This document shows positions 1-30,373 of a DNA stretch of 30,373 bases, piece by piece. The DNA is from a virus. The notes under the pieces were generated by a model. That model searched no databases and was not told the origin of the DNA. It was given only the letters and a program-made list of their open reading frames with translations. A program made the translations under genes and the position numbers. Where the stretch lies: positions 1 through 30,373 of the IMG/VR virus record IMGVR_UViG_3300042691_008829, one strand, 5' to 3'. The stretch's first letter is position 1, and every line of letters starts with the position of its first letter.

Positions 1-1
1 G

Positions 2-661
2 TCAGATGCTAAACACAAAGTCGTCATCATTGATGAGGCAGATAACACAGGAAACGACGTACAACTCCTCTTACGGGCGTTTATTGAGGAGTTTGCTGGT
101 AATTGCCGATTCATCTTTACCTGCAACTACAAAAATAAAATCATCGAACCCCTCCACTCCCGATGTGCAGTCATTGACTTCTCTATTAAAGGAAAAGAAA
201 AAACCTCATTGGCAGGATCCTTCTTCAAACGTTTACAAAACATCTTGGATGCGGAAGGTGTACAATACGATCCTAAAGTCCTTGCAGAACTCATCAACAA
301 ACACTTCCCAGACTGGAGACGAGTTCTCAACGAATGTCAACGATACTCTGTAAGTGGACAAATTGATTCTGGAATTCTCGCTACGTTCTCCGATGTTGCT
401 GTAAATGATCTCCTTCAGAACCTTAAAGAAAAGAACTTCCCTGAAGTTCGGAAGTGGGTTGTCTCTAATATGGATAATGATACTACTCTATTGTTGCGTC
501 GTATTTACGATGCTCTTTATAGCACCCTTGAAAACAATAGTATTCCTGCTGCTGTGCTTGTTCTTGCTAAGTATCAGTATCAGAGTGCGTTTGTAGCAGA
601 TCAAGAAATTAATATGCTTGCTTGTCTTACTGAGTTGATGGTTGAGTGTAATTTCAAATGA
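2..661 (+). CDS. gp44: Clamp loader large subunit gp44 (5' truncated)
   Basis: This is the C-terminal two thirds of a T4 gp44-type AAA+ clamp loader ATPase. With gp62 it loads the gp45 sliding clamp onto primer-template DNA. The frame is open from base 2 and the start lies outside the window. Visible hallmarks are the Walker B/DEAD-like stretch VVIIDEAD near residue 10 of the fragment, a sensor-1-like TCNY and the arginine-finger motif HSRC. The C-terminal region is the helical collar domain that oligomerises. The stop overlaps the next start (ATGA at 658-661), so the small protein downstream is translationally coupled. Identity is firm from the motifs plus the gp62 and RegA neighbours; only the P-loop half is missing because of the window edge. 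Confidence 0.93.
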   Translation, partial: SDAKHKVVIIDEADNTGNDVQLLLRAFIEEFAGNCRFIFTCNYKNKIIEPLHSRCAVIDFSIKGKEKTSLAGSFFKRLQNILDAEGVQYDPKVLAELINKHFPDWRRVLNECQRYSVSGQIDSGILATFSDVAVNDLLQNLKEKNFPEVRKWVVSNMDNDTTLLLRRIYDALYSTLENNSIPAAVLVLAKYQYQSAFVADQEINMLACLTELMVECNFK

Positions 662-873
662 GTTTATTGAAAATCAATAAGGCATCTCTTTATGAGATTC
701 CTGTTAAGACCACTCCAGAGAATGTAAAAGAAGCAAACGAAGGTTTGTTCCGTGCTAAAATGACTCTACCTGCTGCCGCAAAGCATTGTGGTATGACGCA
801 GAAAGAAATGAAACTCACTTTTTTTGAGTATTTGAAGTATCACCCTAAAGATTATGAAAACCTTTCCTCTTAA
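658..873 (+). CDS. Small conserved-type protein, HTH-like, between gp44 and dam
   Basis: A 71-residue protein starting in the ATGA overlap with gene 44. It is not gp62, which lies downstream at 1728-2111. Residues about 37-60 (LPAAAKHCGMTQKEMK and the following helix) read like a helix-turn-helix: alanine-rich first helix, a Gly-Met turn, then a second amphipathic helix. I infer a small DNA- or protein-binding role in the replication operon. As I recall, similar short ORFs follow gene 44 in other cyanomyoviruses. Function is unknown. Its last 20 bases overlap the start of the methylase gene. Confidence 0.75.
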   Translation: MSLLKINKASLYEIPVKTTPENVKEANEGLFRAKMTLPAAAKHCGMTQKEMKLTFFEYLKYHPKDYENLSS

Positions 874-1735
874 AACTTGTCTGCGATATCCTGGAGGTAA
901 ATCAAAGGCAACGAAAACTCTTGCGCCATGGTTTCCTAAAGACTTTAAAGAATATCGAGAACCATTTATTGGTGGTGGTTCTGTCGCAATTTATACGACG
1001 CAAGCATATCCAAATGTACCGGTTTGGATTAATGATTTGTATGTTCCTTTGTATAATTTTTGGATTCAACTCAGGGATCGTGGTGAAGATCTGTCCACCG
1101 TGTTGAGTGGTATTAAGACGAAAGTTTCTGATTATGAAACTCAATCTGATAGAGATCAAGCACATAAAGAATTATTCAATCAAACAAAAGTAGATATTAA
1201 CAATCAAGATGGATTAGATCGTGCTGTAAGTTTTTTCATTCTCAACAAATGCAGTTTCTCTGGACTGACAGAAAACAGTACGTTTTCGCCTACCGCATCT
1301 CGTTCTAATTTTTCTTTTGTTGGCATTGAAAAACTCAAGGAGTATTCTCAACTCATTAAGAATTGGAAGATTACTAATCTTGATTATTCTGAGGTGATGA
1401 ATGCTCCTGGTAAGGATACTTTTGTTTTTCTTGATCCACCATACGACATTAAGGACTTCCTTTATGGTAAGGATAGGGAAATGCACAAGTCTTTTGATCA
1501 TGATGTTTTTGCAGAGAACGTTTATAAATGTCCTCACAAATTTATGATTACATACAATCTCAATGAACGATTGACTGAAATGTATAAGGAATATTATCTT
1601 CGGGAATGGAAACTTAGATATTCGATGGCTCATCGTGGAGAGAAGGGTACGGATGAAAATATAAAGACGGAACTATTAGTTACTAACTATCCAACAGAAA
1701 CAAAAAGCATTATCGATACACTTCTATATGACTGA
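854..1735 (+). CDS. dam: DNA adenine methyltransferase, Dam/D12 class
   Basis: A 293-residue N6-adenine DNA methyltransferase of the D12 (Dam, alpha-type) class, which transfers methyl from S-adenosylmethionine to adenine in DNA. The SAM-binding signature is at the N-terminus (RYPGGKSKA, residues 11-19, then EPFIGGG, 36-42). The conserved NKCSFSGL region is at 131-138. The catalytic DPPY is at 194-197. Length fits T4 Dam (259 aa) and E. coli Dam (278 aa). GATC is the likely target by family analogy, but specificity is not readable from sequence. The gene sits inside the clamp-loader operon, overlapping the upstream ORF by 20 bases and gp62 by 8. Probable roles are protection from host restriction or marking of phage DNA. 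Confidence 0.92.
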   Translation: MKTFPLKTCLRYPGGKSKATKTLAPWFPKDFKEYREPFIGGGSVAIYTTQAYPNVPVWINDLYVPLYNFWIQLRDRGEDLSTVLSGIKTKVSDYETQSDRDQAHKELFNQTKVDINNQDGLDRAVSFFILNKCSFSGLTENSTFSPTASRSNFSFVGIEKLKEYSQLIKNWKITNLDYSEVMNAPGKDTFVFLDPPYDIKDFLYGKDREMHKSFDHDVFAENVYKCPHKFMITYNLNERLTEMYKEYYLREWKLRYSMAHRGEKGTDENIKTELLVTNYPTETKSIIDTLLYD

Positions 1736-2111
1736 ACTTAAAGATTGGTTAAATTCTATCAATCAAACAAAGCAAAATTTGATTGATGAAGATCCTTCAC
1801 TTGAGAAGGAATATCCTCCTTATGTCGTTAATCGTTGTTTCTCTGGACACATTGATTGTGTGATGTTTGCGAATGAAATCAATCAGTATCATTTTCTCCC
1901 CAAGAAGATGCAATATGATTTTTTGCTAAATAGTCTGAGGAAAAAGAAGAGATTTTCTCCCTGGCTCCGACAAGATAAAATCAAAGATCTTGATTATGTT
2001 AAACGTTACTATGGGTATAGTAATGAGAAGGCAAAACAAGCTTTGAGGATTCTTACTAAAGAACAACTTACTTTTATTAAATCGAAATTTGAAACTGGAG
2101 GAACAAAATGA
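1728..2111 (+). CDS. gp62: Clamp loader small subunit gp62
   Basis: A 127-residue protein matching the short cyanophage form of gp62, the non-ATPase subunit that completes the gp44/62 clamp loader. T4 gp62 is 187 aa. Recognisable stretches are LKDWLNSINQTKQNLIDEDP at the N-terminus, the central NRCFSGHIDCVMFANEINQYHFL region, and KKRFSPWLRQDKIKDLDYVK with a following YYGYSNEKA. It overlaps the methylase end by 8 bases and shares ATGA with regA, so it is translationally coupled on both sides. The call rests on position directly before regA and recall of cyanophage gp62 sequences. No catalytic motif exists in this family. Confidence 0.85.
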   Translation: MTELKDWLNSINQTKQNLIDEDPSLEKEYPPYVVNRCFSGHIDCVMFANEINQYHFLPKKMQYDFLLNSLRKKKRFSPWLRQDKIKDLDYVKRYYGYSNEKAKQALRILTKEQLTFIKSKFETGGTK

Positions 2112-2548
2112 GTGTCGTTCAAGAACCTGAAGTGAAGTGGACGCCCGACCAAATGGTAGAAGTGATTCTTAATGAACCTGATGACTTTTTGAAGGTTCGT
2201 GAAACTTTGACCCGTATCGGAGTTGCTTCAAGAAAGGAAAAGAAAATCTATCAGTCTTGCCATATTCTACACAAGCAAGGTAGATATTATTTGGTTCACT
2301 TTAAGGAACTGTTTGCTCTGGATGGCAAACATGCAAACCTGACTGTTAATGATGTTCAACGTCGTAATCGTATTGCTCAACTGCTTGCCGATTGGGGGTT
2401 GATTGATATTGTGGATGTTACTAAGATTCAGGACATTGCTCCTTTGAATCAAATCAAAGTTCTTTCTTATAAGGATAAGGGAGACTGGATTTTGGAAACC
2501 AAGTACAATATTGGTTCCAAAAAGAAAAAGGTAGAGGATGCCGAATAA
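2108..2548 (+). CDS. regA: Translational repressor RegA
   Basis: A 146-residue RegA homologue. In T4, RegA binds the ribosome-binding regions of many early mRNAs, including those for gp44, gp62 and its own, and represses their translation. The family core is easy to read: PDDFLKVRETLTRIGVAS, then YQSCHILHKQGRYYLVHFKE, then RIAQLLADWGLIDIV, colinear with T4 RegA (122 aa). A 12-residue N-terminal extension and a lysine-rich C-terminal tail (GSKKKKVEDAE) make it longer. It is the last gene of the clamp-loader operon, and a strong intrinsic terminator begins at once after its stop. Confidence 0.95.
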   Translation: MSVVQEPEVKWTPDQMVEVILNEPDDFLKVRETLTRIGVASRKEKKIYQSCHILHKQGRYYLVHFKELFALDGKHANLTVNDVQRRNRIAQLLADWGLIDIVDVTKIQDIAPLNQIKVLSYKDKGDWILETKYNIGSKKKKVEDAE

Positions 2549-2549
2549 A

Positions 2550-2580
2550 AAGAGGACGGGTTTCCTACCCGTCTTTTTTA
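2550..2580 (+). terminator. Intrinsic terminator after regA
   Basis: A seven-base-pair GC-rich stem, GACGGGT (2555-2561) with ACCCGTC (2567-2573), a five-base loop and six T residues follow the regA stop. The A-run on the 5' side could make it weakly bidirectional. It closes the gp44-dam-gp62-regA transcription unit. Confidence 0.9.
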
Positions 2581-2656
2581 TGGAAGTAGTATAATTATAT
2601 ACGGATGCCGAAAGGATCCACAAAACACAAACTCGCTTTAAAAAGGAGCTACCATA

Positions 2657-3097
2657 ATGACTAACCTTGCAACTTCTAGGTTTACACATGCAGATCTTCC
2701 TGCTTTGATGGACAGGATTACCCGCAATAGTATTGGAATGGATGAGTACTTTGATCGTTTGTTTCATATTCATGAAACTACTTCCAATTATCCACCATAC
2801 AATCTTGTGCAAGTCAGCAATGTAGAATCACGACTTGAACTTGCACTTGCTGGATTTAAAAAGAACGAAGTCTATGTTTATACCCAAGACGGTAAACTCT
2901 TTGTCGAAGGTCAAAAGGAAGATAAAGAAACGGACACTAGGTATGTACATAAAGGTCTAGCTCAACGGAGTTTCACACGTTCCTGGACACTCTCTGATGA
3001 TACAGAAGTTAGATCAGTTGATTTTGAGGATGGACTTTTGAAGATTACTCTTGGCAGAATAGTTCCAGATCATCATAAGAGAAAAGATTATCTCTAA
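2657..3097 (+). CDS. hsp20: Small heat-shock protein, Hsp20/alpha-crystallin family
   Basis: A 146-residue small heat-shock protein, an ATP-independent chaperone that holds unfolding proteins. The alpha-crystallin domain runs from about residue 45 (YPPYNLVQ) to 133. It has the sHSP-typical RSFTRSWTL strand (104-112) and the DGLLKITL strand (125-132) that closes the domain. A C-terminal IxI anchor is only suggested by GRIVP. Hsp20 between regA and gene 43 is a hallmark of cyanomyoviruses. A clear AAAAGGAG ribosome-binding site lies 7 bases before the ATG. The gene stands alone between two terminators. It could help fold the abundant capsid proteins or stabilise host photosynthetic proteins; which is not shown by the sequence. 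Confidence 0.93.
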   Translation: MTNLATSRFTHADLPALMDRITRNSIGMDEYFDRLFHIHETTSNYPPYNLVQVSNVESRLELALAGFKKNEVYVYTQDGKLFVEGQKEDKETDTRYVHKGLAQRSFTRSWTLSDDTEVRSVDFEDGLLKITLGRIVPDHHKRKDYL

Positions 3098-3120
3098 ATA
3101 GAACTGAATATCGTCGGCGC

Positions 3121-3162
3121 AGGGAGGTAACTGGCACAATCCAGTTGACACCTCCCCTTTTT
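3121..3162 (+). terminator. Intrinsic terminator after hsp20
   Basis: An outer stem GGGAGGT (3122-3128) with ACCTCCC (3150-3156) encloses an inner stem AACTGG/CCAGTT around CACAAT, and is followed by C and five T residues. The 3' arm overlaps a promoter -35 hexamer. Confidence 0.88.
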
Positions 3163-3173
3163 ATTGCTAAAAT
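3145..3173 (+). promoter_or_regulatory. Sigma70-type promoter overlapping the hsp20 terminator
   Basis: TTGACA (3145-3150), a 17-base spacer and TAAAAT (3168-3173) form a near-consensus host-type promoter. The -35 box lies in the 3' arm of the terminator hairpin, and the spacer contains its T-tract. Predicted transcription start is about 3180, 15 bases before the ATG of the next gene. It fits an early-type promoter for the 3195-onwards operon. Confidence 0.75.
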
Positions 3174-3194
3174 GAATTGAGGATAGAATTTAAA

Positions 3195-3530
3195 ATGTCA
3201 ATCAAACTTGCACTATTAAAGTCTGGAGAAACCATAATTTCTGATATTAAGGAATTATTTTCGGAAGAAAAATTTTGTGGTTATTTGTTTAATGATCCAC
3301 ATAAGGTTGAATATAGGAGACCAGTTCTTTTGATCGAAGAGAACGATAACGGTCCATCTGGAGAACTACAGATTTCTTTATCTCCATGGATTATTCTTAC
3401 AAATCAAACTCAGATAACTGTCCCGCCAGATTGGGTTGTAACTGTTGTAGATCCAATTCAATCAATTCAAGAAATGTACGAAGGTAAAGTAAATCATGAA
3501 GAACATCAAGTGTCTTTTACTGAAGAGTAA
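3195..3530 (+). CDS. Unknown small beta-rich protein, tandem copy 1
   Basis: A 111-residue protein of unknown function. I chose ATG 3195 over an in-frame TTG at 3177 because the predicted transcription start of the overlapping promoter is near 3180. It opens with SIKLALLKSGETIISDIKEL, has a central R-R-P-V-L-L stretch, and ends with a conserved-looking block LSPWIILTNQTQITVPPDWV followed by VTVVDP. The next gene shows the same layout with weaker identity, so the two are paralogues. The short alternating hydrophobic strands suggest a small beta-barrel, but I cannot assign a family. It is probably an early gene. Confidence 0.75.
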   Translation: MSIKLALLKSGETIISDIKELFSEEKFCGYLFNDPHKVEYRRPVLLIEENDNGPSGELQISLSPWIILTNQTQITVPPDWVVTVVDPIQSIQEMYEGKVNHEEHQVSFTEE

Positions 3531-3747
3531 TCAAGTTGTCGTATCAGAAGTTGAAGAAATTGTCGCAGAACTTGGAGAACCAGATTGTAAACTCATCAAA
3601 CCATTTTTGTTAAATGTTGAAACTTCTGAATTGACTCAATGGTTGGTATTCACAGATCAAACTGAGATGATGATTAGATCTGATGATGTGTTAACCTTTG
3701 TAGATCCAAATACAGAGACTCTTAAAAATTATTTGGATATGCAATGA
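3496..3747 (+). CDS. Unknown small protein, tandem copy 2
   Basis: An 83-residue paralogue of the preceding protein: IKCLLLKSNQVVVSEVEEI aligns with its N-terminus, K-P-F-L-L-N with R-P-V-L-L, and QWLVFTDQTEMMIRSDDV followed by LTFVDP with its C-terminal block. It lacks about 28 residues, mainly in the middle region and C-terminal tail. It overlaps copy 1 by 35 bases in another frame and shares ATGA with the next gene. Function is unknown. Confidence 0.72.
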   Translation: MKNIKCLLLKSNQVVVSEVEEIVAELGEPDCKLIKPFLLNVETSELTQWLVFTDQTEMMIRSDDVLTFVDPNTETLKNYLDMQ

Positions 3748-4490
3748 AAGTATTGAGTATAGATTTGGACTACATCATGGGTCCAACAATCCAACTTTAT
3801 AATGGATTGTTTTATAATGATAATCCAACAATTAGATGGAGAGAACTATTTTCAAAAAGTGATTTTAAAGAAAACCACTTTTACATAGATCAATCTAATT
3901 TAATGTTTTGTTTTAATGTATTTCTCAAAGCATTAAAAAATTGTCAAAGTGTAAGTTTTGGATATGAGCATGATTCCATTCTCTTCTCTATCAAAGATTA
4001 TTCTGATATCGACTTAATTAATATCGATCATCATGATGATGTGTTTGGTGGAGACTATACCAATACAATGCCTGATGAACATGCATACTCTAAAGAGTAT
4101 TTTGAAATTAATAATGATAATAGAGTTCACGAAGGAAATTGGGGGGCATGGTTGGCAAGTAAAAATAAGTTGAAATCTTTTACTTGGATAGGAAACAACA
4201 ATAGTTCTAATAAAATTAGAAATAGTTTTAACTGTCAGGTGATTCCAAATTATTTGAACGTAGAGAAAGAAGATTATAAATTTACAGATTATAATTTCGA
4301 CCATATATTTGTATGCCTCTCTCCACAATATGTTCCCAAAAATCACTGGCATTACTTCGCAATGTTTATAAGTGCTTTTGAAGAAATTGTTGGAAAGGAT
4401 GCTACAATAATTACTCAAAAATTTGAAACCCAAGTCCGAAACGATTTAGTACATAATGAGATTCTATACCAACGTTCAAATGGTCGGTGA
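3744..4490 (+). CDS. Probable ureohydrolase-fold protein, UPF0489-like
   Basis: A 248-residue protein without a firm family. The N-terminus carries SIDLDYIMGP (5-14), the centre LINIDHHDDVFGGDY (91-105), then GNWGAWL (131-137), FTWIG (146-150) and a late SPQYVPKNHW. Asp/His clusters of the types SxDxD and DxHxD are the manganese ligands of arginase/histone-deacetylase folds. Their order and the Asn-Trp block resemble what I recall of UPF0489, which includes peptide arginases of RiPP pathways. This is motif reading, not a search result. It sits between the paralogue pair and gene 43, overlapping gene 43 by 35 bases, so it should be co-expressed with replication genes. Substrate is unknown. Confidence 0.6.
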   Translation: MKVLSIDLDYIMGPTIQLYNGLFYNDNPTIRWRELFSKSDFKENHFYIDQSNLMFCFNVFLKALKNCQSVSFGYEHDSILFSIKDYSDIDLINIDHHDDVFGGDYTNTMPDEHAYSKEYFEINNDNRVHEGNWGAWLASKNKLKSFTWIGNNNSSNKIRNSFNCQVIPNYLNVEKEDYKFTDYNFDHIFVCLSPQYVPKNHWHYFAMFISAFEEIVGKDATIITQKFETQVRNDLVHNEILYQRSNGR

Positions 4491-6957
4491 TTACTTTCTT
4501 GTTCGTGGTTATGAAGATGGTAAACACTTCATGACCCGAGAGAAGTTTAATCCGACTCTTTTTGTCCCTTCAAACAAAAAAACAAAATATAAAACTCTAG
4601 ATGGTGATTATGTAGAGTCAATTCAACCTGGATCAGTTAGGGATTGCAGGGAGTTTATTAAAAAGTATGAGAATGTAGAAAACTTTAAGGTTTATGGTAA
4701 TGATAAGTATATCTACCAGTATATTTCTGAAATATATCCTGAGCAAGAAATTAAATTTGACATCAGTAAAATCAAACTGACCACTCTCGATATTGAGGTT
4801 GCTTCTGAAAACGGATTCCCAGATGTGGAATCTGCCGCAGAAGAAGTTCTTTTGATTACTATTCAAGATTATTCATCTAAAAAGATTCGTACCTGGGGTC
4901 TTGGACCTTTCCAAAATAAACAAAAGAATGTTGAGTATCGATCTTTCTCTACTGAATATGATCTCTTAACCGACTTCATTAATTGGTGGATGATAGAAGA
5001 TAATACTCCAGAAGTTGTGACTGGGTGGAACATTGAATTGTATGATATTCCATATTTGGTTCGTCGTCTGGATCGTGTTCTAGGTGAGAAACTGATGAAA
5101 CGCATGTCTCCTTGGGGTCTTGTTACCGAGGATGAGATTTATATTTCTGGTCGTCGTAACATTTCTTATGATGTTGGTGGTATTACGCAACTTGATTATC
5201 TAAATCTTTATAAGAAGTTTACTTATAAGGCACAGGAATCTTATCGTCTTGATTATATTGCAAGTGTAGAACTTGGTCAGAAAAAACTTGATCACTCCGA
5301 GTTTGATACCTTCAAAGACTTCTACACTAAAGGATGGCAAAAGTTTGTAGAGTATAACATTATTGACGTAGAACTTGTTGACCGTATGGAAGACAAGATG
5401 AAATTGATTGAACTTGCAATCACTATGGCATATGATGCCAAGGCAAATTATGCTGACGTGTTTTCTCAGGTGCGAATGTGGGACACGATTATTTACAACT
5501 ACCTAAAAGAAAGAAATATTGTTATTCCTCCTAAAGAGAGATCTGATAAAGATTCCAAATATGCGGGGGCATATGTTAAAGAACCGAATCCTGGGATTTA
5601 TGATTGGGTGGTCAGTTTTGACCTTAACAGTCTTTATCCTCATCTCATCATGCAATATAACATCTCACCAGAAACACTACTGGAAGAGAGACATCCATCT
5701 GCGAATGTTGAGAGGATCTTAAACGAAGAAATTAACTTCGAACTTTACAAAGATTATGCTGTTTGCCCTAATGGAGCAATGTTCCGTAAGGATGTGCGTG
5801 GATTTTTGCCCGAACTGATGGAAAAGATCTATAAAGATCGTACCATTTATAAAAAGAAAATGCTTGCTGCAAAGCAAGAATATGAGAAGAAAAAAACAAA
5901 AGAACTAGAGAAAGAGATTGCTCGGTGCAATAACATCCAAATGGCGAGAAAGATTCAACTTAACTCTGCTTATGGTGCCATCGGCAATCAGTATTTTCGT
6001 TATTATAAACTAGCAAATGCCGAGGCAATCACTTTGTCTGGTCAGGTTTCTATCCGTTGGATCGAGAACAAGATGAATGCCTATCTAAACAAGATTCTCA
6101 AAACTGATGGAGTTGATTATGTTATTGCTTCAGATACTGATTCTATTTACCTTAATATGGGTCCTTTGGTTGAACGTGTATACGAAGGAAGAGAGAAAAC
6201 TACTCAGGGCATTGTCACTTTCCTTGATAAGATCTGTAAAGTGGAACTTGAGGAATATATTGAAGGTTGCTACAAAGAACTGGCTGAGTATGTGAATGCT
6301 TACGATCAGAAGATGCAGATGAAACGTGAGAATATTGCCGAACGTGGAATCTGGACTGCTAAGAAACGTTATATCCTGAATGTATGGGATAGTGAGGGTG
6401 TTCGTTATGAAGAACCCAAACTAAAGATGATGGGAATTGAGGCAGTTAAGTCATCAACTCCAGCACCTTGTCGCAAGATGATCAAGGATGGACTCAAGTT
6501 AATGATGAATGGCACAGAGGAAGATGTGATTCAATTCATAGATCAGTGCCGCACCGAGTTTAAGTCTCTTCCACCAGAAGAGATTGCATTTCCCCGTACT
6601 GCTTCTGATGTTCGCAAATATGCTGCATCATCGACCATTTATGCTAGCAAAACTCCTATTCATATTCGTGGAGCACTCCTATTTAATCATTATATAAAGG
6701 AGAAGAAACTTACGAACAAGTACTCATTGATTAGTAATGGTGAAAAGGTTAAATTTATTTTCTTGAAAAAACCGAACATTATACAAGAGAATGTCATTTC
6801 TTTTATTCAAGATTTCCCAAGAGAACTTGGTCTTGACAAATATATTGATTATGATTTACAATTTGAAAAGAGTTTTGTAGATCCTCTCAAATCAATTCTT
6901 GATGCGATTGGATGGAACGTAGAAAAAACAGTAAACCTTGAATTATTTTTTTCCTGA
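4456..6957 (+). CDS. gp43: Family B DNA polymerase gp43
   Basis: The 833-residue replicative DNA polymerase, with polymerase and 3'-5' proofreading activity. All active-site motifs are present: ExoI LDIEVAS (D112, E114), ExoII around [10 protein letters not shown] (D197), ExoIII YNIID (Y300, D304), Pol A FDLNSLYP (D389), Pol [10 protein letters not shown] (499-507) and Pol C ASDTDSIY (D560, D562). T4 gp43 is 898 aa, so this version is somewhat compact, as in other cyanophages. No intein or frame break interrupts it. Its start overlaps the upstream gene by 35 bases and its stop overlaps the uvsX start by one base (TGATGG). Confidence 0.98.
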
Positions 6958-7958
6958 TGGATTTCCTTAAAGATATTGTAAAAGAAATTGGTGGTGAGTA
7001 TACGCAACTTGCTTCTGATATTGATGAGACTGAAACTTATGTTGACACAGGTTCGTACATTTTTAATGCACTGGTTTCAGGTAGCATATTTGGTGGTGTA
7101 TCTGGGAATAAGATTACTGCTATTGCTGGAGAGTCTAGTACTGGAAAAACTTTCTTCAGCCTCGCCGTCGTTAAGAATTTTCTTGATACCAATCCCGATG
7201 GTTATTGTCTCTACTTTGATACTGAGGCTGCTATTACTAAATCCCTTCTAGAATCCCGTGGAATTGATACTTCTCGTCTTGTGGTTGTCAATGTTGTTAC
7301 TGTTGAAGAGTTTCGTGGAACGGCACTCAAAGCAGTAGATATGTATATGAAAAAACCTGAAGGTGAACGCAATCCATGTATGTTTGTGTTAGACTCTTTG
7401 GGTATGCTTTCGACCAGTAAAGAGATTAATGATGCTCTGAATGATAAAGAAGTTCGGGACATGACTAAATCACAATTGATTAAGGGCGCATTTCGTATGC
7501 TTACCCTTAAACTTGGACAAGCAAAAATTCCGATGATTGTGACTAATCATACTTATGATGTCATTGGTGCCTATGTTCCTACTAAAGAAATGGGTGGTGG
7601 TAGTGGTCTTAAGTATGCTGCTTCTACTATCATATACCTCAGTAAGAAGAAAGAGAAAGATGGGACAGAGATCGTTGGAAACATTATCAAGGCAAAGACT
7701 GCTAAATCACGTTTAAGTAAGGAAAACAAAGACGTTGAAGTCCGTTTATTTTATGATGAGCGCGGTCTTGATCGATACTATGGTCTTCTGGAACTCGGGG
7801 AACTCGGTGGACTCTGGAAGAATGTTGCGGGACGTTATGAGATGGATGGGAAAAAAATTTACGCAAAGGAAATTCTGAGAAATCCCGATCAATATTTCAC
7901 TGAAGAGGTAATGCAAAAACTTGATGAGATTGCAAAGAAAGAATTTAGTTATGGTTGA
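6957..7958 (+). CDS. uvsX: Recombinase UvsX (RecA-like)
   Basis: A 333-residue strand-exchange ATPase of the RecA/UvsX family, which forms filaments on ssDNA for recombination-dependent replication and repair. Walker A is GESSTGKT (58-65) and Walker B is MFVLDSLG with D146. An NHTYD segment corresponds to the L2-proximal sensor region. T4 UvsX is 391 aa; the shorter length is usual in marine T4-like phages. It directly follows gene 43 and overlaps the next gene by 8 bases, giving a replication/recombination operon. Confidence 0.96.
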
Positions 7959-8508
7959 ACTCAATGACTTTATTCATGTTTATGAGAATGCTTTAGAACC
8001 TGATATTTGTGAATTTTTAGTTTCTCTTTTTGAACAAACAACTGATAATCACGAAAGATATGATAATGAAGGTAAACCAAATTTTACTCAGTTTAATTTA
8101 ACCCAACACCGAGAACTTACAACAGAAGTTAATCAAGTTCACAATCATATCATTAAAAAAATATTTGAATATCGTGATCAGTATTATGAATTTATTGATC
8201 AAAGAGTTTTTCCACAGGAACATGCTCTTGAACAATTTCGCATAAAGAAGTATAATCCTGGTGGAGAAGATCGTTTCGACACCCATGTAGATGTTGTTGA
8301 TCATGAATCTGCAAGAAGATTTTTATCTTTTATGTGGTATCTAAATGGTGTTGAATCTGGTGGAGAAACAATCTTTAAAGATCTATCTGTTCAACCTAAG
8401 AAAGGAACACTACTGATTTTCCCACCACTTTGGATGTTCCCTCACAAAGGCAATCCTACTCTAAGTGGTCCAAAGTATATTATGAGTGCCTACTTGCATT
8501 ATAAATGA
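7951..8508 (+). CDS. 2OG-Fe(II) oxygenase, prolyl-4-hydroxylase-like
   Basis: A 185-residue 2-oxoglutarate/Fe(II)-dependent dioxygenase. The facial triad is H112-x-D114 (THVDV) with H165 (FPHKG), and K175 (GPKYIMSAY) sits where many relatives have Arg to bind 2-oxoglutarate. The segment [16 protein letters not shown] is typical of the prolyl-4-hydroxylase branch. I chose ATG 7951, which overlaps uvsX by 8 bases, rather than the TTG at 7921. It is embedded between uvsX and gene 41, so it is expressed with replication genes. The substrate (protein, nucleotide or base) cannot be read from sequence. Confidence 0.9.
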
Positions 8509-9887
8509 TGGAAAGAATTGAAACAACTATTCTCAGAAACTTAGTATTTAATGAAGACTATTCACGCAAGGTCATACCTTTCATACAACCAGATTATTTT
8601 GAGCAAAAGTCCGAGAAAGTTATTTTTGAAGAGGTTGTCCAATTTATTGTTAAGTATGGTTCGGCAATTACCGTCGAGGCACTTAATATTGAGGTAGAGA
8701 ATCGTACTGATTTAACAGAAGACCAGATCAAAGAAATCCGAGAAATCAACAGTTCTCTGAATGATTTTCCTGTAGATAAGCAGTGGCTATTGGATACAAC
8801 TGAAAAGTGGTGTAGAGACCGTGCCATATATCTGGCACTTATGGAATCAATTCATATTGCTGATGGAAACAACAAAGATAAGAATCGTGATGCAATTCCA
8901 AGTATTCTATCGGATGCTCTTGCGGTAAGTTTTGATAATAATATTGGTCACGATTATCTTCAAAATTATGAGGAACGATATGAATTTTATCACCGTAAGG
9001 AAGATAAGATCGAATTTGATCTAGAATATTTCAACAAAATCACGAAGGGTGGTCTACCTAATAAGACTCTCAACATTGCATTAGCCGGAACTGGTGTTGG
9101 GAAAAGTTTGTTTATGTGTCATGTGGCTAGCTCTGTCTTGCTCCAGGGGAAGAATGTTTTGTACATTACGTTGGAAATGGCAGAAGAAAGAATTGCTGAG
9201 AGAATTGACGCAAACCTTTTGAATGTGCCGATTCAAAATATTACAGACTTACCAAAACAAATGTTTGATAGTAAGGTCACAAGTCTTTCTAAGAAAACAC
9301 AAGGTACTCTTATTATTAAAGAATATCCAACTGCTTCAGCACATAGTGGACACTTTAAGGCACTTTTGAATGAGTTGTCTCTGAAGAAGTCATTTAAACC
9401 AGATATTATCTTTATTGATTATCTGAATATTTGTGCTTCCTCTAGGCATAAGGCAAATAGTTCTATTAACTCTTATTCCTATATCAAATCAATTGCTGAA
9501 GAATTGCGTGGTCTTGCGGTAGAGTTTAATGTTCCGATCGTCAGTGCGACACAAACTACCAGAAGTGGATTTGGATCATCTGATGTGGAATTAACTGATA
9601 CTTCCGAATCCTTTGGTCTACCTGCTACTGCCGACCTTATGTTTGCTCTGATTAGCACAGAAGAATTGGAGCAACTTGGTCAGATTATGGTCAAGCAACT
9701 GAAGAATCGTTATAATGACCCTACTATCTACAAACGTTTTATTGTAGGTATTGATCGTGCTAAAATGCGTCTCTATGATTGTGAGCAAACTGCTCAAAAA
9801 GATATACTTGACTCTGGACAAGAAGACGAGTATAATGACAATGAAGACAAGAAACCTAAAAAGTCATTCGAAGGATTTAAATTTTGA
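8505..9887 (+). CDS. gp41: Replicative helicase gp41 (DnaB-like)
   Basis: A 460-residue hexameric DnaB-family helicase that unwinds the fork and works with primase gp61, which is encoded at 18336-19307. The N-terminal helical domain is followed by the RecA-like motor: Walker A AGTGVGKS (194-201), catalytic Glu in ITLEMAEE (E224), Walker B IIFIDYLN (D305), and a later SATQTTRSG sensor. Length is close to T4 gp41 (475 aa). It starts in an ATGA overlap with the oxygenase gene (a second ATG is at 8508) and ends with an acidic/lysine tail. Confidence 0.96.
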   Translation: MMERIETTILRNLVFNEDYSRKVIPFIQPDYFEQKSEKVIFEEVVQFIVKYGSAITVEALNIEVENRTDLTEDQIKEIREINSSLNDFPVDKQWLLDTTEKWCRDRAIYLALMESIHIADGNNKDKNRDAIPSILSDALAVSFDNNIGHDYLQNYEERYEFYHRKEDKIEFDLEYFNKITKGGLPNKTLNIALAGTGVGKSLFMCHVASSVLLQGKNVLYITLEMAEERIAERIDANLLNVPIQNITDLPKQMFDSKVTSLSKKTQGTLIIKEYPTASAHSGHFKALLNELSLKKSFKPDIIFIDYLNICASSRHKANSSINSYSYIKSIAEELRGLAVEFNVPIVSATQTTRSGFGSSDVELTDTSESFGLPATADLMFALISTEELEQLGQIMVKQLKNRYNDPTIYKRFIVGIDRAKMRLYDCEQTAQKDILDSGQEDEYNDNEDKKPKKSFEGFKF

Positions 9888-10303
9888 TGGAAACTGCTAA
9901 ACACGTTAATTTTAATAAGTATGCTGAGTTTGTAGATGCCGTAACTTCAGACGCATCAAAAGACTTTCTTGCACTTTCTGATCGTTTAGTTGAACTTGAT
10001 GAAAAGGGTGCTAATATTGAACGACTCTTGACTGCCTCTGTCGGTATTAATGCTGAGGGTGGTGAGTTTATGGAGATTGTGAAGAAAATGATCTTCCAAG
10101 GTAAACCCTACAATGAAGATAATCGTGAACACCTGATCATTGAACTGGGTGATATTATGTGGTATGTTGCTCAGGCTTGCCTTGCTCTCAACGTAACTCT
10201 TGATGATGTAGTTGCTCGTAATGTTCAAAAACTTCTCAAACGTTATCCAGAAGGTGCGTTTGATGTGTATTTCTCTGAAAACCGTGCTGCTGACGACCGA
10301 TGA
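9884..10303 (+). CDS. mazG: MazG-type nucleotide pyrophosphohydrolase
   Basis: A 139-residue all-alpha NTP pyrophosphatase of the MazG superfamily. The metal-binding signature is visible as NAEGGEFMEIVKK (56-68, ExxE type) and IIELGDIMWYVAQA (85-98, ExxD type). Family members hydrolyse (d)NTPs to monophosphates. Cyanophage MazG has been proposed to alter ppGpp or to recycle host nucleotides; the sequence does not decide between these. It starts in an ATGA overlap with gene 41 and ends in another with the next small ORF. Confidence 0.93.
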   Translation: MMETAKHVNFNKYAEFVDAVTSDASKDFLALSDRLVELDEKGANIERLLTASVGINAEGGEFMEIVKKMIFQGKPYNEDNREHLIIELGDIMWYVAQACLALNVTLDDVVARNVQKLLKRYPEGAFDVYFSENRAADDR

Positions 10304-10479
10304 CTAAACAAAAACAAGTTACTATTAATCTTGATGTCTATACGGCAGCAGCAGTTCGTCAAGTTCTTTTTGATGCACAGAAGGGGTATGGTTTTCAACA
10401 TACTCCAGAACGTATTTTAAATATTAGATCAGTTATTTCTAATATAGATACTAAACTTGAATCAATTATTGGAGGTTGA
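10300..10479 (+). CDS. Small unknown protein, 59 aa
   Basis: A 59-residue ORF starting in an ATGA overlap with mazG, which supports real translation. It begins with KQKQVTINLDVYTAAAVRQV, resembling a short beta strand followed by a helix, somewhat like ribbon-helix-helix proteins, and ends EGIIGG-like (ESIIGG). The terminal GGAGG of its coding sequence doubles as the ribosome-binding site for the next gene. I do not recognise a family. Confidence 0.7.
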   Translation: MTKQKQVTINLDVYTAAAVRQVLFDAQKGYGFQHTPERILNIRSVISNIDTKLESIIGG

Positions 10480-10481
10480 TC

Positions 10482-10649
10482 ATGACAGAACAAACTGTAT
10501 CTAAAAAATCAAAGACTTCAAAACGTCTTTTAATTGCAGCTGCCGCCAGTCTTGCTATTGGTGGTGGTCTTGTAAACGCTGCACTAACCAACGAAGGTGA
10601 GGGTCTTCTTGGTGAAGGTGTAAAAATGATGCTTCCCTCTACTCGATAA
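10482..10649 (+). CDS. Small membrane or secreted protein, 55 aa
   Basis: A 55-residue ORF with GGAGG 7 bases before its ATG. A basic N-terminus (KKSKTSKR) precedes a hydrophobic Ala/Leu/Gly segment (about residues 15-32, ending LVNAAL), so it is a likely single-pass membrane protein or exported peptide. The C-terminus has a Gly/Glu-rich stretch (EGEGLLGEG). It is followed by another small hydrophobic-N-terminus protein. Function is unknown. Confidence 0.7.
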   Translation: MTEQTVSKKSKTSKRLLIAAAASLAIGGGLVNAALTNEGEGLLGEGVKMMLPSTR

Positions 10650-10668
10650 ACCTTACTTTTTTAAAACC

Positions 10669-10953
10669 ATGTCTAAAACTAATATTGCTATTCTTTTTGG
10701 TGCTGCTATTGCTGTTGCTCTTGGTGGTCCTCTTGTTGTTCGTGCTCTAACTGCTGGTCCTCAGGCAACTTCTACTTCTGAAGCTGTAACTGCTGGAACT
10801 GCTGCTGCTGTTGACGGAGAACTTGCCCCTTACCTCACTTGCTTCAAGGTTGAAGAAATCGTGAAAAAACTGGGTGAGGGTAAAGTGGAGTTTAAAGGTA
10901 TCCCTGCTCCACGTCATGTATGCTACAAAGGTGATGCTACTCTGAAACTCTGA
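10669..10953 (+). CDS. Small protein with N-terminal membrane/signal segment
   Basis: A 94-residue protein. Residues 5-27 are a hydrophobic segment (IAILFGAAIAVALGGPLVV) that could be a signal peptide or anchor. A Thr/Ala/Ser-rich linker follows. The C-terminal domain has two cysteines (LTCFKV and HVCYKG) that could form a disulfide if exported. No family is recognised. It lies between another small membrane protein and the PKHD-type oxygenase, three bases from the latter. Confidence 0.72.
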   Translation: MSKTNIAILFGAAIAVALGGPLVVRALTAGPQATSTSEAVTAGTAAAVDGELAPYLTCFKVEEIVKKLGEGKVEFKGIPAPRHVCYKGDATLKL

Positions 10954-10956
10954 TTT

Positions 10957-11610
10957 ATGTATCTTACCATTGAAAATGTATTGAGCACTGAAAACTTGGA
11001 TAAGATCACTGCTCTTTTAAATGAAACTGCACACTGGCAAGATGGCAAAGAAACTGCTGGTCTTGCTGCTTCAACTGTAAAAGTAAATCAACAACTCAAT
11101 CAACAGTCGGATGAATACGAAAGTATTCGTATGATTGTTGAAGAAGCATTGATCAAAAATCTTTTGTTCAATAGTTTTACTGTTGCCAAAAAAATCCATT
11201 CTATCCTTGTTAGTAAAACAGATGTTGGTGGAAAATATGGTGAGCATGTTGATAATGCGTTTATCAATGGTAAGAGAACTGATCTTTCTTTCACCATCTT
11301 TCTAAATAATCCTAGAGATTATGATGGTGGTATCCTTACATCAGATATGTTTGATGGGGTAAAGTTAAATGCTGGGGATGCAATAGTGTATCCCTCATTT
11401 ACTTTACATGAAGTCACTGAGGTTACTCGGGGAACTCGTCTTGTGTGTTGTGGTTGGGTTGAGAGTAGAGTGAAAGATCCGATACAGAGAGACTTGCTTT
11501 TTGATTTAAATGCTGCTAAAATGACTCTCTTGGCAAATGAGGGAAAAACTGAGGTGTTTGATCTTGTTTGCAAATCTCATAACAATTTACTTCGTATATG
11601 GAGTAATTAA
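10957..11610 (+). CDS. PKHD-type 2OG-Fe(II) hydroxylase (PiuC/YbiX-like)
   Basis: A 217-residue 2-oxoglutarate/Fe(II) dioxygenase of the PKHD-hydroxylase type (E. coli YbiX is about 225 aa). Triad residues are H97-x-D99 in YGEHVDNAF and H151 in TLHEV, with R161 (GTRLV) for 2-oxoglutarate. Family-typical text includes VGGKYGEHVDNA, SFTIFLNNPRDYDGG and VYPSFTLHEVTEVTRGTR. Its N-terminal SAASTVKVNQQ-like segment (LAASTVKVNQQL) is also typical. This is the second 2OG oxygenase in the window and belongs to a different branch from the one at 7951. Substrate is unknown. tRNA genes start two bases after its stop. Confidence 0.92.
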   Translation: MYLTIENVLSTENLDKITALLNETAHWQDGKETAGLAASTVKVNQQLNQQSDEYESIRMIVEEALIKNLLFNSFTVAKKIHSILVSKTDVGGKYGEHVDNAFINGKRTDLSFTIFLNNPRDYDGGILTSDMFDGVKLNAGDAIVYPSFTLHEVTEVTRGTRLVCCGWVESRVKDPIQRDLLFDLNAAKMTLLANEGKTEVFDLVCKSHNNLLRIWSN

Positions 11611-11612
11611 TT

Positions 11613-11683
11613 GGGGAATTAGTTAAACGGTATAACGGGTGCTTTGCAAGCACTTATTAGGAGTTCGATTCTCCTATTCTCCA
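11613..11683 (+). tRNA. tRNA-Ala(UGC)
   Basis: A complete cloverleaf. The acceptor stem GGGGAAT pairs with ATTCTCC and contains the G3-U70 wobble that is the alanine identity element. Anticodon stem GGTGC/GCACT carries the loop TTTGCAA (anticodon TGC at 11645-11647). T-arm is AGGAG-TTCGATT-CTCCT and the discriminator is A. CCA is not separately encoded after the discriminator. Confidence 0.95.
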
Positions 11684-11688
11684 CTCAT

Positions 11689-11761
11689 GCCCGTGTACTC
11701 CAATGGTAGAGAGGGTGGACTTAGAATCCATACAGTGGAAGTTCGAATCTTCTCACGGGCA
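11689..11761 (+). tRNA. tRNA-Leu(UAG), short variable arm
   Basis: A complete cloverleaf. Acceptor stem GCCCGTG/CACGGGC is fully Watson-Crick. Anticodon stem GTGGA/TCCAT carries loop CTTAGAA with anticodon TAG (11722-11724). T-arm is GGAAG-TTCGAAT-CTTCT and the discriminator is A, as leucyl-tRNA needs. The variable region is only five bases (ACAGT), unlike the long class II arm of bacterial tRNA-Leu. Anticodon assignment is firm; amino-acid charging is inferred. Confidence 0.9.
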
Positions 11762-11797
11762 TACTAAATATTTTTAACTAACTTTATATCTGACTAG

Positions 11798-13138
11798 ATG
11801 GATTTTGGAGAAGAGGTATATAATATCGTAAAGTCTTTCAGAGACTTTAATGTAACTGTAAAATCTGCAAATTCTAAAAGCACCACCCTGATTGTAAAAG
11901 GACCAAATAGAGGTCAAATGCAACTCAAGTTAGAAGATGCAATGAGAAAATCTAGAATACCTAATGATAAAATATCAAGAGAAAAAGTAGGTGCATCTTC
12001 ATTTCCAGCTACAGTTGTAAATCTAAAAAATGATAAAATCGTTATCATTTATAAACCAGTCAGAGAGGGTGCTGATAGGGGAGCACTCCAAACAAGGAAT
12101 GTTGAATCTGCTCAGTGTTTGTATTCTGCTCTTGCATTTCATGTTTTGAAGAGAAGTATAAGAGTGGAAGATATTTCTGCCTCAAACTTTGAAAAATGTA
12201 AGAGGTATATTGATGTCGATGCTAGATTTGAAGACATGCTCAATATATCTGAGGATTGGATAAATTCTTCGATGCAAGGTGCGAACATGTTGTTTTCTAG
12301 TATTGATAAAAATATCAATTGGTCATTTCATAGAGGCAGTAGAAACGTTAATATTATTGAATCAAAATTTAAGGAGTTGAATAGAAAAGAAAGACTATTC
12401 AGTAATATTAATAAGTGGAGTCCAGCTGACTTTTATATGATAAGCAATTCAATGAGTGAACCTGATTGGAAATTGATTAAAGATGCAAAATCAATAAAAT
12501 CTTTAAATCAAGTCATGGTTGAATTGATTGCGGACAAAAAACTAATTGGAGTTTCATTGAAAAAAATAACCAGAGTTCCAAAACCATTTAAATATTATAA
12601 TCTTTCTGAGGATAGAAATGCTGATGATATTGAATATGCTGGAACGATAATTTATAAGAAAACTGATAATCCATTGAGTGCTATGGACACATTCACATTA
12701 TGGAAACCTGGTGGAAAATATGAAATACAATGGAGATCAGATTCTGGTGGTCCATCTGGTTGGAAAGGAGAAATACAAGGATCTTCTGCAAATCAAGGTA
12801 AAATATCCTATGGTCCTATGAATAAAATTCTTAAATCATTTAATCTCCCAGAAATACCTAATTACACTAATAGTCCTAAATTAGATTCTGTAGATTTGAT
12901 AGGTGAGATATACGATGATATTCAAAGTATTCAAAAAATGAATATGACTAAGGAAGAGTTTATTTTTCAAGTCAAAAACAAAGATGCTAAATGGAAGTAT
13001 GCTAAATTTACTGGAGTTAAATTTGCAAAGATTTTAGAATCTCAATCAAGTAAAATACGTGATCAAATTGTTCGTGAGATATATTTTTATGCAAATTCTC
13101 AATCTCCAAATTCTGGACCTTATGGTAAGATTGAGTAA
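11798..13138 (+). CDS. Unknown late-region protein, possible nuclease-like core
   Basis: A 446-residue protein I cannot place in a named family. It is rich in Lys/Asn/Ser. Visible blocks are IIYKPVREG (83-91), ESAQCLYSALAF (103-114), KWSPADFYMI (206-215) and LIGVSLKKI (249-257). A PxD motif followed 40-50 residues later by GxSLK is seen in several PD-(D/E)XK restriction-type enzymes, so D211 and K255 could be catalytic; this is only a hypothesis. A Gly/Ser-rich segment (about 300-335) follows. It is the first gene after the tRNAs and opens the late-type block; CTAAATA at 11764-11770 is a weak late-promoter variant. Confidence 0.8.
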   Translation: MDFGEEVYNIVKSFRDFNVTVKSANSKSTTLIVKGPNRGQMQLKLEDAMRKSRIPNDKISREKVGASSFPATVVNLKNDKIVIIYKPVREGADRGALQTRNVESAQCLYSALAFHVLKRSIRVEDISASNFEKCKRYIDVDARFEDMLNISEDWINSSMQGANMLFSSIDKNINWSFHRGSRNVNIIESKFKELNRKERLFSNINKWSPADFYMISNSMSEPDWKLIKDAKSIKSLNQVMVELIADKKLIGVSLKKITRVPKPFKYYNLSEDRNADDIEYAGTIIYKKTDNPLSAMDTFTLWKPGGKYEIQWRSDSGGPSGWKGEIQGSSANQGKISYGPMNKILKSFNLPEIPNYTNSPKLDSVDLIGEIYDDIQSIQKMNMTKEEFIFQVKNKDAKWKYAKFTGVKFAKILESQSSKIRDQIVREIYFYANSQSPNSGPYGKIE

Positions 13139-13139
13139 A

Positions 13140-13364
13140 ATGAATCAACAAATACAAGACATTATTAAATCATTTGAATCATTATCAAAAACTAGAGGTA
13201 AGAGATACAATGATTTTTTGGCTCATGTTTATATGACTTTTGATAAGAAAATCTCATTATGTAAGTCAGATAAGGAAATGAATAAATATAAGAAAATGAG
13301 GAATAGTATCCTCAAATATATTGTTGTAAACGAACGAGCAATAACTACTGAAATCTGTAAGTAA
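13140..13364 (+). CDS. Small unknown protein, 74 aa
   Basis: A 74-residue, lysine-rich, helical protein. I chose ATG 13140, one base after the stop of the preceding gene, over the upstream in-frame start that would lie inside that gene. It includes KSFESLSKTRGKRYNDFLAH and a KEMNKYKKMR helix. Its stop overlaps the start of the nucleotidyltransferase gene (TAATG). It may be an accessory to either neighbour; no family is recognised. Confidence 0.75.
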   Translation: MNQQIQDIIKSFESLSKTRGKRYNDFLAHVYMTFDKKISLCKSDKEMNKYKKMRNSILKYIVVNERAITTEICK

Positions 13365-14617
13365 TGAAAAACTTTTTCCAATTTTTATCTGAGGCGGCTG
13401 CATCTCAACAGGCAGCCAGATTAGGATTAGTTGGTGATGGTCACGGAGGGTGGTACGATAAAAATGGTGAGTTCGTTGCCAAGACTGAAAAGGGACAATT
13501 AAAGTTCTATAACAAACGTCAAAGAATTGGTCAGCAAGATCCTTCACAGTCTGATAAAGAAAAGAGATTATCTCAAAGTACAACTGAACCAGCACCTCAA
13601 CAAGAACCAGTTTCTCAACAACCTGCTCCACAGCAAGAACCACAGGCACAACAACCTGTAGAAATGGTTCCACCAGAAGTTGAGAAAACAAAAGGAACTC
13701 TGACGATTGCTTTTGGACGTTTCAATCCACCCACAACAGGACACGAAAAACTTCTGGATACTGTAGCAAAGTCTTCTGATGACGGAGATTATATTATTGT
13801 ACCTTCTAGAAGTCAGGACAAGAAAAAGAATCCATTAGATCCGGATACAAAGGTTTCTGTGATGAGACAGATGTTTCCACAGCACAGTGAAAGGATTGTA
13901 AACGACACTGCAAATCGCACCATCTTTGATGTACTTAAGAAGGCACACATGGATGGGTATACAAATGTGAGAATCATTGGTGGTGCAGATCGAGTTAAAG
14001 AATTTGAAAAATTGACAAGTGGTTACAATGGTAAACTCTATCAATTTGATAATGTGGAAGTTCGTTCTGCTGGAGAAAGAGATCCGGATTCTGAAGATGA
14101 TGTAACTGGGATGTCTGCATCAAAGCAAAGAAAAGCAGCAGCAGAGGGTGACTATAAAACTTTTCGTAAGGGTGTACCAGCATCGATGAACGAAAAGCAG
14201 GCAAAGGAACTTTATAATACTCTTCGTTCTGCAATGCAAATCAAAGAAGGATGGAGTCTCTGGGAAATTGCACCCAAGTTTGATTGGATTAATCTTCGTG
14301 AGAATTACATTCAGGAAAAAATTTACCAGGTCGGTCAACTGGTTGAAAATTTAAATACTGGATTGGTTGGTCGTATCATTCGTCGTGGAACTAACTATCT
14401 GATTTGTGTTACCGAAGATCACATCATGTTTAAGTCATGGATTAAGGATGTGATGGAAACTAAAAAGTATACAGAGGTTCATATGAGCAGTATTGAGAGA
14501 GTTCCTGGAAAACCAAATACTCTTTCTGGCACGGATGGATATAGAAAATACGTCGAAACAATGGTTCCTGGAAGTAGTTGGGGAAGACAATTCATAAATA
14601 AGTATAGGAAAAAGTAA
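13364..14617 (+). CDS. Nucleotidyltransferase-domain protein with capsid-targeting-like N-terminus
   Basis: A 417-residue multidomain protein. Residues 1-11 (MKNFFQFLSEA) strongly resemble the T4 internal-protein capsid-targeting leader, cut by prohead protease after Glu. A short domain (17-52, LGLVGDGHGGWYDKNGEFV) and a Gln/Pro-rich linker (72-105) follow. Then comes a cytidylyltransferase/NMNAT-type domain (about 110-290) with FGRFNPPTTGH (117-127) and the distal MSASKQR (250-256), matching the T/HxGH and ISSTxxR signatures. The C-terminal 100 residues form another domain (VGQLVENLNTGLVG, then RRGTNYLICV). The family transfers a nucleotidyl group to a phosphorylated acceptor; the acceptor here is unknown. 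It belongs to the late region. Confidence 0.88.
   Translation: MKNFFQFLSEAAASQQAARLGLVGDGHGGWYDKNGEFVAKTEKGQLKFYNKRQRIGQQDPSQSDKEKRLSQSTTEPAPQQEPVSQQPAPQQEPQAQQPVEMVPPEVEKTKGTLTIAFGRFNPPTTGHEKLLDTVAKSSDDGDYIIVPSRSQDKKKNPLDPDTKVSVMRQMFPQHSERIVNDTANRTIFDVLKKAHMDGYTNVRIIGGADRVKEFEKLTSGYNGKLYQFDNVEVRSAGERDPDSEDDVTGMSASKQRKAAAEGDYKTFRKGVPASMNEKQAKELYNTLRSAMQIKEGWSLWEIAPKFDWINLRENYIQEKIYQVGQLVENLNTGLVGRIIRRGTNYLICVTEDHIMFKSWIKDVMETKKYTEVHMSSIERVPGKPNTLSGTDGYRKYVETMVPGSSWGRQFINKYRKK
14593..14600 (+). promoter_or_regulatory. Late promoter motif CATAAATA
   Basis: Matches the T4-type late promoter TATAAATA in seven of eight positions. It lies inside the end of the upstream gene, 35 bases before the ATG at 14635. 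Confidence 0.6.
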
Positions 14618-14634
14618 GTAATTTAAGTCTTCCA

Positions 14635-16194
14635 ATGAGTAAAAAAATTTTTGAGGAAACGGGTGGACCTAGACGTGGCCATGCTGCAGGTGCTACTGAC
14701 GTAGAAAAGCAAGCATCTCAACTTGCTTCTGATACAAGATATAAAGTAAAACAATCTATGGGTAAGGGTACAAAGTTAAACCCTGCTCAGGTTTCTAAGG
14801 CATATCTTGCTCAACTGTCGAAGTCTCCTGCACCTCCAGCAGTCAAGGCACTTGCAAAAAAGAAACTCATTGGTGAAGAGTATACAGAAGATATCAAAAA
14901 GTTAGTTGAATCTTCTCTCGTGAATGCTCTTGTCCAGGTATTCTCAGAAGAATCTCACGAAAAGGTCTGGATTGTTGTAACGGATAAGAAGACTGGAAAC
15001 ACATATCGTCGTCGAGCAACACGTGAAAAGATTGCAGAACTTCGTGCAAATCCAAACATTTCACGAGTTGAAATTACATCCTATCATCCTGATGAAGATG
15101 ATGATAAAAAAGGTGAAAAAACTGCAAGAGTAAAGGCAGGTAAGGGATTGAAGAATGATGGAAACCTTGCTAACAATTATCCTCCATATGATAAAGTAAC
15201 TCGTGGTGATGTCATTGCTGGTGCCACAGGCAAAGACCAAATGGGTGGTAAGAAAAAAGTTAAAGAAGAATTCATTGGTGAAGTAAAGCAAAAGAGTGAC
15301 TCAGAAAATAAGAAAATTACTGGAGAGAAGGTAAATAATTACAATGGTAAGGATGCTGTTATTAAAGTATTTCCAAGTCTTGAGGAGCAAATGAAGGATG
15401 AGGTTTCTGCACAACAGAAGACTCAAAAACCACAGCAAAATCAATCTGCTATCAATCAGGTTCTGATGGCAAAGCAAAGAGCAGATATGGCTCAAAGAGA
15501 CTTAGCAATGAAGCAAAAGTCTGCATCGCAAAAAGGTGTAAATTTAACAGCACTCTCCGCATCATATGAACCAGAAGGTGATTCAATTGATGAGAAGATC
15601 ACTGCTAAAACTGAGATGGGATCCGCAATCAAAGATTTCTATGCATCTAAGTCTCCTCAACTAGCAGGAAGAACTAAGGAAGAAAGAAGAAAGGCTGCGA
15701 TTGCTGCGGTATTAACTGCTCGTCGTGGTGGTAAGAAACTTGGTGAAGAGTGTGGGTGTGAAGACGAGAAAGAACCAAAAATGAAAAAGACTGAGGATGG
15801 TGTGGAAGATCCAAGATCAATGCCAACAAAGATTAGTCTTGCTAAGAACAAGTTAAGATCGATGGGTCTTAAAATGTCTTACGAGCCAGAAGGTGAATCT
15901 ATTGATGAACTCAATCGTTTTGAGAAAGAAACAGGAACATCTTCAGGTTCTCTCAACATGCCAAAAGGAAGACCAACTCAAAAAGGTGGTGATACCGATC
16001 CTGCACTAAGATCAGTTAGACAAACCATGCGTAGTATGACTGGTAAACCTGCTGGACAACGTAAAAAAGTTCCTGGTAAGAAGCCACCTACTGCGGGACA
16101 ATATGGTGCTCCAGAATCTCCTGCACAAAAAGTAGCAAAACGTCGTGCTGCTGCTCAAAGGGCACAGGACAATATGAGTTCAAGATTTGATTGA
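14635..16194 (+). CDS. Probable virion structural protein with YEPEG(D/E)SIDE repeats
   Basis: A 519-residue, low-complexity, Lys/Glu/Gln/Ala-rich protein typical of cyanomyovirus virion-associated proteins. A small globular-looking domain spans about 108-150 (VWIVVTDKKTGNTYRRRATR onwards). The decapeptide YEPEG(D/E)SIDE occurs at 311-320 and 416-425, each followed by a charged segment. Residues 331-368 (IKDFYASKSPQLAGRTKEER and on) form another module. The basic C-terminus (GKPAGQRKKVPGKKPP) could bind DNA. The I-D-E end of each repeat fits the T4 prohead protease consensus (I/L)xE, so the protein may be processed during head maturation. No catalytic domain is apparent. Confidence 0.82.
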   Translation: MSKKIFEETGGPRRGHAAGATDVEKQASQLASDTRYKVKQSMGKGTKLNPAQVSKAYLAQLSKSPAPPAVKALAKKKLIGEEYTEDIKKLVESSLVNALVQVFSEESHEKVWIVVTDKKTGNTYRRRATREKIAELRANPNISRVEITSYHPDEDDDKKGEKTARVKAGKGLKNDGNLANNYPPYDKVTRGDVIAGATGKDQMGGKKKVKEEFIGEVKQKSDSENKKITGEKVNNYNGKDAVIKVFPSLEEQMKDEVSAQQKTQKPQQNQSAINQVLMAKQRADMAQRDLAMKQKSASQKGVNLTALSASYEPEGDSIDEKITAKTEMGSAIKDFYASKSPQLAGRTKEERRKAAIAAVLTARRGGKKLGEECGCEDEKEPKMKKTEDGVEDPRSMPTKISLAKNKLRSMGLKMSYEPEGESIDELNRFEKETGTSSGSLNMPKGRPTQKGGDTDPALRSVRQTMRSMTGKPAGQRKKVPGKKPPTAGQYGAPESPAQKVAKRRAAAQRAQDNMSSRFD

Positions 16195-16196
16195 TT

Positions 16197-16204
16197 AATA
16201 AATA
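16197..16204 (+). promoter_or_regulatory. Late promoter motif AATAAATA
   Basis: Contains ATAAATA, three bases after the upstream stop and 31 bases before ATG 16235. One mismatch from the T4 late consensus TATAAATA. Confidence 0.55.
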
Positions 16205-16234
16205 GGATAGGATACTCTCTCTATGGAGGACATC

Positions 16235-16408
16235 ATGGGTGCCGCAGTAGCAGTGGTAAAACCACTTCTCATTAAAATTGCAACACATCCAGCAGTTAAG
16301 AACTTAGTTCTTGAATTGCTAGCAAAATATGTTAAATCAACTGATAATAGTATTGATGACGTTGTTTATCAGCTTGTTAAGGAGAATCTCTTTAAACCAC
16401 AAGTATGA
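16235..16408 (+). CDS. Small unknown protein, 57 aa
   Basis: A 57-residue protein. ATG 16235 is preferred to ATG 16223 because GGAGGA at 16225-16230 then lies at the right distance as a ribosome-binding site. Most of it is helical and hydrophobic (AAVAVVKPLLIKIA, LVLELLAKYV), possibly membrane-associated or an oligomerising helix pair. The stop overlaps the next start (ATGA). It is transcribed from a presumed late promoter. Function is unknown. Confidence 0.72.
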   Translation: MGAAVAVVKPLLIKIATHPAVKNLVLELLAKYVKSTDNSIDDVVYQLVKENLFKPQV

Positions 16409-16569
16409 TTACTTGTCTTGTAACTAATTGGGGAGTAACCATTGTTCTGGGTGTACTACTAACTGCTTCTGAGTGGTTGGCGAAAACAAAAAAATTTGAG
16501 GAAAATGGGTTACTTGATTTAAAGACAAACTTCCTAAGAATAATTTTGCACAAAAGAGACAAAAATTAA
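16405..16569 (+). CDS. Small single-pass membrane protein, 54 aa
   Basis: A 54-residue ORF starting in an ATGA overlap with the preceding gene. Residues about 8-27 (NWGVTIVLGVLLTASEWLA) form one hydrophobic segment, followed by a basic tail (KTKKFEENG and IILHKRDKN), consistent with N-out, C-in topology. The stop lies in the loop of the following terminator. No family is recognised. Confidence 0.7.
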   Translation: MITCLVTNWGVTIVLGVLLTASEWLAKTKKFEENGLLDLKTNFLRIILHKRDKN

Positions 16570-16584
16570 AAGTCTCTTTTTTTT
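16553..16584 (+). terminator. Intrinsic terminator
   Basis: Stem AGAGAC (16555-16560) with GTCTCT (16572-16577), an A-rich 11-base loop containing the stop codon of the small membrane protein, then seven T residues. The last T is the first base of TATAAATA. Confidence 0.8.
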
Positions 16585-16591
16585 ATAAATA
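16584..16591 (+). promoter_or_regulatory. Late promoter TATAAATA
   Basis: Exact match to the T4 late promoter consensus, directly continuing the terminator T-tract, 34 bases before ATG 16625. Confidence 0.8.
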
Positions 16592-16624
16592 TCAATATAA
16601 TAAAGAAATTTACAGGTAAGTCAC

Positions 16625-17389
16625 ATGTCTCTTTGGGGAAGAAACGATAATAGAGGTTCAGGAGGAACAGTAAGCCTGAACTATTCAACCCGAACTGTTA
16701 CTGGATCTGGAACAACCTTTGGGCAGGTTGGAGCGGCTGCAACTGGTGATATAATTCGTTTTGGAATTAGAGGTGCCGGTGGAACCTATTTTGGTGATGC
16801 AGTAATTGTAGGCATTGCAAGCACAACTGTATTGACCATTGGTTCAACAATGGGACTGAGTGGTGCAGCAATTGCTGCGACGAGTTTCTATATTAGTGAA
16901 CTGCCAATCTACACCGTTGGTGATTATAGTTATAGCAACAAACTCGATTCTGCACCAACTCTTAAAAATTTTGGCATTACGGGAACCGCAACCACAAATG
17001 CAAACGTTGGAGTTCTTACCGTTTCTGTAGTTCCACCATCTGGATTAGTGGTGGGAGATACATTATTAAATAATGGTAATGACATTGTGATTTCCACAAT
17101 TGGAACTTCTACGATTACTTTAGGTTCAACAATTTCTGCTGGTATTGCTACTGGTGCTACTCTCACCTTTAAGAGATTTACTGCAGGATATGATAAGCAA
17201 GTTTATGGCATTTCAACTTCTGCTACCAATGTTCCAGCAGCATATAGAGGATTTACTCATCAAGGTTGGGTAGGAGTTACAACATATAAAGATACTCATG
17301 GAAATCTAAGAGTTAAGAGTGAAGTTCTTGTAGCAATGTCTGGTATTACAACTGGATCTGATGGCATTTTATATCCAACACCAAGATAA
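16625..17389 (+). CDS. Beta-rich virion structural protein
   Basis: A 254-residue Gly/Thr/Ser/Val-rich protein beginning SLWGRNDNRGSGGTVSLNYS. It has two similar beta modules, each built on T-V-T-G-S-G-T-T-F / G-D-I-I-R-F and then G-D-T-L-L-N / L-T-F-K-type strands, with repeated IG(S/T)T turns. The C-terminal part (residues about 190-254, KQVYGISTSA then HQGWVGVTTYKD) looks like a conserved cap. This composition suits a neck, sheath-associated or fibre-type virion protein. As I recall, close relatives in cyanophages are annotated only as structural. It has a perfect late promoter and its own terminator upstream, consistent with high late expression. Confidence 0.75.
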   Translation: MSLWGRNDNRGSGGTVSLNYSTRTVTGSGTTFGQVGAAATGDIIRFGIRGAGGTYFGDAVIVGIASTTVLTIGSTMGLSGAAIAATSFYISELPIYTVGDYSYSNKLDSAPTLKNFGITGTATTNANVGVLTVSVVPPSGLVVGDTLLNNGNDIVISTIGTSTITLGSTISAGIATGATLTFKRFTAGYDKQVYGISTSATNVPAAYRGFTHQGWVGVTTYKDTHGNLRVKSEVLVAMSGITTGSDGILYPTPR

Positions 17390-17396
17390 TTGATAT

Positions 17397-17768
17397 ATGA
17401 GATTTGATGAATTGAATGAGGACAACTACTTAATATTTGCTATAAAATTTTATAATAATCCTCAAGCAGTAACTAAAGAAGATTTTGAAGATGATCTAAA
17501 GAGGATCAAATATATTAAACGACTCTTAAAAAGATATAAAAATACCGGTGAATTGAAAACTCATCTTATTTTAAATCACTTAACAGTTTTGTTTAATGTA
17601 TTTGATGATGCTGCTGTACCATTATTATTCTTTAATTTAGAAAAAGATCTTTGGCCTTACATTAAAAGTTTTCTTTTATTTTTGAATAGACTTCCAGAAT
17701 ATCCTAAGAGTGAAATTGATGATGTAAAGGTAGATGATAATTGCATATCTCAATTGCAAAAAATCTAA
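17397..17768 (+). CDS. Unknown helical protein, 123 aa
   Basis: A 123-residue protein with acidic N-terminus (MRFDELNEDN), a basic central helix (DDLKRIKYIKRLLKRYK) and a hydrophobic C-terminal half (LNHLTVLFNVFDDAAVPLLF). I recall similar proteins in other marine T4-like phages, always of unknown function. It is 7 bases after the structural protein and shares a base with the next start, so it is in the same late operon. Confidence 0.75.
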   Translation: MRFDELNEDNYLIFAIKFYNNPQAVTKEDFEDDLKRIKYIKRLLKRYKNTGELKTHLILNHLTVLFNVFDDAAVPLLFFNLEKDLWPYIKSFLLFLNRLPEYPKSEIDDVKVDDNCISQLQKI

Positions 17769-17980
17769 TGGACATCAATAAAATTATTCACATTGTTAGA
17801 TCTTTAAAAGAAGATACATCTATTGCTAACGTAATAGGAACATCAAATCCTGGTGAAAAGGCACTTGGATATAATATAGAAACAGGTACACCCCCAGTTA
17901 AAAAAACATATGCCAAAGGTGGAAAAGGATCACGAAAGTGGTGGTTACAGTACCTAAGAGGAAAAAAAAATGTTCGGTAA
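17768..17980 (+). CDS. Small basic protein, 70 aa
   Basis: A 70-residue protein. ATG 17768 overlaps the upstream TAA by one base and is preferred to the in-frame start at 17741. The N-terminal helix (INKIIHIVRSLKED) is followed by a Gly/Pro-rich loop and a strongly basic Lys/Gly/Trp tail (KGGKGSRKWWLQYLRGKK). It overlaps the next gene by 11 bases. It may be a DNA- or membrane-binding peptide; no family is recognised. Confidence 0.72.
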   Translation: MDINKIIHIVRSLKEDTSIANVIGTSNPGEKALGYNIETGTPPVKKTYAKGGKGSRKWWLQYLRGKKNVR

Positions 17981-18326
17981 CGATTCTAAAGTAGAATTAG
18001 CCGTGCTTCAAGAAAGATTCAAAGCACATGAACAAATTATTGATAAAGTTGATACTGCAATACAATCTCTAAGTGAGACAAATCAAAATATTTGCAAGAT
18101 GTTAGCTGTTCATGATGCAAGAATTGAGCAATGTGGTAAAGATGATGAAAAACTTTCTAAAAAAGTCAAAGACATAGAAATAAAACTTGACGGTCTATAT
18201 AAATTTAGATGGCAGGCAGGTGGTGTTCTTGCCGTAATAGTCGTGATAGTTGGGATAATTAATTCATTTGTTCCCAAATTATTGACTTCTACACCCCCCG
18301 CTGCTAGAGTGGAAAGATCAAAATAA
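17970..18326 (+). CDS. Coiled-coil, C-terminal-anchored membrane protein (XhlA-like layout)
   Basis: A 118-residue protein with a predicted amphipathic coiled coil (residues about 7-75, heptad-rich) followed by one transmembrane helix (83-103, AGGVLAVIVVIVGIINSFV) and a short Pro/Arg tail. The layout resembles XhlA/hemolysin-type phage proteins that sit in the membrane and help holins, but this rests on architecture only. It lies at the end of a late operon just before the primase gene. Confidence 0.75.
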   Translation: MFGNDSKVELAVLQERFKAHEQIIDKVDTAIQSLSETNQNICKMLAVHDARIEQCGKDDEKLSKKVKDIEIKLDGLYKFRWQAGGVLAVIVVIVGIINSFVPKLLTSTPPAARVERSK

Positions 18327-18335
18327 TCTTACATA

Positions 18336-19307
18336 ATGGATTTTGTTGACTCCAAGTACATTGGACTCGTATCATCACGTCTTCAGAAATTTAAGAGGGT
18401 CAAGTCGGATCTCTACAACTTCCGATGTCCTATTTGTGGGGACTCTCAGAAGAACAAAAACAAGACAAGGGGTTATCTATACCCTGTAAAGAATAATACT
18501 AACTTTAAGTGCCATAATTGTGGTGCGAGTATGTCCTTTAACAACTTTCTCAAAGAGATTGATACTGTGCTTTATAAACAGTACGTAATGGAGAAGTTTA
18601 AGGAGGGACACACTGGTAAGGGTTTTGTTGTGGAAGAACCCAAGTTTGAGTTTACTAAACCACTTTTTAAAAAGAAACTGGATTTGCCAAAGGCATCGGA
18701 GGTGCAAATTGCCAGAGAATATCTAGAGAAAAGAAGATTAGATCCAGAAAAGTTTTATTTTGCTCACAAATTTAAAGAGTGGACAAATTCTCAAAAAATT
18801 ACATTCAACACCATTAGTAGAGATGAAAGCAGAATTATCATACCAATGTATGATGCTGATAGTAATCTCATAGGTTTTCAAGGAAGATCTCTAGGTTTAA
18901 ATCCTGTTAAATATATTACAGTGATGCTTTATGACGATTCTCCAAAAGTTTATGGTCTCGATAAAGTGGATTCCTCAAAACCAGTTTACATTGTTGAAGG
19001 TCCTTTTGACTCGACATTCATTGACAACTGTATTGCAATGTGCGGCAGTGACTTTGTATTTGATAGGATACAGTATCCTGATTGTATATTTGTTTTCGAC
19101 AATGAACCAAGAAACAAAGAAATCGTCAATCGAATATCAAAAACAATCGATAGAGGTGATAAAGTAGTTATTTGGCCAACATCTATCCAGCAAAAAGATA
19201 TTAACGATATGGTAATTGCTGGACTTAACGTTATGGATGTGTTAAAATTGAATACCCACTCAGGTTTAGAAGCAAAAATTAAGTTTAACAATTGGAAGAA
19301 GGTATGA
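18336..19307 (+). CDS. gp61: DNA primase gp61
   Basis: A 323-residue DnaG-type primase that makes RNA primers at the fork with helicase gp41. The N-terminal zinc ribbon has C31-x2-C34 and C59-x2-C62 (RCPICGD, FKCHNCG). The Toprim domain has the catalytic Glu in VYIVEGPFDS (E221) and the acidic FVFDNEP (D255) motif. Length is close to T4 gp61 (342 aa). It starts nine bases after the coiled-coil protein, within what looks like late-gene context, and its stop overlaps nrdA (ATGA). Confidence 0.95.
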   Translation: MDFVDSKYIGLVSSRLQKFKRVKSDLYNFRCPICGDSQKNKNKTRGYLYPVKNNTNFKCHNCGASMSFNNFLKEIDTVLYKQYVMEKFKEGHTGKGFVVEEPKFEFTKPLFKKKLDLPKASEVQIAREYLEKRRLDPEKFYFAHKFKEWTNSQKITFNTISRDESRIIIPMYDADSNLIGFQGRSLGLNPVKYITVMLYDDSPKVYGLDKVDSSKPVYIVEGPFDSTFIDNCIAMCGSDFVFDRIQYPDCIFVFDNEPRNKEIVNRISKTIDRGDKVVIWPTSIQQKDINDMVIAGLNVMDVLKLNTHSGLEAKIKFNNWKKV

Positions 19308-21601
19308 GCAACGGAACAAATGTTTTAAAGAGAGATGGTAATACCGAGCCTCTTGACTTGAATAAACTTCACATTATGGTGGAGGAAGCTTGTAAAGATC
19401 TTGCAGGAGTGTCTGCATCGCAAGTTGAAATGCAGTCTGGTATTCAATTTTATAACGGTATTACAACAGCAGAAATTCAGGAAATCTTGATTCGATCTGC
19501 TTCCGATCTTATCGATCTGGATCACCCCAATTATCAGTTTGTGGCTGCTCGTTTATTGTTGTTTTCACTTCGTAAGCAATTATTTGGTCGTATGCACGAA
19601 GCACCGACTATAAGGCAGCATGTGGATCAATGTATTAAAAAAGGAGTTTATGATCCAGAAATTGTAAATCTCTATACTGATGAAGAGTTTGATAAACTTG
19701 AGTCAATTATTGATCACAGTCGTGACTACTTGTTCACTTATGCAGGTCTACGTCAGGTCGTTGATAAGTACCTCGTGCAGGACAGAAGTTCTGGGGCACT
19801 TTATGAAACGCCACAGTTTATGTACCTTTTGATTGCAGCAACCATCTTTTCCAAGTATCCAAAAGAAACACGTTTAGATTACGTTAAAAAGTACTATGAC
19901 GCAATCTCAAAGCACAAAATCAACATTCCAACCCCCATCATGGCAGGAGTGCGAACGCCACTTAGACAATACGCTAGCTGTGTCCTTGTTGATGTTGATG
20001 ACACCCTCGATAGCATCTTTACTAGTGATATGGCTATTGGCAGATATGTTGCACAAAGGGCGGGTATCGGTATCAACGCAGGTCGAATCCGTGGCATCAA
20101 CAGTAAAATCAGAGGTGGAGAAGTACAGCATACGGGTGTTGTCCCATTTCTCAAAAAGTTTGAGGCAACTGTCCGATGCTGCACTCAAAATGGCATTAGA
20201 GGTGGATCAGCAACTGTCCACTTCCCAATCTGGCACCAAGAAATAGAAGATATTCTTGTATTAAAAAATAACAAAGGAACCGAAGATAATCGTGTTCGTA
20301 AGTTAGATTATAGTATCCAAATTAGCAAACTGTTCTATGAACGATTCATTCAGAACGGAGAAATCTCTCTCTTCTCTCCGCACGACGTTCCTGGTCTTTA
20401 TGATGCTTTTGGCACTGATGGATTTGACGAGTTATATGTATCTTATGAACGAGATGCATCTATTCCAAGAAAAACTATTGGCGGTCAAGAACTATTTCTT
20501 TCACTCCTGAAAGAACGTGCTGAAACTGGTCGTATTTACATTATGAATATTGACCATTGCAATTCTCACTCCTCGTTTATTGATAAGGTTGAGATGAGTA
20601 ATCTATGTCAGGAAATTACTCTGCCTACAAAACCACTCCAACACATTGACGATACTGATGGTGAAATTGCTCTCTGCATCCTTTCTGCTATCAACGTTGG
20701 TAAAATTAAGACTAACGAAGACCTTGAAGTTCTTTGTGACCTTTCAGTGCGTTCTCTAGACGAACTGATTGACTTTCAAGGATACCCTGTCAAAGCAGCA
20801 GAAATTGCCACTAGAGCACGTCGTTCACTTGGAGTAGGATTTATTGGTCTTGCACACTATCTTGCCAAGCACGGTGAGCACTACGATGATCCTGGTGCCT
20901 GGAAACTAGTCCACGATTTGACTGAGGCATTCCAGTATTACCTGATTCAGGCAACGGTCAATCTTGCAAAAGAAAAAGGTGCTTGTGAGTATTCACATCG
21001 CACTAAGTATGCTCAGGGTATTTTGCCGATTGATACATACAAGAAGGACGTTGATGAAATTGTTCCGAATAACTTAAAGTATGATTGGGAAGGTCTTAGA
21101 GCACAAGTTAAACAATACGGAGTACGGAACTCAACATTGTCCGCACAGATGCCATCGGAGAGCAGTTCCGTTGTGTCAAATGCAACAAATGGAATCGAAC
21201 CTCCTCGTGGATACCTGTCCATTAAGAAGTCGAAGAAAGGACCACTTAAACAGATTGTTCCCCAATATCAATCACTTAAGAATAATTACACGTTGCTGTG
21301 GGATATGCCTAGCAATCGTGGTTATATTCATATTGTTGCAGTTATGCAAAAGTTCTTCGATCAAGCGATTTCTGGAAACTGGTCATATAATCCAGAAAAT
21401 TATTCCGATAATGAAGTTCCTACTTCGGTAATGGCACAAGACCTTTTGACTACATATAAGTATGGTTGGAAGACCAGTTACTATCAGAATACTTATGATC
21501 ACAAAACTGATGAGGTAGAAGAATCCAAACCAACATTGAATGATTTAATTTCTGATATTTTAAACACGGAGGAAGAAGATTGTGAGTCTTGTAAGATTTA
21601 A
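19304..21601 (+). CDS. nrdA: Class Ia ribonucleotide reductase, alpha subunit
   Basis: A 765-residue large subunit reducing ribonucleoside diphosphates to deoxy forms for phage DNA synthesis. I chose ATG 19304 in the ATGA overlap over TTG 19292. An N-terminal ATP-cone (about 5-92, VLKRDGNTEPLDLNKL) allows allosteric control. Active-site residues are C226 (YASCVL), N433, C435 and E437 (NLCQEI), and C458 (ALCIL). The C-terminal CESCKI has the C760/C763 pair that relays electrons from thioredoxin or glutaredoxin. Nothing is missing. The nucleotide-binding SAQMPSESSS block is also present. It is coupled to nrdB. Confidence 0.97.
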   Translation: MSNGTNVLKRDGNTEPLDLNKLHIMVEEACKDLAGVSASQVEMQSGIQFYNGITTAEIQEILIRSASDLIDLDHPNYQFVAARLLLFSLRKQLFGRMHEAPTIRQHVDQCIKKGVYDPEIVNLYTDEEFDKLESIIDHSRDYLFTYAGLRQVVDKYLVQDRSSGALYETPQFMYLLIAATIFSKYPKETRLDYVKKYYDAISKHKINIPTPIMAGVRTPLRQYASCVLVDVDDTLDSIFTSDMAIGRYVAQRAGIGINAGRIRGINSKIRGGEVQHTGVVPFLKKFEATVRCCTQNGIRGGSATVHFPIWHQEIEDILVLKNNKGTEDNRVRKLDYSIQISKLFYERFIQNGEISLFSPHDVPGLYDAFGTDGFDELYVSYERDASIPRKTIGGQELFLSLLKERAETGRIYIMNIDHCNSHSSFIDKVEMSNLCQEITLPTKPLQHIDDTDGEIALCILSAINVGKIKTNEDLEVLCDLSVRSLDELIDFQGYPVKAAEIATRARRSLGVGFIGLAHYLAKHGEHYDDPGAWKLVHDLTEAFQYYLIQATVNLAKEKGACEYSHRTKYAQGILPIDTYKKDVDEIVPNNLKYDWEGLRAQVKQYGVRNSTLSAQMPSESSSVVSNATNGIEPPRGYLSIKKSKKGPLKQIVPQYQSLKNNYTLLWDMPSNRGYIHIVAVMQKFFDQAISGNWSYNPENYSDNEVPTSVMAQDLLTTYKYGWKTSYYQNTYDHKTDEVEESKPTLNDLISDILNTEEEDCESCKI

Positions 21602-21623
21602 AACCAATCTAAAGGAGAAACCA

Positions 21624-22766
21624 ATGGTCAATTCAATGACCGTTTTTAACTCTCAGGAAGTAGATACTAAAAAACAACCAATGTTTTTTGGACAACCACT
21701 AGGAATACAAAGATACGATTCTTACAAGTATCCAATTTTCGATAAACTAACAACACAGCAACTAGGTTATTTCTGGAGACCCGAAGAGGTGTCTCTCCAG
21801 AAGGATCGTGGTGATTATCAAACTTTACGTCCAGAACAAAAACACATCTTCACTAGCAACCTGAAATATCAGGTAATGTTGGATTCGGTTCAGGGTCGTG
21901 GACCTGGTATGGCATTTGCTCCATACTGTTCACTTCCCGAACTAGAAGCATGTATGAAAGTATGGGAGTTTATGGAAATGATCCATTCACGATCATATAC
22001 TTACATTATCAAAAACGTATACTCAGACCCATCTGAAGTTTTTGATACTATTCTAAAAGAAGATCGTATTATGGAACGTGCCGTGAGTGTCACTCAGGCA
22101 TATAATGATTTTATTAATAGTGCTCATCAATATGACAATTCGAATGAGTGGGTTCACGCATTAGAACAAGTACCCTACGCACGAGAAGCAAGGTATGAAC
22201 TCAAGAGAAAACTTTTCAGAGCAGTTGCAAACGTTAATATTCTTGAAGGTATTCGTTTTTACGTCAGCTTCGCTTGTAGTTTTGCGTTTGGCGAACTCAA
22301 GCTTATGGAAGGAAGTGCAAAAATCATCTCACTGATTGCTCGTGATGAAAATCAGCATCTGGTTATCACACAGAACATTCTGAATAAGTGGAAAGAAGGT
22401 GATGATCCAGAAATGGCACGTATCGCCAAAGAGGAAGAGCAATGGTTTTATAAGACCTTTGAGAATGCTGTGAACCAAGAAAAACTTTGGGCAGAGTATC
22501 TGTTCAAAGACGGTTCTATGATTGGTCTAAATGACAAACTGTTACAGCAGTATGTTGAATGGATTGCGAATCGTAGAATGAAGGCAATTGGACTCAAACC
22601 ACTTTATGATATTTCATCGAAAAATAATCCTCTTCCATGGACTGAGCACTGGATCTCTTCTAAGGGACTTCAAGTTGCCCCACAAGAAACAGAAGTTGAG
22701 TCCTACATAGTAGGTGGGATTAAACAAGATGTTACCAAAGATACTTTCTCAGGATTCCAATTATGA
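21624..22766 (+). CDS. nrdB: Class Ia ribonucleotide reductase, beta subunit
   Basis: A 380-residue radical-generating small subunit. I chose ATG 21624, preceded by AAAGGAG at 21611-21617, over the GTG at 21582 that would overlap nrdA. Di-iron ligands and tyrosyl radical are readable: D87 (VMLDSVQGR), E118 and H121 (EMIHSRSY), Y125, and the DENQHL pair. This is the canonical layout of E. coli R2 (D84, E115, H118, Y122, E238, H241). It pairs with NrdA; the operon lets the phage make dNTPs from host nucleotides. Confidence 0.97.
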   Translation: MVNSMTVFNSQEVDTKKQPMFFGQPLGIQRYDSYKYPIFDKLTTQQLGYFWRPEEVSLQKDRGDYQTLRPEQKHIFTSNLKYQVMLDSVQGRGPGMAFAPYCSLPELEACMKVWEFMEMIHSRSYTYIIKNVYSDPSEVFDTILKEDRIMERAVSVTQAYNDFINSAHQYDNSNEWVHALEQVPYAREARYELKRKLFRAVANVNILEGIRFYVSFACSFAFGELKLMEGSAKIISLIARDENQHLVITQNILNKWKEGDDPEMARIAKEEEQWFYKTFENAVNQEKLWAEYLFKDGSMIGLNDKLLQQYVEWIANRRMKAIGLKPLYDISSKNNPLPWTEHWISSKGLQVAPQETEVESYIVGGIKQDVTKDTFSGFQL

Positions 22767-22875
22767 TGAGTGGTGTGAGCAGGAAATCTTGAACACATAC
22801 CAAGAAGCAGCCGAGCATGATGAATATTTGTTTGGCGATTATGATTACTGCAAAGAATGGATAGAGGGTCATTGA
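22729..22875 (+). CDS. Acidic microprotein overlapping nrdB
   Basis: A 48-residue ORF in another frame, starting 38 bases before the nrdB end at ATG 22729. It reads LSQDSNYDEWCEQEIL then NTYQEAAEHDEYLFGDYDYC and ends KEWIEGH. The composition (Asp/Glu/Tyr/Trp, two Cys) looks like a folded or binding peptide rather than noise. The ORF runs to a stop inside the terminator stem-loop and fills the otherwise empty gap. Small acidic ORFs follow nrdB in other cyanophages, as I recall. Role is unknown. Confidence 0.6.
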   Translation: MLPKILSQDSNYDEWCEQEILNTYQEAAEHDEYLFGDYDYCKEWIEGH

Positions 22876-22887
22876 CCCTCTTTTTTT
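22862..22887 (+). terminator. Intrinsic terminator after the nrdAB operon
   Basis: Perfect stem GAGGGTC (22864-22870) with GACCCTC (22874-22880), loop ATT, then seven T residues running into TATAAATA. Confidence 0.92.
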
Positions 22888-22894
22888 ATAAATA
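22887..22894 (+). promoter_or_regulatory. Late promoter TATAAATA
   Basis: Exact T4 late consensus, sharing its first T with the terminator T-tract, 28 bases before ATG 22922. Confidence 0.82.
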
Positions 22895-22921
22895 GTCATA
22901 GGAATTCCAACAAGTATAAAA

Positions 22922-24121
22922 ATGTTATCGTCTGATTTAAGAAGTGTTTACGAATCTTATCAAAACATTTATGAAGAGGGAGATGGAATCTCCTGTGAAA
23001 TGATTGAAGAAATTGTAGAAGAACTCATCGAAGAGTGTGTAGAGTATGGGTATACCCTTGATGAGGCAGCAGATACTGTAGAAGAGGCAGCAACCGAGTA
23101 TCTGATGGAACTCAATCCTTATGCTCCTGCTGGATCTAAGGAAGCAAGAGCATATCAAAAGTCTACTACTTCTACCAAACGTGGAGAAGCACGTAAGGCA
23201 GCAGTAAAGGGTGCTGTAGAACGTGTGAAAGCAAAGGCAAAGGGTGCTAAGGCAGCTGCTGGAATCGCAGGTTCAATTGCTAAGGATGAGGCAAGAAGAG
23301 CAGGACGTGCTGCCAAGCAGGCAGTTACCAGCACGGCCCAGAAGACGAAGGAGAAGGTCAAGAGTGGTGTCAAGGGTCTTCTAGGAAAAGGTCTCCGTGC
23401 TGCTGCTGGTGCTGCTGGATCAGTCGCACAGAAGGCACGTAAGGCAGGTGCTGCTGCTGGCAGAGCTGCTGAGAGGCTTGGTGAAGAGGTTATTGATGAA
23501 GCATACAAAGAACTTCCTACTGATAAAATGAGAGGAAAGGTTATTCAACATGCTGCTTCTGGTACAAAGAGAGCATTTCTGTCAAAACTTAAAGGACAAA
23601 AAGGAACCACAGCAGGTAATGTTGAAGATGCAAAAGCAATGAAATCTTTGAATAAGGCAAAAAAAATTCAAGGTGAAATTAAAAACAGAGAACAAATGGG
23701 ATCAGATTTTTATCAGGGTTCCAGAGAAGGACGTGCTCTTGCCAATAAAAGACGAGGTAGAATGAAAGAGGGTTATGATATTTTTGATGTAATCCTTGAG
23801 CATTTGGTTGCCGAAGGTTATGCAGATACTAATGAGAATGCTCTCGTTATCATGGCAAACATGAGCGAAGAGTGGAGAGAAGAAATTCTTGAAGGTTCTT
23901 ACGAAGATAGAATTGCTGCTAACAACAAAAAATACGATAGAAATCGCCAAAGAGCAGCACAAAGAGCAGCAGCAAGAAATGCCGCTAGAGATGCTGGTAA
24001 GACTGGAGCAGTGCCTGGGGTTGGTTATGTAACTCCTAGACGTGAAAGTGAGACTTATAGAGATTCTTCTGGTACTGAAAGACATAAATCTGGTGCTAAA
24101 ATGCCAAAAAATGATAAGTAA
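22922..24121 (+). CDS. Histone-like Lys/Ala-rich virion-type protein
   Basis: A 399-residue modular protein. Residues 26-62 are an acidic helical module (MIEEIVEELIEECVEYGYTL onwards). Residues 76-186 are Lys/Ala/Gly/Arg-rich and resemble eukaryotic H1 tails, likely DNA-binding. EEVIDEAYKEL (188-198) contains an (I/L/V)xE-type protease site. Residues 285-323 (IFDVILEHLVAEGYADT through MSEEWREEIL) form a second acidic module of a kind I recall from marine T4-like structural proteins. The C-terminus is again Arg/Ala-rich. The perfect late promoter suggests a late, packaged protein. No enzyme domain is seen. Codon use in the basic region is locally GC-richer than around it. Confidence 0.78.
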   Translation: MLSSDLRSVYESYQNIYEEGDGISCEMIEEIVEELIEECVEYGYTLDEAADTVEEAATEYLMELNPYAPAGSKEARAYQKSTTSTKRGEARKAAVKGAVERVKAKAKGAKAAAGIAGSIAKDEARRAGRAAKQAVTSTAQKTKEKVKSGVKGLLGKGLRAAAGAAGSVAQKARKAGAAAGRAAERLGEEVIDEAYKELPTDKMRGKVIQHAASGTKRAFLSKLKGQKGTTAGNVEDAKAMKSLNKAKKIQGEIKNREQMGSDFYQGSREGRALANKRRGRMKEGYDIFDVILEHLVAEGYADTNENALVIMANMSEEWREEILEGSYEDRIAANNKKYDRNRQRAAQRAAARNAARDAGKTGAVPGVGYVTPRRESETYRDSSGTERHKSGAKMPKNDK

Positions 24122-24140
24122 TATAAAATTCACATAACTC

Positions 24141-24169
24141 TAAGCACCCTCTTGACAGGGTGCTTTTTT
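24141..24169 (+). terminator. Intrinsic terminator after 22922-24121
   Basis: Stem AGCACCCT (24143-24150) with AGGGTGCT (24157-24164), loop CTTGAC, then five further T residues. The loop and first base of the 3' arm form TTGACA. Confidence 0.92.
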
Positions 24170-24180
24170 ATTGCTAGACT
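24152..24180 (+). promoter_or_regulatory. Possible sigma70-type promoter embedded in terminator
   Basis: TTGACA (24152-24157), a 17-base spacer and TAGACT (24175-24180). The -35 is perfect, the -10 weak. The layout, including a CTTTTTTATTGC spacer end, mirrors the element at 3145-3173. Confidence 0.45.
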
Positions 24181-24198
24181 AGGTTTGTCTCCGTTGAA

Positions 24199-24206
24199 GA
24201 TAAATA
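24199..24206 (+). promoter_or_regulatory. Late promoter motif GATAAATA
   Basis: Contains ATAAATA, 23 bases before ATG 24229; one mismatch from the T4 late consensus. Confidence 0.6.
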
Positions 24207-24228
24207 ATAGCTCATAAAGACTTTAAGT

Positions 24229-24678
24229 ATGAGCTATGAAAACCCCTGGATCTACAATGGGGAAATATTTGATTCAATTGATATTCAAGATTATTTTGGC
24301 TTTGTATATCATATACATTGCCGTTCAACTGGTCGTAGTTATATTGGTCGAAAGTATTTCTGGAGTTTCCGCAAACCAGCAGGAAAATCTAGAAAAGTTA
24401 AGTCAGAGTCTGACTGGAAAAAATATTATGGATCCTGTCCAGAACTTAAAGCAGACATTGACCTTTGGGGAAAAGCATCCTGCGACAGAAGAATACTTAG
24501 CCTCCATACAACAAAAGGGCAGTGTAACTACGAAGAAACAAAACAACTTTTCCTAAATAATGTGTTGATCGAGTCTCTTGACGATGGTTCTCCTGCGTAC
24601 TATAATAGCAATATTCTAGGACGCTATATGCGAAAAGATTATGGAAACTTTGGAAAAGACTCTTCGCCAAACACATGA
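24229..24678 (+). CDS. GIY-YIG-like endonuclease
   Basis: A 149-residue protein with a degenerate GIY-YIG core. FGFVYHI (23-29) stands for the GIY strand, followed 10 residues on by SYIGRKYF (37-44) with the catalytic-type Arg41. A later NYEETKQLFL (100-109) supplies the metal-binding Glu, and an N near SNIL ends the core. An SDWKKYYGSCPEL segment (61-73) is characteristic of phage forms. The family makes nicks or double-strand breaks; T4-type phages use such enzymes in recombination, homing or host DNA breakdown. It has its own late-type promoter and runs into the lysis cluster, overlapping the next ORF by 38 bases. Confidence 0.8.
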   Translation: MSYENPWIYNGEIFDSIDIQDYFGFVYHIHCRSTGRSYIGRKYFWSFRKPAGKSRKVKSESDWKKYYGSCPELKADIDLWGKASCDRRILSLHTTKGQCNYEETKQLFLNNVLIESLDDGSPAYYNSNILGRYMRKDYGNFGKDSSPNT

Positions 24679-24847
24679 TTGGGCAGTTGATCGTATTCAT
24701 ACTCTCTGTGAAAAAAACATTGAAGATGCCCATGCGATTCAATCTGAATTTAGTGAATGGTTGAATCCAGAAATCTCAGATCATGATATTTTCTCATTAG
24801 AGTTCATAGGAGAGGGAGATGACACTAGACCTTCACAATTTTTTTAA
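24641..24847 (+). CDS. Small unknown protein, 68 aa
   Basis: A 68-residue acidic protein overlapping its neighbours on both sides (38 and 29 bases). The N-terminus is a helix with LEKTLRQTHDWAVDRIHTLC, and the C-terminus carries EFIGEGDDTRPSQFF. The ribosome-binding site AGGAGAG of the next gene lies in its 3' end. No family is recognised. Confidence 0.68.
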   Translation: METLEKTLRQTHDWAVDRIHTLCEKNIEDAHAIQSEFSEWLNPEISDHDIFSLEFIGEGDDTRPSQFF

Positions 24848-25490
24848 ATTTTACGACGAAAACAATTTAAATCATGTTGCAGCAGTTCAATGGTTGGAGG
24901 ATAACCTACCTGCTCAATTCCTTGACGATTCGGAAACCGATTGGATTGGAATTTTCAGAACTAAACCACCTACACCAGCAGTTCTGAACGTTCCATATTT
25001 CAATCAAGTAGACAATTACCGAGATGCACATAGAACTTGTAACAGTTCATCATGTGCTATGTGTCTTGCGTTCCTCAAGCCAGGAAGCATTAAAGGTGAT
25101 GACGAATATGTCAAGAAAGTATTTGCGATTGGTGACACTACTGACCATGCTGTACAGACGAAAGTTTTGGCAGGTTATGGAGTTAAGTCACACTTTAGTT
25201 ACAATCTTTCTTTTGCTGATATTGATAAGAGTCTTGATGCTGGGAAACCTGTTGTTATTGGTATCCTTCATAGGGGTTCTCTTTCTGCACCTACTGGTGG
25301 GCACATGTGTGTTGTGATTGGTAAGACTCCAGACGGTAAGGGATATTATGTTAATGATCCATATGGTTCATTGAACGATAACTATACTGGTCCTGTAACT
25401 AACGGTAAGAAAACAATTTATACGAAAGCAGTTCTTAAGCACCGTTGGTGTCCAGGAGGCAACGATGGATGGGGCAGAATCTTCGACTAG
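24819..25490 (+). CDS. C39-like cysteine peptidase, probable lysis enzyme
   Basis: A 223-residue protein. The N-terminal module (1-47, DLHNFFKFYDENN and AVQWLEDNLP) is shared with the lysozyme downstream. The C-terminal domain is a papain/C39-type peptidase: VPYFNQVDN (58-66), cysteine in RTCNSSSCAM (C74 or C79), PTGGHMCVVIG with H162, and YVNDPYG with D180. Such domains cleave peptide cross-links of peptidoglycan in phage lysins. AGGAG precedes the start. Between them, this protein and the lysozyme could cut both peptide and sugar bonds. Which cysteine is catalytic is not certain from sequence; the TC position fits the C39 pattern. Confidence 0.82.
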   Translation: MTLDLHNFFKFYDENNLNHVAAVQWLEDNLPAQFLDDSETDWIGIFRTKPPTPAVLNVPYFNQVDNYRDAHRTCNSSSCAMCLAFLKPGSIKGDDEYVKKVFAIGDTTDHAVQTKVLAGYGVKSHFSYNLSFADIDKSLDAGKPVVIGILHRGSLSAPTGGHMCVVIGKTPDGKGYYVNDPYGSLNDNYTGPVTNGKKTIYTKAVLKHRWCPGGNDGWGRIFD

Positions 25491-25611
25491 ATTTAAGGCA
25501 AAGATGCTTAAGGTCATTAAAGATCTTACAAATAGTGGAAGGCATCTAGAGGCAAACGAACTTTATCAACGTTATTTCGGAGACAACAATGGCAAGAATC
25601 GATCTACATAA
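25465..25611 (+). CDS. Microprotein bridging two lysins, 48 aa
   Basis: A 48-residue ORF overlapping the end of the peptidase gene and the start of the lysozyme gene. A perfect AGGAGG (25454-25459) lies five bases before ATG 25465, the strongest Shine-Dalgarno in this cluster. The product is helical and basic (STRFKAKMLKVIKDL, HLEANELYQRYFGDN). It could be a regulator or antiholin-like factor, but no family is recognised. Confidence 0.68.
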   Translation: MDGAESSTRFKAKMLKVIKDLTNSGRHLEANELYQRYFGDNNGKNRST

Positions 25612-26260
25612 CTTCTTCAAGTTTTATGACGAGAAGAACCCCAATCACGTTAAAGCAGTGCAGTGGTTGGAAGATAACCTCCCAGTCAAGTATCTAGAAG
25701 ATAATATTGATTGGGCGGAAATTTATCGTGGAAAAAAGACTAGTGCTGCACCAGTATCCACACCCACTGCTGCAGCTACTGTGACAGGTGGTGATGATAT
25801 GCCTATGATGGGATTAAAACTCATCAAAGAGTTTGAAGGATGTCATTTAAAGGCATATCCAGATCCTCTCACTGGTGGACTTCCAATCACTATTGGTTGG
25901 GGTTCAACTCGTAAGAAAGATGGATCGGCATTTAAACTTGGTGATACTTTAACTCAGCAAGAAGCAGATGAACTTCTTATTGAACAGTGTAAGAAAGAGT
26001 TCCTTCCTGCCTTGCGTAAAATCCCTCATTGGAGTGAAATGTCTGATGGAAAAAGAGGCGCTCTGCTCAGCTTTGCTTATAATCTTGGTGCCGGTTTTTA
26101 CGGTGGTGATAACTTTAATACTATTACTAAACGCTTGAAGAATAAAGAGTGGGACTTAGTTCCCGATGCGCTTTATCTCTACCGCAATCCTGGTTCAAAT
26201 GTAGAAGCAGGCCTGGCACGTAGAAGAAAAGCAGAAGGTGAATCTTGGAAAAAAGGTTAA
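25589..26260 (+). CDS. GH24 lysozyme with shared N-terminal module
   Basis: A 223-residue endolysin. Residues 1-47 (IDLHNFFKFYDEKNPNH and AVQWLEDNLP) repeat the N-terminal module of the upstream peptidase, then an Ala/Thr/Pro linker (50-70) leads to a T4-lysozyme-type muramidase domain. The catalytic Glu-8x-Asp-type pattern is readable: E83 (FEGCHLKAY), D92, T101 (PITIGWGST), matching T4 E11/D20/T26 spacing. It hydrolyses the MurNAc-GlcNAc bond. The late-domain NLGAGFYGG and GLARRRKAE are also lysozyme-typical. No signal peptide is seen, so a holin is needed; a candidate follows directly. Confidence 0.92.
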   Translation: MARIDLHNFFKFYDEKNPNHVKAVQWLEDNLPVKYLEDNIDWAEIYRGKKTSAAPVSTPTAAATVTGGDDMPMMGLKLIKEFEGCHLKAYPDPLTGGLPITIGWGSTRKKDGSAFKLGDTLTQQEADELLIEQCKKEFLPALRKIPHWSEMSDGKRGALLSFAYNLGAGFYGGDNFNTITKRLKNKEWDLVPDALYLYRNPGSNVEAGLARRRKAEGESWKKG

Positions 26261-26277
26261 CTTCACACTAAGGACAA

Positions 26278-26619
26278 ATGGAAACAACTAAAAAAGAAAA
26301 ATGTATGGGACAAGTTATTCGTATTGCCATTTTGAGTTGGTCTGCTGCTCTTCTAACCGCTAGCTATGCTGGTATGCTATCCAAAATGGATCCTACTTTT
26401 ATTGCTACGGTGTTCACTGCATCTGCTGCTACCTTTGGTATTAATACAATGAAGAAAGGTGGTGAAGATGATGAGAAGAAAGAAGAACCTCGTAGAGAAG
26501 AAGTTGTAGAGGCACCACCAGAACCACCAGCACCTGAAGAAGTTGCTGCTGCAGAACAATCTCTTGAAGCAAGAGTTGAAGTTCTGGAAGGTCAGGTTCA
26601 ACCACGCACAGGAGCTTGA
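26278..26619 (+). CDS. Two-TM protein, holin candidate
   Basis: A 113-residue protein with two hydrophobic segments, about 12-33 (VIRIAILSWSAALLTASYAG) and 40-58 (TFIATVFTASAATFGINT), separated by a tight SKMDP turn. A long Lys/Glu/Pro-rich cytoplasmic-type tail ends in a short coiled-coil-like helix. Small size, two TMs, a charged tail and position directly after the lysozyme are holin hallmarks. No specific holin family is recognised. TAAGGA precedes the ATG. The stop overlaps the next start (TGATG). Confidence 0.72.
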   Translation: METTKKEKCMGQVIRIAILSWSAALLTASYAGMLSKMDPTFIATVFTASAATFGINTMKKGGEDDEKKEEPRREEVVEAPPEPPAPEEVAAAEQSLEARVEVLEGQVQPRTGA

Positions 26620-26735
26620 TGGCAAAGTCTGCAAACAAAGGTAAGAAGGGTGGAGCAGGTTCTGCAAATAATAAAAAGCAGAACTCTGGCAATGCCAATG
26701 CAAACAAGGCAAAAAACGGTGGCAAGAAAAAATGA
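26619..26735 (+). CDS. Basic Lys/Gly/Asn microprotein, 38 aa
   Basis: A 38-residue ORF starting in a TGATG overlap with the holin candidate. It is almost entirely Lys, Gly, Asn and Ala (AKSANKGKKGGAGSANN onwards) and ends GGKKK, as does the microprotein at 27041-27118. It is likely disordered and nucleic acid- or membrane-binding. The dense overlap supports translation, but composition alone gives no function. Confidence 0.55.
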   Translation: MAKSANKGKKGGAGSANNKKQNSGNANANKAKNGGKKK

Positions 26736-26741
26736 GGTATT

Positions 26742-26942
26742 ATGCCAAGAGAATGGAACACTCCCATACGGGAACCCTGGAATCCTGTAATTAAAAAGTG
26801 TCTGGATGCCGTCGATGAACACACTCGACAGCATCTTAAGACAGGTGATGAGTGGCATCTTTCTCAAGCAGAAATCTTAAGAAAGTATGTAAAAGACCTA
26901 AAAGTATGGATACATAAAGAAGAGGGATGGTGGAATGAATGA
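26742..26942 (+). CDS. Small unknown protein, 66 aa
   Basis: A 66-residue protein, Trp-rich for its size (five Trp), reading REWNTPIREPWNPVIKKC then DAVDEHTRQHL and ending KVWIHKEEGWWNE. It is soluble and helical by composition. ATGAGGTATT places a GAGG six bases before the ATG. It overlaps the next ORF by 8 bases. No family is recognised. Confidence 0.68.
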   Translation: MPREWNTPIREPWNPVIKKCLDAVDEHTRQHLKTGDEWHLSQAEILRKYVKDLKVWIHKEEGWWNE

Positions 26943-27096
26943 GTTTCCTTTGGGAGTGTTCACCATCCTTTTTTGTGGACTCACATTTACGGCATATATT
27001 ATTTACTACATATTGAAGTTAGCACACGAGGAAATGAAAGATGGCAAAATGGATTCACAAGAACGGTCATTCACGACCAGACAAGAGAACGATTAA
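26935..27096 (+). CDS. Small single-pass membrane protein, 53 aa
   Basis: A 53-residue ORF with one hydrophobic segment (about 5-27, PLGVFTILFCGLTFTAYIIY) and a charged C-terminus (HEEMKDGKMDSQERS). GGGATGG lies near its start. Position in the lysis cluster suggests a holin accessory or spanin-like membrane part, but no lipobox or second subunit is evident. Another ORF is nested in a different frame within its 3' part. Confidence 0.6.
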   Translation: MNEFPLGVFTILFCGLTFTAYIIYYILKLAHEEMKDGKMDSQERSFTTRQEND

Positions 27097-27118
27097 AAAG
27101 GGTGGAAAGAAAAAATGA
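27041..27118 (+). CDS. Nested basic microprotein, 25 aa
   Basis: A 25-residue ORF nested out of frame in the small membrane protein gene, product MAKWIHKNGHSRPDK then RTIKKGGKKK. A GAGG lies at 27028-27031, and its TGA overlaps the next ATG (ATGA). Its start (MAK) and end (GGKKK) resemble the 38-aa microprotein upstream. Short length keeps confidence moderate. Confidence 0.45.
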   Translation: MAKWIHKNGHSRPDKRTIKKGGKKK

Positions 27119-27321
27119 AACATTTAGCAATCATTTTGTCGGCAACAAGTCTGGCAATTAGTGGGGCACTTTGTTATGGTGCTTATGTGACTTACAAGAA
27201 AGCAGAAGCAATTCTCAACAACCCAGAGCAGTTTGTTGGTAAGGTTGTAGAGAATCAAGTTAATAAGGCATTTGAAAAATTACCTATTCCTAAAAATATT
27301 CCAGGAATTAAATTATTTTGA
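27115..27321 (+). CDS. Small membrane-anchored or exported protein, 68 aa
   Basis: A 68-residue protein with an N-terminal hydrophobic segment (3-25, HLAIILSATSLAISGALCYG) acting as signal or anchor, then a soluble helix (KKAEAILNNPEQFVGKVVENQV) and a Pro/Lys tail. Cys20 near the end of the hydrophobic core is in ALCYG, only a weak lipobox resemblance. It is the last plus-strand gene of the lysis cluster and meets the minus-strand operon tail to tail, overlapping by nine bases. No terminator is visible between them. Confidence 0.7.
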   Translation: MKHLAIILSATSLAISGALCYGAYVTYKKAEAILNNPEQFVGKVVENQVNKAFEKLPIPKNIPGIKLF

Positions 27322-27999
27322 ATGAAACTCTTTGTACTGCCTTTGTTTATCTTTCTTCTGTTCTTTCTTAAGTAATTTATTGACTTTTTTTAGAGACTGA
27401 CTTTTCTCAAACGCAAAGTATATTTGAAGTTCATATGGGGTAAGATCTCTATTCAGGAGTTTCTTACCCCTTACAAATATCTGTTCTACAATTGGTTTGA
27501 ATTTTTTTACCATCCATTCCACCAGAGATTTGCCAACAAGAGCCGCAGCAACAGAAGCAGTAGCAGTGGTGCCAGCAAGAATAACTTGCTCTTTAGGTGG
27601 GACTGGAACTTCTCCGACGATTGGTACTTCAATGACAGGAACTCCTAAATTTTGGGTTGTTTCTGTATTGGTTTCTTTGATTATCTTGTCTTGTATTGAT
27701 TCTTGAGGAACTTGAATCTGTGGAATAATGGGTTTACTATCAGGTAATCCTCTGGTCTTTTCTTCTTGTTCTTGTTGTTGTTTTTGTTGTTCTGCTCTCA
27801 CCGCAGCATCAAACTCTTCTTGAGTTGGAACATCAATGATTGGATATTTCAATGTTGGGTTAGGTACATTAATAATTGGTAGAGCAAGTCCGTGTGATAC
27901 TGAGCGTTCTGTTCCTCTTGTAATAGGAGGTTCTATCGTAGGAATAATTGGTGGTGAGTCAATTTTTACGACCGATGACCTTATTTGAGGTATTTCCAT
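27313..27999 (-). CDS. Proline-rich single-TM protein with basic tail
   Basis: A 228-residue protein. The N-terminal 135 residues repeat a (P)(I/V)I-x-VP motif (LPIINVP, YPIIDVP, PIIPQIQVP, VPVIEVPIV) with a Gln/Glu-rich helix (66-82) between. A transmembrane helix follows (about 138-158, QVILAGTTATASVAAALVG), then a strongly Lys-rich C-terminus. Positive-inside reasoning puts the proline-rich part in the periplasm or outside and the basic tail in the cytoplasm. It is the last gene of the minus-strand operon and overlaps the preceding gene by 41 bases. It could anchor the three secreted proteins to the membrane. No family is recognised. Confidence 0.75.
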   Translation of the reverse strand: MEIPQIRSSVVKIDSPPIIPTIEPPITRGTERSVSHGLALPIINVPNPTLKYPIIDVPTQEEFDAAVRAEQQKQQQEQEEKTRGLPDSKPIIPQIQVPQESIQDKIIKETNTETTQNLGVPVIEVPIVGEVPVPPKEQVILAGTTATASVAAALVGKSLVEWMVKKFKPIVEQIFVRGKKLLNRDLTPYELQIYFAFEKSQSLKKVNKLLKKEQKKDKQRQYKEFHSK

Positions 28000-28555
28000 T
28001 GATTACATCCTGTACATTTGGATACTTAACAACTACATCAGCACATATTTTTGCATAAGGACTCTGTGGATGAAATGATATTCCGTTCTTAATTGCTTCA
28101 CCACACTTCAACAGACGAACTAGTTCAAAATCAAGTCGTGCCTTATCTGCCTCTGCCTGCTGCCTGGTTATTTCAGTTCTGACTCTTGCCTTACAAAGTT
28201 CCTGAAACGACCCATCAAGAGGTATAGAGAATCCTGCAGAGAGTCCTCCATTAAATGAATTGGTTTGATATGTTGTTGGATCAGTACTACCTGCAAGACT
28301 ATTGTATCCAAAGGTCTGGAGATTCAGAGTTGGACCTTGGCAAGAAACACCACTACCATAAGTATTCACAGAAAAAGGACCCTGTAGCACCTGTACCGCC
28401 TGGTTGGTTACATTACCAGTTGCTGATGCTGAGGGTCCCGCAATATTCGTGTTGGAGGGTGCTTCAGCAAATACAGGAGACCCTAAACCGATTATTGTGT
28501 GAAGACCGATAATGAATTTGTGGTAGACTCTTCTACCGTTTTGCGATCTATCCAT
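27959..28555 (-). CDS. Secreted four-cysteine protein, minus-strand operon
   Basis: A 198-residue protein with a Sec signal peptide: basic N-region (RSQNGRRVYHK), hydrophobic core (FIIGLHTIIGLG), and cleavage after PVFA (residue 30). The mature part has a Gly/Asn/Gln/Thr-rich beta-type region (GPFSVNTYGSGVSCQG and NLQTFGYNSLAGS), then a long helix (119-150, ELCKARVRTEITRQQAEADK), with C72, C121, C151 and C171 available for disulfides. It overlaps the upstream gene by 64 bases. I judge the first ATG right because it completes the signal peptide. Function is unknown; it is envelope-directed. Confidence 0.72.
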   Translation of the reverse strand: MDRSQNGRRVYHKFIIGLHTIIGLGSPVFAEAPSNTNIAGPSASATGNVTNQAVQVLQGPFSVNTYGSGVSCQGPTLNLQTFGYNSLAGSTDPTTYQTNSFNGGLSAGFSIPLDGSFQELCKARVRTEITRQQAEADKARLDFELVRLLKCGEAIKNGISFHPQSPYAKICADVVVKYPNVQDVINGNTSNKVIGRKN

Positions 28556-28854
28556 GTTTCTTTCGCAATTCCAGGAGTCAAGTGAGTTTCACTAAACTGG
28601 AACGGAGCACCTTGCGTTTGAATTGTGTAGTTCGCACCTGGACCAGGACGGTCAGGAATATTAATATTGGTGCCAGTGACAGTATAAGATGTCCCAGTTG
28701 TATATTCTATTTGTTTGATGACTTCAACCACCTCAGTGCGAGTTTTGGTCTCAGAAGTAATTGTGCCACTTGTAAAATTAGGAGTGACAGGTGCTGCAAA
28801 ACAAGGAGATATAAGTCCCGTTGCAAGCAGCAAAACGGGAGTTATGGATCTCAC
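28492..28854 (-). CDS. Secreted beta-rich protein, paralogue B
   Basis: A 120-residue protein with a clean signal peptide (MRSITPVLLLATGLISPCFA, cleavage after residue 20). The mature part shares an ordered set of motifs with the gene upstream: TSYTVTGTNINIP, then NYTIQTQGAPFQFSET, with Thr/Ser/Gly-rich strands. It starts in an ATGA overlap with that gene, so the two are translated together. The composition suits a small beta-sandwich or fibre subunit. No family is recognised. Confidence 0.73.
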   Translation of the reverse strand: MRSITPVLLLATGLISPCFAAPVTPNFTSGTITSETKTRTEVVEVIKQIEYTTGTSYTVTGTNINIPDRPGPGANYTIQTQGAPFQFSETHLTPGIAKETWIDRKTVEESTTNSLSVFTQ

Positions 28855-29312
28855 TTGAATACGCTTAATTCAACGGTTCTTTGTGCAGTACCAGTGCTTC
28901 CAGGACCACCAGCAGTGATGGTAGGAACACCAGTTGCGCTTAGAGTACCAGCAAGAGATCCTTTATCTCCACCTAACTGGGTAGTAGAGTTACTATAAAG
29001 GTTGGGAGCAGCAATTGTTCCAGAAGCTGCCGACTGAGAGGTGACAACTGTATCAGCAGTAATTGAGGATTCACTGAAAGAAAATGCCGAACCATTCGTG
29101 TTGATTGCGTAAGAACCTGCGGAACCAACTCCACCAAGAGTTGTTACATTGATATTTGTTCCAGAGACGGCATATTGTCCACCGACTCTAGTTGATTGTA
29201 CAGCAGCACCCTGAACGTTTAATTGTACGGAATCAACAATTTTTGATGTAATTTCAGCAGCACTTGCAGGAGTGATAAAGAATAACGAAAAGGCTAGTAG
29301 AAGTCTTTTCAT
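28851..29312 (-). CDS. Secreted beta-rich protein, paralogue A (operon head)
   Basis: A 153-residue protein with signal peptide MKRLLLAFSLFFITPASA (cleavage after 18). The mature part is Ser/Thr/Gly/Ala-rich with GQYAVSGTNINVTT, then SYAINTNGSAFSFSES, matching paralogue B motif by motif, and a Gly/Thr-rich C-terminus. A CATAAATA late motif lies 25 bases upstream of its start on the minus strand, so it heads a four-gene late operon reading away from the rest. Likely exported to the periplasm or cell surface of an infected cell. Confidence 0.75.
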   Translation of the reverse strand: MKRLLLAFSLFFITPASAAEITSKIVDSVQLNVQGAAVQSTRVGGQYAVSGTNINVTTLGGVGSAGSYAINTNGSAFSFSESSITADTVVTSQSAASGTIAAPNLYSNSTTQLGGDKGSLAGTLSATGVPTITAGGPGSTGTAQRTVELSVFK

Positions 29313-29336
29313 TGTTCTAAAGATTATTAACTATCT

Positions 29337-29344
29337 TATTTATG
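29337..29344 (-). promoter_or_regulatory. Late promoter motif CATAAATA (minus strand)
   Basis: Reading on the minus strand, CATAAATA lies 25 bases before the start of the operon-head gene. The same octamer occurs at 14593-14600 on the plus strand. Confidence 0.65.
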
Positions 29345-29368
29345 AAAGACACTTTCAAAATGGTCATC

Positions 29369-29397
29369 TTGACAAATCCTAAATATTAACTTATTAT
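29369..29397 (+). promoter_or_regulatory. Sigma70-type promoter TTGACA-17-TATTAT
   Basis: A perfect -35 (29369-29374), 17-base spacer and TATTAT -10 (29392-29397). Predicted start about 29404, at the base of a GCAA-loop hairpin. It drives the 29524-30171 gene and is divergent from the minus-strand operon. Confidence 0.65.
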
Positions 29398-29404
29398 GAG
29401 CGAT

Positions 29405-29424
29405 CCCATGCAAGTGGGTTTTTT
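29405..29424 (+). terminator. Short GNRA-loop hairpin with T-tract
   Basis: CCCAT (29405-29409) and GTGGG (29414-29418) enclose a GCAA tetraloop, followed by six T residues. It starts at about +1 of the predicted promoter. It could attenuate that promoter or stop antisense transcription coming from the lysis cluster. Confidence 0.55.
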
Positions 29425-29523
29425 ATTATTAGTCCTTGATGTGACAATTAGAGCCGTGGGCACTGCCCCTGAGAAGGGGAACTTCTCCTTTGCCTATACG
29501 GATGTAGAGTTCAATTAAAACTA
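29425..29523 (+). other. Structured leader, competing hairpins
   Basis: A non-coding stretch with at least three overlapping stems: GGGCA/TGCCC (29458-29468), CCCC/GGGG (29466-29479) and GAGAAG/CTTCTC (29471-29487). They share bases and so exclude one another. No tRNA or known riboswitch is recognised. Confidence 0.4.
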
Positions 29524-30171
29524 GTGCAAAATTTCTTTACAGTAGCCATGCCTCTTTTGGCAACGGTTACAACCAATATGGCAACACTGCCATTTCAGAA
29601 TTATAAAATGCAGGGTCCTCCCCCACCTCCTTATTCAATTATTAAGGAGTTTGATTTAAAAACTGAAAAGACAGCGACCAAAGAGGTTGCTCCCGAAAAA
29701 CCTAAAGAGATAAGGTTAATTTGTAAAGGGTGTAATGAAAATGAAAATGCTACCCTGGCATACTTCCAGGATCGTGGTATTAAAGACAGAAACGCCCTTG
29801 CTACCATTATGGGCAATATTAGACAGGAATCCACATTCGTGCCTAATATCTGCGAAGGTGGTAGCAGAACCAGTTGGAGTAACTGCGGACGTGGTTACGG
29901 ACTGATTCAATGGACATCTGCCGATCGTTATTATGGATTGGGTGATTTTGCTAAGAAGTTTGGTGGTTCTCCATCAACACTTCAAACGCAACTTCGTTAT
30001 CTAACAAATGAAGTTCAGTGGCAACGAATTGAAGACCGTATGAAGACTCCTGGAAAGTCTATCAATCGTTACATGGACTATGCGTATAGTTGGATTGGTT
30101 GGGGGCATCATGGTGCTCGCACGTCGTATGCTCATGAGTATGCTTCCAAACTGATCACGGTAGAAGTTTAA
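29524..30171 (+). CDS. Phage tail lysozyme-domain protein
   Basis: A 215-residue protein ending in a phage tail lysozyme-type domain (about 72-213): ALATIMGNIRQESTF, then CGRGYGLIQWTSADRY, and a distal YAYSWIGWGHHGARTSYAHE. The Glu in IRQES is the likely catalytic acid by family analogy. The N-terminus (MPLLATVTTNMATLPFQ region) is hydrophobic and is followed by a PPPPPYS stretch, so it may be exported or membrane-associated. The only starts in frame are GTG 29524 and ATG 29548, neither with a good ribosome-binding site; I use GTG as the longer form. It would be the third wall-cutting enzyme in the window. Confidence 0.8.
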   Translation: MQNFFTVAMPLLATVTTNMATLPFQNYKMQGPPPPPYSIIKEFDLKTEKTATKEVAPEKPKEIRLICKGCNENENATLAYFQDRGIKDRNALATIMGNIRQESTFVPNICEGGSRTSWSNCGRGYGLIQWTSADRYYGLGDFAKKFGGSPSTLQTQLRYLTNEVQWQRIEDRMKTPGKSINRYMDYAYSWIGWGHHGARTSYAHEYASKLITVEV

Positions 30172-30183
30172 AACTGAATAGGT

Positions 30184-30209
30184 GAGAGGGGTTGACACCT
30201 GCTCCTCTC
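30184..30209 (+). other. Hairpin overlapping the tRNA-Arg promoter
   Basis: GAGAGG (30184-30189) pairs with CCTCTC (30204-30209) after the tail-lysozyme gene, with a 14-base loop. The loop contains TTGACA. There is no T-tract, so termination is doubtful. Confidence 0.45.
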
Positions 30210-30220
30210 CCATCTATAAT
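30192..30220 (+). promoter_or_regulatory. Perfect sigma70-type promoter before tRNA-Arg
   Basis: TTGACA (30192-30197), a 17-base spacer and TATAAT (30215-30220): exact consensus in every position. It points towards tRNA-Arg, about 80 bases ahead. Confidence 0.88.
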
Positions 30221-30226
30221 ACTCTC

Positions 30227-30306
30227 ATAGGCAAAGGGGGTCCAAACCTCTTGTAAGACCTGCCCCTCCCATGCCTCTCAACGATGCACAAACAGGGAGG
30301 TCCCTT
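30227..30306 (+). other. Untranslated leader before tRNA-Arg
   Basis: A non-coding leader with GC-rich blocks: CCTCCC (30265-30270) pairs with GGGAGG (30295-30300), and an upstream GGGGG run could pair with CCCC near 30263. No ORF of note. Probably the 5' trailer processed from the tRNA transcript. Confidence 0.4.
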
Positions 30307-30373
30307 GCCTCAGTAACTCAGTGGACTAGAGTATCCGCCTTCTAAGCGGTTAGTCGTAGGTTCGAATCCTACC
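30307..30373 (+). tRNA. tRNA-Arg(UCU), 3' end cut by window
   Basis: Acceptor strand GCCTCAG, D-arm ACTC/GAGT, anticodon stem with loop CTTCTAA (anticodon TCT), and T-arm GTAGG-TTCGAAT-CCTAC. One mismatch at the end of the anticodon stem. The 3' acceptor strand (expected CTGAGGC) lies beyond the window except for its first C. Confidence 0.9.

Follow-up and report, generated by a model that had tools for sequence, protein, structure and literature searches.

A putative T4-type capsid-targeting leader on an NMNAT-like nucleotidyltransferase of T4-like cyanophages and on unrelated virion proteins

The internal proteins IPII and IPIII of phage T4 are known tagged proteins. Together with IPI (and Alt), they carry a 10-residue N-terminal leader in which positions 4, 7, 8 and 10 are conserved and an (I/L)xE site is present, and a range of cargo travels behind this one tag in a phage that has a gp21-type protease. 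The first ten residues of IPIII are sufficient for packaging, with residues 4 and 7 governing targeting and residues 8 and 10 governing processing, and gp21 cleaves after L/I-x-E (PMC9026906). The cyanophage protein described here resembles the T4 internal proteins in its leader with the same conserved positions, in its (I/L)xE site, in the gp21-type protease encoded by related phages and in the range of cargo behind one tag. It differs in its cargo, a ~45-kDa NMNAT-fold enzyme rather than a small inhibitor, in a second module of ~45 aa that is frequently found behind the leader and that kinase and HNH-like cargo also have, and in that its cleavage and injection are proposed from sequence. In phage P1, an N-terminal signal likewise sends a non-structural protein, DarB, into the head, although that signal is a different one (the first 30 residues suffice) and the cargo is unrelated (PMC9024508).

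Proteins of the same family as ours, described as NMNAT-like or cytidylyltransferase (T4-GC190), have already been found by mass spectrometry (MS) in purified virions of S-SM1 (Sullivan et al. 2010, PMC3037559) and in virions of S-SCSM1 (PMC9602691), S-SZBM1 (PMC9146016) and S-CREM2 (PMC10665884). In the accessible text of these four reports, no leader or capsid tag is mentioned and the choice between packaging and carry-over is left open. T4-GC190 was core to all 16 T4-like cyanophages in a 2010 comparison.

The nucleotidyltransferase gene and its surroundings

The window, the whole 30,373-nt stretch that we analyzed, covers 30 kb of a T4-like cyanophage genome and has the gene order gp43, uvsX, gp41, mazG, ..., gp61, nrdA, nrdB, as named by comparison with P-SSM2; genes for its own gp21, gp22 and gp23 are absent from this fragment. 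An open reading frame at 13364-14617 on the plus strand, whose coordinates and start we confirmed, encodes a 417-aa protein with the N-terminus MKNFFQFLSE|AA. Sequence comparison identifies it as orthologous to T4-GC190, a core gene of cyanophages named "cytidyltransferase" (61% identity to the P-SSM2 protein), and relatives occur in 557 phage records. Its ATG overlaps the stop codon of the preceding ORF (TAATG). Because almost every relative has stop codons in the frame 5' of this Met, the protein does begin with the leader.

The leader (residues 1-10, 13364-13393), with predicted cleavage after E10, is followed by the ~45-aa module (QQAARLGLVGDGHGGWYDKNGEFVAKTEKGQLKFYNKRQ; 13397-13531) and by a Q/P/E-rich low-complexity linker (13532-13690) that varies in length among aligned homologues; AlphaFold2 pLDDT is <50 over residues 50-61 and 71-100. 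The nucleotidyltransferase (NTase) domain spans residues 110-292 (13691-14239), and a C-terminal beta-rich domain (VGQLVENLNTGLVGRIIRRGTNYLICVTEDHIMFKSWIKDV; 14291-14473), also found in other phage proteins, matches PHROGs 4808, 22379 and 455.

Several genes around the NTase gene correspond to virion proteins of S-SCSM1. The gene at 11798-13138 (plus strand, PHROG 1462) is orthologous to SSCSM1_90 (34% identity, E=8e-59), which is annotated as a virion protein, and the gene at 16625-17389 also has an S-SCSM1 orthologue that is a virion protein. Between them, the Lys/Glu-rich product of 14635-16194 (plus strand) is the positional counterpart of the virion protein SSCSM1_92, with a local match at E=4e-4, and contains nine (I/L)xE sites vs. 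3.7 expected. Further along, 22922-24121 encodes a 399-aa Lys/Ala-rich protein with 11 (I/L)xE sites vs. 3.8 expected, a number reached in 0 of 2,000 shuffles; this protein may belong to the head core and be cleaved at several sites.

Conservation of the leader and its match to T4

The first-pass annotation had likened MKNFFQFLSEA to a T4-type capsid-targeting leader, and comparison of homologues strongly supports the likeness. We assembled 128 distinct homologues through patterns outside the leader or through the NTase domain alone, and took per-position conservation from this unfiltered set rather than from a leader-filtered one. The N-terminus fit M[KR]x[FYL]xx[FYL][ILVMF]xE in 127 of the 128. 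Residues 2, 4, 7, 8 and 10 were conserved (K2 and F7 in all 128, F4 in 125 with L in the other three, L or I at position 8 in 122, E10 in 127) and residues 3, 5, 6 and 9 were variable, at least ten residue types occurring at position 9. Positions 4, 7, 8 and 10 are the functional positions of the T4 IPIII tag, and L-S-E-A, as had been pointed out, fits the (I/L)xE rule. Within the leader-filtered set, the conserved residues were encoded by several synonymous codons. We also viewed two homologue clades separately, the second of which was retrieved with a leader-bearing query.

Across six phage genomes, ~10 ORFs carried [FYL]xx[FY][IL]xE[ASTGN] starting exactly at residue 4, vs. ~0.1 expected from the motif's frequency inside ORFs, about half of the ~10 being the NTase itself. 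A slightly looser expression applied to the T4 genome matched IPII, IPIII and gp61.1. The last is a 54-aa protein (NC_000866, 18966-19130, minus strand) with the capsid-tag-like start MKTFKEFIKED, and its gene, like that of the cyanophage NTase, is flanked by gp41 and gp61; judged by this start, gp61.1 could be an unrecognized T4 internal protein.

The leader motif is the same as the string found, in related cyanophages, at the probable maturation site in the N-terminal region of the major capsid protein. The presumed sites, those of the cyanophages being assigned by comparison, are RNFLSE|AP in P-SSM2, REFLSE|AP in S-SKS1, ILNE|T in Syn33, ILTE|T in S-RIM2, LLTE|AP in S-CREM2 and SFLTE|AE in T4. 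A gp21-family protease is encoded by Syn33, S-RIM2, P-SSM2, S-SKS1 and S-CREM2. Separately, we noticed that three small virion proteins, the product of Syn33 151110-151667 (T4-GC426), SSCSM1_97 and S-CREM2 gp160, contain GFTGxxxxxGPxAGYDP, a copy of the presumed mature gp23 N-terminal arm (71% over 21 aa for the Syn33 match).

Virion proteins that carry the leader

The first-pass annotation had also proposed that the NTase is packaged. The phage of the window is uncultured, and strong support comes from the published MS of the four orthologues, as far as those reports are accessible: FxxF(L/I)xE|A is present in all four, whose N-termini are MKKFSAFLNEA in S-SM1, MKSFLQFLKEA in S-SCSM1, MKNFSSFLTEA in S-CREM2 and, shorter by one residue, MRFRQFIIEA in S-SZBM1. 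The nearest virion-proven relative, SSCSM1_91, is ~49.6% identical to the window protein from end to end, including leader and module.

Two other explanations of these detections have to be weighed. The NTase might be one of the phage's soluble early or middle enzymes and co-purify with the particles, its leader being an ordinary amphipathic helix with no role in packaging. The gene does lie among replication and metabolism genes, some homologues have no leader, and the S-CREM2 authors, in the text available, allow for carry-over through CsCl purification and leave contamination open (PMC10665884). However, the detections come from four phages and different groups, with lists that, to the extent available, include head, tail and prohead-protease proteins, and the accessible S-CREM2 list is without polymerase, recombinase, ribonucleotide reductase and single-stranded DNA-binding protein. 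The leader residues, moreover, coincide with the functional positions of the T4 tag and with the capsid maturation site, and the leader recurs on unrelated virion proteins. We consider co-purification improbable.

Alternatively, the NTase could be a morphogenetic (core) protein whose catalytic domain is only a bulky filler or scaffold part and not an injected enzyme. The few peptides reported, two to three in S-SZBM1 (PMC9146016) and S-CREM2 (PMC10665884) according to the accessible data, suggest a low copy number; the neighbors are head or virion proteins, and prohead protease and scaffold also stay in virions. Yet the catalytic motifs are invariant in diverse homologues and shared with leaderless jumbo-phage enzymes, which argues for a selected activity and leaves the filler explanation with a small probability, of about the order we give to co-purification or slightly lower.

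When we searched with the N-terminus by tblastn, leader and module were also found on Bud32/APH-like kinases and on a family of HNH-like proteins of 800-970 aa (PHROG 3561). The HNH assignment is based on a visual motif and on depositors' annotation, Pfam and NCBIfam giving no support for the family, and an extra scan of viral contigs returned a single locus for it. We then applied to S-CREM2 an anchored leader pattern that had been set beforehand on the NTase and the T4 internal proteins. It picked four of 219 proteins (gp6, gp13, gp14 and gp154), all four of which appear among the published virion proteins (P=0.0029; P=3.5e-4 when the 24 known structural proteins are left out). When allowed at any position within residues 1-30, the loose motif was too noisy in S-CREM2 (P 0.055-0.093), and only the anchored form is specific. 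The HNH-like gp12, another of the listed virion proteins, carries the motif at a more internal position (FASFMAEA) and also has the module. A reading of gp6 as a SAM hydrolase found no support in NCBIfam.

In L253, an inserted gene separates the NTase gene from the gene for its C-terminal domain, the two being 1.7 kb apart; both begin with the leader, and one also has the module. In S-N03 and S-CREM2, the leader is joined straight to the NTase and the module is missing, and the leader is thus the constant part. Together, the S-CREM2 list and these split genes favor packaging over contamination. The 188-aa NTase of P-HM1 has no leader and the jumbo-phage homologues are leaderless stand-alone enzymes, so the NTase can also act without being packaged.

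Leaders were also seen on further proteins: MKSFKQFLEEA, MKSLSQFIIET and MKSYNEFISES begin the products of P-SSM2 100269-100529 and 169737-171458 and of Syn33 99396-99734 (T4-GC1019, PHROG 1742), which we regard by their N-termini as candidates for other internal proteins. Outside the cyanophages, the Methylophilales phage Melnitz EXVC044M (MZ577097) has leader-like N-termini at 82-1131, 12203-13288 and 13272-14528; proteins with such starts include a RimK-like ATP-grasp protein (MTQKFSQFITEEP), a 361-aa protein (MQGFKTFLSEAKV) and a DUF6267-like protein (FSKYITEDKGG).

The enzyme, its possible acceptor and a model for delivery

The first-pass annotation had read the NTase as an NMNAT-type T/HxGH transferase. 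The NMNAT/PPAT fold with its (H/T)xGH and SxxxxR motifs is present, as judged by the predicted structure and the alignment. Pfam CTP_transf_like (PF01467) matched residues 115-216 (E=3.5e-7), PHROG 395 also covers the domain, and AlphaFold2 gave pLDDT ~76-91 over most blocks and 53 over one. The sequences FGRFNPPTTGH (117-127) and GMSASKQR (249-256) are both conserved. The catalytic TxGH (T124-T-G-H127; 13733-13744) is invariant except at x in 34 aligned homologues, and HxGH takes its place in S-CREM2, S-SZBM1 and S-N03. MSASKQR (14111-14131), in which M250, S251, A252, S253 and R256 are invariant, is the counterpart of the NMNAT/PPAT phosphate-binding motif (S/T)xxxxR. All of the top 50 Foldseek hits were NadD, NadM, NMNAT or CoaD, with no cytidylyltransferase structure among them, and the name "cytidyltransferase" probably stems from the Pfam family name only. 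A sequence search of the PDB with the NTase returned no match at E<=1.

Within this fold, the best (weak) NCBIfam matches were to NadR and NadD, above CoaD. They did not, however, reach the curated NMNAT cut-offs (TIGR01526, 23.6 bits against 341; TIGR00482, 22.0 against 112), so we class the protein as NMNAT-like only, and not as an NMNAT. We tentatively take NMN or NaMN as the likeliest acceptor on the strength of these sequence and model comparisons.

It is also possible, if somewhat doubtful, that the packaged and cleaved cargo is a CoaD-like or other adenylyl- or cytidylyltransferase, which might act on the ends of nucleic acids or proteins together with a ligase-like DUF6267 protein. Foldseek mixes NadD and NadM with CoaD, the highest TM-scores to target (0.74) belong to PPAT, and TxGH is as in PPAT; the order of the NCBIfam matches speaks against this assignment. 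Because the NTase gene follows DUF6267 (T4-GC71) in many cyanophages, and because the first half of PHROG 455 aligns with DUF6267 and its second half with the NTase, as in a fusion, DUF6267 is a possible partner. By eye, its KWDGAPA and EGFV motifs can be read as ligase-like. However, neither the window nor the P-SSM2 neighborhood showed a DUF6267 gene.

Returning to the NMNAT-like reading, a role in rebuilding NAD+ against host defenses, as the first-pass annotation had suggested and as had been published as speculation (PMC9602691, PMC10665884 in their accessible text), is possible but found no support in our searches. An NMNAT-type step as in the NAD+ reconstitution systems NARP1 and NARP2 is imaginable for the NTase, but a NAMPT/NAPRTase partner gene was found in none of 10 cyanophage genomes by a search whose control was positive in six of 14 known genomes. 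To our knowledge, the NARP systems are not packaged in virions. PADLOC gave no match. We rejected as a pathway clue the "NAD synthetase" encoded near the NTase in Syn33, the sole annotation of this kind that we came across, which is a SegE-type GIY-YIG endonuclease: the RefSeq name of Syn33_201 and S-SM1_208 (T4-GC213) is a misannotation, Syn33_201 matching the GIY-YIG Pfam family at E=8e-51.

We propose that the first ten residues would bind the prohead core and bring the enzyme into the prohead, that a gp21-type protease would then cleave after Glu10, that the mature enzyme would be kept with the DNA in the head (others have seen its orthologues in virions), and that it would enter the cell along with the genome. 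Of these steps, we hold head targeting by the leader to be very probable, cleavage likely, and injection fairly likely. In the weakest step, the cargo would be an adenylyltransferase-like enzyme with an NMNAT/PPAT fold; NMN/NaMN adenylyltransferase is its likeliest activity, which would affect the host's cofactor pools as infection begins. The explanation as a whole, a packaged internal head protein that is cut and injected and is NMNAT-like, appears to us a good one with a likelihood similar to that of cleavage; its packaging part is well supported by sequence together with the published proteomics of relatives. The same leader, often with the ~45-aa module, may deliver a wider set that includes Bud32/APH-like kinases, HNH-like proteins and S-CREM2 gp6.

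Virion presence of the orthologues and the NAD idea are already known, from the accessible parts of the published reports. Three points appear to be new: that the tag exists, that it matches the residues defined in T4, and that unrelated virion proteins use it again together with a second module. We found no earlier statement of a cyanophage capsid-targeting tag in the open-licence literature. Virion proteomics, in the text available, had repeatedly seen the NTase and kinases in particles without explaining their entry, for which a head tag offers a mechanism and predicts a mature NTase N-terminus at residue 11. The same tag on unrelated enzymes in cyanophage particles probably means that a small enzyme kit is carried into the host. 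We somewhat favor a broader picture of modular effector delivery in T4-like cyanophages, in which a ten-residue head tag, often with the ~45-aa module, would be exchanged between proteins of unrelated kinds, among them the NMNAT-like transferase, a Bud32/APH-like kinase and an HNH-like protein. After packaging and trimming by the prohead protease, these would be injected, so that the host is reprogrammed before transcription starts. The leader would then serve as a sequence rule by which to list virion-delivered proteins across uncultured marine phages.

Follow-up and report, generated by a model that had tools for sequence, protein, structure and literature searches.

A conserved gene module of picocyanophages with a putative role in opening the outer membrane at lysis

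Why should a cyanophage keep a late operon whose products appear to be sent to the host envelope? The question was raised by a virus record of 30,373 bases, referred to here in its full length as the window, which carries genes for a DNA polymerase, a DnaB-like helicase, a primase, a ribonucleotide reductase and lysozymes. Its closest annotated relative at the DNA level is Synechococcus phage DSL-LC02, a member of the Kyanoviridae from a Chinese lake. A first-pass annotation had described four overlapping minus-strand open reading frames, here called B, C, D and A, and their positions proved exact (Table 1). The overlap is 4 nt between B and C and 41 nt between D and A; C and D overlap by 64 nt, in different frames.

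The same annotation matched the four proteins to no known family and regarded a late operon of secreted proteins as a rarity. All four do match PHROGs families, and C also matches DUF6322, although these PHROGs families are themselves of unknown function. The supposed rarity was refuted. Searches with tblastn found D in 460 phage records and B in 395, all from named cyanophages or marine or uncultured viruses, which rules out a rare or orphan operon; the genes belong to a conserved picocyanophage module that spans two phage families. The families concerned have been catalogued as hypothetical under PHROGs 564, 650, 848, 1755 and 9426, DUF6322 and T4-GC 234-237 (Sullivan et al., 2010), an identity based either on HMM matches obtained directly or on the cluster notes in GenBank. 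The PHROGs, Pfam and T4-GC catalogues gave us no function for them, nor did we find there any connection of one family with another, with DUF6450 or with lysis.

Table 1. Features of the window in order of position, numbered from its first base.
Feature	Position	Strand	Description
Second endolysin-family protein	24819-25490	+	phrog_3617 / phrog_10051
Phage lysozyme (endolysin)	25589-26260	+	PF00959
DUF6450	26278-26619	+	PF20048; small membrane protein resembling a holin, 17 nt after the endolysin gene
Small protein 1	26935-27096	+	single hydrophobic segment; matches phrog_25130/814
Small protein 2	27115-27321	+	single hydrophobic segment; no PHROGs match
A	27313-27999	-	228 aa; proline-rich, one TM helix, basic C-terminus; phrog_9426
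D	27959-28555	-	198 aa; predicted Sec-exported, four conserved Cys, long helix; phrog_848/1755
C	28492-28854	-	120 aa, GTG start; predicted Sec-exported beta-hairpin; phrog_650, Pfam DUF6322
B	28851-29312	-	153 aa; predicted Sec-exported, beta-rich, paralogue of C; phrog_564
Late promoter motif	29344-29337	-	T4-type, CATAAATA; heads the operon, upstream of B
Phage_lysozyme2-domain protein	29524-30171	+	PF18013, phrog_512; far side of the operon

Promoter and predicted products of the operon

The ATAAATA core of the promoter motif CATAAATA begins 31 nt 5' of the ATG of B and is the only minus-strand copy across the window. The late motif had been noticed at first reading, and its position turned out to be conserved: among 79 distinct B homologues, 58 have [CA]TAAATA no more than 80 nt upstream, compared with 2% of background windows, and its spacing to the B start is nearly always 30-32 nt. 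A scan of upstream regions never found it ahead of C or D homologues. A late motif of the same type and spacing precedes DUF6450 in 51/102 cases and the endolysin in 37/153. The conserved position of the motif before all three genes therefore indicates that B heads a late operon and that the lysis genes have a promoter of the same type.

The Sec signals proposed at first reading for three of the proteins were borne out by prediction. B, C and D have hydrophobic N-termini followed by AXA-type sites, with predicted cleavage at ...TPASA/AE, ...PCFA/AP and ...SPVFA/EA respectively. Comparison of the B and C profiles (hhalign probability 97.8) identifies the two proteins as paralogues; C occurs in both T4-like and T7-like cyanophages. 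Many GenBank records (e.g. KU686209, NC_021072 and KJ019112) label B as 'OMP1 protein'; we looked for a basis for this product name and found none.

The AlphaFold2 model of C (pLDDT 80, pTM 0.34) consists of two antiparallel strands of 24-25 residues each, residues 29-52 and 95-119. Comparison with the PDB gave weak matches (best Foldseek E 0.0075; VIA Z ≤ 4.5), mostly or only to long hairpin stems. The proteins that resemble the model contribute such stems to oligomeric pores or rings, and phage collar proteins are among the weak matches. Similarity of this kind is common to any long beta-hairpin. The modelled fold would agree with an oligomeric beta structure but supports nothing further. 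A profile search of solved structures with B, C and D gave no useful match, the single match having an E value of 0.7.

Four cysteines are conserved in D, as is a helix some 40 residues long; the structure model of D (pLDDT 56) was too poor for a structure search. The 5' end of D is overprinted on the 3' end of C, and D lies in the -1 frame relative to C in 148 of 153 loci. In the freshwater type the two genes share 64 nt, compared with 67-112 nt in most T7-likes and 166-202 nt in most marine T4-likes, and in a few loci they are merely adjacent. An artefact, a signal created by a wrong start codon inside the overlap, was ruled out by the homologues that do not overlap. In six loci (L101, L103, L105, L106, L108 and L110) the C/D overlap is absent or 4 nt and D begins with a compact signal peptide, which in L103 is the short classical sequence MKCLRTILALSVFVLPAYA/EG. 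We are unsure of the exact D start codon in the marine T4-likes with 166-202 nt of overlap. Several annotated D starts omit the signal sequence, namely those of P-SSP7 gp45 (L052), P-SSM2 PSSM2_240 (L001) and Syn30 CPRG_00142 (L007), because the overlap with C contains the true 5' end or lies close to it. The C start of Syn30 (CPRG_00141) is likewise annotated too short.

A fits its initial description as a proline-rich protein with a membrane segment: it has one hydrophobic helix and the motifs PIINVP, PIIDVP and PVIEVP. The N-terminal part, which has no signal sequence, contains 15-20% proline and has a median length of 76-184 residues depending on the group. The TM helix lies towards the C-terminus, and in all 186 of 186 sequences there is more positive charge after the helix than before it. 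By the positive-inside rule, the basic segment after the helix predicts an N-out/C-in topology; this charge argument is a rule of thumb and gives a prediction only. The A protein of the T7-likes (P-SSP7 gp42) is a direct match to phrog_9426. The T4-GC234 protein, which is encoded convergently with D in marine T4-likes, matches the A profile over the TM region (hhalign probability 90.6, E 1.3e-6) and has the same design of a proline-rich part, a single TM helix and a basic tail.

Conservation beside DUF6450 and endolysin genes

A survey of synteny in cyanophages and hosts had been suggested as a check, and it revealed a module of C, D, A and DUF6450 that is conserved in T4-likes and T7-likes. 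Iterated HMMs were used to scan 80 T4-like D loci, 80 endolysin loci and 80 T7-like D loci from IMG/VR. Because these loci are close relatives of each other, the counts describe conservation and not independent events. The order A-DUF6450-C-D is found on one strand in 64 of the 80 T7-like loci, and DUF6450-C-D in 9 more; the neighbours overlap, with median gaps of -46, -4 and -112 nt. In P-SSP7 the four genes are gp42-45 (C being gp44 and D gp45), with the tail-fibre genes on one side and the small terminase gene on the other. In T7 the holin is gene 17.5 and the spanins are genes 18.5 and 18.7. We take the slot of P-SSP7 gp42-45 to be the place of these T7 holin and spanin genes.

In freshwater T4-likes DUF6450 lies on the same strand as the endolysin in 64/64 loci, with a median gap of 19 nt, and the antisense genes A-D-C-B adjoin DUF6450, as they do in the window; A is not present in all loci. 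In marine T4-likes B-C-D corresponds to Syn9 gp167-166-165 (T4-GC 237-236-235), antisense between hsp20 and regA. Here DUF6450 (Syn9 gp161) is usually about 2 kb from D, with the exception of P-SSM2, where the distance is 6 kb. Among 26 reference phages, 19 have both D and DUF6450 and 7 have neither, S-CREM2 being scored as lacking DUF6450 since its match falls below the curated cut-off.

DUF6450 has the traits of a holin, being a small protein with 1-3 TM helices encoded next to an endolysin. By its size (∼ 60-150 residues), its charged tails, its hydrophobic segments (no more than two) and, in freshwater T4-likes, its position immediately behind the endolysin gene, it resembles class II holins, and we regard it as the presumed holin. 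By hydropathy, two hydrophobic segments are seen in 71/77 T7-like members and one in most T4-like members, in which the second TM segment is weak, unlike in class II holins.

The surroundings of the operon contain further candidates. The two endolysin-family genes of the window are in tandem, and the order of two endolysin genes followed by DUF6450 is kept in many freshwater relatives. The two small proteins encoded between DUF6450 and the operon are possibly further parts of the lysis region. The Phage_lysozyme2-domain gene adjoins B in some contigs, and its membership of the B-C-D-A module is uncertain.

The gene order also bears on the possibility that the four proteins belong to the virion, as horn, fibre or baseplate additions that are joined after export. 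The genes do follow the tail-fibre genes in T7-likes, and the collar proteins among the weak fold matches of C point the same way. However, cleavable Sec signals, as predicted here, clash with the assembly of virions in the cytoplasm, and in T4-likes the genes sit among regA and hsp20 or the lysis genes, outside the tail cluster. We therefore consider a virion role improbable. The virion proteomes examined, those of S-CREM2 and S-SZBM1, are uninformative on D, which both phages lack. Of the three roles initially suggested, envelope remodelling, help with release and formation of an appendage, the neighbourhood, the late promoter and the co-occurrence with endolysin and DUF6450 favour release, whereas neither gene position nor predicted export lends support to an appendage or tail part.

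Copies in cyanobacterial genomes

Three freshwater Synechococcaceae genome bins carry B-C-D, on contigs CAMBZX010000080 (L135), JAPLIB010000153 (L136) and CANCJV010000005 (L137). The first two also carry A, in convergent orientation; the third contig ends directly after D. On these contigs the module lies beside host housekeeping genes, with NAD kinase, CYTH-like and bestrophin-like genes present, and in 3/3 the contig breaks just past the module. These are the only three of 400 sampled Cyanobiaceae genomes with the full module outside phage-like contigs, a frequency that makes a simple host auxiliary gene unlikely. In a tree of D, rooted on distant host D-like proteins, the host-bin copies form one clade inside the diversity of T4-like phages, with weak support (84/58). 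The nesting favours capture of the module from phage by the host, which is thereby suggested and not proven.

A few percent of Cyanobiaceae encode a distant family of host D-like proteins, found alongside small secreted proteins. Five such proteins (L161-L165, from genomes G248, G205, G106, G223 and G107) share a FYGFGPGINCPTPT motif; several of them sit among small signal-peptide proteins, some of which are B/C-like in style. The members of this set that were tested had no Pfam match. In G107 an apparent transposase gene (L165, 8570-9604) splits the host D-like gene.

These cyanobacterial relatives raise the idea that the phages borrowed host envelope machinery, a set of small secreted beta proteins with a D-like partner, and use it to sustain or remodel the envelope. 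That some Cyanobiaceae chromosomes encode distant D-like proteins close to small secreted ones is consistent with such an origin, as is the completeness of B-C-D in the three freshwater bins, two of them with A. Against it, three host genomes contrast with 460 phage records, and the host copies fall within phage diversity in the D tree, albeit with the weak support given above, as expected of capture by the host. A borrowed origin thus appears about as improbable as a virion role.

Retention of a copy in three host bins would also fit a use to the living cell, for example if the exported products cover the outer membrane of the host or change it, making it exclude other phages or resist premature lysis. 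The predicted Sec export of three proteins, two of them beta-rich paralogues, agrees with a location at the cell surface. Yet the promoter is late and not early, the linkage to DUF6450 and endolysin is tight in two phage families, and A has no obvious surface role. Surface modification is unlikely on this balance, if somewhat less so than the other two alternatives. Together, neighbourhood, shared late promoter and co-occurrence indicate a role in lysis.

Comparison with spanins and a proposed lysis function

A search for spanins across 677 phages found none in about 20 picocyanophages (Kongari et al., 2018; PMC6139136). The 'spanin-less' phages include P-SSP7, P-HM1, P-HM2, P-RSM4, P-SSM2, P-SSM4, P-SSM7, Syn1, Syn9, Syn19, Syn33, S-ShM2, S-SM1, S-SM2, S-SSM5, S-SSM7, S-RSM4, S-PM2, Syn5, P60 and S-CBS4, among others. 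The authors suggested a fragile outer membrane and left other membrane topologies possible, including the one predicted here for A. We found no work on cyanophage spanins in the literature beyond this study. When 18 'spanin-less' phages were tested with HMMs, 14 had D and DUF6450, and both were absent from S-PM2, Syn5, P60 and S-CBS4. In addition, tblastn detected D in S-SM2 and P-SSM7 and B in P-HM1.

The module has much in common with two-component spanins such as lambda Rz/Rz1, T7 gp18.5/18.7 and T4 PseT.3/PseT.2: small late genes at the lysis cassette, an out-of-frame overlapping pair, a proline-rich region, conserved cysteines and a partner anchored in the inner membrane with a periplasmic domain. 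C/D is a pair of the embedded, overlapped or adjacent kind, and the linkage to holin and endolysin is present, DUF6450 itself being the presumed holin. The differences lie in the membrane anchors. Instead of an outer-membrane lipoprotein, the module has two or three secreted, non-lipidated proteins: a lipobox-like motif was found in 0/65 B, 0/147 C and 5/158 D homologues, so that B, C and D do not qualify as o-spanins, and neither the window nor the P-SSP7 region has a plausible lipoprotein gene near the module. The TM helix is N-terminal in the spanin membrane partner and C-terminal in A, for which the prediction is also the reverse of the N-in/C-out i-spanin. A shares its C-terminal TM helix and periplasmic domain with the unimolecular spanin T1 gp11; however, it has no N-terminal lipobox and probably needs partners. 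No spanin family in PHROGs or Pfam was matched by the module. Because the lipobox is missing and A is predicted to be N-out/C-in, canonical spanins are ruled out.

We suggest instead that B-C-D-A is probably a lipoprotein-free module that breaks the outer membrane at lysis, a proposal that rests on sequence and gene context. It would form the envelope-facing half of a lysis module, with DUF6450 and endolysin as the inner-membrane half. Late in infection, Sec would export C, its paralogue B, and D, which would remain ready either in the periplasm or at the outer membrane. A would be retained in the inner membrane, its basic tail on the inner side, and its proline-rich N-terminal part would project as a rod into the periplasm. 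After the holin fires and the endolysin removes the peptidoglycan, the A rod could meet the C/B/D assembly, and together they would open the outer membrane, a task that spanins perform with other components. C and B may oligomerize through their beta-hairpins into a ring or barrel.

Confidence in these details is lower than in the general role. Export of B, C and D and the topology of A are predictions from sequence, and from these we infer the oligomerization of C/B, the contact of A with C/D and the opening of the outer membrane. In the broader picture, one lipoprotein-free lysis system would be shared among viruses of Synechococcus and Prochlorococcus, by most of the T4-like and many of the T7-like ones, with A as N-out rod, C (often with B) as oligomer and D as cysteine-containing adaptor; this picture is tentative and falls somewhat short of an even chance. 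Since no lipobox is present anywhere in the module, attachment to the outer membrane is not accounted for. It would be unusual for a long proline-rich domain that lacks a signal peptide to be translocated as an N-tail. Moreover, S-PM2, Syn5, P60 and S-CBS4 presumably lyse similar hosts without D and DUF6450.

If the proposal is correct, the module replaces spanins and answers the question of how 'spanin-less' cyanophages open the outer membrane. Picocyanobacteria dominate photosynthesis in the ocean, and their carbon is freed by phage lysis, the last step of which lacks an explanation. The module supplies named candidate genes for this step: Syn9 gp161 and gp164-167, P-SSP7 gp42-45, T4-GC 234-237 and DUF6450. 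Carried beside the lysis genes by most sequenced ocean viruses of Synechococcus and Prochlorococcus, it may be their missing outer-membrane tool.
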